Below are positions 1-64,000 of a stretch of DNA of 64,000 nt, in pieces; the first letter of the stretch is position 1; the number at the start of each line of letters is the position of its first letter. This stretch comes from Nitzschia sp. pyKryTriq1 (Eukaryota > Bacillariophyta > Bacillariophyceae > Bacillariales > Bacillariaceae). Location of the stretch: contig OY101125.1 of assembly GCA_956465555.1 (NCBI GenBank), positions 1,585,009 to 1,649,008 of the forward strand. The letters run 5' to 3'. The notes below the pieces were generated by a model that searched no databases, had not been told where the DNA came from, and worked only from the letters and a program-made list of their open reading frames with translations. Position numbers and translations under genes: made by a program.

Positions 1-3000
1 TTCTTCTTCCATCATACGAAGGGACGAGCCAACGGATTCTTGAGCTGACATGGCAGTGCTACCAGGCTCGGCGGCATCCGTATCCAGAGAAGTGGAGAGC
101 AAATCTTCAGTGTCCATGATAAGACTGTCAGAGTTTGGAGCCAATGGCTCTTTCTTTCGTCGAGCCGCGGGACTCTTGAGTGTGTCATTCGAGCCACGAG
201 GCGTCGATCGCTTGTTGGCTGCTGCTGTTGGCCTTGAATCCTCAGGATCCATGGAGCTGGGCGATGTATTCTTGCGTTTGGGCAAAATCTTCTCCTTTCT
301 GTAACCGGGACGAGCTTTCAGTACATGTTTTGAATTCCTATGGTGGTCCTTGCCGGAGCCAAACAGAAAGCCGAGAGGGCTCTTGCCTTTCTTGATTTGT
401 AGAGGCCGAGCACGATTTCGGCCTGCTCCTCGAGACTGTTGGATGTTCTTCTTTCGCGAGCTTGATTCGGATTTGGCAGAGATCAATACAGTAGCATTCT
501 GCCCACCCGTTGTACGATGAGTGACCATTTCAATGTTGTCGTTGCTGTTGGGAGGAGGAGACGGTGATTTCCGCCCACGCGATCTCTGTGGCGTCGCTTG
601 CTTGCTCGTAGGAGATGCCCTCGTCACTTGCTGGACTTCCTGGTCTTCCTCGTCAGAGAAAGAGGAGGAGCCTGAGTATTCGGATGATTCCTCGCTTTTT
701 TGCGTTGGCAAGCTTTGTTCTCGCTCTGCTTTTTTCTTTCGTCGGAAGAGAAAGGAGAAGAATCCCCTCTTTTTCTTTTCCACTGGCTCGGATACGCTGC
801 TGGCGGAAGAGTAGCTAGAATAGCTATCATCCGACTCATAATCTTCATGATCGAGAATCGGGGTAAAGCCTGATAGGACGTTGCTATCATCAGTTTCCTC
901 GGATCCCATTGAGTCAGCCGCGAACTCATGAACAAACGCCAAGTTTTCCGAGAATGTAACTGCCTTTCTTGATTTGAGATTGTCTTTCTGTGCCATGAAG
1001 CCAAGTGTTGAGCAGGAATTGATAGGCTTTTCTCCGATTGCTTGATTCAGCGTAGTAGGCGTCTTCGGCTTGGCACTTGCCAAAGACAATGGTGTCGTCG
1101 CTGGGGACATTCGTGCCATGGATTGGCTCCCGGCGCCGCTGGCCGATGGCTGAAGAAACGCCTCTAGAATGTCGTCATTTTCTTCCTCGGCCTCTTCTGG
1201 TGCCTTCGAGATAGATTTGGTTCCACCGCCTTCCTTCTTTACTTCACTTTCCTTGCTGCCCCTGCTGCTCTTCGTACTCTTGCTGTCCTTGCTACCTCCA
1301 CTCGATTTGCTCGTCCTGCTTCCACCCACAGAATGATCACGTCTTAGTTCAAGCTCCTTCTTTGATTCTACCGATGGAACGGGGCTTGCCGTCGTCTTCA
1401 TGCGGACAGGTGGTGGGCTAGGCGTCTTCATTTGGACGGGTCCTGGGCTGGGAGATGCATTTGACGATGAAGCCGAAGAACGAGAGTCCACAGTTTCGAC
1501 CACGATCGCGTCTCCATTATTCTTCGAAATAGCTTTCGTTGTATCTTGGACTGAGCCAGAATGATTGTGTAAAGCTGGAGCGGGCGATGTACGTGAGGGA
1601 GGACCTATCACGGGACTATCTCCACTTGTATCCCAAGAAGAAGGAGAATCCCGAGAAGTGTTCCGTTCCGACTCCTTAAATCGAAGCGTTGGGAATTGGG
1701 ATCTCTCGTTGGCTCTCAGCTTGATCATTCTCCTACCGGGGGTGGCGCTACGCTCTGGAGCATCTAATGGGTCTGCCGCCATGATTAGCGACTTCGACTT
1801 GCGAATGGGTGATAGACTTCGTCGAACCGTTTGCAGCATCTTGTCAGTGGCCTTTCTCGGGGAGGACACTTTTTTGAACATGTCTGAGACGGCTTTCTTG
1901 GGCGACGAAAGTCCAGCCAAGAGTTTCTTCGTAGGCGACAGTACTCGACTAGGCTCGTTGTTCTTGTCGTAATAATGCTGATGCTGTACCATGAGTACAC
2001 TTCCCTCCACCGAGTCGACCATGTGGGTATCTACCTTGAGCGGAGCCTTTCTCATGGCTGGATTGAGACTCTGTCCTGGATCCAGTACCGCTTCGACTCC
2101 CATTTCTTCTTCTTCTACTTCTTCTTCTTCTTCAGAATGGTCGGATCCTAATCCTAGCGATCCAGTGGCTGAAGGAGCCGAGCTCCCACGTGATGCTTGG
2201 ATGCTAGGAGGTGCCGCCAAGCTTCCCTCAATACGCGTCCCGGCTTTGCCCGACTTGAGATTTTCGAGATCGATCATTTGGAGCATCTTGCTATCCGTAG
2301 AACTATTTCGACTTGGCGCCGAAATCATCCTCTCGGCCTCTTGGTGAGGAGGAAGTTGGCCTTGTTGATAGCTTTCCAAGTCATCATCATCATAGGAAGG
2401 AGCAGCGCGTTGTCGAGGAGGCGTTTTGTAGCTGAATCGCTGGAAGAATCCTTTCTTCTTCAAACGTTCACCACTGTTGTTGCTGCTGGCGTCCCTCCAG
2501 GAGGACTCCTCACTCGAGTGTATCGTGAGTGGTTCCGTTTCGATGACTTTTTCTAGTTCTTGTTGTCTTGGAGAGACGATCATTTTGCCGGTTAATGAAC
2601 CTGTTTGATCTGTATGGATCCATCGTTTGGGACGACTGTCTAATCCACTTGATTTGAAATCTTGAAAGAGTTCTTCTCGTGTCACCAATTCAATCGGCTG
2701 CTCTTTCTTGTTAGTTTTCTTTTTCTTGGAGGAAGATTGAGGCGGCGCGCCGGAAGAGGGTGATTTGGATTGGGTACTGTTGTTCTTCTTGTTCATACGG
2801 GACCACAATCCTTTTCCCTTCCCTTTGCTGCTGCCGCGATTTGAACGGCTCAACACACTGGTGCTACTGCTGCTCTCTTCTTCGTCTTCTTCGGTAGAGG
2901 TACATACCGTATCATCCACCAAGGATTTGATCACATGCCGTGGCGGCGGCATCACGGGAGAGAAGGCTGACTTTTCGGTGACGATTGAATCCTGAGCATC

Positions 3001-4914
3001 TTCTAGGACATCTGAAATGGTAGAAGAGGAACGAGGAGGATCGACGACGACGGCTTGCTGCTGTGGAGTTGATTCGAATGCTTCTACACTTCGTCGTTTC
3101 GGTGGTTGTAGTACAAGGGATCGGCTGTTGGAAGTTCGCATCGTCGGAGACAAAGACTGATGTGGCTGCTGCTGCTGCTGCTGCTGATGTTTACTACTTG
3201 AAAGATGCTGATGTTGATGTTGATGCTGGTGGCGATCGACAGGATCCAAATGAGAAAGCAGAGGTAGATTCTTTCCTTCTCGTCGAGCCCTGGGTGGGGG
3301 AATAGGAATACCATCATCATCATCATTGTCGCCTTCTCCTTCTTCAATCGAAGCCATCGCCATATTACAAGTGGGAGAACGATGAGGGGTAGCAGGGGCT
3401 TGTCGTCGTCGTCGTTGTTGTTGTTGTTTTCCTTTGCCTCTTAGTTCGACAGCAGCAGCAGCAGCAGCTTCTGCTGCTGCTTTCTTTTGAACATATTGTT
3501 GGTGTTGTCGCTCCTTTTGTTGCATCATCTCTCGAATCTTTTTCTTTTTTCGCTGCAGCTCTTCGAAACGAGCACTATTCTTTGGAATATTATTATTATT
3601 ATTAATATTATTCCGTGCCGCTGGTGCCGGCTGAACACTGCTGGTTTGGGTGGTAATGCCGGAGAAGAAAGTGCTGCTTTCATCATCATCATCGTCATCA
3701 TCATCATCATGTCTACTCTCGCCGCCGGCATCGGAGGAAGATACAATCGAAGGTGCCACTGGTGCACGTGGAGCACGATACTTCTGTCGATGATGATGAT
3801 GATGGTGGTGATGCTTTCGATGTTCTTGCTGTTGCTGTTGCTGCGGCTGTTTCTTGTTCATGGTCTTGTGGTTCTTTTTGGGATGATGTATAACTTGTTG
3901 CTTCTTGGCGGCCGCCAGCATTATGGCCCGTTTCTTGGTTATCATTGCATCGTCGTCGGTCCGCTGACGGTCGTTCTCAAAAGTAAACTCACTGGGATCC
4001 AGAGTAAACGAAGTTTGATTCTCCCGCCATTGACTGTTCTCCTCATCCTCATCATCATCATCATCATAAACACCATCTTCTCCTCTTTTTGCTGGACAGT
4101 ACGTGTAACTTTCGTCTTCGTCGTCTTGCGTCTGATACCGACGATGTTCGTGCTCTTCTTCTTCTTCTTCGACACTGTAGCTCATTGTCAATGGAGAAGG
4201 CGGAGCTACAACTGGTACTAGTGGTTTCTTGTGCGTGCCTACCCATTTTTTGGTCCTTTTTGTTGTTGGTGGCGGTGTTCGTTGCGGTGTTCGTTGCGGT
4301 GGTTTTGCGGCTACCGCTCGTGGTGGTGGCGGCGGCGGCTCATAATATTCGTCCATGTCTCTGGTTTCCAACTCTTCGGAAGCAGCGCTCAAATAATAAT
4401 CATGCCTCATAAAATTCGCTGATGTTTTGGGATGATATCCGTGGTGATAGGGAGCAGCAGCTGCAGCAGCTGCAGCAGCAGCGCCGCCTTGAGCATCCGG
4501 TTGTGGTTCGTAGCGAGGCTCGTACGTTGGAACGAGTGTCTTGTATCGATCATCATTATTCTCTCGATGATTATTATTATTATTATTATTGACGGAAAAG
4601 GAATCCCGTTTCATCCATTCTCCTCCGGTCGTAGGATCATATCCTTTGGCTTTTAATTCTTGGACCAATAGACTGGCGGGATCCCGTTGGGGTTGTTGCG
4701 CTTGCGGAACAAAATGTGGATCTCCCTGCCATCGGCCAGCACCACCACCACCACCAGCACCAGCAGCACCACGGTTGTTGTTGATAGTAGGTGCAAGTGC
4801 CGCTTTTGTTTTTGCTTTTGTTTTTGCGGGATGACTCGTATCCCCCTGCCACGGTCGTCGTCTAGTAGTAGTAGTAGCAGCAGCAGCAGCGGCGGCGGAA
4901 GTAGTCGTACGCAT
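1..4914 (-). CDS. Large disordered protein, C-terminus beyond the left edge
   Basis: Reading the minus strand from an ATG at 4914-4912, no stop codon occurs in frame down to base 1, giving at least 1,638 codons with the 3' end outside the window. I checked the frame triplet by triplet. The protein is almost wholly low-complexity, with poly-Ala, Asn, Gln, His, Asp/Glu and Ser tracts. Less repetitive islands are a WQGD motif seen twice near the N-terminus, an LVQELKAKGYDPTTGGEW segment, a coiled-coil-like Lys/Glu/Gln stretch (about 3480-3570), four spaced SP-K/R blocks (1795-1938) and a KAVTF motif (952-966). Many Ser-Pro sites and basic runs suggest a phosphorylated scaffold, nuclear or cytoskeletal, but that is inference. 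No enzymatic domain is recognised. Introns are not needed in the visible part. Certain as an ORF, unknown in function. Confidence 0.75.
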   Translation of the reverse strand, partial: MRTTTSAAAAAAATTTTRRRPWQGDTSHPAKTKAKTKAALAPTINNNRGAAGAGGGGGAGRWQGDPHFVPQAQQPQRDPASLLVQELKAKGYDPTTGGEWMKRDSFSVNNNNNNNHRENNDDRYKTLVPTYEPRYEPQPDAQGGAAAAAAAAAAPYHHGYHPKTSANFMRHDYYLSAASEELETRDMDEYYEPPPPPPRAVAAKPPQRTPQRTPPPTTKRTKKWVGTHKKPLVPVVAPPSPLTMSYSVEEEEEEHEHRRYQTQDDEDESYTYCPAKRGEDGVYDDDDDEDEENSQWRENQTSFTLDPSEFTFENDRQRTDDDAMITKKRAIMLAAAKKQQVIHHPKKNHKTMNKKQPQQQQQQEHRKHHHHHHHHRQKYRAPRAPVAPSIVSSSDAGGESRHDDDDDDDDDESSTFFSGITTQTSSVQPAPAARNNINNNNNIPKNSARFEELQRKKKKIREMMQQKERQHQQYVQKKAAAEAAAAAAVELRGKGKQQQQRRRRQAPATPHRSPTCNMAMASIEEGEGDNDDDDGIPIPPPRARREGKNLPLLSHLDPVDRHQHQHQHQHLSSSKHQQQQQQQPHQSLSPTMRTSNSRSLVLQPPKRRSVEAFESTPQQQAVVVDPPRSSSTISDVLEDAQDSIVTEKSAFSPVMPPPRHVIKSLVDDTVCTSTEEDEEESSSSTSVLSRSNRGSSKGKGKGLWSRMNKKNNSTQSKSPSSGAPPQSSSKKKKTNKKEQPIELVTREELFQDFKSSGLDSRPKRWIHTDQTGSLTGKMIVSPRQQELEKVIETEPLTIHSSEESSWRDASSNNSGERLKKKGFFQRFSYKTPPRQRAAPSYDDDDLESYQQGQLPPHQEAERMISAPSRNSSTDSKMLQMIDLENLKSGKAGTRIEGSLAAPPSIQASRGSSAPSATGSLGLGSDHSEEEEEVEEEEMGVEAVLDPGQSLNPAMRKAPLKVDTHMVDSVEGSVLMVQHQHYYDKNNEPSRVLSPTKKLLAGLSSPKKAVSDMFKKVSSPRKATDKMLQTVRRSLSPIRKSKSLIMAADPLDAPERSATPGRRMIKLRANERSQFPTLRFKESERNTSRDSPSSWDTSGDSPVIGPPSRTSPAPALHNHSGSVQDTTKAISKNNGDAIVVETVDSRSSASSSNASPSPGPVQMKTPSPPPVRMKTTASPVPSVESKKELELRRDHSVGGSRTSKSSGGSKDSKSTKSSRGSKESEVKKEGGGTKSISKAPEEAEEENDDILEAFLQPSASGAGSQSMARMSPATTPLSLASAKPKTPTTLNQAIGEKPINSCSTLGFMAQKDNLKSRKAVTFSENLAFVHEFAADSMGSEETDDSNVLSGFTPILDHEDYESDDSYSSYSSASSVSEPVEKKKRGFFSFLFRRKKKAEREQSLPTQKSEESSEYSGSSSFSDEEDQEVQQVTRASPTSKQATPQRSRGRKSPSPPPNSNDNIEMVTHRTTGGQNATVLISAKSESSSRKKNIQQSRGAGRNRARPLQIKKGKSPLGFLFGSGKDHHRNSKHVLKARPGYRKEKILPKRKNTSPSSMDPEDSRPTAAANKRSTPRGSNDTLKSPAARRKKEPLAPNSDSLIMDTEDLLSTSLDTDAAEPGSTAMSAQESVGSSLRMMEEE

Positions 4915-5032
4915 GGTCAATGCTTATTGTATTGTATTATACTGTATTTGATTCGCACTCCCCGTCATACGGGTACTGTAGCTGATATTGGTGTACTGTA
5001 CCGGTACGGTATTTTTTAGAGAGATGAGGATA

Positions 5033-5063
<31 letters not shown>

Positions 5064-5788
5064 GGAGGGAGACGACGAGGACGAAAAAGTCGGCGATTTA
5101 TTTTGTGTAGTATTATATTTTTATTTTGTGTGAGCGATCATCCGAGTGGAGGTGTACGCCCGGCGTGGCGTTTTATATAATATACCTACGTGACTTTATA
5201 CATAGAATTGAATTGAATGCCTAATACTGTACACACCTGCGAAGGAATATATATATACTGTATTCAGTTCTGTAGGTAGAATGGAATTTTGAGAGGATGA
5301 TTGATGGATTCGCCAGATTTCGCGCGCCTGCAGGCAGAAGGTCGGCCGACGACTTACAGGCTGTGGGTGACGTACAGACAGTACCTCTACGAAGTTTGCG
5401 TGGAGCAAGTCGCCGTACTATGTAGTGTAGAATTTCAACGCAGTCTGGTGATTCGTGAGTCAGTCCGTGCGTCCTTCGGTCGTCCCATCGGGTTATGATC
5501 CTATTGCGATCCTCGCTCGCTCGAGAGAGTTGGTTGTTGCCAACTGGAGGTTGTGAGGACCGCGATCTTTTTGTGCTGGATTTGACTGACGACGAAGGGT
5601 CGCGATCGGCCATCAGCATATGCCGTGATGATGATATGCATCAACGCATGAAACATCCAGCAAGCAAGTATTTCACCAACCACAGGTTATACTGCACACC
5701 CTCCTGACTTCTAGTCTACAGTAGTCTATACTCTACAAGTATTACACTACTATCTACTTCCAGGTTCATCATCATCATCATCATCATC
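4915..5788. other. Divergent intergenic region
   Basis: This stretch separates two genes transcribed away from each other, so it should hold both promoters. It contains a GTT repeat (about 5031-5061), a TACCGGTA palindrome at 4999-5006, AT-rich patches near 5100-5180 and 5245-5265, and an ATC repeat just before the next start codon. Short ORFs exist on both strands but none shows family similarity or a plausible N-terminus. Confidence 0.5.
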
Positions 5789-7154
5789 ATGGCTCGATTG
5801 TTGTCTGTCGCGTTGCTTTCCTTGAGTGTCGTCTTGGCCGCCGCCGCGGCATCACCATCACCATCATCATCATCATTACCAGTATCATCATTACCAGTAT
5901 CATCGGCTTATTTTCATCCAGCAGGAGTGATGGTTCATCATCATCATCATCATCATCACCATCATCATCGTCGGATGCCCTTTTGCATATCGCGGGGAGG
6001 GGAAAGTACTGCTACTAGTAGCAGTACTACTAGTACTGTTACGGCCATTCCTGCGGGAGGTGCCAGCAGCAGCAGCAGCAGCAGCAGTGCTAGCAGTAGC
6101 TATGCAGCCCAACTAGAAGCTGTCAAGGCGTCCGTCTTGGAGGCGGCAGCGGAATCAGTGAGTATCTATATACATGATACATGATACATGATACATCTTG
6201 AGGGAATGAGGATCATGACGATAATGTGAAGAATGTACCTGGTACTTCATCCCATCCATGCAATCCATCCCATCCATCCATATATTATCCAATATGCTCA
6301 CACCACGATCCCTTCCTTTCTCTTTCTCTTCTCTTCTCTTCTCTTTATTTATTTAGATTGAACAATTGAGACGTTCGATCATTACCGAATCCGCCATTGT
6401 CGAAGACTTTGGTACCAAGGCCGATACGATTTGCAACCAAGCTTTGGAGGCCTTTGTCAAGACGGCTCCGACTCCCGCGGATGGGAATAATGGTGAGGAG
6501 GATAGTAGTGATTCAACCTCATCGTCATCGTCATCTTCTTCCGTGTATTATGATCGGACCTTGGAAAGTTTGGAGGCCGCCTTGGATGCTCCTCTTCAAG
6601 TCTTGTATTTGAAACAATTGGCGCTTCTTCGAGAACAAGCTTTGCAACGTTATCGTGCCGCGACCAAAACATCCACATCGGGCACTTCGGAATACGAAGC
6701 CATGTTGCAGGCCGATGCCCGATTTGTCCGAGAGGCCGAAGCGGCCACTCGTGCCGAAGGCGGGAGTAGCATTGGTAACTGGGACTATTCCAGCGAGCGC
6801 AGTTATTTGCAATCCGTCATGAATAGTATTGCCGAAAGTGGTAAAAAGGCTCTGGATGTACAACTCAAGAGCGCTCAACAACAACAAACGGCGATGCAAT
6901 TTTTGCAACAACAACAACAAATGATTCAACAATTGCAAATGCAATTATATGGACAAACCTCACCCTGGAATATCGGTGTCGCGTATCGTATTCCCGATAC
7001 CAACTTTAATTTGCAGGGCAGCTATCAGCAGGGCAAGGCCAATATTCAATTGTCGTGCGTCCCCGATGAATATGCACCCTTTTTGGGCCCCAATGGATTT
7101 ACCAATGGAGTCGGACCTGGAAATTTGGGTCTGTCCTTGAATTTGAGTGTCTAA
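5789..7154 (+). CDS. Secreted protein of unknown function, two exons
   Basis: Exon 1 is 5789-6157 and exon 2 is 6357-7154. The donor gtgagt at 6158 and the acceptor tttag ending at 6356, preceded by a long pyrimidine tract, join in phase 0 to give about 388 residues. The N-terminus MARLLSVALLSLSVVLAAAAA is a clear signal peptide. It is followed by Ser/Pro and a poly-His run, so the mature protein enters the secretory pathway. The body is helical and charged, with a Gln-rich coiled-coil-like segment (about residues 280-310). The last 65 residues are uncharged and rich in Gly, Asn and Pro (NFNLQGSYQQGKANIQL) and end LSLNLSV. The ATG follows an ATC repeat. I recognise no family. It could be a stramenopile-specific secreted or endomembrane protein. 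Confidence 0.72.
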
Positions 7155-8585
7155 ATATATATATATATATACAGATATATCTATATATGTATAATAGACA
7201 TCAAGAAGAAGAAATGTATGAATGAATGAAAATGGTAAGAATGAAAGAAAGAAAGAAAGAACGAATGAATGAACGATAATGAAAGTAGTATGGATCATGG
7301 AAGTATGGATGGATGGATTATTCACAAGTACTGCACTGTTAGTAGTAACTAGCGCTGATGGTGCGATAGCAAGTACACTCTAATACTACTAGCTCTACTT
7401 CTACTACTACTAGTAGCAATAGCAATATCTATATCTTTTTAAGATACATGTAGTACGTTCCAGTACCGTCGTACTCCGCACGAATACTGCTCATATACAG
7501 CAGAGCATGAGGATGATGAGGATGATGATGATGGCGTCCTATTGCTCTACAGTACTACCAATAGCTCTACTACTACTACTACTATATCGTAAAGCAGCGA
7601 AAAAGTGCACCGTCTAATTTAGTTGCTACCTTGACGGTTGAGAGCAATTAATCTCTCTCCCGCCGGAACGATACCATCTAGTACGCCAGACAGTCTACTA
7701 GAAGTAGCTAGTAGTACTCTAGCTAGCTAGCCAGTAGAGGTACTACTACTACTACTCCGTATCGACTCGTCCTCGTGAGGAAAGAGGAAATGAATTCTTC
7801 TTGTTGAACTTGGAATGATGGAACAACCGGCGAATGAAATCATCAACGACGAATGATGAAGTAGATAGATAGATAGATAGATCGTAGTAGTAGAACCAAA
7901 AGTAGCACTAGCTACTCTCTAGTAGTGGAGTACAAAAAAATCACCAGAGAAAGTAGTGTTGTTGATTGTAAGCAGCACCTACTACTAGTAGCTAGTTGTA
8001 CCGGTAGCACAGTACTACGCTTTCTTATTTGTACAACAAGCCGTCATGTACTCGTGCTGCTACTACTAGTAGCTAACTAGCTACTACTACGTCTAGCTAG
8101 TAGTAGTAGTAGTCTACGCTCCTACTAGTAGCTACCAGTAGAGCTACTACTACTACTACTACTAGCTCTACTGAGCGCAGCCTAAACTCTCTAGTAGATA
8201 TTTATTCGATTCGATACTACTAGTAGTAGTATATCGTAAAAAGCAGCGAAAAAGTGGTAGAGATAGGACTCTAGTATCATCCTACACAAGTAGTGGTGGA
8301 ACCGAAGAAGAAGAAGAATTCAATGCAACAAGTACTTCTACGCTCTCCCTCATGTCCTCCCACTACTGCTACAAGTACCGTAGTAGAGAGAGGAAAGCCG
8401 CCCAGCACGCTTTGTCTACTACTACTAGTAGTACTACTACTACATACAGCTATAGCGCTGTCCAGGTAGTCCGGTACGGTGGCGGTACAGTAGATCTACA
8501 TACTGTAGACTATACTTATTCTGCCATTCAATTCAATTCAATTCAATTCAATTCAATTCAACTCAATTCAATTCATTTTTTACTA
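7155..8585. other. Intergenic region between convergent genes, CTA/TAG-rich
   Basis: About 1.4 kb between two genes that face each other. It is dominated by CTA/TAG trinucleotide runs that form palindromes of the CTACTAGTAG type, with GATG and GATA runs, and has TACCGGTA at 7999-8006. No ORF with recognisable content was found. Confidence 0.5.
8524..8576. repeat. ATTCA pentanucleotide microsatellite
   Basis: About ten copies of ATTCA, one with a single substitution, lie just beyond the stop codon of the DHHC gene. Confidence 0.9.
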
Positions 8586-9722
8586 CTATACTTGCTTTTT
8601 CTTGGCCGCCGTCGACCGAGGAAAGAGTATTTCTTGAAAGTTGCGCCATACGCCCAAATCGTAAATGTTCTTGTTGTTGTTACGGGAGGGCGACGTGCTG
8701 CTGCTGGTGGTCTTTGTTGTTGATGTTGTTGATGACGATGATGAGGATTCTATTAATGATGTTGAAGGTCCTCCTCGATATTGATGATTCGGCTGATTCT
8801 GCTTCTTGTTCTCCCATTTGTAATATTCATTGGTCGTCATCCCTCGTGCAATGTTACGTATATGAAAGGCCCAAAAGGCCAGCAACATGACTGCCACGAC
8901 GTACAGTGCCCAAACTACCACTGCCAAGAGTGGATTATAATACGGATTCGCAGTAGAAGTAGCAGCAGCAATTGTCGATGTACTACTACTTCCACAAGAT
9001 GCCCAAAAGATCCATCCCGTCATGATACTTCCATAAGCACACGCGAACGCATGGACCGTCAAAAAGGCGAGAAAATGCCGATAATTATCTTCTCCAATGG
9101 CTTGATTCAACCAACCGCAAAAATGATCAAATCGAGGGACTTGACGTTGGGTATACCGATCAAACTTGCTCCTTGCCAGTTTACGAATCTGGAGGGTAGG
9201 ACAAACATGATCGTCGGAATACAAGACATTGTCGTACGCATAATTGTCATAGATGGAAAGAGTACCGGGAGTAATATCTCCGGGAGGAGCAAGAGATGCA
9301 ATGATCCATGTGACGAGGCAGGATCCAAAGGCGATGTAGCCCAAGGTCCGATGAATGTCGGGAATCGTGTCATTATGAATGGCTTGGAGAGGATAGAATC
9401 GGAGGAAAATAATGATCCAAACTCCGTAGACACCCAAAATATAAATGCACTGTTGCACACGTGGCGTTAGTTTCATCCTTCCCTTGTTTGTTTTATTGCT
9501 CCGATTTCCAGCGCTATCATAATAATCCAGATCCTCACCATCACCACCACCACCACTACTACTAATACTACTACCGACGTTTGTCTTGTTCGACTTGGAC
9601 GTGTTCTTGTTGCTATTATTCTTGCAGCACACCTTTTCCAATTGCACAAAGAGAAAGTAGCATGGATTCACAAAGAATTGACCCAAATCACAGGCATCAT
9701 CAAAGACTTCATTTTCGTCCAT
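8586..9722 (-). CDS. DHHC-family palmitoyltransferase-like protein with degenerate zinc finger
   Basis: The protein is 378 residues with four predicted membrane segments, the core between segments 2 and 3, and a TTNE motif after segment 4. That is the topology and TTxE signature of DHHC S-acyltransferases, which palmitoylate proteins at Golgi, ER or plasma membrane. The core reads RFDHFCGW followed by NQAIGEDNYRHFL, so DHHC has become DHFC with the catalytic Cys kept. Most of the usual zinc ligands are missing: the first CxxC is CPTL, ARSKHC is ARSKFD, and the following CxxC positions are Arg/Tyr/Thr/Gln. The layout is most like the ZDHHC4/Swf1 type. The N-terminal half has a low-complexity Asn/Ser/Lys insert. 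It may be an active variant, since DHYC forms exist in yeast, or a non-catalytic member. Confidence 0.8.
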   Translation of the reverse strand: MDENEVFDDACDLGQFFVNPCYFLFVQLEKVCCKNNSNKNTSKSNKTNVGSSISSSGGGGDGEDLDYYDSAGNRSNKTNKGRMKLTPRVQQCIYILGVYGVWIIIFLRFYPLQAIHNDTIPDIHRTLGYIAFGSCLVTWIIASLAPPGDITPGTLSIYDNYAYDNVLYSDDHVCPTLQIRKLARSKFDRYTQRQVPRFDHFCGWLNQAIGEDNYRHFLAFLTVHAFACAYGSIMTGWIFWASCGSSSTSTIAAATSTANPYYNPLLAVVVWALYVVAVMLLAFWAFHIRNIARGMTTNEYYKWENKKQNQPNHQYRGGPSTSLIESSSSSSTTSTTKTTSSSTSPSRNNNKNIYDLGVWRNFQEILFPRSTAAKKKQV

Positions 9723-10590
9723 GCTGATCCTGCTTGTTCTTATCGCCTTTATTAGAATAATAATCTTGGTGTTGTGGTTGAAGAGAGCTAGGAGGAATGA
9801 GGAAGAGTGACAGTCGTACTAAACTACTTGTACCGGCGGCGTACTAATCATAGAAATGCTATCATCCTTTTGTTGTTTCTTCTTCTCCTCTCCTCCGTTT
9901 TCTCGTTGGTGGTCAAAAGCGCACAAAAAGTCGACGATCGCTCATCGCTCGTTGGTCGGTACGTAGTAGTCTCTACTACTAGTAGTGAGAGGAATGATGA
10001 GAAGTCGTCGTCGTCGACATGGCAATCGGAAGAGCCGGCACAAAATAAAGGCGAAGCTAAACCGGTCGGTAATAGCTAAAAACGAAGTTCGTTAGTCATC
10101 GTCCGGGGAAAAAGGACGAAGGAGGTCCCCGAGGTGTGTCGTTGCCGAGCGTGCAAAGCGTCGCCCGGCGCGTGTTCCTGATAACACGTGCCCTCGTGCA
10201 TTATTATTATTGCAAGCAACGGTATGATACTGTAGTAAATAAGTAGCGCAAAATAATGCATGAGCCCGGATCGATGCCAGAGCGCAGGGTTCGCAAAATA
10301 ATATGCATGAATCCTAAAGTACGTAAACGCGAACGCTGATGAATCTTTGCTTGTTGCGTCGAAGTTGATTGAAATTTTCAACAACAACAACAGCAACAGC
10401 AACAACAACAACAAAAATGGGAAACCGACGATCGACGACGAGCGACGACGACGGGAATTTTTCCTTCACCTCCTCCTTCGCACTATTCCTCATCAAATCT
10501 TTGTTTGTTGTCGAAGTTGATTGAAAGTGTCAACAACCACAACAACAACAACAACAACAACAGCAACAAGAGCAAGTGAATAACAGCAAG
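9723..10590. other. Divergent promoter region of DHHC and ATPase genes
   Basis: Both flanking genes are transcribed outward, so both promoters lie here. The right half is the ATPase leader, rich in CAA repeats and containing a duplicated leader block (see the repeat at 10336-10560). A 90-codon ORF at 9807-10079 lacks a convincing start and any similarity. Confidence 0.5.
10336..10560 (+). repeat. Duplicated ATPase 5' leader block
   Basis: A block containing TCGAAGTTGATTGAAA followed by a CAA/CAG repeat occurs at about 10336-10410 and again at about 10490-10560. The first copy is followed by ATGGGAAAC at 10417 and the second by the true start ATGGGAAAG at 10591. The upstream ATG opens a short ORF of about 35 codons that ends inside the second block. 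Confidence 0.65.
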
Positions 10591-13500
10591 ATGGGAAAGA
10601 AGGAAGCTGAAAAAACGCCCGAGGTGGTACGTGAAGTGCCACCATGGCATTGCATGTCCAAGGAGGAGGTCTGCAAGGAAATGGGCCTCAGGGATGACAT
10701 TCGACGCACAGGACTGACCACCGCCGAGGCCGCAGCGCGCCTGGAGAAGTACGGCGAGAACAAGATGACCGAGGCCGAGAAAGAGACTCTTCTGCAGAAG
10801 ATCTGGAAACAAATCAACAACGTGCTTGTCGGCATTCTCGTCTTTGTGGCCATCATCTCGGCCATCTCTGCCATCGCCGGGATTGGAAATCCAGTGCAGA
10901 ACTGGATTCAGGTTGGAATTATCGCTGCTGTCATCATGTAAGTACAAGTGTGGAAATTTTGACACAATCACAGGTGAATTGGTATTTGGTACGATCGGCT
11001 CTCGCTCATCTCACGCTCTGAACCCCTCGATCCGCTTCATTTCGCCTTCAGCATCAACACCGCCATCGGAATCATCCAGGAGGGATCCGCCGAAGAGGCC
11101 GCGGCCGCCTTGAAGGCCATGCTTTCCCCCGATGCCGTCGTCGTGCGCAACGGTGAAGAGACCAAGGTGCCTGCCGGCCTTGTGGTGCCCGGAGACGTTG
11201 TCATTCTGTCCCTGGGAGACCGCATTCCTGCGGATATCCGCATGTTCGAGGTCAACAACATGGCATCGGCCGAAGCGGCCTTGACTGGAGAGTCGGTCCC
11301 CATTGAAAAGACCACGGCCGCCATTGTGCCCAAGGACGGACTCAACCCCAAGCAAGTCCCGCTTGGAGACCGTCACAACATGTGCTTCTCTGCTACCTTG
11401 ATCGCTCAGGGATCCGGAGCCGGTGTGGTCATTGCCACGGGAGACTACACGGAAATTGGTACCATCAACAAGCTCGTCAGTCAGGTGGAAAAGAAAAAGA
11501 CGGCTGTCTTGGAACAGATTGATATCGTCTCGACTTACATTGCCATCTTTGTTGGTACTGTCGCCATTTTCACTTTCTGTTACGGCTTTTTGACCACCGA
11601 CGAGGAATGGCTCGTAGCCCTCAACACTGCTCTGGTATGCGCCGTCGCCATGATCCCCGAGGGATTGGAGGCTATCGTTACCGTCTGCTATGCCTGGGCT
11701 GTCTCAAAAATGGCTGCAGAAAATGCCATCGTCCGTGCCCTCCCTGCCGTCGAAACCTTGGGATCCGTCACCACCATCTGCTCCGACAAGACTGGTACTT
11801 TGACCACCAATGTCATGTCCTGTGTGGCCTTTGTTACCTCCAACGCGCACTACAAGAACAATCCTCATGCCAGCGAGCGCAATTCGAGCAACTTTATCCG
11901 TGAGGATGAATACTTGGCCGAACGTGCCGACCACCTGAAATTGATCAAGGCCCGCGATATCATCAAGAAGGGACCAGGTGCCTCTCGTCACTCTCGCCAC
12001 AAGAAGAAGAAGTCCCCCAACGACTTCCAATACACCATGAATGACGAAGAAGTTGACAAGGTCGCCGGAGAAGAAAAGACCGATGATGCCCCCGCCCCGG
12101 TATCTGGTGTCAAGATTTACTACCACGACGCCCTTCCTGTTCGTCAAGGTGCTTCCCCCGAGATGTCCTACTTCCGCCAAGCCCTTGCCACTGGTGTTTT
12201 GTGCTCCAAGTGTACTCTTGGAAAGAACGGAACCCGTGAAGGCGAGATTGGTAACCCAACTGAACTTTCCATTCTTCGTGCTGCTTATTGGACTGGTGTC
12301 GACGTCAACGCCATGAAGACATCCTCGCCCATCATTGCCGAGGTCCCCTTTTCCTCAGAGTACAAGTTCATGGCTACTGTTCACGCATCCAACCCTGAAA
12401 ATGATGGCCCCGGTATGGAAAACAAGCTTATCATCCACGTCAAGGGAGCCCCCGACCGTATGGTCGCCCTCTGCAACAAGCAAGCAAAGGCTGGTTTGCT
12501 CAACGAAACTGAACCCATCGACAAGGAATACTGGCTCGAAACGATTGCTGTCCTCTCTTCGCACGGTCTCCGTGTCTTGGCTCTTTTGCGAGGAACTCTC
12601 GACAAGGGAGCCGTCACCGAAGGAGAGAACCTCAAGCCCGACTTTATCCGTGACAAAGAACCCTGGCTAACTTTGGTCGGCCTATGTGCCATCATGGACC
12701 CTCCTCGCCCCGAATGTATTGATGCTATTGAAGAAGCCCATTCCGCTGGTGTCCGTATTGCAATGATTACTGGAGACCACAGGGACACTGCCCTCGCTAT
12801 CGGAGCCGATCTCGGACTTGTAGACGCCAAGCACGCGCATGCCATCACTGGTCCCGAACTGGATGCGATGAGCGACGACGAAATGAAGGCTGCCGTCATG
12901 AAGTACAACGTCTTCGCTCGTGCCTCCCCGAGAATAAGATTCGCATTGTCAAGGCTCTACAAGCTCAAGGCGAAGTTTGCTCGATGACTGGAGATGGTGT
13001 CAACGACGCTCCCGCCCTCAAGGCCGCCGATATGGGTGTCGCCATGGGTAAGGAAGGAACTGATGTCGCCCGTGAAGCCGCCGAGATGATTCTCGCCGAC
13101 GATAACTTTGCTACCATCATTGTGGCCGTTCGAGAAGGACGTGTGGTCTGGGATAACCTCCGCAAGGTCCTCATGATCAACACCCCTATCAACAACGCCC
13201 AAGGTCTTTCCGTCCTCTTTGGTCTTGTCTGCGGTCTTCAAGACAATGCCCTCACTGGTATCCAAGTCTTGTACTGTAACTTGATCTGCGCTGTCACTCT
13301 TGGATTCGTCGCTGCCGTCGAGCCTGCCGAAGATGGTATCATGGACGTTCCTCCTCGCCGTGTTGGAAAACGTCTGATTGGTCGATACCTTTTTTTGCGA
13401 ATCTTCATTGGTACTGCCGTCATGGTTGCTACCACTGTTGGTTCCATCTTCTGGTGCCAGGAAGTGTTCAAGAACGAAGGCCGCGAATACGACGACTACC

Positions 13501-13927
13501 TTCCTTTGATGCGCTCGCAAGCCTCCAACACTTTGACCTTTGGAGCTTGCTTCATCACCATGTCCGCTCGTTTCTCCTACAACTCGGCGCTCCACCCCCG
13601 TATTTTCCGAGGAAACAAGTACGCGTGGTACTCGGTCGCTATCACCGGTGTTCTGCAATGTTTCATCACGTACGTTCCGGGTGTGAACAATGTTGTCTTT
13701 GAAATGGGTCCCATGGAAGGCTTCCAGTGGGGTATTGTTGCCTTGTTTGGCATGATTGTCTTTCTCACCATGGAAGCCGAGAAGGCCGTTCGTCGTACCC
13801 TCAAGCTTATGGGCAGCGACACGGACGATAAAGAATACGGATTTCTGGATACTCCTCCACAAAGACCAGTGACTTGGCATTGCCCAAGGGTGCGTCCCAT
13901 CTCAAGCTCACCGAACTCAAGCAGTAA
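10591..13927 (+). CDS. P-type II cation-transporting ATPase, two single-base frame breaks
   Basis: Exon 1 is 10591-10937 and exon 2 starts at 11052 (donor gtaagt, acceptor ttcag). The protein of about 1,070 residues has the full P2 layout: N-terminal cation-ATPase domain, TM1-2, the actuator TGES loop, a PEGL motif in TM4, the phosphorylation site [10 protein letters not shown] (Asp near residue 360), the ATP-binding domain, the [12 protein letters not shown] hinge and the C-terminal TM5-10. It uses ATP to move Na+, K+ or Ca2+ across a membrane. The TM6 region ([22 protein letters not shown]) resembles bacterial P2 ATPases more than animal Na+/K+ pumps, so the ion is uncertain. The frame breaks near 12927-12930 (CCCC run) and again near 13860-13863 (AAA run). 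Each time one missing base restores the conserved protein, which ends LKLTELKQ with TAA at 13925. Assembly errors are the simplest reading. Confidence 0.85.
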
Positions 13928-14917
13928 GTCTCAGACCTGGCTGCTCGATTATTTGATTGGAAAGCTTTACATGTATCAAGAATGAATGGTCCGTTATCGT
14001 TATCATTATCATTCTACAGTATAGTGTGTGATTGATCTATAAGGAAACAAAACGTAAATCGATCCTTGCCTCTATCTGTATGTACTTCGTAAAAGTGGAG
14101 TAGTAACGCTAGCATACACCGCGCGGTACCGGTACTGGTACCGGTACGTAACGGTACGGTAGGGGCGTCCAGGGGCTAGTTACTGGGGCGTCGTCTCCCA
14201 CACCGGTATATCGGACGACGACGGACAGTACTAAGACTGTCTGTACCGGTATGTACCTTTGGCTAGGCTCTCTCTACTACCGGTACCAGCTCTATTACTA
14301 CTCTAGTAGAGAGTAGACTCTACTAGTACATCGAGAGATTAGATGCAGCACCAACCAACAGAATTCCACGCACGGACGGTGGCCGGTGCTGCAGCTGACG
14401 AGTATCATTGGATTATGCTGATGTGGTGCAGAAGAGCTGGTGCTAGTACTAGTAGCAGTACGTGTACTACCTGTACTTCTTGTCTTACTGCTACTACTAC
14501 TACTACTTCTACAACTACAGATTGCCACCCCCGGCGGGGGCAACAAGAAACAGCAACAGCACAAGTAGTACTACTAGTACAGTAGTACTACTAGACGACT
14601 TCTAGTAGAGCCCTTCGCCGGAGGGACGAGGAGGGAGGAGGCTGGTGCTGGCGGATCAACCAACAAAGCGACGATAATAGACGAATTGGTACTACTAGTA
14701 GAGTGGTGTGAGTAGTAGTCGTCGTCGTAGTCGTAGTCGGGTTGAGGCAATGGCTTCTTCCTCGTACATTAGTAGTACTTGTTGTTGTATCTCTCTTTCT
14801 AGTGTTGTTGTTGTTGTTGTTGTTGTTGCTCCTAGTAGTATAGTAGTAGATAACTTACCGCCGGTAGTCGTACTACTCTTTGTTTGCATATATTTGATTA
14901 TTTGTTTTATTTACTAT
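13928..14917. other. Intergenic region between convergent genes
   Basis: Between the ends of the ATPase and YjbQ genes. It has four TACCGGTA palindromes (14127, 14139, 14244, 14278), many CTA/TAG runs and a GTT repeat near 14800-14828. Short ORFs are repeat translations. Confidence 0.5.
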
Positions 14918-15877
14918 TTACTTGTAGCCCATGAATTGAATTCCGACGGTTCGATCATTTCGTGGTCCATCCAAATCGACCAACAATATACTTTGCCACT
15001 TTCCAATGACCATTTTTCCATTGACGACTGGAATACTTTCCGAACTTCCCAAGAGCATGCTCAATAAATGGGAATGCGCATTGATGGGTTCTTGATCTCT
15101 CCACTGTTGCAGAATTTCGGGATTATCAATATCCCATCCATTCTCCCGACATCGTTGCGCTTCTTCTTCTCCGTCGGGACGTTGATCAATATCATTATGA
15201 AAATATCGACGTCCACCAGGTACCGCCGCTGCCGCCGCTGCCGTGTTTGCTGCTGCTGATGCTGATGCTGCTTCACTTCGTTCATCCGGAGGGGCCAAAT
15301 CTTGAAGAAAAAACTGTTTCATATCTTGAACGAGCCGTTGTTCTCGTTCATTAATCGTAATGGCTGTGGTCGTATGACGAGAAATTACCGTGACAGTCCC
15401 CTGTTGCATACCACTGCTCTGTAATAATTCCATAATGGTGCCCGTCAAGTCTTGGACAATCACGTCTTGTCGTGGAACAACGACGACGACGGCTTGTTGT
15501 TGTCCTTGCCCGCCAGCTTGAGCAGACGTCGTCGTCGTCGTCGTTGTCGTCGGAATGATGGTCACTTGATGATATTCACAAATGGGAGCACCCAACACAA
15601 ACGACTGCTGCTGTTGTGCTGATGAATATGGGGATGATGATGATGATGAGGATGTTGCATGAATGTTCGTGAAGACAAGTCGCGAACACTGCGTCTGTTT
15701 TTGCTGCTGTGCTGGAGAAAACGACTCGGCCGAGGAAGTGATGGATGAAAGGATGAGGCCTACTCCGGCGAGTACCAGGTAAAAAGGAGATTTAGCTGGT
15801 GGACATTGTCGTTGTCCTCGTTGTCGTTGTCCTCGTTGTCGTTGTCCTCGTTGTCGTTGTCGTCGATCATGCCCCAT
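14918..15877 (-). CDS. YjbQ/UPF0047 family protein with N-terminal targeting extension
   Basis: The start is the ATG at 15877, as the codon at 15889 is TTG, giving 319 residues. The C-terminal two-thirds matches the UPF0047/YjbQ fold: SRHTTTAITINE, FHNDIDQRPDGEEEAQRC, INAHSHLLSMLLGSSESIPV, a GKWQSILLVDLDGPR block and a final VGIQFMGYK. Bacterial members have been linked to thiamine-phosphate synthase side activity; the cellular role is otherwise unclear. The family core is about 140 residues, so this has extra low-complexity inserts (Ala-rich after PPDERSEAAS). The N-terminus carries an RGQRQRG repeat, then a hydrophobic segment ending near AESFSPAQ. That arrangement resembles a diatom bipartite plastid presequence (Phe after a signal peptide), but the basic repeat ahead of it is unusual. 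Family assignment is strong, plastid targeting is a guess. Confidence 0.85.
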   Translation of the reverse strand: MGHDRRQRQRGQRQRGQRQRGQRQCPPAKSPFYLVLAGVGLILSSITSSAESFSPAQQQKQTQCSRLVFTNIHATSSSSSSSPYSSAQQQQSFVLGAPICEYHQVTIIPTTTTTTTTSAQAGGQGQQQAVVVVVPRQDVIVQDLTGTIMELLQSSGMQQGTVTVISRHTTTAITINEREQRLVQDMKQFFLQDLAPPDERSEAASASAAANTAAAAAAVPGGRRYFHNDIDQRPDGEEEAQRCRENGWDIDNPEILQQWRDQEPINAHSHLLSMLLGSSESIPVVNGKMVIGKWQSILLVDLDGPRNDRTVGIQFMGYK

Positions 15878-16936
15878 GGCTAATATCAATAATTCTACAA
15901 GTAGTGGTACCAGGTACCGGTATGTAGGAACAACAGAAAGAATACGAATAGGTTGCGGTGTTGTTGTTGTGTAAATGATATAGGTAGTCGAGTAGAGTAG
16001 AAGGAGTGTAAGTGATGGTACATTAGTTGGTCGCCACCGCCCATACTACCGGTATGCATAATGTTGTGGAAAATCTTCGTCTTTCGACGACCGACGACTG
16101 ATGCTGTTTTGATTTTTGATTTTGACATTACGTACACGTACGTCATCGACGGTACACGTACCGGTACGTCACGTGTTCGACCTCTCCCGCCGCACGTATC
16201 GCGCTTTTTTGGGTCCGTCTGACCGTCTCCACGTTCAAGAGCTAAGCTCTACTCTCTACAAATGCTCTCTACTCTCTATTACTAGTAGCTCTACTCTAGT
16301 AGTAGCTAGTAGAGAGTAGTACGACTACTACTACCGGAGTAGCTTCTCGAATAGAGTAAAAGAGTCTTCGTTTGTTTGTTAGTTAGAATAGTCTAGAGTA
16401 GTAGCGCGAGGGCGAAGAACTTTTGGGAAAATCATCATCATGATGAAGTCCTCATCATCAATCAATCTTCTTTTGCGAACCCCGACCGCCGCAGGAGAAA
16501 ACAAACGAGAACGCCCACAGCTTCCACTGAAATGACATATGCCCGAGGCATATGTGGATACCTTTCGGGCTTATTAATATTTATATCTACTTCAAGAACG
16601 GGATTGGATGTTGTGGTGATGATGATGCCGCCGGATACTACACTATACTACGAAGTACGTAAGAGTGGTATTAGACCCACTCCCGCCTTTCGTTTCGTTG
16701 TATGATTTATGTTTGGCATCTACTAATAGCTCTTCGTCTTCAGCTCTGTTAGTTGTTGACACAACAACACCAAGTCCGCAATCGGATCGATTGCATAAAT
16801 AATCAACAACAACAACACAAACATTATTCGGTACATCTCTATATCGATCGATCGATCGTTCGTTCGTTCGTCGAGTAGAATCGAATCGAATCGAATCGAG
16901 TCGTCAAACAACAACCACAGCAGCAACAACAACAAC
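15878..16936. other. Divergent intergenic region
   Basis: Between outward-facing genes. It contains TACCGGTA palindromes (15915, 16047, 16159), a hairpin with a perfect 9-bp stem and 3-base loop at 16535-16555, CTA/TAG runs (16240-16330), and a TCGA/TCGT repeat plus a CAA-rich leader before the next start. Confidence 0.5.
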
Positions 16937-18358
16937 ATGCATCAGGCGGCCAAGTCACTCTCTCCGAATTTCTCGACGATTTTGGCTTCGTTTGGAAATG
17001 GCCACCCCGACAAAGAACAACAAGAAGAAAAGAAAGGAATAAAGAAGAAAGTATGTGCTGCGGGCAGTAGTGCCCGCTCTGTTCATATCTCACCACCAAA
17101 GTCAGCAGGGAAGAACGGTAGTAGTACGAGAAGTCCAGCCACCATCACCAGCAAGGACTCGAAGCAGAATAAGATTAACAACAAGGAATCAACACCATCA
17201 CCACCACCATCATCACCATCATCGCAGAGCATCAAGAACAAGAAGTTTGGTGGTATGTTCGTACTACCTGTAATGCCGCCAAACCTTTCCCCGTTGACCA
17301 ACAAAACCAACAAGAGGAGGAAAGATGTTCCACCAACAAGAACAAGCTTTTGGCCTTTGGCGCCGATCGATACCAAACAAGAGCAACATTTCAGAATGAT
17401 ACTACTACGACGAAAGAGTCGTCCTCCTATCGATCATCATGATTTTGCTGATGGGGTACTATTACTAGGACAACAACAGCACCACCATCACCAGCTCATG
17501 GTACTCATCCAGAGGAAGAATTCGGATGAAGTGGTCGCTGTTGTCGAGCGGTTGAGGGAAACTGCTGCTGCTACTGCTGCTACTGCTACTGCTGATGGTG
17601 GGAGTGGTGGCAAAAACAAGGTAGTGTCGTCTCTAGATCATTTCAATATTTGGGGAGACGCCGAACGAACCATTTTGATTGGTACTGTCCAGGAGATGGA
17701 AAGTCCAAACAACGATTCCACCGTTCCTGTCGCATTGCGATACACTCGACAGTACCGCATGTACAGTACCAAACCAATGTATCTAGGTCAAGCGAGAACC
17801 CGACACCGTCATACGAGTGGTGTTGTTGTTGCTGCTGGCGATGATCATCATCATCATGAACAGCATCCTCATCCTCATCCAGAGGACCGACACAGCAGCA
17901 CCAGCAGCAGCAACAAAAAATTCGATATCCTTTATCATTGTGCCGACATTACATCAAAGCCATCCGGCTTGTTGGGACGTCAACAAACCCATCATATGAA
18001 ATTTCACTTGTCAGAACCAAAACGCTGGGCGAACTATTACTACTCGACGACGACAACAGCAGCAATGAACAAGAGTGCAGCTGGTGGTGCTGCTGCTGGT
18101 GCTGGTGCTGGACGAACAACAACAACAACTACTACAACAAGCGGCAGCATGACCACAGCCGTAAAGTGTGAAAATAAGTTGTGCGCACAGGTGACAACGT
18201 TTGTTGCGTCACCAGATAAACATCAACAACAACAAGAAGAAGAAGAAGAAAAAGAGTATTGCGATATTGTGATACAACCCAAATTCGATCCCTTGGTGAT
18301 ATCGCTCTTCTTCGCAATCGCGACGGGGGATAGTTCTACTAGTAGTAGAAGCAATTAA
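16937..18358 (+). CDS. Low-complexity protein, possible tubby/LURP-one-like core
   Basis: A 473-residue single-exon ORF with a CAA-rich leader. The first 110 residues are basic and disordered (Lys, Ser, Pro, His). Between about residues 140 and 460, short ordered segments are separated by His, Ala, Thr and Gln inserts: a DEVVAVVERL helix, LDHFNIWGDAERTILIGTVQE, ALRYTRQYRMYSTKPMYLGQ, KFDILYHCADITSKPSGLLG and the C-terminal CDIVIQPKFDPLVISLFFAIA. The order of beta-like strands with a final hydrophobic helix recalls the tubby C-terminal and LURP-one (LOR) fold, which binds membranes or phospholipids. The similarity is weak and seen only by eye. The next genes on the right belong to a different family. 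Confidence 0.6.
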   Translation: MHQAAKSLSPNFSTILASFGNGHPDKEQQEEKKGIKKKVCAAGSSARSVHISPPKSAGKNGSSTRSPATITSKDSKQNKINNKESTPSPPPSSPSSQSIKNKKFGGMFVLPVMPPNLSPLTNKTNKRRKDVPPTRTSFWPLAPIDTKQEQHFRMILLRRKSRPPIDHHDFADGVLLLGQQQHHHHQLMVLIQRKNSDEVVAVVERLRETAAATAATATADGGSGGKNKVVSSLDHFNIWGDAERTILIGTVQEMESPNNDSTVPVALRYTRQYRMYSTKPMYLGQARTRHRHTSGVVVAAGDDHHHHEQHPHPHPEDRHSSTSSSNKKFDILYHCADITSKPSGLLGRQQTHHMKFHLSEPKRWANYYYSTTTTAAMNKSAAGGAAAGAGAGRTTTTTTTTSGSMTTAVKCENKLCAQVTTFVASPDKHQQQQEEEEEKEYCDIVIQPKFDPLVISLFFAIATGDSSTSSRSN

Positions 18359-18829
18359 CAAAATAGTACTCTAGTAGTAGGTTGCTACTGCACTACACGG
18401 CTACTAGTAGTAGAACAAGCAGTAGAGTGTAGCGTTTATACGATACTGTACAACGACGACAAGAAGGAGGGATTATTACTAATGTGGGGAAATGACAAGG
18501 GCCTACTTTCTTTTGGCCTTATCATTATTGTTATTATTGTTCAGGCTATTATTCATTCGAAGAAGAAATCTCCACCACCACCAACAACAAAACTACCAGT
18601 ACTCCTACTCTACGGGTAGAGAGAGAGAGAGAGAAAGTAGTAGTAGTAGAGTCGTAGCAAATACTCTACTATATAGTCGTTTTGTCGCATCAGACGACGC
18701 GTTCTTTGTCGTAGTTTACGAGTAGTACTACTATTAGTGCTGCAAGGGTGCTGGTCTTTCCATAGTACAAGAATGTTGTTGCAACTTTTTCTCGTTGTTG
18801 TTGTTGTTGTTGTTGTTCTTCGTCGTCGT
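18359..18829. other. Intergenic region between convergent genes
   Basis: CTA/TAG runs begin right after the stop codon. A GA repeat lies at 18618-18636 and a GTT repeat at 18796-18816. Nothing gene-like is seen. Confidence 0.5.
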
Positions 18830-19522
18830 CTATACTACATCATCATCATCCATGAGAAACACGCAAAATTGTTCGTCATCCGTTTCTTCCAGCAATGCGT
18901 GACGCGGACAAGTCGTCCTCGTTTTGGTACTAGTAGTAGTAGTAGAAGAAGAAGAAGGATGATAGTAGTATCGCTGCTCCATACTAGTACCTTGTTGTTC
19001 TTCGTGTTCTTCTTCTCCTTGTTCCTCCTCGATACTACTACTTCTAGGATTGGAATGACGGGTGTGGGTTATACGTTGAATGATGCTGATATCGGGGTCC
19101 TCCTCCTCGCCGCTTGCAACAGCAGCAGTCTCACTTGTCGAAGAACTCATCGAGGAGGATTGCCGACCACGTAGTTGTCGTCGTCGTTCTCGAATTCCAT
19201 TGACAATACGACAGTACATGCAGTAGTCTCGATAGTCGGCAGCAGCTTCAGCAGCCTCCCGCATGAGTTGTTCTTGTTGTCGTTGTTGCAATTCGGAAGC
19301 TGGGGGCTTCATGGTTATGGTGGAATAGTAATTGCTAGTAGTAGTACTATTAGTACGACCACCAGCAGCAATTGGAATCGATTTTGTCGCCGACACGACG
19401 GAGGAGGATCGAAGTCGTTGTCGTCGTGGCGGGTAGAAAGAATAATAGGCATCATCATCATCATCATCAGACGATGGAGACTGCTTGGTGGAAAGCTGCT
19501 GCTGCTCGTGGTGGTTCTTCAT
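18830..19522 (-). CDS. Three-motif diatom family protein, copy 1
   Basis: A 230-residue protein, the first of three clustered paralogues. Conserved parts, in order, are KSIPI near residue 46, an ASELQ segment, a helix containing ADYRDYCMYCRIVNGI near residue 95, an ISIIQRITHTRH segment near residue 148, a YYYHPS stretch, and a C-terminal CVFLMDDD. The rest is Ser, Arg, Glu and Thr low-complexity. This copy is the most divergent: it has an extra RQQEQLMREAAEAA insertion in motif 1 and two extra acidic residues at the end. It has no signal peptide and no membrane segment, so it is probably cytosolic or nuclear. Short motifs in a disordered chain suggest peptide-docking contacts, which is inference. 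No named family is known to me. Confidence 0.65.
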   Translation of the reverse strand: MKNHHEQQQLSTKQSPSSDDDDDDAYYSFYPPRRQRLRSSSVVSATKSIPIAAGGRTNSTTTSNYYSTITMKPPASELQQRQQEQLMREAAEAAADYRDYCMYCRIVNGIRERRRQLRGRQSSSMSSSTSETAAVASGEEEDPDISIIQRITHTRHSNPRSSSIEEEQGEEEHEEQQGTSMEQRYYYHPSSSSTTTTSTKTRTTCPRHALLEETDDEQFCVFLMDDDDVV

Positions 19523-21502
19523 GATATGGTCGTTCTTCTTCTGGAGTCGACGACAATAAGTGAAATTGCGTCCTGGTGACCATCAGCGACGACGACGCCG
19601 ACGACGACTCTTTTTCAGGCTAAAAGCTCAGGATATTATCATCCAATTCCGCGATATTATGATGATGAACGATGTTTTATGAGCATGCGGTAGGTTTTGG
19701 CCTTTTGAGGCTATTCGAAACCACGGCCTATCCAAGGCCGTTGTTTACGCCTCCAGTTGGTACCTTTTCTGTATCAAACGTACGGTAGAATTTTGGGGTG
19801 TTTGTACGGACATTACGCAACGCCTCAACATACGTACTCGTACAGGCGTACAGAGCAGAGACAGCAGCACGAGCATCATCAGTCTATTTTCAAAATGACG
19901 TAGTTTCAATTCGCTGCTCCAAGCGAATTGTATTTACCGGTATGCTCCATGTTCTTCCACTTCTTACTTACCGTACCACACATACTGTACTTATTGCGGC
20001 CGTTACAGTTATTTGACAACAACATAAGCAACGGACGGAGATGTCAATCCAATCGTGCATGCATGCCGGGGTGTCAGAAGGACCATGGCTCGGCCAATCA
20101 ACATGCTTGATCAGATAGAAAGAATAAGGAAACAGAGAAAGAAGAAGAACCGACCGAATTATCATCAACGACACAAGACACAACGGACAACAACGACGAA
20201 CGACAGTATTTCCCCTTTGACTTTACCTACGGTAGCTACAGTACTACTATGTATGGCTGGTCTACGACTCTTCTACTGCTACAAACTACTAGTAGTAGTA
20301 AGAGAGAGAGAGAGAGAGAGAACGAGTATGTAGCTCTCTAGCTACCGGTACTACCGGTACTAGCTATTGCGGAGCTTCGTTGGTTGTGTCGGCGTCGTCG
20401 TCGTCCTCTCCGAATCTACTAGTACTCTACTAGATACTGTACGATTTAGCAGTAGAAGGCAGGCGGGAGAGTTTGTCTTCAGCGCGGACGAGCAGGACGA
20501 CAGCTGATGACACCATCATCTGCTCTACTCTACTCTACCGTACTACTACTAGACGATCAATCGTGGGAAGTCAAGAAAATGAGGATGATGCAATTGCAGC
20601 AGCATCATGATCTAAATAAGACTATTCTCTAGTTTTTAGAGTATCGGAAAGCAAGGTCACCAAGACCCCCCGGCGGGCAACAGAATTATCATGATCGAGG
20701 ACATCATCATGATGATCGACATCATCATCATCATCAATCAATCAATAACCGAATCTTCAATCAAATCTTTGCGTACGTACGTACGTACTCCTTGCAAGGA
20801 ATCGAATCATCTCGTCATGCAGCAGCATCTACTACTACGTACTCTACTACTACTACTGCGGCTCCAACCAGCAGCTAATGTCCGGTTTGCTATCATGATA
20901 TACTACTCCTACTCCTACTCTCATAATAGACTCTTAGCTATATCGTACTCGTAGCTAGCTCTACTAGAGCTACTAGTACTAGTACTAGTATTTCTTGAGT
21001 TGAGTTGAGTCGACTCGAACCGTCCAACACAACCGATGGTGTGCTACAGTACTAGTATGCTGCTGCTGGTAGACCACTAGTAGACGTAGTAGCTAGAAGA
21101 ATAGAAGTGCAGATACTAGTAGTGTCTCTATTAGTACTAGTAGTAGCAAGAATAGTGTGTGTTGTTTTCTACCTTTTGTTTTGGTGGTTGTTGACGTCCT
21201 CGCTAAGCGAGACTCTAGCTTTCTATGGTGGTGGTGGTGGTGGTGGTGTAGCGTCATGTCTATAGTTTTGTATTGTTGTTGCAAAACAGAAATAGAGTAG
21301 TAGTAGCAGTAGTAGTAGTAGCAGCAAACAGAAAAATGGGCATATGATGTTGCTGTGTCCATCATCATCGTCGTGTTGTTCTGTCTGGTGGTGTTGGTGT
21401 TGGTAGCATCAGTCGATGATGGTCAGGATCGTTCTTGTTCCAGAGGGAGAAAGCGTGTAGTACTTCATGATCGAACATTCATTCATTCATTCCTTCGTTC
21501 GT
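19523..21502. other. Intergenic region, 2 kb
   Basis: Promoter side of copy 1 and terminator side of copy 2. It holds TACCGGTA palindromes near 19935 and two at 20343-20357, a GTAC repeat (20772-20788), GA repeats (20300-20322), ATC/GATG and TGG repeats, and a 91-codon minus ORF at 21093-21368 made of repeat translations. No convincing gene. Confidence 0.5.
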
Positions 21503-22864
21503 TCAGAGATCATCCATGACAAACACGCCATCCTCGACTGCATCGACTTCAGATGCAGCCCCATACGACGAGTAGCATCCCGGATGTTGTTGTAGCATAA
21601 GATTGCCGAGTCCTCCACCCCCTCCACTGATGCTAGTAGCAGTAGCAGTAGTAGAAGAAGGAGGCGGCAGCAGCAGCAAAGGTGCCATGATTGTCGGAGC
21701 GGCAAGCATTCTGGAAGCATTGGGGGAGGATGACGAGGATGTAGTAGTATCCTCGAAGAATGGATTAATAAGTTGCTGTTCTTGTTGTTGTTGATTGATC
21801 TTGTTGTTGGTAGGAGTTGGATGATGACGACGACTACTCGTCATGGTATTAGAGTGTCTTTCCAAACCTTCCTTCATGTAGTAGCTCATGTAGCTAGTAG
21901 AAGGTTGTTCTCCTCCTCCTCCTCCTTGAATAATCATGGGATCATCATCATGTCGGGTACGAATGATATGTCGAAGAATCGTATCATTGTCACTACTACT
22001 TCTAGCGCGGCTGCTGCTGCTGCTGCTGACGGGCAATTCCGTCCAAGACCGACGTTGTTGTTGTTCATGAATCCCATTCACAATACGGGTATACATGCAA
22101 TAGTCTCGATAATCAGCGGTAGCTTGATCTTCCAAGAGTTGCAATTCGGAAGCGGTACGTTTCATGGAATCGCTGTCAATCGGAATCGATTTGGTCACAG
22201 CACCACCACCACCACCACCAACCGCAGCAGCAGCAGTAGTAGATGCTGCTGGTAGTGGGGGAAAGGAATAGGACGAATTCTTGGATGCTATGGGACGCCA
22301 CGTCTTGTGGTTGTTGTGGTTGTTGTTCGAATCGGTTTTGGATGGGTAGCTTTCTTTCAAGCTTTTCGATCTGCTGCTGTTGATGCTCCTACTGGAGCAG
22401 GATGGATACTGTGTCACCAGGTCAGGCGTTCTAGTTCCCTTTTTATTAGTATTGCTGGAAGGAGAAGAAGAGGAGCCGCTACTAGTATGACCGCTGGAAG
22501 TTGAGTCCTTGGAAGAGTCCTTGAAGAATGAGTCCTTGGATGAGTACTTGGACTTGGACTTGCTTTGCTGCTCTGGTGGCTGTTGTTGTTCCGAATGTGG
22601 ATAGCCTTGATGCAGTACCCAAGGAGATGGGTCCTCGAACAGCAGGATGCGATCACCAGTGCTGCTGCCGCGGCGAGAAGAACCACGCACTTGTACACGG
22701 CCATTGGACAGATCATCATGATCATCATCATCATGATGATTGTAGTACGAGTGGTACTCGCGAGACGTAGTACAAGACGATGATGGTTCGTCTCCTCGTC
22801 GTTCACCATTGCGATGGTTCATTCGCAACGGGGCAATCTTGGAGTCTAAAAGGCTTAGATTCAT
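21503..22864 (-). CDS. Three-motif diatom family protein, copy 2
   Basis: The longest open frame starts at 23269, but its first 135 codons translate leader repeats (GACT, GATC and GGTGTT runs). I therefore place the start at the ATG at 22864 (MNLSLLDSKIAPL), giving 453 residues. Motif 1 follows KSIPI and reads RTASELQL then ADYRDYCMYTRIVNGI. Motif 2 is DTILRHIIRTRH. The C-terminus is DGVFVMDDL. Between them lie Ser, Gln, Gly and His tracts. Order and spacing match the copies at 18830-19522 and 24329-25198. This copy points left like copy 1, while copy 3 is divergent from it. No catalytic residues or membrane segments are evident. The function is unknown. Confidence 0.7.
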   Translation of the reverse strand: MNLSLLDSKIAPLRMNHRNGERRGDEPSSSCTTSREYHSYYNHHDDDDHDDLSNGRVQVRGSSRRGSSTGDRILLFEDPSPWVLHQGYPHSEQQQPPEQQSKSKSKYSSKDSFFKDSSKDSTSSGHTSSGSSSSPSSNTNKKGTRTPDLVTQYPSCSSRSINSSRSKSLKESYPSKTDSNNNHNNHKTWRPIASKNSSYSFPPLPAASTTAAAAVGGGGGGAVTKSIPIDSDSMKRTASELQLLEDQATADYRDYCMYTRIVNGIHEQQQRRSWTELPVSSSSSSRARSSSDNDTILRHIIRTRHDDDPMIIQGGGGGEQPSTSYMSYYMKEGLERHSNTMTSSRRHHPTPTNNKINQQQQEQQLINPFFEDTTTSSSSSPNASRMLAAPTIMAPLLLLPPPSSTTATATSISGGGGGLGNLMLQQHPGCYSSYGAASEVDAVEDGVFVMDDL

Positions 22865-24328
22865 GGATTGACTGACTGACTGACTGACTGATGATGATAC
22901 TGATACTGATAATGATGATGATGATGGGAATAAGGATGGATGGATGGTGGGATGAATGAATGGATCGATCGTTTGATTCTTGTGGTGATGTTGGTGTTGG
23001 TGTTGGTGTTGGTGTTGACGATAGCAGGTTGTTCGAATCAATGAATGTAGGAAAGGAAAGAAAGAAAATGGATGGATAGGAAAGACGATCGATCGATCGA
23101 TCGAGCGAACGAACGAACGATATAATAATATGATGGCACAAATAAGAAGTGTTCCTAAAATCGGAATTTCTGCCTTCTTCCCGTCATCATCATGCACGCG
23201 TGGTGATGGTGCAACCTTCAACCTTCCTTGTTGCTTGTGGTTCTCCATGCAATATCGCATCGCGCTCATATTTACCTAAACATCAATCGTTACTAATAAA
23301 TATTTCTTCCACGTGTCCCCGTACATGTTCTACGCGACAGGATCTTGACATGGACTTCGCGTCCATCCGCCACCACCATCACCACTTAAGGAAGTTTACC
23401 CCAACCACCGACCGTTGCTCATAATGTACCGTATGATGTACCGGTGGTACTGTACATACTCCCTCGTACCGGGGTACGAACTGTCGGGACGGAGAACACC
23501 ATGACACGCTACAATTTTGTCCACACACGCACGCACTTTCTTCCGTGTGAAACCTGCGAATTTGTTACGAAAAGCAATAATATTCAAAACTTCGTGATGT
23601 TCCCATTCTCTTTCCCAAACTACTGTACTAAGCCCCATGTATATATATCCCATAAATGATCATTATATAGAAAGAGAATCCAGCGAGTTAGCGAGCATAT
23701 TATTTTTTGTTGAACAACAAGACTAGACTAACGAATCATCATCGAATCTCAAACGGTACCGATATTATTATTTATGACCCCCCTGATGATATCGATCAGC
23801 CGATCCTCGACGACTCGTACGACTTAATCTTGATTTTGGGGGTCGGGTTCCTCTCCTTGCCTTCCGCCGGGCGCCGGCCGGCAATCTTCCTCGAAGTAGT
23901 TCGCTGCGGTTCGCTGGTCGCGAGGAACACAAATTCCGTCGGTTTCTTGGTCTTTCGGAACTTGACCTTTTTTCATTGGAGGAGGCCTGTCGCATTGTTG
24001 TCAAGGACATCAGGAACTTCCCTTGCCTTGGGCGGAATTGATTTTGTGAGCCACAAAATAAAGTAATAATAATAAATCATTGGATGGATGGCGATGAACG
24101 TGTTGAATGAATCTTCCCCGCCCGTCGTCGTCGTCCTCCGATATATTGAAGTACTACTACCGGAATATGGTAATTATTTGAGAGCCGCTTTGTTGACACA
24201 ACACACATATTGTAAAAACAACCATCCAATTTCCGCCTTTCCATCACGTCATCATCAATCACCACAACCATCACCATCAATCATCATAGACAACATTACA
24301 AGTCAACTGCTACACCACCACCATAATA
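22865..24328. other. Divergent promoter region of family copies 2 and 3
   Basis: It contains the GACT repeat (22868-22891), GTTGGT repeats (22990-23016), a GATC run passing into GAAC repeats (23083-23121) and a GTACCGGTGG near-palindrome. A 119-codon ORF at 23707-24066 has ordinary amino-acid composition but no recognised similarity; I do not call it a gene. Confidence 0.45.
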
Positions 24329-25198
24329 ATGAGACCGATTTCAGAAACTCTTACATCATCATCATCATCATCGCATCGCATCCCTCTTACTTCTTCTTCT
24401 TCCGAACGAATGGCAGAGGAGAATACAAACAGCAGAATCCACCCGTCAAACCACAACAACAACCCTCATCCCTCCGACGCTACTTACCCGCCATTATCAT
24501 TGGATGATAATCAGCATAATCATCAGCATAATCATCAGCATCGTCATCAAACCCAGCACCAGCACCAGCATCCTGGCAGCAGCAACACCAGCAAAAACAA
24601 AAACAAAAACAACAACAACAACAACAAGTCCGCACCTATCCATATTCCAGGCTGTGTGAGACGAACTCCATCCGAAATTCAATTACGTGAAGATGAAGCG
24701 ATGGCAGAGTTTCGCGACTATCTCATGTTTGAAAGAATTGTCAATGGCATGACAAAGAACCACCACCAGCAGCAGCAGCAACAACAACAACAGCAGCAAA
24801 TTCAACAAGCGCCGAATCATAACCAGCATCATTCCAATACTCATCATCAGCATCCGCACCAGCACCAGCGCCACCAAGATCCCACCGATTCAATTGTACA
24901 GCATATCATTCAAACCAGGATTGATGCTCTTGGAGGTCCTGCTACTTTGGCAATGCATAGAGAACCGACGGAGAGGAGTGATCTCTACTTTGGTGCCTGG
25001 AACCAGCATATTGAACAACAGCAGCAACAACAACAACAACAACAACAGCAGCAAGTTCCGTCATCATCCTCAGGGGGAGGATCGTCTGCTGGCTACTACT
25101 ACTATCATCCTTCCAATACAAGCATGGTCACGGAAGATGGCCAACCAGTGCCTCAGTCCAGAAACAATTCGGGTGTGTTTCTGATTGACGATCTTTAA
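24329..25198 (+). CDS. Three-motif diatom family protein, copy 3
   Basis: A 289-residue protein; an internal ATG at 24410 (MAEENTNS) is an equally likely start. Motif 1 is RRTPSEIQL then AEFRDYLMFERIVNGM. Motif 2 is DSIVQHIIQTR followed by IDALGGPATLAMHREP. A YYYYHPS stretch precedes the C-terminal SGVFLIDDL. Long Gln/His tracts fill the gaps, unlike the Ser-rich copy 2, showing that the linkers drift while the motifs stay. An acidic, hydrophobic C-terminus (VFLIDDL) is the kind of short linear motif used for partner docking, but no partner is known. Cytosolic or nuclear by absence of other signals. Confidence 0.7.
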   Translation: MRPISETLTSSSSSSHRIPLTSSSSERMAEENTNSRIHPSNHNNNPHPSDATYPPLSLDDNQHNHQHNHQHRHQTQHQHQHPGSSNTSKNKNKNNNNNNKSAPIHIPGCVRRTPSEIQLREDEAMAEFRDYLMFERIVNGMTKNHHQQQQQQQQQQQIQQAPNHNQHHSNTHHQHPHQHQRHQDPTDSIVQHIIQTRIDALGGPATLAMHREPTERSDLYFGAWNQHIEQQQQQQQQQQQQQVPSSSSGGGSSAGYYYYHPSNTSMVTEDGQPVPQSRNNSGVFLIDDL

Positions 25199-26329
25199 AA
25201 ACAACAGCTACAGCTACAGCTACAGCAGCTACTACAGCAGCTAGTACAGCTACAACTACTACAGCTACATCCACTACAGCTACATCCACTACAGCTACAT
25301 CCACTACAACTCCAACTACAACAGCCGCAACAGTAGTAGACAACCATGTACCATATTATAAAACGCTAGCAATTCTACTACGAACAAGACCAAGTAGTTT
25401 CAACAAGAAGGAACGACTGTTACTACTGCTAGTAATAGTAATAGTAGGAAAGTAGCAAAGAATACAAAACCAAACGAAAAGAACGTGAAAAACAATGCAA
25501 ATCGGAAGTTGCTTGCACCCACCGTCTCTCTACTACGAGTAGTAGCACTACTACTACTACTAGAGTAGTCTACTAGTCTACTTGCTACTAGTAGCTACTA
25601 GTAGGTAGTTGTAGTAGTAGAGTAGTACCGATACTCGTCTACTACTACTGCTCTACTACTAGTAGAGTAGCTCTACAGGTATTAGGGGAGGAAACTAAGC
25701 CCAAACAGACCTACTACTAGCTACTACTAGAGTAGTAGTAGCTCTCAGCTCAGAGCACGCACGCATCGGTCGGTGGTACTACTACGGCGCGCTTGTTGTT
25801 CGGTCTGTACCGGTATGTATGTGGTGTCTGTATTTGCAAGAAAGAAGAACCGGGAAAGCGAATTTTGTCTTCTGATACAGCAGTGTTATATTATTTTGTT
25901 GAAGCCCTGGCGGGCGGGCCTCTCTTTCACCACCACGCAGTAGTAGTAGTAGGATGTGGCCATCTGCTGCTGCCTGCTGTCTTCTCTACTCGTGGTACTC
26001 GTCTACTAGAGAGGAGATGACATGATGAGAACTCCTGTCATTGTCCTCGTCGACCAATGATTATTGGGTCTTCTATGATTGTTTGATTATTATTATTATT
26101 ATTTGATGACACCGTTGGTGTCAGTCGGATATTACTACTGCTGTACTACTATGGTGGAGTACTACTAGTAGATCATCAAAGAGGCACTGTACTGTTACTC
26201 GTTGTTGTCATGCATCATGCATCATGGTCGTCGTCGTTCGTCGTCGCGTCGCTTGAATTGTCGTGCGTGTGGCCAGCGGGAACACTCACGGAAGGACGGA
26301 CGACGAGAGGCGGCGAATCAAAAGCGAGA
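25199..26329. other. Repeat-rich intergenic region
   Basis: Begins with a CTACAG-rich minisatellite just after the copy 3 stop (25200-25330), including three 15-bp units containing ACTACAGCTACATCC near 25258-25312. CTA/TAG palindromes follow through 25780, and TACCGGTA is present near 25808. No gene is seen. Confidence 0.5.
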
Positions 26330-26530
26330 GACGTCCAGCCGACGCGCCGCGGATTTTTCGTGTTGACAGATTTCTGACATTATTTTTTGACATGTGGTTC
26401 GCCATTTGATGCGACATCATCTCAGACACGACGTCCAGCCGACGCGCCGTTGATTTTTCGTGTTGACAGAATTCTGACATTTTTTGACATTTGGTTCGCC
26501 ATTTGATGCGACATCATCTCAGACACGACG
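26330..26530. repeat. Tandem duplication of about 100 bp
   Basis: Two head-to-tail copies (about 26330-26429 and 26431-26528) both contain ACGTCCAGCCGACGCGCCG, a TTTTTCGTGTTGACAGA segment, and TTCGCCATTTGATGCGACAT followed by CATCTCAGACACGACG. They differ by a few substitutions and small indels. Confidence 0.85.
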
Positions 26531-26692
26531 ACGACGCTGCTGGAAACATCCATCATATCGATCGATCCATCTATCCTTGATCCATCCATCCAGAGGCGTC
26601 AACGATGACGTACGGAAATCGAAGTCGAACCAAAACATCCAAGACATGCATGCTGACATGGGCACTGCGAGTCTACTCCGAGTAATGTACGA

Positions 26693-27511
26693 GTACAGCC
26701 AGTTCTCGCTGAGAGTTACAGGTGGTATCTGGAGCTACCGTGTAACTCTTACTGAGAATGTAACTCTTACTGCCGACGGACAGACTCCACACGTCATCAC
26801 GAAATACGTTAGCGCGTGCGCCACAAGGTGCAGTAGGTACTGTACGTACTTTATATGGTACCGGTACACTGGACAGTCTACCAGTAGGAACAGTACAGTA
26901 CTGAACCACTACTCTACAGTACAGTGCTGTACTGCACTGTATGGTGGGTTTGTCATTGGAATCATCATCTTCCGTGAAGAATGGCTACTCGGAGGGAGTA
27001 GCAACTGCCGTTGGCATCCTTGCCCATCCGATGCGTGTAGAGCGGAACAGCAAGCGGGCAGCAACCGGATCCCTCCTTGGGATGGGTTTTACTCGTACGA
27101 AGAAGAAGAAAAATAAAAAGAGTGGGGAGGATGATGATGATTCTTCCGTGTCCGGAATCAAGCGATAGTAAAATTGATCCACATTGGATGATCTATCTAA
27201 ATAGCAATTAAATCTAGTGCATTTTCTGCCACAGGCATCTAGGTGCTTGGCAAAGGAGACGGAGGATCGTTTCTCCTTTGAGTTCTTCCTTCGAGCTTTC
27301 AATTTCATTAATGCGCCTCTGATGTTGAGTGATGATGATTCCGATCAAGTGACAAGTTCAGATTGACACCACGCGTTCTTTTTCGTCTGGCCGCCGCTCC
27401 TTTGGAGCTCGAGGTCACATGGAGAGGTCTGGGTGGTGTCGGGGCATATTGTGTAACTCTCCTTAGGAGTGTAACTCTCTCGTTGTAACTCTCAGCGAGA
27501 ACTGGCTGTAC
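26693..27511. mobile_element. MITE-like DNA element with 28-bp inverted repeats
   Basis: The ends at 26693-26720 and 27484-27511 are perfect reverse complements over 28 bp (outer end GTACAGCCAGTTCTCG). The element is flanked on both sides by TGTACGA (26686-26692 and 27512-27518), a 7-bp direct repeat that fits a target-site duplication. If the outermost G/C pair belongs to the flank, the duplication could be read as 8 bp. Inside each end are extra copies of TGTAACTCT, as in subterminal repeats of class II elements. The 819-bp interior has only short ORFs and no transposase, so it would be non-autonomous. The superfamily cannot be set from the ends. Confidence 0.85.
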
Positions 27512-27915
27512 TGTACGAGTGCGGTCGGTACTATCCGTCCAACCAAGGATAACGGTCCAACGAACAACAATAATGCCGTGCGTGTTCGACAACTACTGCA
27601 ATTGGATGGATGAGGGCATATCACGCACTGACGACACGCGCGCTCTGCTCTTATCCATCGATCCATCGATCATCCATCTACAGTGGTATGAGTACTACAT
27701 ATTAGTAGCAGCGATCCATTACAATTCCATCTTGCTTGGTTGCTGCGGTCGGCATTTGTTGGAATAAAGAACAACACATATCGCGGCTTTCGACCATTGC
27801 ATACCCATCCAGCACGCAGTAGTCATATTATAGTCAGCCTGTCATCATTCATTCATTTATTTTATTCACGAGAATAGAAGAAGAACGGCGAGAGCAGTAC
27901 CAGTACCGTGTATCT
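27512..27915. other. Promoter side of the oxygenase gene
   Basis: Right flank of the MITE-like element and leader of the next gene. Contains ATCC/ATCG runs and a CATT repeat near 27845. No gene is seen. Confidence 0.45.
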
Positions 27916-28241
27916 ATGAATCAGCTCACACCAGCACACCAGCACACCACACCACACCACACCATGCCGCCGCCGACGACGACGACGACTTCGACGACGA
28001 CGGCCACTACCGAGGAGAGCATTTCGGCTAACACGAGTAATACCATGGTTATCCAAAGAACCCATGATGATGATGATGATAATTCATCCTTGATCGATTA
28101 CAATGACAACGACAAAAATTGCAGTAGCAACAACAACGGTGGTGATGGCGATGATGATGGTGATGGTGGTGATATTGATGATGATGATGATGATAGTGTG
28201 ACGAGTCAAGATGAGGCATTGATGGAAATGTTGGGACTAAT

Positions 28242-28272
<31 letters not shown>

Positions 28273-30861
28273 TCTCCATCATCATTATCATCCAGCATGA
28301 TGGGGATGATCCGAGACGCCGTAGTACTAGTCGAGGAACAACTCGATGACAATGAGAACAAGAACGAGAACGAGAACCTATCAACCAGGCAAAGGATTGA
28401 CGATGATGACGACGACGACGACGGCAAGGTAGCAGGGTCGCGTCCACATCCTTCTGCTCCTCCTTTGGCATCAGCACCAGCACCTTCAGCACTTTCAGCA
28501 CCTTCACAATCATCACCACCATCATCATTGCGTAGTTTCCACAAAATTCCACTCCCGCCAACCAAGAATGTATCGCGACATTTTCATTCTCCCGAAGATT
28601 GTTTTGCCATTATCATTCCCAATGTCTTGTCAGTCGAAGAGTGTCAACAATTGATTGCCTTGGGTAGTGGTACGGGTAGTGGTACGAGTAGTGGTAGTGG
28701 TGGCAGTGATGGTAGTAGCAGTGGCACTGCTGGTAGTGGTGATGGTAGCAGTGGTGACAACGGACGATCATCGTCGTCATCGCCATCGTCGTCATCATCA
28801 TCATCAACGTCATTATCGTCGTCGTCGTCGTCGTCATTTCAATATATTCGACATGCCATGCATACGGCAACAGATGGAACGCAATACCGAGTCGAGCTTC
28901 AAAATCCCAATCCTCACAAATTATCCGTCTTTCAACAGGATGGTTGGGTGAATTTATTGTGGCAGCGTATCCAACCTATTCTTCTATCAGGATCAGGATC
29001 ATCAACATCAACAGCAACATCAAACTCATCATCAAACTCATCATCAAACTCATCATCGAACTCAACATCATCATCAAACTCAACATCATTATCAAACTCA
29101 ACAACATCATCCACAACACCATCAACAAACTCAACAACAACATCATCAGCATCAAACTCAACAACATTATCTTCGGATCGAACAACCAGAACAACACCAG
29201 CAGCAAATGCCGCCAACCAACAAGGCGAACAAGACGAGGAAGCACAAGAAGCGGATACTAGTCACTACAAGTCAGAAGAGGAATGCTCCAGTGAGACGAC
29301 GACGACTCTTCGAGCTACTACTACTACTAGTAGTGGCAGCAGCAATAATTATACGACCTTGCTCAAGGGTGATTCTGGTCGAGAGGATGTCTACTTGAAT
29401 AGCAACGATGACGATTCTGTTCCACAACGCTCCAAACACAATCCATCCGCCAAAGTACGATTCTCGCCTAAAGTCCATGTTCAGTCTATCCTTCATCATA
29501 GTGGCTACTCAGTTACGGAAAAGCAACGGCTTTGGATGACCCCGGCCGAGCTTTCCGAAATGACGCATCGTAATGTATTGGAATTCTGGACTGTGGAGCG
29601 ACGGGATTGGCGTCAAGCGATTGAAGAATCGGACTTTGTACGACTAGTACAAGATGGAAGTCTCGTCCATCCGGCACACGTTCCATCTTTACTACCACAA
29701 CCACAACCACCAAACGACGAAGCATCCATATCATCATCATCATTATCATCATTATTTTTATTATCTTCCTTTTTAAAGCGAGAAAATGTACCACCACCTA
29801 CCGGATTGAATACTCGTCTGCGAGTATTAAAATACGATGCTACCGATCAAGATGAATTCCGTCCCCATTTTGATGCCACGACTCGTATGATCGGTGGCGG
29901 TGGAAATGGTAGTGTTGGAAATGGTGTTGGTGCAAATAATGGTAGTGTTGGAAATGGTGTTGGTGGAAATGGTCGAAGTCAAATCAGTCTCTTGACAGTC
30001 TTGGTGTATTTGAATAGTGGTGGAGGAGTGGATTTTGATGGTGGAGAAACGTACTTTTTGGATGCGTCCACCAATACTACCAACGCTGCTACTGGTACTA
30101 CTGCTACGGCTACTGCTACTACTGCTGCCAGTAGTAATAGTAGTACCAAGGTCGTGCCACAAGCCGGAAGTGTCGTGATATTTGAACATGACTTGTTCCA
30201 TTCGGGTCATTTGTTGGAGTGGGGAACGAAATATGTCCTTCGAACAGATGTCTTGTTTGAACTGTCGGAAGAGGAATGGGAACAACGTCCTCTCAAGGCT
30301 ACGACTACTACCATTGAAGAAGGAACTGCTCCTCCTCCTACTGCTACAAGTAGTCCTATCATTCCAGTAGCAGCAGCAGCAGCAGCGACAACAACTACCA
30401 TTCAAGATCTCGTATCGACGATGAACAGGATGAGCTGCTGCTGGACGGAACATGAGCAATCCGTTGTCACAGCTGGACTGGATATGTTGGGCATGTTGGA
30501 AGATTCCATTGAATCCTTCTGTACGCCAGGACGGTTTGCTCTTCAGCTCATGCTCCAAGATGTCCTTCGCCCGGCTACTACTACTTCTACTGCTTCTGGT
30601 TCTTCTACTGCTTCTGGTTCTTCTACTGCTTCTGCGACTACAAATAGCAACAACAACAACAAAGCTACAAGCAACAGTTCCGATGACGACGACGACGACG
30701 TCCATGACGAGATACTTGCCAGCAACAGTAGCAGTAGCAGCGGCGGCGGCAGCAGGGGTCCTCGGGACTATCAGATTTTGGCACGAGAACTGATTGATCA
30801 AGCATTCAAAAGCCTGCTACTACAACGACAGAGGCATCAACAACAACAACACCAACAATAA
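27916..30861 (+). CDS. 2OG-Fe(II) dioxygenase, prolyl-4-hydroxylase-like
   Basis: A 981-residue single-exon protein. The N-terminal 220 residues are Asp, Ser and Pro-rich filler. The fold begins at FAIIIPNVLSVEECQQLI, typical of P4H-type proteins. It resumes after long Ser/Asn/Thr inserts with NTRLRVLKYDATDQDEFRPH. The iron ligands are visible: HFD (His651, Asp653) and a distal His762 in LFHSGHLLEW, followed by KYVLRTDVLF, whose Arg would bind 2-oxoglutarate. The enzyme would hydroxylate a protein side chain, probably proline. No signal peptide is seen, so cytosol or nucleus is likelier than ER. An extra segment at about 29452-29560 (KVRFSPKVHV and then YSVTEKQRLWMTPAEL) sits inside the catalytic fold and is not part of the P4H family. 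The C-terminus is a Gln/His tail. Confidence 0.85.
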
Positions 30862-31330
30862 TCATCATGATCGTAGAAGAATCAATCAATCTCTACCGCG
30901 GTAGTAAAGAAGAGAGTGCCAAACACAATAGCCGCCGGAGCCTGCTCTCCTCATTCTTCTTCATTCGCTCGCCAAACGAGTAGTAGTAGTCTATTGGTAG
31001 TAGTACGATACCAGCAGGTACTTACTACCGGTACAGCATTTACACGAAGAAGCACACAGTAGTAAGCAATTAGATTCCACTTGTGACGTCACGTCAGAAG
31101 TTTTTTAGTCGAAGAGATCAATCCTCATCATGACGAATGAATGATGAATAGCAATGAATGGATGAAAATGGAAGATCGACGATGATGATGATGATGATGA
31201 TGCCGATGATGATGCGATGCGATGCGATGCGATGATGTCTCGACTCTACCAGAACCCTACTCGACCACGCACTTCTTCTGCTCGTATTCCTCTACAACAG
31301 TATATCTATTATTATTTTATAATACTGAGT
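30862..31330. other. Intergenic region upstream of PRPF6
   Basis: CTA/TAG runs, TACCGGTA near 31025, and GATG and GATGC repeats (31180-31235). An open frame extends upstream of the PRPF6 start to 31217, but its extra codons mostly translate this leader. Confidence 0.45.
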
Positions 31331-34300
31331 ATGGCGTCTCTTGGCTCAGCATCAGCATCATCAGGCCCATCAGTGGCACCATTACCGCCTGCCAGGAAGA
31401 GCAAATGGGGCGAGCCTCCCAAAGGTTACGTGCCCGGTTTGGGTCGCGGTGCCAGTGGCTTCACGACACGGAGTGATATTGGAAACATGGCAGCCGTGGT
31501 GGCTCCTCGAGGAGGAGACGACGAGGAGAATGGGGCTAATAATGATAATGATATTACTCCAGGAGGCGGCGGCGGCGGCGGTGATAGGAAACCCTCCGCT
31601 GCCGCCACTGCTACCACATCGGGTTCTCGTGCTTCGGAACAACGTGCGGCCAAACTGGCAGCTCAAAAGCAACTGCAAGCGGCACAGGCAGCAGCCGCCA
31701 AAGCAGCCGTTCCTCCTACTCCTACTCCCGAAGAGAATGAAGACGATGAGGCTGATTTGGTTTGGCAAGCGATTGATGATCGGATGAATGCCAAGAAACG
31801 AAAGAAGGTCATGGTCGAAGAGCAAGATCCGCAAGCGTCGGCGCGAGCCAAGATTGGTGCTCAATTTCGGGAATTGAAGCAAGAATTGGCCGCCGTCAGT
31901 GAACACGATTGGCTCATGATCCCAGACGTCGGAGATCATTCGCTCAAATTCAAACAAAAACGATCCAATAGCAGCAGCAGTAGTGGACAGGACGTATACA
32001 CGCCCTTGACGGACTCGTTGCTGGAAAGTCGCTCCAATTTGAACAACAATAACAAGCCTTCTGGAATTGCTGTAGAAGGAGGAGGAGGTGGTGGTGGTCT
32101 GAATACTACGACTACTCCCATGGCACTTCAAGGATTGGGAGCGGCACGTGGAACAGTGCTAGGAATGAGTTTGGATAAAATGAGTGATTCCGTCAGTGGA
32201 CAAACGGTCGTCGATCCCCAAGGATACTTGACGAGCATGGCCAGTCAAGTCGGTGGTACGACGACAACCAATGTGGGAGATATTCAAAAGGCGCGATTAC
32301 TGTTAAAGTCGGTCCGTGATACCAATCCGAAACATGGACCGGGTTGGATTGCCTCGGCACGCGTCGAAGAAGCGGCGGGAAAGTTACTCAAGGCACGAAA
32401 ATTAATTCAAGAGGGGTGTCAGGTATGCGGTGCCGATCAGGAAGATGTATGGTTGGAAGCCGCACGATTGCATCCGACCGAAGTCGCCAAGAGTATTTTG
32501 GCCACGGCCGTCCGACGCATACCGCACAGTGTTCCATTGTTTTTAAAAGCGGCCGATTTGGAAGTTCATGAACATGCCAAAAAGGCTGTCTTACGAAAAG
32601 CTCTCGAAGCCAATCCGACTTCCATTACCCTCTGGAAGGCGGCCATTGATTTGGAAGAGGCCGAAGATGCCAAGGTATTGTTGAGTGTGGCTGTGGAACG
32701 AGTTCCCCATTCGGTCGAATTATGGTTGGCATTGGCAAGATTAGAATCCTATGACAATGCCCGGAAAGTATTGAATCAAGCCCGTCGAGCCTTGCCGACG
32801 GAACGAAGTATTTGGATTGCCGCTGCCAAATTAGAAGAAGGACAGCATCATACCGAGCTCGTTCCAAAAATCATGGCGCGGGCCTTTTCCTCACTCCATC
32901 AAAGAAAAAATCATAATATCAGGGATAACAACGACGACAACAACAATAATAATAATAATAATAATAATGGTCCCGACGACTCGGTCACCGTCGTCGTGAC
33001 GAGAGATCAATGGTTGTCCGAAGCCGAACAAGCGGAAGCGGCAGGAGCGCCACTGACAAGTGCCGCCATTATTCAACATGCGATCGGAATTGGCGTCGAA
33101 GATGAAGATCGACAGCGGACCTGGGCCGAAGATGCCAAGGGAGCAACGAGTCGGGGATCGATCGCTACTGCCAGGGCTATTTTAACCCATGCCTTGCAAC
33201 ACTTTCCGACCAAACGATCTTTGTGGATGCAAGCGGTCGATTTGGAACGCCAGCATGGAACTCCCGAACGATTGGATGATGTCCTCAAGGCAGCTTCCGA
33301 ACGATTGCCCCGGGTCGAACTCTTTTGGTTATTACGTGCCAAGGAACAATGGTTGCGTGGCCATGTCGATGTGGCCCGTGAGATTTTGACGCAAGCCTTT
33401 GCCGCCAATCCCGATTCGGAAAGCGTCTGGCTGGCCGCCGCCAAATTGGAATGGGAAACGGGAGAAACGGAACGGGCCCGGGTCCTGTTGCAACGCGCCC
33501 GCGATCGTGCCCCGACCGAACGGGTCTACATGAAATCGGCATTGTTGGAACGTCAATCGAAGAACTACACGGCCGCGCTCGATTTGATCCAACAAGGGTT
33601 GGACGAATATCCCAAATTTCCCAAATTGTACATGATGGCCGGACAAATCTATGCCAACGATGAATTGCCACCGCTCAAGGCAAAAGCACATTTGGAAAAG
33701 GCACGCAAGATTTATCAAAAGGGTTTGACCGAATGTCCCAACAACATCGTCTTGTGGACATGTGCCAGTCGATTGGAAGAAGAAGCGTATACCTTTGTGG
33801 GTGGTGGAGGAGACGGTGAAACTGGTGCATCTACTACTACCGGTAGCAGCAGCAGCAGCAGCAGCAGCAAGGCGACAGGTCAAACCAAGGCCCGTAGTTT
33901 GTTGGAACTCGCCCGTCTCAAGAATCCTGCTACACCTGAGTTGTGGTTGGAATCGATTCGACTGGAACGTCGGGCCGGCAACGCCAAATTGGCCGAGACG
34001 CTCATGGCCCGAGCGTTACAAGAATGTCCCAATTCGGGATTGCTCTTGGCAGAAACCATCTTGACGGCTCCTCGAGTCGAACAAAAATCGAAAAGTACCG
34101 TCGCCATTAAACGCTGTCCGGAATCGCCCTTGGTCATTGCCGCCGTCGCCACGCTCTTTGCGTCGGAACGCAAGACAGAAAAGGCCCGCAAATGGTTGGA
34201 ACGGGCGGTGTTATTGGATCCTGACTTGGGCGATAGCTGGGCGCGGTATTATGCGTTTGAACTAGAGTTTGGAACGCCGGCCCAGGCAGCGGCCGTCAAG

Positions 34301-34459
34301 GAACGATGTTGCAAGGCTGAGCCCAAGCATGGGCCGTATTGGCAACCCATTGTCAAGGATATGGCGAATCAACACAAGAGTGTGGGAGAGGGATTGGAAC
34401 TTGTTGCGGCAGCGATTCAAAAAGAAAAAGCCGCAGCGGTGGCGTTAAAAGCGTCGTAA
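31331..34459 (+). CDS. PRPF6: Pre-mRNA splicing factor PRPF6/Prp6 (Prp1 in fission yeast)
   Basis: From the ATG at 31331 the product is 1,042 residues. The family's N-terminal domain is clear: PPKGYVPGLGRGASGFTTRSDIG, then a charged segment with DLVWQAIDDRMNAKKRKK. From about residue 310 onward come many HAT (half-a-TPR) repeats of the form LWLALARLESYDNARKVL and SVWLAAAKLEWETGETERAR. PRPF6 bridges U5 with U4/U6 in the tri-snRNP and acts in the nucleus before spliceosome activation. Human PRPF6 is about 940 residues, and the excess here is Gly, Asn and Ser inserts. The frame also runs to an upstream ATG at 31217, but the conserved N-terminus argues for 31331. No introns. Confidence 0.95.
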   Translation: MASLGSASASSGPSVAPLPPARKSKWGEPPKGYVPGLGRGASGFTTRSDIGNMAAVVAPRGGDDEENGANNDNDITPGGGGGGGDRKPSAAATATTSGSRASEQRAAKLAAQKQLQAAQAAAAKAAVPPTPTPEENEDDEADLVWQAIDDRMNAKKRKKVMVEEQDPQASARAKIGAQFRELKQELAAVSEHDWLMIPDVGDHSLKFKQKRSNSSSSSGQDVYTPLTDSLLESRSNLNNNNKPSGIAVEGGGGGGGLNTTTTPMALQGLGAARGTVLGMSLDKMSDSVSGQTVVDPQGYLTSMASQVGGTTTTNVGDIQKARLLLKSVRDTNPKHGPGWIASARVEEAAGKLLKARKLIQEGCQVCGADQEDVWLEAARLHPTEVAKSILATAVRRIPHSVPLFLKAADLEVHEHAKKAVLRKALEANPTSITLWKAAIDLEEAEDAKVLLSVAVERVPHSVELWLALARLESYDNARKVLNQARRALPTERSIWIAAAKLEEGQHHTELVPKIMARAFSSLHQRKNHNIRDNNDDNNNNNNNNNNGPDDSVTVVVTRDQWLSEAEQAEAAGAPLTSAAIIQHAIGIGVEDEDRQRTWAEDAKGATSRGSIATARAILTHALQHFPTKRSLWMQAVDLERQHGTPERLDDVLKAASERLPRVELFWLLRAKEQWLRGHVDVAREILTQAFAANPDSESVWLAAAKLEWETGETERARVLLQRARDRAPTERVYMKSALLERQSKNYTAALDLIQQGLDEYPKFPKLYMMAGQIYANDELPPLKAKAHLEKARKIYQKGLTECPNNIVLWTCASRLEEEAYTFVGGGGDGETGASTTTGSSSSSSSSKATGQTKARSLLELARLKNPATPELWLESIRLERRAGNAKLAETLMARALQECPNSGLLLAETILTAPRVEQKSKSTVAIKRCPESPLVIAAVATLFASERKTEKARKWLERAVLLDPDLGDSWARYYAFELEFGTPAQAAAVKERCCKAEPKHGPYWQPIVKDMANQHKSVGEGLELVAAAIQKEKAAAVALKAS

Positions 34460-34698
34460 CTACTACTACTATTAGCTACCACTTCTACTAGCTACTAGTA
34501 GAGGTAGTAGCAGTCTCTATATATTACACCAAAGTGCTCTAAGACTCTACTGCGTGTAGTACTAGTACTGATCTAACATACAAAGAATGACAGTTACAGT
34601 AGAATTCTTGCATTCGTAGCTTGGTATAGAGATAGATTGATAGATAGATACGATGTATCTCTACTATTCATTCTGCATAATATCATAATTATTATTCA

Positions 34699-36994
34699 TC
34701 ATACGGCCAAGGACGACGACGACGGTACACCACCACCACCACTACCCGCATGAAGCGGATGATGCAACTCGACTCCATGAGATGACGAAGTATTGTTGTT
34801 GTTGTTGTTTGATGATGGGGTTTGCAATAATTGAATCATTTCCTGTTGTTCCTGCTCCGTAAAGGAAAGATCATGATGATCATAATCATAATCATGATCA
34901 TTATTATTCATGTCTTCTTCGGTATCGCTCAAGGAATCACGTGCCTTGAGTTGTTTGGACTTTTGTTTGATATTTTCCCATTCGACTCGTAGCAAATTCC
35001 AAATGGCACGTCGAAAGACTTCTAGGAATTGCGTACACAAGACAAAGGCATCGTGCGAGTGAAACAAGTGACTGGACACGAATCGTAACAGCCACGAAAA
35101 TCGTAGGACGGCATCCGACAGTACAATCAAGGCACTCATGGTCAATCCGAATCGTAATCTTGGTCGAAGTAGTAAATGATGACATTTGGGAAAGGAGGAT
35201 CCTCCGGCTCCTCCTTTGAGTTTGGATGCGGAAGGTGCTTGTTTGGACCATTCGTCCATCATGGCTGGGATACTGCTACTGGGTCGACCACTTCCCGAAC
35301 GATGATGGTGATGATGCGGATGATGATCATCCTTGGGGCTGGTGGTAGGTTTGGCAAGAGGATCATACGTAGCATTGCTGCTGCTGCTAGTAGTACCACC
35401 TCCCACACTACCCAGACTGGACGTGGTCACAGCGCAAGCTTGTGCTACAATCGCTTGTGGATTTTGCATCATTCCCCAATCCATGACAATATCCCAATAC
35501 AAAGCGTAGAGAGCGTTGATACTGTAGAAAAGTAGAGAGAGAGAGAGAGAGGTAGTGATGAAGGGCGGTGTGAGAAACGTTCCATCCATCCATCCATCCA
35601 TCCACCACGACGCGTACTACTAACATCCGATCCCATAGTATGATATCATGATCCGATCCACAAATTCTTACAAACAGCACCAAGCAACGTGACGTGATGT
35701 ATCGAGCATGCGTGCATGCAAGAGTACATCAGTACGGTACATCAGTAGTAGTAGTAGTAGTAGTAGTCGATTGTAGTACTTACGTCATGAGGATATAAAG
35801 ATAGATATCCAATTGTTGGGCGGCGACAGAATCCGACATGGTCTTTTGATAGGCCGATAATAGTAGCGGCCAAATGGACGATGCATATTTGATGGCATTG
35901 GCCATGTGCTGATGACGATTCGGATCCTTTTGCATCCGACCAATCGACCACATTAACAAGCATTGTCGGGCTCGTATACAAAAGGGAATGGTGGCAAAGA
36001 TGGATGGTACAATAATATTGTGAGCATCTTGAGGGACGGGATTGGGATAATGACTCGCCATGTGAAGTAGCATCCCCCAATCGAAAAAGACCTTGGACAA
36101 ACTGCACATGGCATCGGCAAAAAAGACATCGACAAACGGAATTGGTCGTGGTACGACTACGACTCCTCCTCCTCCTCCTCCCATCTGGGATGATGGCAAT
36201 AATGTTCGAAAGCACCAACAGCGGGGATGGATCAAGGCGTAGATTCGTTGAAGGGTAATCCGAAAGGCTTTTCGGAGCCACTGATTTGACGAGAGGGGAA
36301 CAAAGATGTACAGGAGGACGGAAAAGTAAAACAAAAAGACGGCTCCGACGACACCTCGTCCTAGAGCATCCATCCAAAAATGAGTCGTCGCATGCAACAA
36401 GATGAGTAGAATCATACTGAAAATGACCAGCTTGTACCACGTAATTTCCGCTCCACCAGCTCCTCCCGCAGCAGCCGCAGCCGCAGCTTCTGTCGAGAGT
36501 AACTTATTTTCGTCTTGAAAATCGAGCCTCATTTTGTTGTCTTTGGAATTATGGAGCAAGTCTTCCATTATTGCCGCATTGTTGTTGTTGACGTCTCTAA
36601 TGCTGTTGGTATCCAACAAAGTGACACCGGAAAGACTGAGACTTCCGGTACTCGAAGGCGCTGTTGTCGTGATTGTAATGGGAAGAACTGCTTTGCCAGC
36701 AACAGCACCAGCAACACCAGCACCTCCACCAGTTTCGGGTGGTGGCTGCCCTATTACTACTGGCGGCAGCGGCGGGTGGTGGTGGTGGTGATGGTGATGA
36801 TGCCCCTTTTCTTGCTCTTCCTTGAGCAAGTCGTAGTTCAAGACGTACTTGTAGTTGATTCCAAAGAGACGAAAGAAAAAGATATTCATCCCCCACAATC
36901 CCACGGCGACTATCAAGACGGTAGGACTCCGCAACATGGCTTGGGCCGGGCCTCCGCCTTTGCCGAAAATATCACCCACTTCTTGGGACGACAT
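34699..36994 (-). CDS. EXS-domain membrane protein (ERD1/XPR1 type), two exons
   Basis: Exon 1 is 36994-35784 (donor gtaagt) and exon 2 is 35521-34699 (acceptor ctacag after a CT-rich tract). Together they make 677 residues, with the splice inside a Thr codon. The joined region reads MTINALYALYWDIVMDWG, a core EXS signature. Other EXS marks are IPFVDVFFADAMCSLSKVFFDWG, IRARQCLLMWS, HMANAIKYASSIWPLLLSAYQ, LRFSWLLRF and EVFRRAIWNLLRVEWENIKQK. EXS proteins include phosphate exporters (XPR1, PHO1) and ERD1, which acts in Golgi glycosyltransferase retention and phosphate recycling. The N-terminus starts with a TM segment and has no SPX domain, so ERD1-type is favoured. Low-complexity inserts split the first half. 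Four to eight membrane segments are visible. Confidence 0.88.
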
Positions 36995-38234
36995 TATAAT
37001 TAATGGTCTAGTATAGTATAGTATAGTATAGTTTTAGGAGCCGGGAGAGAGAGAGAGACTTGTTATCCCCAACAAATACAGTAATATATATATATGGTCT
37101 ACAAGTAAAAGTGCCAAAAGCGAAAAAGAGAGATGTGATGAACGTTAGTTAGATAGATGCATGCATTCATGCGCAAAAGGCACACAAAAATGACTGATGC
37201 CGCGCCGTAAAACGTACTTCTTGTAGACTACAGTACCGCTGCGTACGTACTGTACTCGTACGGGTACCACGGCATTGTGAGGGTAGAGCGCGCTCGTCGC
37301 TTGCGCTCACGTCGCTGTCCGTCATCCTCGACCTTGCGAAAAATATAGCCACCGGCTCTCTCGCTCTCTATCGATCCCGACGACTACTTGCTAGTAGCGG
37401 TGGTAAACGGTAAACAATACAAACTACTCAGAAAGGAGGAACACTCGTCGTCTACTGCTGTAGTACTATACTAGTAGTGTACTTGTATTACAATTTGCGT
37501 TTGCGTCGTCGCGATATAGTCGTCCATGTATACGAACAGACGACATAATGTGCAGCAGTACAGTACTATTACGTACACTGCTAGCGACCAAGAAGAACAA
37601 CCAGCCTCCAAGAACATCGAAGCGGGAAAGGGGGGATCTCAACAACAGCAGCAAGTGTATGTGATATGAGTCTGTACGTGTTGTGTTGCGTGTATACAGA
37701 ATACAGAATACAGAATACAGAATACAGAATACAGAATACACAGTACTCGTACTCTACTCATAGTACACGAATAGTGTTGGTTGTTGGAGGGAGGTTTTGT
37801 GTTTTGTGCTTTGTGTGAGTGTGTGACGAAATACAGTAATGTCATCAGTCATCCGTCTGTCTGTCCTTCCATCGTTCTATCGACTACGTAAAAGTCATAA
37901 ATCGTGTGTGCAGCGTGTCGTTGACGTGTCGTTTTTGATTGCAAAAATTGGATTTACTAAGTAATTTTGTCGCATGAAGAATGACTCTCAAGATTGAATA
38001 GAAGCGATGACGATGGATATCGTGCCAAAGATGTCGTCTTCCGCCAAATTATGTTTTGTACGTACATTCTTTTCATGTCTCATATCATCATCATACAAGA
38101 CCACTTTTACTTCTTGAAAGCATCATCCATCAAACACGTACTATCCCATCCCATCCCATCCCATCCCATTACTCCAGTCTGCTCTACTCTACTCTACTCT
38201 ACTTTTAGCCATAGCCACGACGGTGACGACGACA
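36995..38234. other. Divergent intergenic region
   Basis: Contains GTATA repeats near the left start codon (37010-37030), a TATA run (37085-37096), a 7-bp tandem repeat at 37694-37741, and CCCAT and CTACT repeats just before the endonuclease start (38146-38205). Nothing gene-like. Confidence 0.5.
37694..37741. repeat. ATACAGA 7-bp tandem repeat
   Basis: About six and a half uninterrupted copies of ATACAGA. Confidence 0.9.
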
Positions 38235-39364
38235 ATGAGACTCTCTCTGATATCCCTTCTCTTGGCGACGGCTGCCGTAGTACAGCAGCAAGTATCGGCA
38301 CAAGACGATACTGTCATCGCTCAAAAGTTTGATGACTGCGATGCGGCCACTTATTACGCTGGAATGCCCGCCGATGTGACGGTTTGGACGAGCGACATGG
38401 TGCACTCGCTCCTCTTTGATACTCATCGCCTGCAAACCAATTTCACCAACAATATCGATCCGGGTATTGAAGATGTCTGGGGCGCCTTGATGGATGTCGA
38501 TGCCGGAATCGAACCGGGTACGATTCATTTGGTCTATTCCGACAAGGAAATTCCCAAGGAACCCTTTGGAGAACGGGGCTGGGTCCGCGATCACCTGTTC
38601 CCCTTGTATCGTGGTGTCGGTATTGCCGGAATTGATGTGACGGACATTCATAATATTCGAGCCGCCACTCCATTGTCCAACATTGTCAGTGCCGACAAGT
38701 ATTTCGGAGAATGTCAGATTTTGACCCCCTTTCCGGAAGAGTGTGTGGCACCGGCCGAAGGAGCCAGCGAAGATTCCTGCTCGTGCGAACGCATCTTTTC
38801 GCCTCCGGCTTCCATGAAGGGAGATATTGCGAGGGCGCTCATGTATATGGATTTGCGATACGATGGAACCGAACTCTTTACTCGCGATTTGCGATTGACG
38901 GATTGTCCCTTCCAGCCCGAACGGGACATGGCCTACCTTTCTCAAATGTTGACGTGGCACATGGAAGATCCACCGGATGAACGTGAAATTACCCGTAACA
39001 ACAAGGTCTGTGCGAATTGGCAGGGCAATCGCAATCCCTTTGTCGACTTTCCCGACCTGGCCAATACCCTCTTTCCACCCCCGTCGCCGCTTCCAGGCGT
39101 TGGAGAACGATTGATTTATGAAAAGTGTGAAGCGCTGCCGACCTTGGCACCGACCTTTTCGGCGAATGATTGTGACTTGTACAATGAAGGAGACTTTGTC
39201 GTTTGGTTGATGAATTCCCAAAAACCATTGTCGCTTGGACTGTATTCCTTTGCTCCCATGAACGAAGGCTTTGAATTGTACATTACGGATAATCCATGGA
39301 ATGGTACCGACTTTGTCGAACAAGGTGTCGATTATGAAGGAACCATCAAGGTACGCTTGTGTCT

Positions 39365-39400
<36 letters not shown>

Positions 39401-40083
39401 ATGATAGTGATCCCTCGTTCAGGATCAGCTCAGCTTTGCGTTCGTCGTTTCTCATCCATAAATCTTCGTCGTCTCTCATTGCTTATTTCTGCCATTCTAC
39501 TCTATTCTGTTCTTTTTCATTCGGTTCTGCTCTACATTTACCACAGTTTGTGACTCCCTCTGGCTTTGAACGCGGAGGCAAGTTGTTTGGGATTGGATTG
39601 GATTCCGATCAATCCTATGAAGGACGATTCGAAACGGTCGAGGGGACGATTTCCGTCAATCGCACGACGGGTGAACCCTTGTTTCTCTATTGCATTTCCA
39701 ACAGTGGTGAGCAACGACCATTGACCGTCTTTAACAATGGCGGGACCTTGGCCGATGCGGGATTGGAAACGTATATGGAAAGTGAATCGGCCTTGCCGGA
39801 AGATTTTCCCGAAGAGGGAATTATCAATATACCCCATTATGATAATCTCTTTTACAATGGACCGGGACCCAACAGTACCGAAGGGCAAGGCCTGGAAGAA
39901 GATGACTTGAAGAGCCTGGTACGTGATCCTGCCAATTGGGAAGGATCCAATGATATCCGATATGGACTGGGAATGTCGTCGTCAGCGTATGGTATTTCCA
40001 CCACCACATCATTGCTCCTATCCGTGGTCGTTGGAGCTTTTGTTCTTGCCGCCACGACGACGACAACAACAACCATTCTCTAA
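38235..40083 (+). CDS. Secreted endonuclease I family nuclease, paralogue A
   Basis: Exon 1 is 38235-39350 and exon 2 is 39547-40083, with GT-AG ends and a GT repeat inside the intron, giving 550 residues. A signal peptide (MRLSLISLLLATAAVVQQQVSA) leads into an endonuclease I domain: GWVRDHLFPL, DIHNIRA with the likely catalytic His139, MKGDIARALMYMDLRY, and NWQGNRNPFVDFPDLA. Family members are non-specific DNA/RNA nucleases. A second domain follows (FELYITDNPWNG, GKLFGIGL, GEPLFLYCISNSGE), as in many multi-domain bacterial and algal relatives. The C-terminus is a hydrophobic stretch after a Ser-rich part, suggesting a GPI anchor or TM tail, so the enzyme is probably displayed on the cell surface. 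Paralogue B lies at 50084-51886 and lacks the intron. Confidence 0.9.
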
Positions 40084-41200
40084 AGGAAGTTAGCAGTAGT
40101 AGTAGTAGTAGTGCCAGGGTCAAGAAGAAGTGTACTGATGGTACAGCAACAAGAAGTCGGGGACGAAACAAGAACGTGCACTAGAATACGAAGATTGAAT
40201 ATTAGAATGTAGTAGCTGTTGTTGGATGCAATGAGAAACTTTAGTAGTAGCTCTGCTCTGCGCTATTACTAGTAGAGAGCTAGTAGAGCTCTTCTCTATT
40301 ACTACTTCTACTAGTACTCTAGAGCTACTTTAGAGTAGAGCTACTCTCTCGAACCTACTGCTACTCTACTACTAATAGCTCTAGTAGTAGAGCAGAGACA
40401 GTACGGCTACTCTACAAGAGTGTTTAGAAGAGAGTCGGAATAGAATTTTTTTCTATTCTAATGGTAGTCCGAACAGACGAGTCGTCGTGGTCGTCAGGTT
40501 CGAACGCAGATCGTCAATAATGGTCTTCTGTAGTAAATATTCTACGCGTGATTATTGCTTTGCAGCACTGCTTCTTTTCGTGAAAGTGGTCGGTGTCGTA
40601 CTCTGCTACTCTACTACTCTACTACTAGCTAGAGTAGAGTATGGTAGTAGTCTACTCTCTCATCCTCACAGTATGTGTTCGTCCGTCGTTCGTCTGTCCT
40701 CCTCTCCTGTTGTCTCGCTACTACAACTACACGTCTTCCGTCCCATTTTTGACTAGCCGGACTACTTTCTGCATAGTTTAGGGTAGAGCAAAATGGCCCC
40801 CTCAACCGTCATGTTTTTGACTAATGCGACTTCCGCCTGGCCTCCCCTCCGTCGTCTCTTTCGCCACGTTTCATAGCGCGGCAAATAAGTCACCATCAAT
40901 AAGCATTGGAAGCAAAGAAAACGAAGCCAATGTCGCTTTGGTTGTTGCTGTCTCCTCGCTCTTTCATCATTCATTCATTCATTCATTGATTCTTCATTCA
41001 TCGGCATTGCTGTCTCTAATCTACGAACTGTATCGTCATTGGAAGCGAACGAGTCGCAGTACCTGCAGCATTACAGACAGTCTTCCAACGACTGTAGCCA
41101 TCACAACGCAAAGTGTAGTTGGCGATCCGGAGTCTGCTCCTACTAGTAACTAGTACGTAGGGCGACACAACGACAGCGCTGCTTTTCTTGTTTCGGGACG
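40084..41200. other. Intergenic region, CTA/TAG-rich
   Basis: Between genes in the same direction. Dense CTA/TAG runs (40100-40400, 40590-40660) and a CATT repeat (40968-40987). A 70-codon minus ORF at 40762-40974 shows no similarity. Confidence 0.5.
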
Positions 41201-43035
41201 ATGAAAAACTCATCGACCAACTCCCGTCGGTCTTCCACCACCAAGCCGCAACGACGAAGACAGCAACTGCGGCGTGTCGCTGGTGCAGTGGTGATATTAT
41301 TCGCTTTGCTATGGGGGTTGGTCTTGTGGCAAGCCCACTCGAAGTTGATATCGCCGATCCATCGCTCGTTTGGCGGACTGGGACCTCAACTTTTGCCTCT
41401 GGCGAGTCGTCGTTCCAGCAACAAGAACAATAACAATAACATCGAGATCGAGATCGAGATCGACCAGCAACAACAACAACAACAACAACAACATGAAGAA
41501 GGATCGAGCACTATCGATAATCCCTACTTTGGTTGGCAGCCTCCGATACCTACCGAATCGTCTTGCAGTTGGAGAGTTTGTTTTAACAAGGATCATGACT
41601 GTCCGACCTGTCGCGATTTGCCCCAAGATCTCGATCATGTGCCGGCCGTACCAGCATCAAGATCAAGTAGTAGTACCGGTAACACCGGAACTACCGGAAC
41701 TACTAGTGGTGATTGGATTCCAGATGTGACCATGCTCTATCGGATGCGATTGCATGGTCAGGATGCGCAAGGAAATCCTTGGCCGCCACCCTTGCCCGAT
41801 GAATTGTGTGAAGATATTGGAGACTTTGGAGGTCGTATCGATGGAAACAAAGTATGTGAGTACTCGTCGTAACTGTCTGCACCACCACCACCACCACTAC
41901 TACTACTACTACTACCGGTAGTAGTACCACTACGCACTGGACACACATGAACAAGGCTATAACTTGTTCCTTTCCGAGTCGTCTCACCACGCTGCTCTGG
42001 TATCGGCTATCATGATGTACGGTATCCATCATTGACTCATCATTGACTCATCATTGACGCTCCTCTCTTGCTTCTTGTTGCTTGCTTTCCTCATTACTAC
42101 TGCTACTACTACTACTATGACTACGACCACTACTAGTATTGGAAAAGGTCCCGATCACCGCTCCACCATTGACACTGGAAGAAGAAAAGTCGACTCCCAA
42201 AGTCTTGTGCATGCTCTACACCATGAAGGAACAACATGCCACGAATATACGAGCGATTCGGGAAACATGGGCGTCGTATTGCGATGGATTTTTAGCCTTT
42301 TCGACGGCCGACGATCCACGAATACCGGCCATTTCGTTACCGCATGAAGGCAAGGAGGAATACAACAACATGTGGCAAAAGGTTCGAAGTATATGGAAGT
42401 TTGTGGGGACGCATTATATTGACGACTTTGATTTCTTTTTTCAAGGCGGAGAAGACTTGTTTGTCATTCCTCAAAATCTCAAACGGTATCTACGAGATTT
42501 ATTATTAAAGAACGATGGGAGAACACCCGACGATGACTTTTTTGTGGGACGACGATTCAAAGGCTATGGTCCCAATAATTACTTTAATAGCGGAGGTGCC
42601 GGGTATGCACTGAGCCGGGGAACGTTACGGCGGTATATTCAAGGCGGGGGGTGGGAGAATTCCAAATTATGTGCCGCGACACGACATACGGCCATGGAAG
42701 ATGTCATGATTGCGCAATGTTTACGGGACATGTTCCACATTGGCTTGACCGATACACGAGATTCGCAATTGCGAGAACGATTCCATCCCTTTGCTCCAGC
42801 CTCGCATTATCAATGGCGTCCACCCGTTCCCGAAGCAGGAGAAAAGGATTGGTATGCGGATTATAATGAAGAATGGCCACCGTTGTTAAAGGAACAATGT
42901 TGTGCACCCGATTCGGTATCCTTTCATTATATCAAAAAGCCTGCCATGGTACGACATTTATTCGCCCTACTCAACACATGCGGTGGTGGCCACGACCACG
43001 ACCACCAGAAGAATAACAAGAATACTCGTACATGA
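41201..43035 (+). CDS. GT31 glycosyltransferase, core-1 beta-1,3-galactosyltransferase-like
   Basis: Exon 1 is 41201-41851. Exon 2 is best started at 42148, after an AG that keeps the frame; this acceptor has a weak pyrimidine tract and should be treated as provisional. The product is about 512 residues. A basic N-terminus and one membrane anchor (VVILFALLWGLVLW) give type II Golgi topology. The stem is Gln/Ser-rich. The catalytic part has VLCMLYTMKEQHATNIRAIR, ETWASYC, a GGEDLFV in place of the usual DxD, NSGGAGYALSR, MEDVMIAQCL, TRDSQLRERFHPF and a final CCAPDSVSFHYI. These are hallmarks of the C1GALT1 group, which adds galactose to O-GalNAc on proteins; the acceptor in algae is unknown. 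Confidence 0.85.
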
Positions 43036-43192
43036 GAACGACGAATCCTGGAAGAAGAAGGAGAAGGAGAAGAAGAGGAAGAAGCAACTACTAATAATAA
43101 TGGTGGTGCTCTACTTCTAGTAAAACGAGTGGATCATCATCATCGTCGTTCGATTCATTCTACTTCTACTCTCATTAGTATGTGAGGGAAAA

Positions 43193-43223
<31 letters not shown>

Positions 43224-43998
43224 GAACTAAAGTATGTACCCGAGACCGGACCTTTGCTTATCCTGGTGCCACAAGCTAGGCCTAGTAGTAGTAGAGTACT
43301 AGACTCTTGCTGGAGGCGTCGTTCTACTAGTATACGGCACTATAGTACCGGCGGAGGCAACAACAACAAGAAGCAAGAAGCAAGCATGGATGGACGGCGG
43401 ACGAAGACAGCCGCCTCCTGTTAATCGCTACTCCTAGTACTAGACTACTCCTCAACGACAACCAGCAGAAGGCAGCCTATACATCATTGTTAGTAGAAAC
43501 AAAGTTCTTCAATCGAATGACGAATCGATCAAACAAGCATGTACTACTACTACGCGAAACAGCAAGTCCAAGAAGAAGAGAGGAGGAGAGCTCGTCGCAT
43601 TTCTTGCAGCCACCATCTCGTCTCTCGCAATCGTCAATCCTCGTCAACAAGAAGCGAATGCTACTATCATCATTGAAAGAAGAACATTAGTGTACTGCTG
43701 CCTATTAGTACTATTAGTTGTTGAGAGATTAGCAGAACGAATGAGCTACCAACCAGTTACATAGTAGCTCTACTACTAGAGCTACTACTACTAGAGGATG
43801 GCTTGCTGTCGACCAACATTGAAGAATACTTGCAGCAACAAATGATGATCATGATCATCTCGAGTCATTCTTCCAAGAACGCAACTGCATATAGTAGTAG
43901 TAGGTATCGAGGATGACGAGCAGATTCCTAACGACAAGTTCTTGGACGGAATGGAAGTTATTCCCATTTTTACTTTGGACCTACCACCACTAGAGTAT
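43036..43998. other. Intergenic region between convergent genes
   Basis: GAAGAAG and CTA/TAG runs. The open frame 43487-43690 and others are short and without similarity. Nothing supported. Confidence 0.45.
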
Positions 43999-44772
43999 TC
44001 ACCAGTCCCAATATGCTTCTTCTTCTGACAGTACCACACCAGCAGTAGTAGTAGTAGTACGAAAGGGCGCAATTTCAATCAGCGCAGGGGGAGCCTCTTG
44101 TTCTTCGGTCGGCCAATCCCAATACGATGCCGTCTCATCGTATTGTTGCAAGGGATCGGTGGAACAACAAGACGCCATCGCCTTTGCGTCTTTTACTCGT
44201 TCTCCTTCCGCCCAGTAGACGTTACTGTAAGCAGAGGAGCTGTCGAAGCGCTGGTCTTCATCATGATGATCATGATCATCATCATCATGATCGTTCGATG
44301 ATGATGGTGCTGTTGTTCTTGGGAAAGAATGAGAATGATGATAATAGGAGTAATACTGAATCAAATTCGAGAGGATGTTCGATACGGAAAGCACGCAGAC
44401 AGTTCGTTCCCGTTCTTGTTCTTGTTGTTGGATGACATTGGCGGAAGGCGGCCATGACCAGTACGAAGTAGTGTCCTCATTTGCTGCTGATGGAGCAGTA
44501 TTTTTCTTCAATGGCTCATGCTGCTGCTGCTGCTGCTGTTGCTGCTGGTGTGGTGCGCTTCCAGTACTACTACTAGTAGTACTAGTAGTAGTATGGACCA
44601 GTTGCCGCTGCGCTTCCCGCGGATCAGTGAGCGGAAGGAACGTGCTATTAGCGGTATTACTGGCGATCATTTCCAAGTCTTGCTGCACCAGCGACAAAAT
44701 GCTTGAGGACGTCCGCGCCTCTGTTGTTGTCAAGCAGGAGTCCGCATTCAAGGATCTGCGATTCGGCGCCAT
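43999..44772 (-). CDS. Low-complexity protein with repeated YW-[DS]-W motif
   Basis: A 257-residue ORF starting at an ATG followed by a conserved-looking N-terminus (MAPNRRSLNADSC, then SILSLVQQDLEMIA). The tetrapeptide motif occurs three times: TSYWSWPP near residue 101, ASYWDWPTEE near residue 215, and AYWDW as the very C-terminus. A fourth, weaker site is NVYWAEGE. The motif is embedded in Gln, His, Asp and Thr tracts. Tryptophan is otherwise rare, so repeated YWDW in a disordered chain looks like a docking motif. No signal peptide or TM. Function unknown. Confidence 0.65.
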   Translation of the reverse strand: MAPNRRSLNADSCLTTTEARTSSSILSLVQQDLEMIASNTANSTFLPLTDPREAQRQLVHTTTSTTSSSTGSAPHQQQQQQQQQHEPLKKNTAPSAANEDTTSYWSWPPSANVIQQQEQERERTVCVLSVSNILSNLIQYYSYYHHSHSFPRTTAPSSSNDHDDDDHDHHDEDQRFDSSSAYSNVYWAEGERVKDAKAMASCCSTDPLQQYDETASYWDWPTEEQEAPPALIEIAPFRTTTTTAGVVLSEEEAYWDW

Positions 44773-45483
44773 GATGTGATATGATATGATATGATAGTAT
44801 GATATGGTATGATCGATACGGCTGGTTTTAAACTATGATGCTGGAAGATTGAAGAATGATGGATTGTGGTGTCGAGGCAAGGCAAGGCAGGTGAGTTGTA
44901 AGTTGTCGTGCTAACAACGCAAGATCTTGCATCTAAAACAGAGAACCTAATGCGTACTGGTACCAGGTACTCTCGCGACAACCATGTAACGCGCAGAATT
45001 CTTTTTCTCTTTCTTCGCTTCTTGGTTCTGCTCGGAAGTTGTGAAATCGTTGACTTCTTCGATTTAAGAAATAGAAATGAGGCGAAGCCTCCAAGGCGAA
45101 CGCCCAAAGTGTGACGTGTTCGACCGGCCACGGTCGTCATCCCCGCCCGTACAAAACGGACCTTCGCCTCGTGAAACAACCATGCCGAAATTCCCTCCAA
45201 CAAAACGTCGTCCGACGACGACGACCATCATGATGAACTTACACCTGTTTCGCCTCCTCTCGCAGCTCATCAGATGCGAGTACACACGTAGCACACATCA
45301 TTAATGCCGTCTTTCAATCAATACCGGCAGGAGGAGTCGTCGTCATAGCAAAATAGCTCTGTTTTCTCATAAAAGAAACAAAGACGCCACCACTAGTAGT
45401 ACCAAAATCCAAGTCCACCGTCGCTCATCTCTCACCAGCAGCCAGCAGCCAGCATAGCAACCATACCGATATCACCTATCATC
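44773..45483. other. Divergent intergenic region
   Basis: Contains a TATGA repeat at 44776-44815 next to the left start codon and an AGCCAGC repeat (45440-45456). ORFs of 70-150 codons on both strands (44748-45203 minus and 45077-45304 plus) lack any similarity. Confidence 0.45.
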
Positions 45484-46905
45484 ATGATCCAACGTACATT
45501 TGCACTTTTATCATCCCAGACAGCTGCATCAGCAGCAACATGTGCCTTGGCCGAAGCGACGGGAGCCAAACTCGTCGGCGGATCCGGAAAGGGACGCGTC
45601 GTCGTTCTCGGAACAGGATGGGGCTCCTTTACTTTGGCGCGACAGCTCAAGAATGCGTCTGCTGTCCAAAAGCTTCGAGTCGTCTCTCCTTCCAATCACT
45701 TTGTCTTTACTCCTCTTCTTCCAAGTACGGCTGTCGGTACTTTGGAATTTCGATGCATTCAAGAACCCATTCGAAAAGTATTGGGACAAAATGGAAAGTT
45801 TGTACAAGCCAAGGCACAAACGGTCGATCCAGTCGAAAAGTCGATTCTCTTTGAATCCATTTACAATGACGAAACGAATGAACCAGAACGATTCGTCATG
45901 AATTATGAAAAGTTGGTCATTGGAGTAGGAGTCAAGACGAACACGTTTGGTATTGAAAGTATCCAAGAAGGAAATGGAGTGCATTTTCTCAAACATTTAT
46001 ATCACGCTCGCAACATTCGGAACCAAATTATTGAATCTTTTGAAAAGGCCGCCATTCCTGGGACCCTTCCGGAAGAACGCGCTCGGTTGCTTTCCTTTAT
46101 CATTGTCGGTGGCGGTCCGACATCGTGCGAGTTTGCCGCCGAACTGTATGATTTTGTCACTCAAGATGTGAAACGGCTCTATCCCTACTTGGTACCATAC
46201 GTCAAGGTCACCATGGTAGAAGCCGGCCCGGCCTTGTTGGGACCCTTTGATGTGCAATTGCAAAATTATACGCATGGTCTCTTTGAGAAACGGAATATTC
46301 AAGTCCGATTGGTCACAGCAGTGACGGGCATTGAAGATTATGTCGAGGATGGGTTTCGATTCCCGGCCCGCAAGGCCCTGTTGAGCGATGGGACGGCCTT
46401 GCCATTTGGTACGCTAGTATGGTCGGCCGGTTTGTCCCCCGTCAATTTTACATCGAATTGCCAAACCTTGCCCAAATCTCCCAATGGTCGGATCTTGGTC
46501 GATGAGTATTTGCGCGTACCGGGCTTTGAAGGATCGATTTGGGCCTTGGGCGATGCCGCCGTTTGTCCATCCAATCCCTTGCCGCAACTGGCGCAAGTCG
46601 CCCGTCAACAAGGCTTGTATCTAGGAGATGTATTGAGTGGTAAACAAGCGGCCGATTCCAAACCGTTTGATTTCTTTAGTTTGGGTAGTATGGCCAGTTT
46701 GGGTGAAATGAAGGGCGTCTATGATGGTACACAAGTCGGAAAGACGGGAAAAGAGGTGCAAGTCGGCAAAATGACTGGCTTTGTTGCACTCTTGTTGTGG
46801 CGCTTTGCCTATTGGGGACGACAAACGTCGGTCGAAAACATGATGGCGATTCCGTTTCATTGGATGAAATCCTTTGTGTTTGGTCGAGACATTTCGAAAT
46901 TTTAG
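45484..46905 (+). CDS. NDH2: Type II NAD(P)H:quinone dehydrogenase (NDH-2)
   Basis: A 473-residue single-exon flavoprotein. The FAD dinucleotide fold is at VVVLGTGWGSFTLARQL (residue about 40) and the NAD(P)H fold at FIIVGGGPTSCEFAAEL (about 200). The flavin-contact block IWALGDAAV and the quinone-side LAQVARQQGLYLG follow. The C-terminus YWGRQTSVENMMAIPFHWMKSFVFGRD is the usual amphipathic membrane-binding end. NDH-2 oxidises NAD(P)H and reduces quinone without pumping protons. The N-terminus (MIQRTFALLSSQTAASAAT) is Ser/Ala-rich with one Arg and no acidic residues, consistent with mitochondrial import; a plastid location is less likely without a signal peptide. There is no EF-hand insertion, so it is not of the calcium-regulated NDB type. 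Confidence 0.92.
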   Translation: MIQRTFALLSSQTAASAATCALAEATGAKLVGGSGKGRVVVLGTGWGSFTLARQLKNASAVQKLRVVSPSNHFVFTPLLPSTAVGTLEFRCIQEPIRKVLGQNGKFVQAKAQTVDPVEKSILFESIYNDETNEPERFVMNYEKLVIGVGVKTNTFGIESIQEGNGVHFLKHLYHARNIRNQIIESFEKAAIPGTLPEERARLLSFIIVGGGPTSCEFAAELYDFVTQDVKRLYPYLVPYVKVTMVEAGPALLGPFDVQLQNYTHGLFEKRNIQVRLVTAVTGIEDYVEDGFRFPARKALLSDGTALPFGTLVWSAGLSPVNFTSNCQTLPKSPNGRILVDEYLRVPGFEGSIWALGDAAVCPSNPLPQLAQVARQQGLYLGDVLSGKQAADSKPFDFFSLGSMASLGEMKGVYDGTQVGKTGKEVQVGKMTGFVALLLWRFAYWGRQTSVENMMAIPFHWMKSFVFGRDISKF

Positions 46906-47260
46906 TTTATTACAATAAGATAAAAATCAAGCAAGTACGTCTCCAGCTAGTAGCTAGTAGTAGCTAATAGTCTACTTGTGTAGTAGGATTGAGTGCGAGC
47001 AATTCGAGAAGGAACGTAAGGAACCATCCATGCAACAAAGCTATGGCTCGTAACTACTAGTAGTTGTAGTTTGCTAAGAATCAATGTTGCTATTGACTTT
47101 TGACGCCCAGTGTGAGTTTGAATTCGTCTACGGTACTACTTTGTTTGTTTACTCGATGTCAAAATGGAGAGCATATTGTTCGAGAGAAGCGGCGAGTCTC
47201 CTTGAAGAAGAGGTCAACGCTGCTTCGGAAGTAGCAGTAAGTTTCCTTGTCGTTCTCATA

Positions 47261-47339
47261 ACTCGTTTCGTTCCATTGTCAATAAAGCCGTCGTTTTCAA
47301 CTCGTTTCGTTCCATTGGCAATAAAGCCGTCGTTTTCAA
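47261..47339. repeat. 39-bp tandem repeat, two copies
   Basis: Two adjacent 39-bp units beginning ACTCGTTTCGTTCCATTG, differing at one base. The unit is a multiple of three. Confidence 0.9.
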
Positions 47340-47749
47340 CGGCACCACCAGTTTGATACCACGCAAGCAGTAAATAGGACGTTTTATTATGCATGTAGAA
47401 AAGCAAGAGAAGAAGAAACAGTGTTTGCGCCAATCAAGTTGTCCAGGGGCTGGTCCTTTCTTCTTTGACGCCGTCACTCTTGATATCCTGCACGACGTAG
47501 ATATTACGACGCTTCGCACATATACAATGGCGTCGAACAATGTTCCATCGTGCCGATGGTGAAGTCTGTAGAGAAGGATTATACTACTGGATGAAACTTC
47601 GAGCCCAATATCAGATCATACTACTCCCGACAACACCATCGGTTCCATTATCGAACGATTCGACTGACAACGAAGGCGCCATATCAAGGATTCTCTTCCT
47701 CCACAATAGCTGTTCCTTCTGTGCAGCAAGTAAATGCTGGATGATTGGT

Positions 47750-48015
47750 CGAAGCAGGATTGAACGTATGCCCCCGCGCCCCCCGCCATTTCAAGATGCT
47801 TGATTCGATTCGTAGATGCTCGCTTTTGGCGCTGCGTTGCTGTCAGATAAATGCTGGATTGGTCATAATCCACTCGCTTCGAAGTAGATGATTCACTCCA
47901 TCAATCCAACAAAGAAGCAGGATAGAAGGTGTGCCCCTCGCCAATTCATAATGCTGGACTGGATTCGTCGTAGATGCTCGCTTTGTTGGCTGTGTTGTTT
48001 TCAGATCATCCGCTT
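47750..48015. repeat. Imperfect direct duplication of about 95 bp
   Basis: The segment at about 47753-47850 (GCAGGATTGAACG to TGCTGTCAGATAA) recurs diverged at about 47920-48015 (GCAGGATAGAAGG to GTTTTCAGATCA), sharing GATTCGTCGTAGATGCTCGC-like cores. Confidence 0.7.
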
Positions 48016-48540
48016 CTTGCTTGACGGCTTGATATGCTCGTTCCTTGTCAAGGATGGCGTCTCGAAAGCAACGCATGATGGGTAGTCGTGTCGATTTCAC
48101 CCTTCGTCGTGGCGCAATGGACCATTCGAATGGCTTATGGCTGAACGTAGCTGATGACATTTCGGACAGAAGCATCCTATTCACGAAATTCCAATGTATA
48201 TACATCACGAGAATAGCGTAGCGTCTATCGATTTGTCGAAATTGATCGAGGGCGACTTGTTGATACGAACGAAGTTCATTGTTACTTCTGTCGGTCCGAC
48301 CGAAGTAGAACAGTACTATCTGTTGCATTTCAGGAAGTAGAGTGAACAGAACAAGTCCTTGCATCCTCTCAAAAGGAAACAGAGGATCGAGGTTGCCTTT
48401 GAAATTCTCATCGTTCTCGTAGGAAAGCAGCTACTACTAGAGATTGGTTGATCCGTCGCTCTGCTTGGAATTAGTGGTTTCTTGATCAAACGGATCATAT
48501 TCGCCTTGCATTTGATGCTGCACTCTCAGGAGCTTCTTTT

Positions 48541-48606
48541 CTCGTTTGGAAGAGTCGTCAGCACACGAGACTACTCGTTTGGAAGAGTCGTCAGCAAACG
48601 AGACTA
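48541..48606. repeat. 33-bp tandem repeat, two copies
   Basis: CTCGTTTGGAAGAGTCGTCA begins each unit (48541 and 48574). The 33-bp period keeps frame and gives an 11-residue repeat on either strand. Confidence 0.9.
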
Positions 48607-49084
48607 CTGGTGCATCATCTGCTGTTACGAGTCGACTAAGGATCCGTAGTATCCGTATCAGCATTATCGGTCTTCTAGCAGCTTTTCGAACGACCCTATT
48701 CTCCGAGACACATCACCTGAAGGCCGTCATCAGGTTTCGACTTTTCCGAGCTTGCATTCGACGAGCAATGATATCGATATGTTTGACCCTCGTAGACAAT
48801 ATCTATCGAGGACGAGTGCGACTGGACCCATCCCAGGGAATAGTTTGGCTTCCTATCAAGAAAGCCGAAGTTCCCTCAACACTTTCGTCACACCGTCACC
48901 AGCCCAAACACGGAGAAGCGTACATCCACCTCTTACCCAAGTAGAAAAGGACGACGCAACCAATAGTCTTTGTTCGTGGCATAGGAGGACGGACATTCTT
49001 GAGGACGGCTTTCCTTCGGAGCGGCCATTCCTCAAGAAGTCTGCTCTACAAGACGACCAACGAGCATGAATGATTCTGCTCTAT

Positions 49085-49190
49085 TCAATGCTTCGCATGG
49101 TATCGTGCTTCGCATTCCCCAACGGTACGTACAATTCGATGCTTCTCGTGGTATCGTTCTCAATCGGTACGTACAATAGCAGTAGCATCG
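49085..49190. repeat. Imperfect tandem repeat ending in GGTACGTACAAT
   Basis: Two units of about 50 bp, each with ATGCTTC, TGGTATCGT and a terminal CGGTACGTACAAT. Confidence 0.65.
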
Positions 49191-50083
49191 CATCCTTACG
49201 ACGTCGTGATCGAAAGATCTATATGGAATGTGGCGAACTCCCCTTGCGTTCCATTCATTATCACCTTCCATTGAGTGCTACTATCAGTGTATAACAGTGC
49301 GCGGATCGTTTCCACAAGAAGCCTTTGACGTGTGTTACTCGTTTCTCATGAATACTGTTTATATGACTCAGCGCTGTGTATGCTTGAAATCAATAACATC
49401 GCAGAGTCGTCGTTCAACCCAAAAATAAAGGCTCCTCCCCTAATGTCGCTCGTCGGCATTCATCCCTTTCTTTGCCAACGAGCTATCTTTCGTCTTCTTT
49501 ACGGTCCACATTTCTCACGCCCGATTCGAAATGACTCTGCCATGCCTTTATTGTCGAGCAGAGCATCCAACATCAACATTGTATGCTGTCTATGCGGTAT
49601 CTCTTCAAAGCAGCGTCGCAATCTCTAAATGATTTTTTGCGTCCGCACTTTGTGCTCGCAACAGGATCGGCTGGCGCGTTCCACACAGGCCGCTCCACTT
49701 ACGCAACAACTGACGGCCGTTGAGTAGCCTCTAAATACCAAATCCCCAACGATACAAAAAAGGAGGTAAATATATGCCTCACACCAACAAATGAATATGC
49801 CTTTTTGATGTCATCGGCGATCGTTGGCTCTTCTCGCTCGCGCCGGCCAACGGTCTTGGCAACTCACAAATAATCATCTTCTTTGGAGATTGGCGATAGC
49901 GCGTCGCTATCCACCATGTGATGTTTGATCGTTCGAAAAATCACTCGTAGCTCGGCATCCCTTTTGTCTCTTCTTTGCAACCAATCCAGCCTTCAATGGG
50001 AATGATACGATAGCTACACTAGCATCACCATCCATACCCTCGACAATAGTTCCTCCCGACAGTATTAAGTTCGTACGACGAGG

Positions 50084-51886
50084 ATGAGTTGTCATTCCCT
50101 ACGTCTCGGAGGAAGAATCGGCGGATCGCTGCTGATTTCGGCTCTTGTTTTACTGGTGTCGCTTACCGTCTCCTCAGTCGCCGAAGAATCCGTAAATACA
50201 CGGTGCGATCCAAGCCAGTATTATTATCAACTTTTAGAAGGCGATTCTGACGCAAACGAATGGTCACGAGAGGACTTGGAAGAGTTGCTTCGTACCACTC
50301 ATTATGAAGTTACGCCTTTCTATGGAAGTAGACCAGGAGTAGGAGACGTGCTGCAGGCACTCATGCAGCTGGATGGAGAAGCACATCAAACCATCCATCT
50401 ATTCTATTCGAACATGTTCGCTGCTCGTTATCCCATCGATGGATCCGGCTGGGTACCAGAGCATATCTACCCCATCTTCATGTCGACGGTAGTCCCTTCC
50501 GATTTCGACGCCGCCTTTTCGGACCTTCACAACATTCGCGCGGAGCATCCCATGCTGCATGAAAGTAATCGAGGATCTCTATATTTCGGTATTTGTCCAA
50601 CATGTGTGGAGCTTTTTCAGCCAGGATCCGGTACATGTATCTGTGAGGACTTCTTTCAACCACCGGAATCAGCCAGAGGAGTTGTCGCTCGAGATATGTT
50701 GTACATGCAGTTGCGTTATCCCGACCTCGGATTTTCCAACTGCCATCTCGAACAACTTCTGGCTTGGCATGACCATTATCCTCCAACTCAAGACGAAATT
50801 GATCGCAACGGTCTTATTTGTATGAATTGGCAAGGCAACCGGAACCCCTTTATCGACTTTCCCGAGCTTGCTTGGAGCATCAACATCCAAGAGACGGCAT
50901 GCGCAGAGGGCGCTGAACATTACGCTGATTTTGAAGGAAACAATCAAGGCGATACCAGTCATAATGTCTTGGGATCAATTCCCGAATTCGATGTCAAGGC
51001 TGGCGATGGCGTACTAGAAGACGCAGTATTGGAATTTGATACAGAAGACAAGGATAAAGAAGAACAGTCGGATGGTGATGGGGCTAGTCAACTAGAGATG
51101 TGGGAGAATATATTTATTGCTCACGAGCAAGATCCTCAAGAAGTTGATGACTGTGCCAACATGTTGCCGGGTGATATCAACTTTTACGTCATGCAAGCCT
51201 CGCCGTCTCGTATTGGCTTTATTCCACTCGTCGACGTGCCCGCTGGCTTCACCATGTACGTGACGGATACGTTATCCTTTGCCAGCACCACCATGGTCCG
51301 CATCGCCAATGATATTCCAAAACCACCCATGCTTTCATTAACCTTGGAAGAAACGATGCTCCGAGGTACTCCTTTTGGACATGGCCGAAACTTTCAACTG
51401 GGATACGACTGGAAAGTCGTCACGGAACCAGTCATGGTGCGAGGAAAAGCCATTGGAGGAGACGAACTCTTTTTATTTTGTTACGACAACAATGATAATT
51501 TGAAATTAATCTCGGCACTGACAACCAATGGATTCTTTCGGGATACCGTCCCGTCCGAGTTCATGTTGCAACAAAAGGGATACGGCCATGTAATTCTTCC
51601 CCAACCTATGGACTACTACGTCTACAATGGACCCCAATACGCAGGGACCGACCAGTATCAAAAGGCATTGATGGATCCCTTCAACTGGTTGGGCTTTGAC
51701 TTGACGTCACAACCGGATGGATCATCGTCATCTTCCCAATCATCCATGAACGTAGGTGACAAAGAGGAAACGAATATCATCTTTGCCGCCAATCCAACCT
51801 CCTCAGCGACCACAACATGGTCATCAATACGGGGATTGAGTCTTCTTCTCCTCTCCCAATCTCTGGCAATGGCCGTCATAATATGA
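50084..51886 (+). CDS. Secreted endonuclease I family nuclease, paralogue B
   Basis: A 600-residue intronless protein of the same design as 38235-40083. The N-terminus has a hydrophobic signal or anchor (LLISALVLLVSLTVSSVA). The nuclease part shows GWVPEHIYPI, DLHNIRA with the likely catalytic His149, SARGVVARDMLYMQLRY, LLAWHDHYPPTQDEIDRNG and NWQGNRNPFIDFPELA. A linker of acidic residues (about 320-350) leads to the same second domain (FTMYVTDT, GDELFLFCYDN, DYYVYNGPQYAGTDQYQKAL). A Ser/Thr-rich stretch and a final hydrophobic segment (LSLLLLSQSLAMAVII) suggest surface anchoring. The lack of the intron could reflect retrocopying or intron loss; the paralogues are too diverged to call it a recent copy. 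Confidence 0.88.
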   Translation: MSCHSLRLGGRIGGSLLISALVLLVSLTVSSVAEESVNTRCDPSQYYYQLLEGDSDANEWSREDLEELLRTTHYEVTPFYGSRPGVGDVLQALMQLDGEAHQTIHLFYSNMFAARYPIDGSGWVPEHIYPIFMSTVVPSDFDAAFSDLHNIRAEHPMLHESNRGSLYFGICPTCVELFQPGSGTCICEDFFQPPESARGVVARDMLYMQLRYPDLGFSNCHLEQLLAWHDHYPPTQDEIDRNGLICMNWQGNRNPFIDFPELAWSINIQETACAEGAEHYADFEGNNQGDTSHNVLGSIPEFDVKAGDGVLEDAVLEFDTEDKDKEEQSDGDGASQLEMWENIFIAHEQDPQEVDDCANMLPGDINFYVMQASPSRIGFIPLVDVPAGFTMYVTDTLSFASTTMVRIANDIPKPPMLSLTLEETMLRGTPFGHGRNFQLGYDWKVVTEPVMVRGKAIGGDELFLFCYDNNDNLKLISALTTNGFFRDTVPSEFMLQQKGYGHVILPQPMDYYVYNGPQYAGTDQYQKALMDPFNWLGFDLTSQPDGSSSSSQSSMNVGDKEETNIIFAANPTSSATTTWSSIRGLSLLLLSQSLAMAVII

Positions 51887-52764
51887 TTGTTGGTCTAGCT
51901 AGAGGGAGGGTCAGAGTGGGACCGGCTCGAGGAGGTCTGGCTTCTACTTGTTACAGCAGTACCACACATGGGGATGCAATACTGCACTACTTACCACTTT
52001 ACCTACCAACGTAATGGCTGATTTGGCCATATGAGCTTCTATAATACTTGAACAACTTGATACTTGGACATTTCCTATTCCGGGAGAGCCTCAAGAAGAG
52101 ACAAGCGACAGTCCTCGACGACGTCTCGACGTTCTTTCTCCTTGGCAAATCATTACAAGCACTTGTTGTAGAGCAATCTACCAGTATATAACTTCTAAGC
52201 AAATGCTATTCTATTCTTGATAGGCGGTCACGATGATAGCTCGCTCACACTCTACTCAACGACTACTAGGAGCAGTTGCTTGTATCTTAAGTACCAAGCG
52301 GTTGTACAAAAATATACTTTGCCGGCTACTAGAGAAGATGCACCGACGCGATGGTTGACTGGCGAACAATGCTCCAAAGTCTCTCGTTGATGATTCGTTG
52401 ATCAGGCCATGGAAGCCACGATCACCATCTCCCTTGCTCTTCTGCCGAAACGACTTTGCTCTTCTGGTTGACTTCGTCTGTGCCCGATATTGCTCTCTCT
52501 CTCTCTATCTTTGGCGAATGCTAGGCAACTCTCGAAATGTTGTAACTATTATAGTTACTAAAGTGTGGGTTCAACAAGATACGTGGGAACGAACGACGAC
52601 TCTTCTTCCAATGAATATACTCTAGACGGACAGGTGTTATGTCAACCAGTGAAACTTTCAAAGCCCACTATCAACAACGCAAGCGATCGATCGATCCATC
52701 CATCCATCACCATCATGACCAACAAGAACAACGCTTCATACATTGCCTGTCGTATGGCGGTATT
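51887..52764. other. Intergenic region between convergent genes
   Basis: Few CTA/TAG runs; a CT repeat at 52493-52507 and GATC/CATC runs (52686-52712). No supported gene. Confidence 0.45.
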
Positions 52765-53439
52765 CTATCCCCACTTTTGTCGTCGCTTTTGGGCTCGTTT
52801 CTCTCGCTTGTCGTTGGAAGCACTAGTGTCGTCTTCGTCCGGCACTGCTGCTGCTGCTCCAGTACTAGTGTTTCCTTTCTTTCCCTTTCCTCCCATAAAG
52901 GTAGTATAAAGAAGGTATCCTCCCCAAATCGGAACGATCCACAATCCCCAAAACCATTTGGACGAATGCAAGACACTTCCATATTGGATGGCAACTGTCA
53001 ATCCGAGCAAGTCGAGATGAGCACCTCCCACCAAACTCTTCGACTTTGATGATGTACTACTACTATTGATCGCGTTCTTGGATCGATCCAAAATTCCGAT
53101 ATAGGCATAGGCTTGCAGTGCCCAATTGACAATCATACCGAGTATATTCCAAAACGACCAGTCGGGATGGATACCTCCCAACAATAACATCATGTATACG
53201 AGGTTCGTCCCAATCAAAATAGGTTGATAGATATTGGCCGTGGCTTCTTTGGCTAATATATATGATAGGTATATACGTTCGTAGTAATCATGTAATATAA
53301 TATAACGAACGAACGAACGACAAGGAACAACGCAAGAAGGGGGTGAGCAGGCATTGGACGCACGAGGTTAAAGGTCAAAGGCCAGCATAATAGCATGAGT
53401 ATTACCTGCTGCCGCTTTTTTCGCTGCTGCGTTCGCCAT
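52765..53439 (-). CDS. TMEM208: TMEM208/SND2-like ER membrane protein, two exons
   Basis: Exon 1 is only 34 nt (53439-53406, MANAAAKKAAA) and exon 2 is 53252-52765. The donor gtaata and the acceptor attag rejoin an Ala codon, giving 173 residues. The chain AKEATANIYQPILIGTNLVY, then paired hairpin membrane segments (MMLLLGGIHPDWSFWNILGMIVNWALQ and, after HLDLLGLTVAIQYGSVL, KWFWGLWIVPIWGGYLLY) and a basic tail KREKRAQKRRQKW match the TMEM208/SND2 family in order and size. SND2 belongs to the SRP-independent route that inserts membrane proteins into the ER. Ser/Lys and Ala/Gly spacers are extra. The tiny first exon would be missed by ORF-only annotation. Confidence 0.88.
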
Positions 53440-54024
53440 TGTATTGTATTGTATTGTATTATCTTGAGTTGTATTGCCTTGTCTTGTATTGCTTGCTTTG
53501 GATATATTATGCAGCAACGATGAAAATGCGGAACTTTGTTTCAAAAGGCGGCAGCTAATAGCCTGCAACGCGCCATGCAACATTAAAAAGAGGAAGCAAT
53601 GTAATAATCGCGTCATAATATGGTCGATGCGATACCGGTACGGTTCAAGCAAGGTTCAAGATACCGCAACGTAAATCGATGGAAGACTTGCGTTGATGTT
53701 TAGAGTACAGTAGATCATGAATACCGTTAAGTATTTTGGTTAAGTATGATGGAAGAAGTGACATGATCGGCACCAATGAGAATCCCACGAAAGAAAACGA
53801 TCGTCGATTTTTTTAGTGTTCGTACTTGTACAGTACTGTAGTTGCATGCCGCACGAACGAACGACTTGAAATTCCTCTCAGCGAGCGCCTCTAGCCGCAG
53901 CGACCATGGCGAGAGCCTTTTACTGTCGTTTGTTGAGTGTTGAGTTTTGGATGAAGTTCAAAGTTCCTCTCTCTCCTTCATTCATACGAATACGATATCG
54001 ATATCGAATACACTACTTCTTCCA
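53440..54024. other. Divergent intergenic region
   Basis: GTATT repeats next to the TMEM208 start (53440-53460), TACCGGTA near 53633, AT-rich patches and a CGAACGAA run. Both promoters lie here. Confidence 0.5.
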
Positions 54025-55260
54025 ATGCCTTCCCAAGAGCCGTTTTTAGAGGATAGTGCGTCTCCATCCTCGAAAGGCCCAGCGACGCCAAGTAGCGCTG
54101 CTCGAAGTCCAGCCCGTTCGCATGCTCATGCGCATGCTCATCATGATTACGAAAACCCTTGGGAAAGTGCGGCTAACGATCGTCTCTGGGACGCACCGTC
54201 TCCCATGGAGACCTCCACGACTGCCTTGCTGAACGGAGATACGAATCATCATCATCATCGTCTAGATGACGACTCATCATCATCATCGTGCAGTTCTCAA
54301 TGCTTTCAAATGATTCATGTCCTCGACATTCTCGCTGGGACGGGACTCGTTTTATATGTGGTACTCGTGTTACATGCTTCAGAAATGAATAAAGGAAAAC
54401 CACAACTGGAAAAGATTATTGCCATCCTCGACCTCTCCTTGGGATGCTTGTGGATCGTTCGTGGCGTCTTGGCCAAGGTGACACAATGTGGCGTCCGACT
54501 CAGTGCCATGATTAGTTCGGGCTTGGCCGTCTTTTATTTGATATTCGCACTGATTACGTGGATCATGGCCCTGACGCAAAAAGACAACGGCAAAGGCGGC
54601 AACGGCCACAATTGTCCCTTTTCTTCTTCTCATGCAGAAGACTGTTTCTACTTGGACGCGGCTCCCCTGGTATTTCTAGTATTGTTCCTTGCCTTGGTGG
54701 AAACGGTCCGTACACTTTGGATTCGAAAATGGATGCAACAAGAAGCGACCATGGAACGAGACATCTTGAATCAAAGTGAAGCCGTCTCCTCTCCGCATCA
54801 TCAACATCATCGTCATCATCCTAATACACCCTCCTCGCGACGAAATTCAAGTAGTAGTGCGCCTTGGTGGTGGAGTAGTAATCCTACAAGTACTGCTGGA
54901 AGACGATCCTCTTTCTTAACGTCGCCGCTACTACGAGGACGAGGACGACCGCAATGGAGCAGTGAAGGAGAACAGGATGCTTCGAATTATTATATGGATT
55001 CCGGAGTGGGAACGCCCCCTCCTCCTCCGGCACGACGAAGCAGAGGTTGGTGGCCGTTCTCAATCGTGTCATCATCCTCAAGAAGAAGAGGGTACGGAGG
55101 TGACGATGACAACTTGCGAGATGATGGATCGGTCGAGTATGCCAGTCTTAATGAAGATTGGGCGAGTCGATCGCAAGAAGATCCCTTTTGGTGGGCCGAC
55201 GACGAAAGTAATCATAATCATAATACTGGTGGAGGGACGCCGGCCACGAGGGAAGGGTAG
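54025..55260 (+). CDS. Four-TM protein of unknown function
   Basis: The likely start is the ATG at 54025 (MPSQEPFLEDSA), giving 411 residues; the frame stays open upstream to 53947. The first 95 residues are disordered, with Ala/His and Ser tracts. Four membrane segments follow: VLDILAGTGLVLYVVLVLHA, IIAILDLSLGCLWIVRGVLA, LSAMISSGLAVFYLIFALIT and LDAAPLVFLVLFLALVETV. A loop with two Cys (HNCPF and EDCFY) lies between TM3 and TM4 and could form a disulphide. The cytosolic C-terminal half is Ser, Arg, His and Asp-rich and carries DDGSVEYASLNEDWASRSQ. I recognise no family. Confidence 0.72.
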   Translation: MPSQEPFLEDSASPSSKGPATPSSAARSPARSHAHAHAHHDYENPWESAANDRLWDAPSPMETSTTALLNGDTNHHHHRLDDDSSSSSCSSQCFQMIHVLDILAGTGLVLYVVLVLHASEMNKGKPQLEKIIAILDLSLGCLWIVRGVLAKVTQCGVRLSAMISSGLAVFYLIFALITWIMALTQKDNGKGGNGHNCPFSSSHAEDCFYLDAAPLVFLVLFLALVETVRTLWIRKWMQQEATMERDILNQSEAVSSPHHQHHRHHPNTPSSRRNSSSSAPWWWSSNPTSTAGRRSSFLTSPLLRGRGRPQWSSEGEQDASNYYMDSGVGTPPPPPARRSRGWWPFSIVSSSSRRRGYGGDDDNLRDDGSVEYASLNEDWASRSQEDPFWWADDESNHNHNTGGGTPATREG

Positions 55261-56427
55261 AAATAATGTAGTAGTACTAAAGGGAAAGTAGTATTGATGT
55301 CATGTTATGTTATGTTTTGATATAGTATCTTCTTGTGTTTTTCATAGTAGTACCACCAGCACTGTTTTCTCGGCACTGCTCTCTCCTCTACCTACTACCT
55401 ACTAGTAGTAGCGAGTAGTAGTAGTAGCGAGTAGAGGACCGAGGAACTACTGCTCGTACGCATGTACTACAATTTGAGTATCGGAATCAAGCTACAGTAC
55501 TACAGTACGAGTAGTATAGAAGAAGTTCGGCGTACTCTATGACTCACCTCTAGTAGAGGTAGAGAGTAGTAGGAGTTTGAAATTACTATTAGACCATGGT
55601 TTTACTACTAGTAGGCCTTGGTGAGGACTCTTTCTTCCTTCCATGTTCGTAGTATTATTACTACTAGCAGTCTGCTTGCGCTCTACTCTACTAGTACTCT
55701 CTACAATGACTCAACGCGAGTACTACTACTACTGTAGCTACTAGTCGTAGAACGAGCGACAGGGCCAGTTGTTCGATTGTCGGCTCATGCTGCTGCTGCT
55801 GCTGCTGGTGGTGGTGGTGGTGAATACGATCAAATAGTGCTGGTGGTATATCATACCGGTACCGATACGATAAGAGAGGACGGTCGTCACGTTAGCTTGT
55901 CTACTAGCTAGCTAGTAGCACAGTATATCGTAGTTTACAAGCTACATGACTTCCCATCAAGCACAACTTTCATCATCTGTACCTATTGTTCTATCATAAT
56001 GTCTACTCTCTACTGATAAAGCTTACGCTGTGGCTGCTTGGATAGTAGACTAGACTAGACTAAGTCTAGTCGAGTAGAGTTTGAACTTGGAACTTGAAAA
56101 TAAACGATATGGATCAAGAATTTATAATATGACGCCGTCAACAAGACTAGTAGTAGTGGACAAAGGATAACTGTGGGCGTCGCCATGAAACGAATCAAAC
56201 ATGCTGCAACTGACTGACGGATGGTGTGTGTGTATGGTATGTGTGTATGGAATCTCTAGAGTAGAGTAGAACTTCATAATTCCGCGCAGAGAAGAATAAC
56301 AGGAGGAGGATGGATGTAATGCGACATGCGGTGCCGTATTGTGATGCGAATGAATCCTCCTCCTCGACAGGAAAAACGTAGGAGTGAAAATGGAAAACGG
56401 CAAGCAATAAGCCTCCTCTCTCTCTCT
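55261..56427. other. Intergenic region between convergent genes
   Basis: CTA/TAG palindromes (55385-55740), a CTG/TGG repeat (55790-55822) and TACCGGTA near 55855. No gene is seen. Confidence 0.5.
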
Positions 56428-56661
56428 CTAATCAGCACCCGCCGTAGTCGCTGTATTGGCACCTCCCCCGCCGGATGCCCCTTCGTCTTCTTTTGCTTCC
56501 ACAGGTTTCGGACGCAGCAACGGATGCTCCGCTCGCGGGACATATCCTTTCGGAGCTTCCCCCTTTTGTTGTTGTCGCTTCTTATCGTGTTTTAACATGA
56601 CATGCACGGAATCATCCACCGTCTGCAGCCGCGTATCGTGTGACGAAGCTCCGCAACCCAT
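56428..56661 (-). CDS. Small protein with N-terminal acylation signal
   Basis: A 77-residue ORF starting MGCGASSHDT. Gly2 with Ser at position 6 fits N-myristoylation, and Cys3 beside it is a palmitoylation site, so the protein is probably held on the plasma or endomembrane. The middle is basic (LKHDKKRQQQKGEAPKGYVP) with a PRAEHPLLRPKP segment, and the tail is Gly/Ala/Thr-rich. The ORF is short but has a clean start and non-repetitive core. Function unknown; an adaptor or anchor role is inference. Confidence 0.6.
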   Translation of the reverse strand: MGCGASSHDTRLQTVDDSVHVMLKHDKKRQQQKGEAPKGYVPRAEHPLLRPKPVEAKEDEGASGGGGANTATTAGAD

Positions 56662-57398
56662 TCTGAATTCTATTCTGGTTGACTTTTGGGAAGCGTATAT
56701 ACTGACTGATTTCGTTCTGTACTGTCGAAACGATACATGTGTCCGATCAAACGATCAATGAATCAATAGAAAAGCAAGCAAGCAAGCAAGTAATGAAAAC
56801 AGCAAGCGAAACCGTGAGATTAAGAAGCTCGAGAGCCAACGCAACGCAACGCAACGCAAACACAACGCAAACACAACGCAACGCTCTTCAAGTTCAGGCA
56901 AAGCAAACACCCAACACCCAACACCCAACGCACCTATTGTATTACTGAAGCTCCAGTCCAAAGAATAACACCGCACGTCGGCAGTCCAAGCAATAATTAA
57001 CTCGTTGCTTCCGCACTTGATTGCCACTGATGTTGCTTGTTGCACTCCGAAAGGGAATAAAGCACTCCGCAATTGCACCGACCGGCCGCGAGATGCAATT
57101 TCAGAGTCATGAATTTTGTCATGCAACATTGGGTAGAACAAAAAGGCGCAAACAACCCACAGACGCGCCCATTCGTCCTCTTTCCTCTTTTGCTCTCACA
57201 CGGCCAATCGCCATCGTCGCTCGCGTTGCGTCGCGTCGCGCCGTGTCGCTGCAGTTCATCCAACGGCCGCCGCCCCCGCACCGGCGACCGTGGAAATTTC
57301 GTCATGTCGTTGTGGAGTCACTTCTTTACGTTCATTGGCTCTTTGGCAGATCGGTGTTCGATACTCTGTCCAATCAGTGCGTGCCAGGGCTACCATAC

Positions 57399-57470
57399 CA
57401 GGAGGAGCCAGGAGAGAGGAGGGGAGAGAGGAGGGGAGAGGGGAGGCGGGAGAGGGGAGGGGAGAGAAGC
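57399..57470 (+). repeat. Polypurine GA/GGA tract
   Basis: About 70 bases almost entirely G and A on the plus strand, built on GGGGAGAGGA units, with only two or three pyrimidines. Confidence 0.8.
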
Positions 57471-57651
57471 GCTCGCAGGCGCTGCGACATAAGACCCGAC
57501 ATAAGACCCGACATGAGATGAGGCGGCGGACGATAGAAGCGTGCCGTGTGGAAGCGGAATCATCCCTTCTACTGGGTAAAAGCTTGCAAATCGCCTTTGA
57601 TACATACAACGTGCATGGAAAGGGGATGAATATAATATTACGACGGCGAAA

Positions 57652-57834
57652 TTGTTGATGCCGGAATGGAAGACGAAATCAGCGATTCTGAAAGTAGTTA
57701 TGCATGCCGATGGCAAGACTGTTGTGAGTGGGGGTGCCGACTCAAAGCTTGTTTTGAAGACGATCCTTGCACCTTTCCTCGAACGTAATGAGTCGCCTAT
57801 TTCATTCGGCTTGCAGTGGATATTTGGACAATGA
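57652..57834 (+). pseudogene. Possible WD-repeat gene remnant
   Basis: A 60-codon frame contains VVMHADGKTVVSGGADSKLV, close to one WD40 repeat (the HxDGxxxxSGGxD pattern). No further repeats are in frame upstream or downstream, so at most it is a fragment. A chance match is possible. Confidence 0.3.
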
Positions 57835-58655
57835 CGGCAGCCTTCCGTGACTTGTCAGATCATCGAGTTACTGTACGACGTAGTCTCATCGAACCATCGA
57901 AGCCCTGTACTTTCATGGGAAGAATGGAGTGACTGACTGCGAAGGACATTGCACCGTTTGTCATTCAGTAGCGTATCGAAGAAGACCACTCGAACAGTCA
58001 GGGACGAAGGGGACATGGGCGATCATCATGACGGAGAAGCGAGTGCGGTGCATGAACATCGAGAAAGGCGATTGGCTGATGATGTTTACCTTCCAGATGA
58101 AGGCCCGGCCGATCCGTACTATGGAGTTTTTGGCAAACCGCTCCCGCACCCGCAGAGGATCCCGTCTAGGTCGATTTCGATTCCATGCCGACTCAGCTGA
58201 TATTGGCTTCGGTCGTCGCTCAATCGGCGTGGATGGCGTTTTCGCCGACATGTACTAGTTGTTTTGCCATCGTACCAGTACCGGTACCGACATCAGATCA
58301 AGCAACTTGCATTCATCGAGCCCGTCTACGCCGTCCATGATGGGAAACTTGACATACGGAATGCGCAAGGCTTCTTTGGTATCCAAGAAAAGGATATCTT
58401 GAAGACTGTCGCCTCGTATTGTCGTTTCCTCGAATAATAAATCCTTCTGCAGGCGCAAATGGATTTCAAGAATAGTAGTTGATGGTATCGCTGTGGACGA
58501 AGTGATCGATTTGCGCATCCATACAGTAAACCAAGTATTGAAAAGAGCGTTGTAAGACACTTGGCATACGATTATCCTTCATGATTGACGTAAACTCGTA
58601 CATCTGCATCATCGGTAGATGTTCCTTTAAATTTCATCTCTACGTTTACTGGCTA

Positions 58656-60887
58656 CTAGACGATATCTCGTCCCCACGACGGCTTATCGCCCTCATCGTC
58701 GTCATCGTCCTCCTCCTCCCCCGCAGTAAATTGATCTTCGTGTTTCCCAACCGCATCAAAATCCGGATCGTCTTCTATATTTTCATCATCGTCATCTTCG
58801 ATACGAAAATGGTTCCGATTATCGTCTTCCCCGTCGTAATCGTTTTCGTCAGCATCATGTTGTGCGCCTTCTCTAGTAGTAGATGTCTCGTAGTCCACAA
58901 ATAAGGAGTCCCTGACAATGGATGAATGCGACAGTCGACCACCACTTCGAGTACCGGTGCTGGTGGACGTTTCCGTACCGAGTCCTTTTCCATTGGCCAA
59001 GTCGCCGATATAGGAACCATGCCATCCTCCCGTGGCCGAATGACGAACGTCAATATCTTCCAAATCAAAGGCGTGTAGATAAGAGAAGACCGCTGCGCGT
59101 TCCGTGACGCGCTCCTGCTTTCTTGATCTAGCAATATATCCAATGATCAAGACGAGAGCCAATACGACAATGGCAATGATCATACCAATGCCACCTCCCG
59201 TCCCTCCTTGTTCGACGAGGGGTGTTCGATCATCGTTTTTGTGACCTATTCCACGTCCATCGCCTCCATCCGTGGCGGATGCACCATCGTCCGTTCGTTT
59301 CGGTACCTGAATCGGGACAGACCCACCTGCATTCTCCTTGCCAGACGTTTCAGTAGTGGTCCACGAGACTTGTCCTGTTGCACCATTCATAGCCACGACA
59401 AAGACTTCTGTGCCCTTGTGGTTCGTCGCTTGTAAATCACCCGTGGTATCTCCAAACAAGACAATATTGCCATCCTTCAAAACAGCCATTCCACTGCCGC
59501 TCTGTGCCAGTCGATCTTGTCCTTGTGTTCCGATTTGACGTACCCAATCGCTATGTCCATCACTCATTTGAGCACGTACAACAAAGACATCGTCTTGTCC
59601 CATACTGGTGGTACCAACACTTCCACCATAGCTACCTCCGTTTTTGACAATTCCAGCCATGTACACTACCTTGCTATTCTCGTCCACGTCGCATGCCACA
59701 CCGTAAGCACTTTGAGAAAAGACGTAGGATTCTTCCCAAATAGTCGCAAGTGTTATGGCATTGACTTTCGCCAAGAACGGGATGGACTTGGAATTGTTAC
59801 TTTCGATAGGCGCGTAGAATCCCGCCACGTAGAACTCGTCGGCGTCTGGACTCCCGACACAAATCGTTTCAATAGACGTATCCATGTAGGCTCCTCGACT
59901 GTAGCGTTGGACACTTGGTACTGCCGAGGTTGATGCTTCCAGTCGTCCGGTTTCGGGATTCAATTTAGACACAAACCCATTCAAACAAAAGTCATCAACA
60001 GACTTCGAAGCAGTTCCATTGTAGGCCTCCGCTGTGCCAAAGGCAGGTCCTTGTCCCCGAGTATTTCCAACGAGAAGCAACGATCCGTGATTCCAAATCA
60101 TGGTGGACAAGCGGATAGACTGCTTGTGCGGGACGCCATTGTCTTGCTTCGCAATTGGCGTCAATCCAAAGGGTTTGCGCCAATTCGTAGTTAGTTTGTG
60201 ACTCAGAGGATCGTATTCGAGACGTTCGACTTGGACGAAGTATTGCGATCCAAACTTATCGATTCCACCGGGCGTCAAATTGGGAATTTCCGAGTTCGAC
60301 TTGGTAAAGGCATTCGTTAAGGCACTCGATTCCGACTGAAGACTGGCGACATATATGTAGTTGACGCTATTGGGATCTCGAACAATAGCGCGAGGAGATT
60401 GGATGGTGTCTTGATGCATCAAGTTTCCTCCCGATCCCACCAGTTGGGCGGCCGAAGGAAGTCCATTCTGGAACTTGACCGGTACTATAACTCCATATTG
60501 CGTCGCCTTGTTGGATCCCTTGACGCGAGTATTCGTATAGAGTCCTCCTTCCTCCGTATCCGCCACTAACAATACTGTATCGGTGTTGTAAAGAAGCAAA
60601 TCTTGACAAATGGCCGGTTCCGGAAGCACCAGTTTGGCCAAGAATTGCATCGTTGCTGGCTTGAGAATACTCATCCAACACGCATTCACCCCGACTTGAC
60701 CCGTCAGATACAATAATTCTTGATTCGGTTCCCATCGCATGGCGCTCGCAAAGGACGTGTCGCCAAAATGAGTCTGCACTGCCGCCTTATTGTTATTACT
60801 TTGAGCCACAACCATCGCGATGTTGTTGTTATTCGTCAGAATAAGGGCCGATAAATAATAAGTGGCGAGAATCACAATGTTCTTCAT
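58656..60887 (-). CDS. Type I membrane protein with secreted propeller-like ectodomain
   Basis: A 743-residue single-exon protein. A signal peptide (MKNIVILATYYLSALIL) precedes an ectodomain of about 500 residues with recurring strands such as ELLYLTGQV, NYIYVASLQ, DEFYVAGFYA, VVYMAGIV and NIVLFGDTTGDL, consistent with a beta-propeller. One TM segment (GMIIAIVVLALVLIIGYIA) follows near residue 575. The cytosolic tail begins HAFDLEDIDVRHSATGGWHG, a motif that I believe recurs after the TM segment in many diatom membrane proteins. The end is a long Asp/Glu tract. It is probably a surface or endomembrane receptor-like protein; ligand and partner are unknown. Confidence 0.75.
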   Translation of the reverse strand: MKNIVILATYYLSALILTNNNNIAMVVAQSNNNKAAVQTHFGDTSFASAMRWEPNQELLYLTGQVGVNACWMSILKPATMQFLAKLVLPEPAICQDLLLYNTDTVLLVADTEEGGLYTNTRVKGSNKATQYGVIVPVKFQNGLPSAAQLVGSGGNLMHQDTIQSPRAIVRDPNSVNYIYVASLQSESSALTNAFTKSNSEIPNLTPGGIDKFGSQYFVQVERLEYDPLSHKLTTNWRKPFGLTPIAKQDNGVPHKQSIRLSTMIWNHGSLLLVGNTRGQGPAFGTAEAYNGTASKSVDDFCLNGFVSKLNPETGRLEASTSAVPSVQRYSRGAYMDTSIETICVGSPDADEFYVAGFYAPIESNNSKSIPFLAKVNAITLATIWEESYVFSQSAYGVACDVDENSKVVYMAGIVKNGGSYGGSVGTTSMGQDDVFVVRAQMSDGHSDWVRQIGTQGQDRLAQSGSGMAVLKDGNIVLFGDTTGDLQATNHKGTEVFVVAMNGATGQVSWTTTETSGKENAGGSVPIQVPKRTDDGASATDGGDGRGIGHKNDDRTPLVEQGGTGGGIGMIIAIVVLALVLIIGYIARSRKQERVTERAAVFSYLHAFDLEDIDVRHSATGGWHGSYIGDLANGKGLGTETSTSTGTRSGGRLSHSSIVRDSLFVDYETSTTREGAQHDADENDYDGEDDNRNHFRIEDDDDENIEDDPDFDAVGKHEDQFTAGEEEDDDDDEGDKPSWGRDIV

Positions 60888-61393
60888 GATTGATGTGATT
60901 ATGCGACTTGCTGTAACCGACTATAATTGCAAGGGATACGCTACCACTCGATGGTGTTGGGTTGCGTATATTGTTGTGATTGCTGCTGTTGTTTGGTGCA
61001 ACAAGAAGTGTTATGTTCTTAGCGAAGACCGATGATGAATGAAAGGAAAGTTGCGCACAAAAAGGTCATTGTGATGTTTGTAATGGTTGTTCTTGCAAAG
61101 TGTATTGGAATTCTCGACAAAAATTACGCGGGATCCAACCGTTGGTTGGATTCTTCGACTTGGTGGACCACGCTGTCGAGCTCTTCTTAGCGTTCTGAAT
61201 TTGCTGGCGTCACATCATACACACGACGACCTCACGCACGCCCAGAACGCCGGTCAGTCTTTTAGGCTTCTTACCAACATGTAGGCGGAAAAGATGTGAC
61301 ATCCAAAAGACATCCCGGCGGGGGGAAGTTCTCGCCACAAGAGCAATGCCGCGCGAGCGCGCTATCGCTCCATCCATCCATCCATCCATCCAG
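60888..61393. other. Start of the subtelomeric region
   Basis: Upstream side of the last gene. It holds a GTTGTT/GCTGTT run (60970-60995) and a CATC repeat just before the 54-bp repeats. I see no gene from here to the window end. Confidence 0.5.
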
Positions 61394-61530
61394 TTGCACT
61401 GTGTGCGACAACCGAAAATACTTAGAGTCTACTTGAAGTCTCATGGTTTGCACTGTGTGGGACAACCGAAAATACTTAATGTCTACTTGAAGTCTCGTAG
61501 TGTGCACTGTCTGCGACAACCAAAAAATAC
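61394..61530. repeat. 54-bp subtelomeric tandem repeat
   Basis: About two and a half copies with 54-bp period. Each starts with TGCACTGTGTGCGACAACC-like sequence and contains AATACTTA and TGTCTACTTGAAGTCTC. A lone start of the unit recurs at about 62693-62715. Confidence 0.9.
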
Positions 61531-61794
61531 GTCATCATATAGTAAGAAGAAGTAGCTTGGGTGCGGAGGCGGCATGCATGCATGAGAATGCATCCAGCAT
61601 CGAAGAACAAAAAACAGAAGCCGAAGAACAGTCATCTTTGGAATGATTCGGAAGAAATCATTTCGACAGGGAAACGATTTCATAATAAAAGCAATGGACG
61701 ATTTCGACAGCGGTGTTTTCGAAACGACGCCGGAAGAGGATCACATGTACCTCGCCGAGGTTCAGAGATTGGAGAAGGAGAAATGTATAAAGTG

Positions 61795-62118
61795 GAAGTA
61801 ATACTAGCAGTACGAATAGTAGATGTACTACTAGCAGTAGTAGTAAAAGTAGTAGGAGTAACACTATAGTACTTAGTAGTAGTATTGTAGTAGTAGTATT
61901 ATTATAGTGACAGTGGTATCAGTAGTAGTAGTCGTAATGGGGTTGGGTAATTGGAAGTCGGAAGTCGGAAATTGGAAAAAGGAAACATGGAAAAATGGGA
62001 ATAGGAACATGGGCAAGTGGAATTAGGAACAAGGGCAAGTGGGATTAGGAACAAGGGTAAGTAGGATTAGTGAGTTAGCAACAAGGTATAGTAGTAGTAG
62101 CAGAGGAGTAGTAGTGTG
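61795..62118. repeat. Subtelomeric repeat block, left copy
   Basis: Contains three modules reused downstream: AGTAATACTAGCAGTACGAA (again at about 62138), TAGTGACAGTGGTATCAGTA (again at about 62916), and the 180-bp stretch 61939-62118 that is repeated at 62517-62696. Confidence 0.85.
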
Positions 62119-62496
62119 TCTCAGATGGATACCGGAAGTAATACTAGCAGTACGAATAGTAGGTGTACTACTAGCAGTAGTAGTAAAAGTAGTAGTAGTA
62201 ACACTAATAGTAGTACCAGTAGTAGCAGTACTACTAGTAGCAGTACTAGTAGTAGCACTACTAGTAGTAACAGTAGTAGCAGAAGACGTAATAGCATTAG
62301 TTCAGTACACATCGTACTAGATGAGGAGTGGCTATGACAATAACGTAGAGGAGTATGAATAGTAGTTGTACTAGTAGCATACTCAGCGATGGTGGTGTAG
62401 GTCCGCGCGGGTGGTGTTCCCATTGCTGTTCCTTCCTTTTTAGAAGCAGTACATGAGTAGTACAGTAGTATGGTAGGAGCGCGGTAGCAGTGGTAG

Positions 62497-62525
62497 TTGG
62501 GGTTGGGGTTGGGGTTGGGGTTGGG
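62497..62525 (+). repeat. Interstitial TTGGGG repeats
   Basis: Four TTGGGG units plus TTGGG at the left edge of the right-hand 180-bp copy. The left-hand copy has only one full unit at the same place. Confidence 0.95.
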
Positions 62526-62696
62526 TAATTGGAAGTCGGAAGTCGGAAATTGGAAAAAGGAAACATGGAAAAATGGGAATAGGAACATGGGCAAGTGGAA
62601 TTAGGAACAAGGGCAAGTGGGATTAGGAACAAGGGTAAGTAGGATTAGTGAGTTAGCAACAAGGTATAGTAGTAGTAGCAGAGGAGTAGTAGTGTG
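62517..62696. repeat. Subtelomeric direct repeat, right copy
   Basis: Matches 61939-62118 with a constant offset of 578 bp and no difference that I can see. It begins at TTGGGTAATTGGAAGTCGGA and ends at GAGTAGTAGTGTG. Confidence 0.92.
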
Positions 62697-62832
62697 CACT
62701 GCGTGCGACAACCGAAAAAGAAGCAGTACATTAGTAGTACAGTAGTATTGTAGGAGTGCGGTAGCAGTGGTAGTCGTATGTGATTTTTATATATTTATCA
62801 TGGCCGGCAAAATTTTACATATGTTCATACAA

Positions 62833-63090
62833 GGGAGGTCAGAGGTTCGAGAGGCGATATATTTTGCATTTTGCTTTTTTCATGGTAGTAGTAGTATTGT
62901 AGTAGTAGTATTATTCTAGTGACAGTGGTATCAGTAGTAGTAGTCGTAATGTATTTCAACAGGGAGGTCAGAGGTTCGAGAGGCGATATATTTTGCATTT
63001 TGCTTTTTTCATGTATCTGAAGATGGAGAAAAAAACGTCGAGGTCGCTGGTTCGATACGCGATTTATTTAGCTTTTTACTTTTTTCATGT
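62833..63090. repeat. GGTTCGA repeat units ending in a T-run
   Basis: Two near-identical units (about 62833-62884 and 62960-63013) read GGGAGGTCAGAGGTTCGAGA and end GCTTTTTTCATG. A third, diverged unit lies at 63035-63090 with CTGGTTCGATACGCGAT and again a T-run. Confidence 0.8.
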
Positions 63091-63119
63091 GTGTGTGTCT
63101 GTGTGTGTCTCTGTGTGTG

Positions 63120-63515
63120 TACTTTTTTCAAGGTAGGTAAGTTAACTTATGTTAATACTAATACTAATATTACTAATACTAATAGTTAATAGGTACTTAA
63201 TAGGTTAATAGGTACTTAAGTAAGTTAAGTTATGTTAATACTAATACTAATATTAATAATACTAATAGTTAATAGTACTTAATAGGTTAACTAAGTACTT
63301 AGGTAAGTTAATAGGTACTTAAGTAACTTAAGTTATGTTAATACTAATACTAATATTAATAATACTAATAGTTAATAGTACTTAATAGGTTAACTAAGTA
63401 CTTAGGTAAGTTAACTTACGTTGGGGTTAAGTTAAGTTGGGTTAGGGTTAAGTTGGGTTAGGGTTAAGTTAAATTAAGTTAAATTAAGTTAAATTAAGGT
63501 TAAATTACAGTTAAC
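63120..63515. repeat. TTAA-rich subtelomeric repeats and degenerate telomeric units
   Basis: Three copies, about 90-110 bp apart, contain TTATGTTAATACTAATACTA and TAGGTTAACTAAGTACTTAG. From 63421 the sequence turns into GGGTTAAG, TTAGGG (63442-63447 and 63458-63463) and AAATTAAG units that lead into the terminal array. Confidence 0.8.

Positions 63516-64000: not shown

Follow-up and report, generated by a model that had tools for sequence, protein, structure and literature searches.

For many genes of diatoms, no function has been assigned. The described category closest to the genes analysed here is that of lineage-restricted orphan families of disordered proteins. Like such families, these genes lack a named domain, combine short stretches of conservation with linkers rich in repeats and have duplicated locally; unlike them, half of the members carry their conserved parts joined in a single module. 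The disordered CRTC/TORC co-activators, our working comparison for transcriptional co-regulation, likewise combine a helix for binding with a site of kinase type and a C-terminal part that is both acidic and hydrophobic. This likeness is confined to how the proteins may work, however: the order of the parts and the sequence differ, and a Pfam scan of the six family members found no CRTC-domain match. Two further systems are comparable in a single part each. Substrates of SnRK1/AMPK and CDPK kinases share the consensus [MLVFI]x[RKH]xxSxxx[LFIMV] (PMC4992866), and the yeast epsins Ent1 and Ent2 carry clathrin-binding LIDL motifs, the clathrin box being L-hydrophobic-x-hydrophobic-[DE] (PMC11543927).

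Six paralogues share five parts in a fixed order

The window, by which we mean the whole 64-kb stretch of DNA analysed, contains three neighbouring genes at 18830-25198, each a single-frame, uninterrupted ORF. ORF A (18830-19582, minus strand) encodes 230 residues from its first Met (18830..19522), in a frame open to 19582. ORF B (21503-23275, minus strand) encodes 439 residues from the Met chosen here (21503..22822); its frame stays open to 23275 with more Mets upstream, and the start is uncertain. ORF C (24290-25198, plus strand) encodes 289 residues from its first Met (24329..25198). Protein searches of the genome that contains the window, which eight silicon-transporter matches mark as a diatom's, brought the family to six paralogues: the three in the window, which form the C11 trio (copies A, B and C), two on contig C12 and one, member F, on contig C17. 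All six contain, in fixed order, a SIPI-type motif, an SE-Q element, a helix, an I..I.TR segment (motif 3) and a C-terminal tail. The preliminary description had read the trio as a real family, expanded locally with one copy inverted and defined by motifs in a set order. The strands and the motif order of the three ORFs bear this out, and both the co-occurrence and the order of the motifs are kept in the three paralogues on other contigs. At the DNA level, similarity between the window loci is short: the longest-reaching pair, A and B, has a best match of 77.8% along 72 bases, and B and C gave none, so a recent segmental duplication is rejected. No functional link was seen from the genes neighbouring the trio.

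How far each motif exceeds chance was assessed in all six frames of the whole window, against the mean of 100 mononucleotide shuffles (coordinates below are in the order A, B, C, with A and B on the minus and C on the plus strand). The helix pattern [DE][YF]RDYxM[YF]xRIVNG[IM] has three matches against 0.0 expected, all within the three ORFs (cores at 19193..19237, 22070..22114 and 24707..24751). For the SE-Q element, [AP]SE[LI]Q, three matches compare with 0.04 expected (PPASELQ at 19286..19306, RTASELQ at 22139..22159 and RTPSEIQ at 24662..24682), and for the C-terminal pattern VF[LV][MI]DD four compare with 0.2, three of them in the family (18830..18862, 21503..21526 and 25175..25198, including the stop codons). 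The remaining two patterns are weak alone: KS[IA]PI has three matches versus 0.9 expected (KSIPI at 19370..19384 and 22178..22192, KSAPI at 24626..24640), and I[ILV][RQ][HR]I[IT]xTR has five versus 2.03, three of the five lying in the family (19058..19081, 21953..21976 and 24896..24919). Copy A is diverged, with an 8-residue insertion ahead of the helix, a cap changed from RT to PP and a tail altered by repeats (DDDDVV); member F has a degenerate SE-Q element (TDEEAE).

That no named family has this layout, as first suggested, agrees with our searches: the six members gave no accepted match in a Pfam scan, and thus no enzyme domain was seen, and a PDB profile search gave no match up to E 10. 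Pattern searches returned 1 and 11 matches in viral_contigs and 51 and 247 in the prokaryotic genome_contigs, none of which was confirmed as a relative at E 1e-3. A literature search by motif strings yielded no such protein by title among the matches listed, and in the literature on disordered or lineage-specific diatom families, the family was not found by title and start of abstract. Several Pfam near-misses were rejected. One member of the six hit the APC subunit CDC26 at E 0.025-0.027, with 15.8 bits where the gathering cut-off is 24.5. SUIM_assoc (E 0.046 and 0.044), CFAP97 (E 0.12), DUF6579 (E 0.12) and DUF6191 (E 8.5) each involved one member or fragment; near-misses displayed with a cut-off were all below it.

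A compact module with a predicted long helix and a separate tail

The spacing of the parts changes the picture that the trio alone had given. From the SIPI motif to the SE-Q element there are 10-11 residues, and from there to the helix 14, in five of the six paralogues; the helix and the I..I.TR segment lie 35 residues apart in each of the three paralogues on other contigs. In these cousins, SIPI through TR is a single 68-residue module without repeat tracts, and simple repeats or low-complexity stretches split it in the window copies alone. The C-terminal peptide stands apart from the module. The earlier view of independent short motifs in fast-drifting linkers, which arose because only the three window copies had been viewed, therefore does not stand for the four N-terminal parts. 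The family is thus an example of how a compact module can mimic scattered motifs once triplet repeats have grown inside it.

The disordered scaffold proposed along with those motifs fared better, as AlphaFold2 models of copy C and of the core of B are mostly disordered. The exception is a confidently predicted helix of 35-45 residues (block pLDDT 81-94) that begins directly after the conserved Thr of a T-x-x-E cap, which puts its start at residue 114 in copy C and, in the core of B, at residue 14; the models were built on three sequences and have pTM values of 0.26 and 0.38. Neither the helix nor motif 3 is more amphipathic than shuffled sequence, with hydrophobic moments of the averaged profile at p 0.41 and p 0.78 and single sequences ranging from 0.12 to 0.95, a point against an adaptor that binds through the helix and is tuned by phosphorylation.

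The predicted cap coincides with a possible kinase site. The SnRK1/CDPK consensus falls on the aligned cap serine in four of the six members (B, C, D and E), each of which has a single occurrence where shuffling gives 0.09-0.28. Such a consensus defines a type of site and does not delimit a family of proteins. Its absence from two of the six members, A and F, speaks against the phospho-tuned adaptor; in F, the aligned position is a glutamate.

The tail, [VI]F.[LMI][DE], is present in all six members and in most of them fits no strict known peptide class, which likewise counts against the adaptor proposed below. The SUMO-interacting motif [VIL][VIL]x[VIL] matched none of the six tails forward and one in reverse, and PDZ ligand classes I, II and III accounted for 0, 3 and 3 of the six C-termini, with no single class throughout.

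Possible functions of the family

Tentatively, we favour the view that these few paralogues are regulatory adaptors without enzymatic activity, with a partner-binding module, a phospho-tuned serine and a recruiting tail. Its members are probably small regulatory adaptors, and possibly phospho-tuned ones. The N-terminal module (SIPI - R-T-x-S-E - long helix - I..I.TR) would bind one dedicated partner via the helix, while the serine at helix position 2, inside the T-x-x-E cap, may be phosphorylated by a kinase of the SnRK1/CDPK class, tuning helix stability or binding. The acidic-hydrophobic C-terminal peptide, [VI]F-x-[LMI]-[DE]..L, would recruit a second partner, and the linker could serve as a flexible tether that let simple repeats grow at little cost. 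There is a modest chance that the proteins represent a class of signalling adaptors not described before and restricted to diatoms or stramenopiles, in which the N-cap kinase site would switch helix binding, the tail would recruit the second partner and the repeats of the C11 trio would have split the module while leaving contact residues fixed. Conserved residues standing cleanly apart from repeat noise provide exact handles, one helix, one serine and one short tail, for profile searches of other diatoms and for simple binding and phosphorylation tests.

A narrower case, which we regard as fairly unlikely, is that of transcriptional co-regulators, whose module would bind a DNA-binding protein and whose acidic-aromatic tail would act as an activation or EAR-like repression motif. 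Phe and aliphatic residues do lie among acidic ones in the tails, whose last 12 residues have a net acidic charge of 1 to 5, and the linkers are rich in Gln, Asn, Ser and His. However, the strict EAR motif (LxLxL or DLNxxP) occurs in none of the six tails and a relaxed EAR-like form in three, and the Pfam scans found no DNA-binding domain.

The conserved RT[AP]SE could also be a helix N-cap and nothing else, in a simple binding or oligomerising module without a kinase switch. T-x-x-E is kept in five of the six members, among them F, whose kinase motif is lost, and both modelled helices begin right after the Thr; a plain helix cap would suffice to explain this conservation, which tells against phospho-tuning. 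We nevertheless judge this explanation unlikely, as four members (B, C, D, E) also retain an Arg at -3 together with hydrophobic residues at both -5 and +4, for which a cap does not account.

A role as a trafficking or coat adaptor, with the tail as a relaxed C-terminal clathrin-box peptide, is improbable. Like Ent1 and Ent2, the family ends its disordered region in a short hydrophobic-acidic peptide, and the relaxed pattern matches all six tails; yet the strict form L[IVLMF].[IVLMF][DE] matches none, its defining first Leu being missing throughout, and ENTH, ANTH or other membrane domains were not among the Pfam matches.

Finally, the genes might not be functional, being chance open frames among the repeats or copies in decay. 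Triplet repeats do hold frames open, many open frames overlap at the locus, and copy A is diverged. This reading is nevertheless highly improbable, given that all six frames run without interruption and have the C-terminal motif at the stop or close to it, and given motifs whose amino acids are kept while their synonymous codons are shared at random level (138/361 against 133.8 expected). Conserved amino acids with randomised synonymous codons mark selected protein-coding genes, and the six-member set is a real family of such genes.

A family of at least six paralogues

Three neighbouring ORFs lie in the window, A (18830–19582, minus strand), B (21503–23275, minus) and C (24290–25198, plus), and each carries, in the same order, the motifs from which the preliminary description had drawn a clustered, unnamed family with one copy inverted. 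In a six-frame scan of the 64 kb, the helix pattern (core RDYxM[YF]xRIVNG) matched three times, exclusively within ORFs A–C; shuffled windows averaged 0.0 matches. For the SE-Q element ([AP]SE[LI]Q) there were three matches against 0.04 expected by shuffling, and for the C-terminal pattern four against 0.2 expected, with three of the four in the family; the SIPI-type motif (three found, 0.9 expected) and I..I.TR, or motif 3 (five found, 2.03 expected), are weak singly.

Core searches of the genome (40.65 Mb in 20 contigs, with the window as the terminal 64 kb of C11) returned 6, 5, 6, 5, 5 and 5 matches (E-value up to 10) for B, C, D, F, E and A, respectively, and all fall in one set of six loci with uninterrupted frames. 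D (near 155.3 kb) and E (near 150.6 kb) lie on the same strand of contig C12, about 4.7 kb apart, and F lies on C17 near 509 kb. Because the search scores the best candidates only and disregards introns, six is a lower bound, and the family comprises at least six members. A small tree built on 52 conserved positions places the window trio in one group (support 0.94), with a weakly supported order inside it (0.32); A and B resemble each other most, with 37 of the 52 positions identical. The paralogous family is real and unnamed: the six members gave no accepted Pfam match, the profile matched no PDB chain, the contig collections covered, viral and prokaryotic, gave no confirmed relative, and among the titles and abstract openings listed by literature searches nothing concerned it.

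A compact module under selection

The SIPI-type motif and the SE-Q element are 10–11 residues apart in five of the six members (25 in A), and the SE-Q element and the helix block 14 residues apart in five (22 in A). From helix block to motif 3 the spacing is 35 residues in D, E and F, compared with 47 in B, 64 in C and 53 in A, where the inserts are Ser-rich, Gln/His-rich or Ser/Glu-rich. D, E and F share a module length of 68 residues, counted from SIPI through TR; a variable stretch comes next, and then the tail IFD[LM][DE]L. The ‘fast-drifting linkers’ described earlier thus characterise the window copies, which repeats have invaded. The family had been spotted correctly and its layout partly misread. 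The constancy across D, E and F suggests that the compact module is the ancestral form.

In pairwise comparisons of the motif blocks, 138 of 361 codons for the same amino acid (with more than one codon) are shared, against 133.8 expected from codon usage, and identity at codon positions 1, 2 and 3 is 0.609, 0.755 and 0.336 (690 codon pairs), counts that are non-independent, as the six sequences are related. Sharing is highest for A–B among the 15 pairs (22/33). Synonymous sites are near saturation with the amino acids held, as selection on the protein sequence would do.

Helix, candidate switch and tail

AlphaFold2 was given the three window sequences. For copy C it predicts a helix at residues 114–158 (block pLDDT 87–93 over 111–150 and 70 over 151–160), weaker helices at 185–200, at motif 3 (63–67), and at 216–238 (52–57), and a pLDDT below 50 at 184 of 289 residues, tail included. 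For the B core, helices are predicted at 14–48 (81–94 over residues 11–40) and 68–81 (75 over 71–80). With pTM values of 0.26 and 0.38, we claim no packing of the two helices. A T-x-x-E capping box is a known rule for helices, and since both models start the long helix immediately downstream of the Thr conserved in RT[AP]SE, T-x-x-E reads as such a box; it is present in five of the six members, the Thr being gone in A. Hydrophobic moments of the helix and motif 3 were not above those of shuffled sequences.

Helices can be stabilised by a phosphate close to their start. The SnRK1/CDPK-type consensus occurs once each in B, C, D and E, at an aligned serine inside the cap, with 0.09–0.28 occurrences per protein expected from shuffles; in the scan of all six members it was absent from A and F, and the alignment places Glu at this position in F. 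A plain helix cap also explains part of the RT[AP]SE conservation, and F, which retains the cap without the kinase motif, favours that alternative. We infer that the serine is a candidate phospho-switch.

The C-terminal tail is a conserved peptide: [VI]F.[LMI][DE] occurs at the C-terminus of all six members, the final residue is Leu in five, and the net acidic charge over the last 12 residues ranges from 1 to 5. Among established peptide patterns, the strict EAR form matched none of the six tails and a relaxed EAR-like form three, the forward SUMO-interaction pattern none and the reverse form one, and PDZ class II and class III three each. The strict clathrin box, as defined in PMC11543927, matched no tail, and its relaxed form all six.

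Neighbouring genes and likely role

Pfam scans of nine window ORFs identified a DHHC palmitoyltransferase, a P-type ATPase in two ORFs, a UPF0047 protein, a 2OG-oxygenase-like protein (below cut-off), a PRP1-type splicing factor and two minus-strand ORFs (34702–35616 and 35783–37033) that match successive parts of the EXS family and are probably exons of one gene. The plus-strand ORF adjoining copy A (16799–18355, 519 residues) is rich in Ser, His and Thr tracts and has no Pfam match and, in the six-frame window scan, no family motifs. Eight ORFs near the loci on C12 and C17 comprise two protein kinases, a P450, a ClpS-domain protein, a coiled-coil protein, a bestrophin and two without a Pfam match. 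These nine and eight neighbours suggest no shared pathway. The likeliest role is that of a putative small adaptor in which a single helix module is combined with a tail peptide and, possibly, a kinase switch; nothing in the mechanism shown so far is startling.

The contig end and other observations

A TTGGGG array closes the window (63516–64000). Of ten other contig ends examined, nine of them readable, four terminate in such arrays (L042, L043, L045 and L048) and four have none; a further end, L046, has 41 copies short of the contig end. PMC8329260 reports TTAGGG for two model diatoms and, for Nitzschia inconspicua, a mixed TTAGGGTTGGGG repeat. This was the one paper returned by a search on diatom, telomere and TTGGGG, and a diatom telomere of almost pure TTGGGG may be a new finding. 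Near the telomere, a 22-base unit forms arrays of four copies at 61984–62070 and 62562–62648, and a similar unit lies on the opposite strand at the telomeric end L043; it is probably a subtelomeric satellite. A 97-base unit occurs in two tandem copies, 93% matching, at 26330–26530. Elsewhere in the genome, the silicon-transporter family has eight matches, all above a cut-off passed in none of 14 control genomes (best 885 bits), a result indicative of a diatom; five of the eight lie on contig C1 (79892–317295), four of them within 275839–317295.
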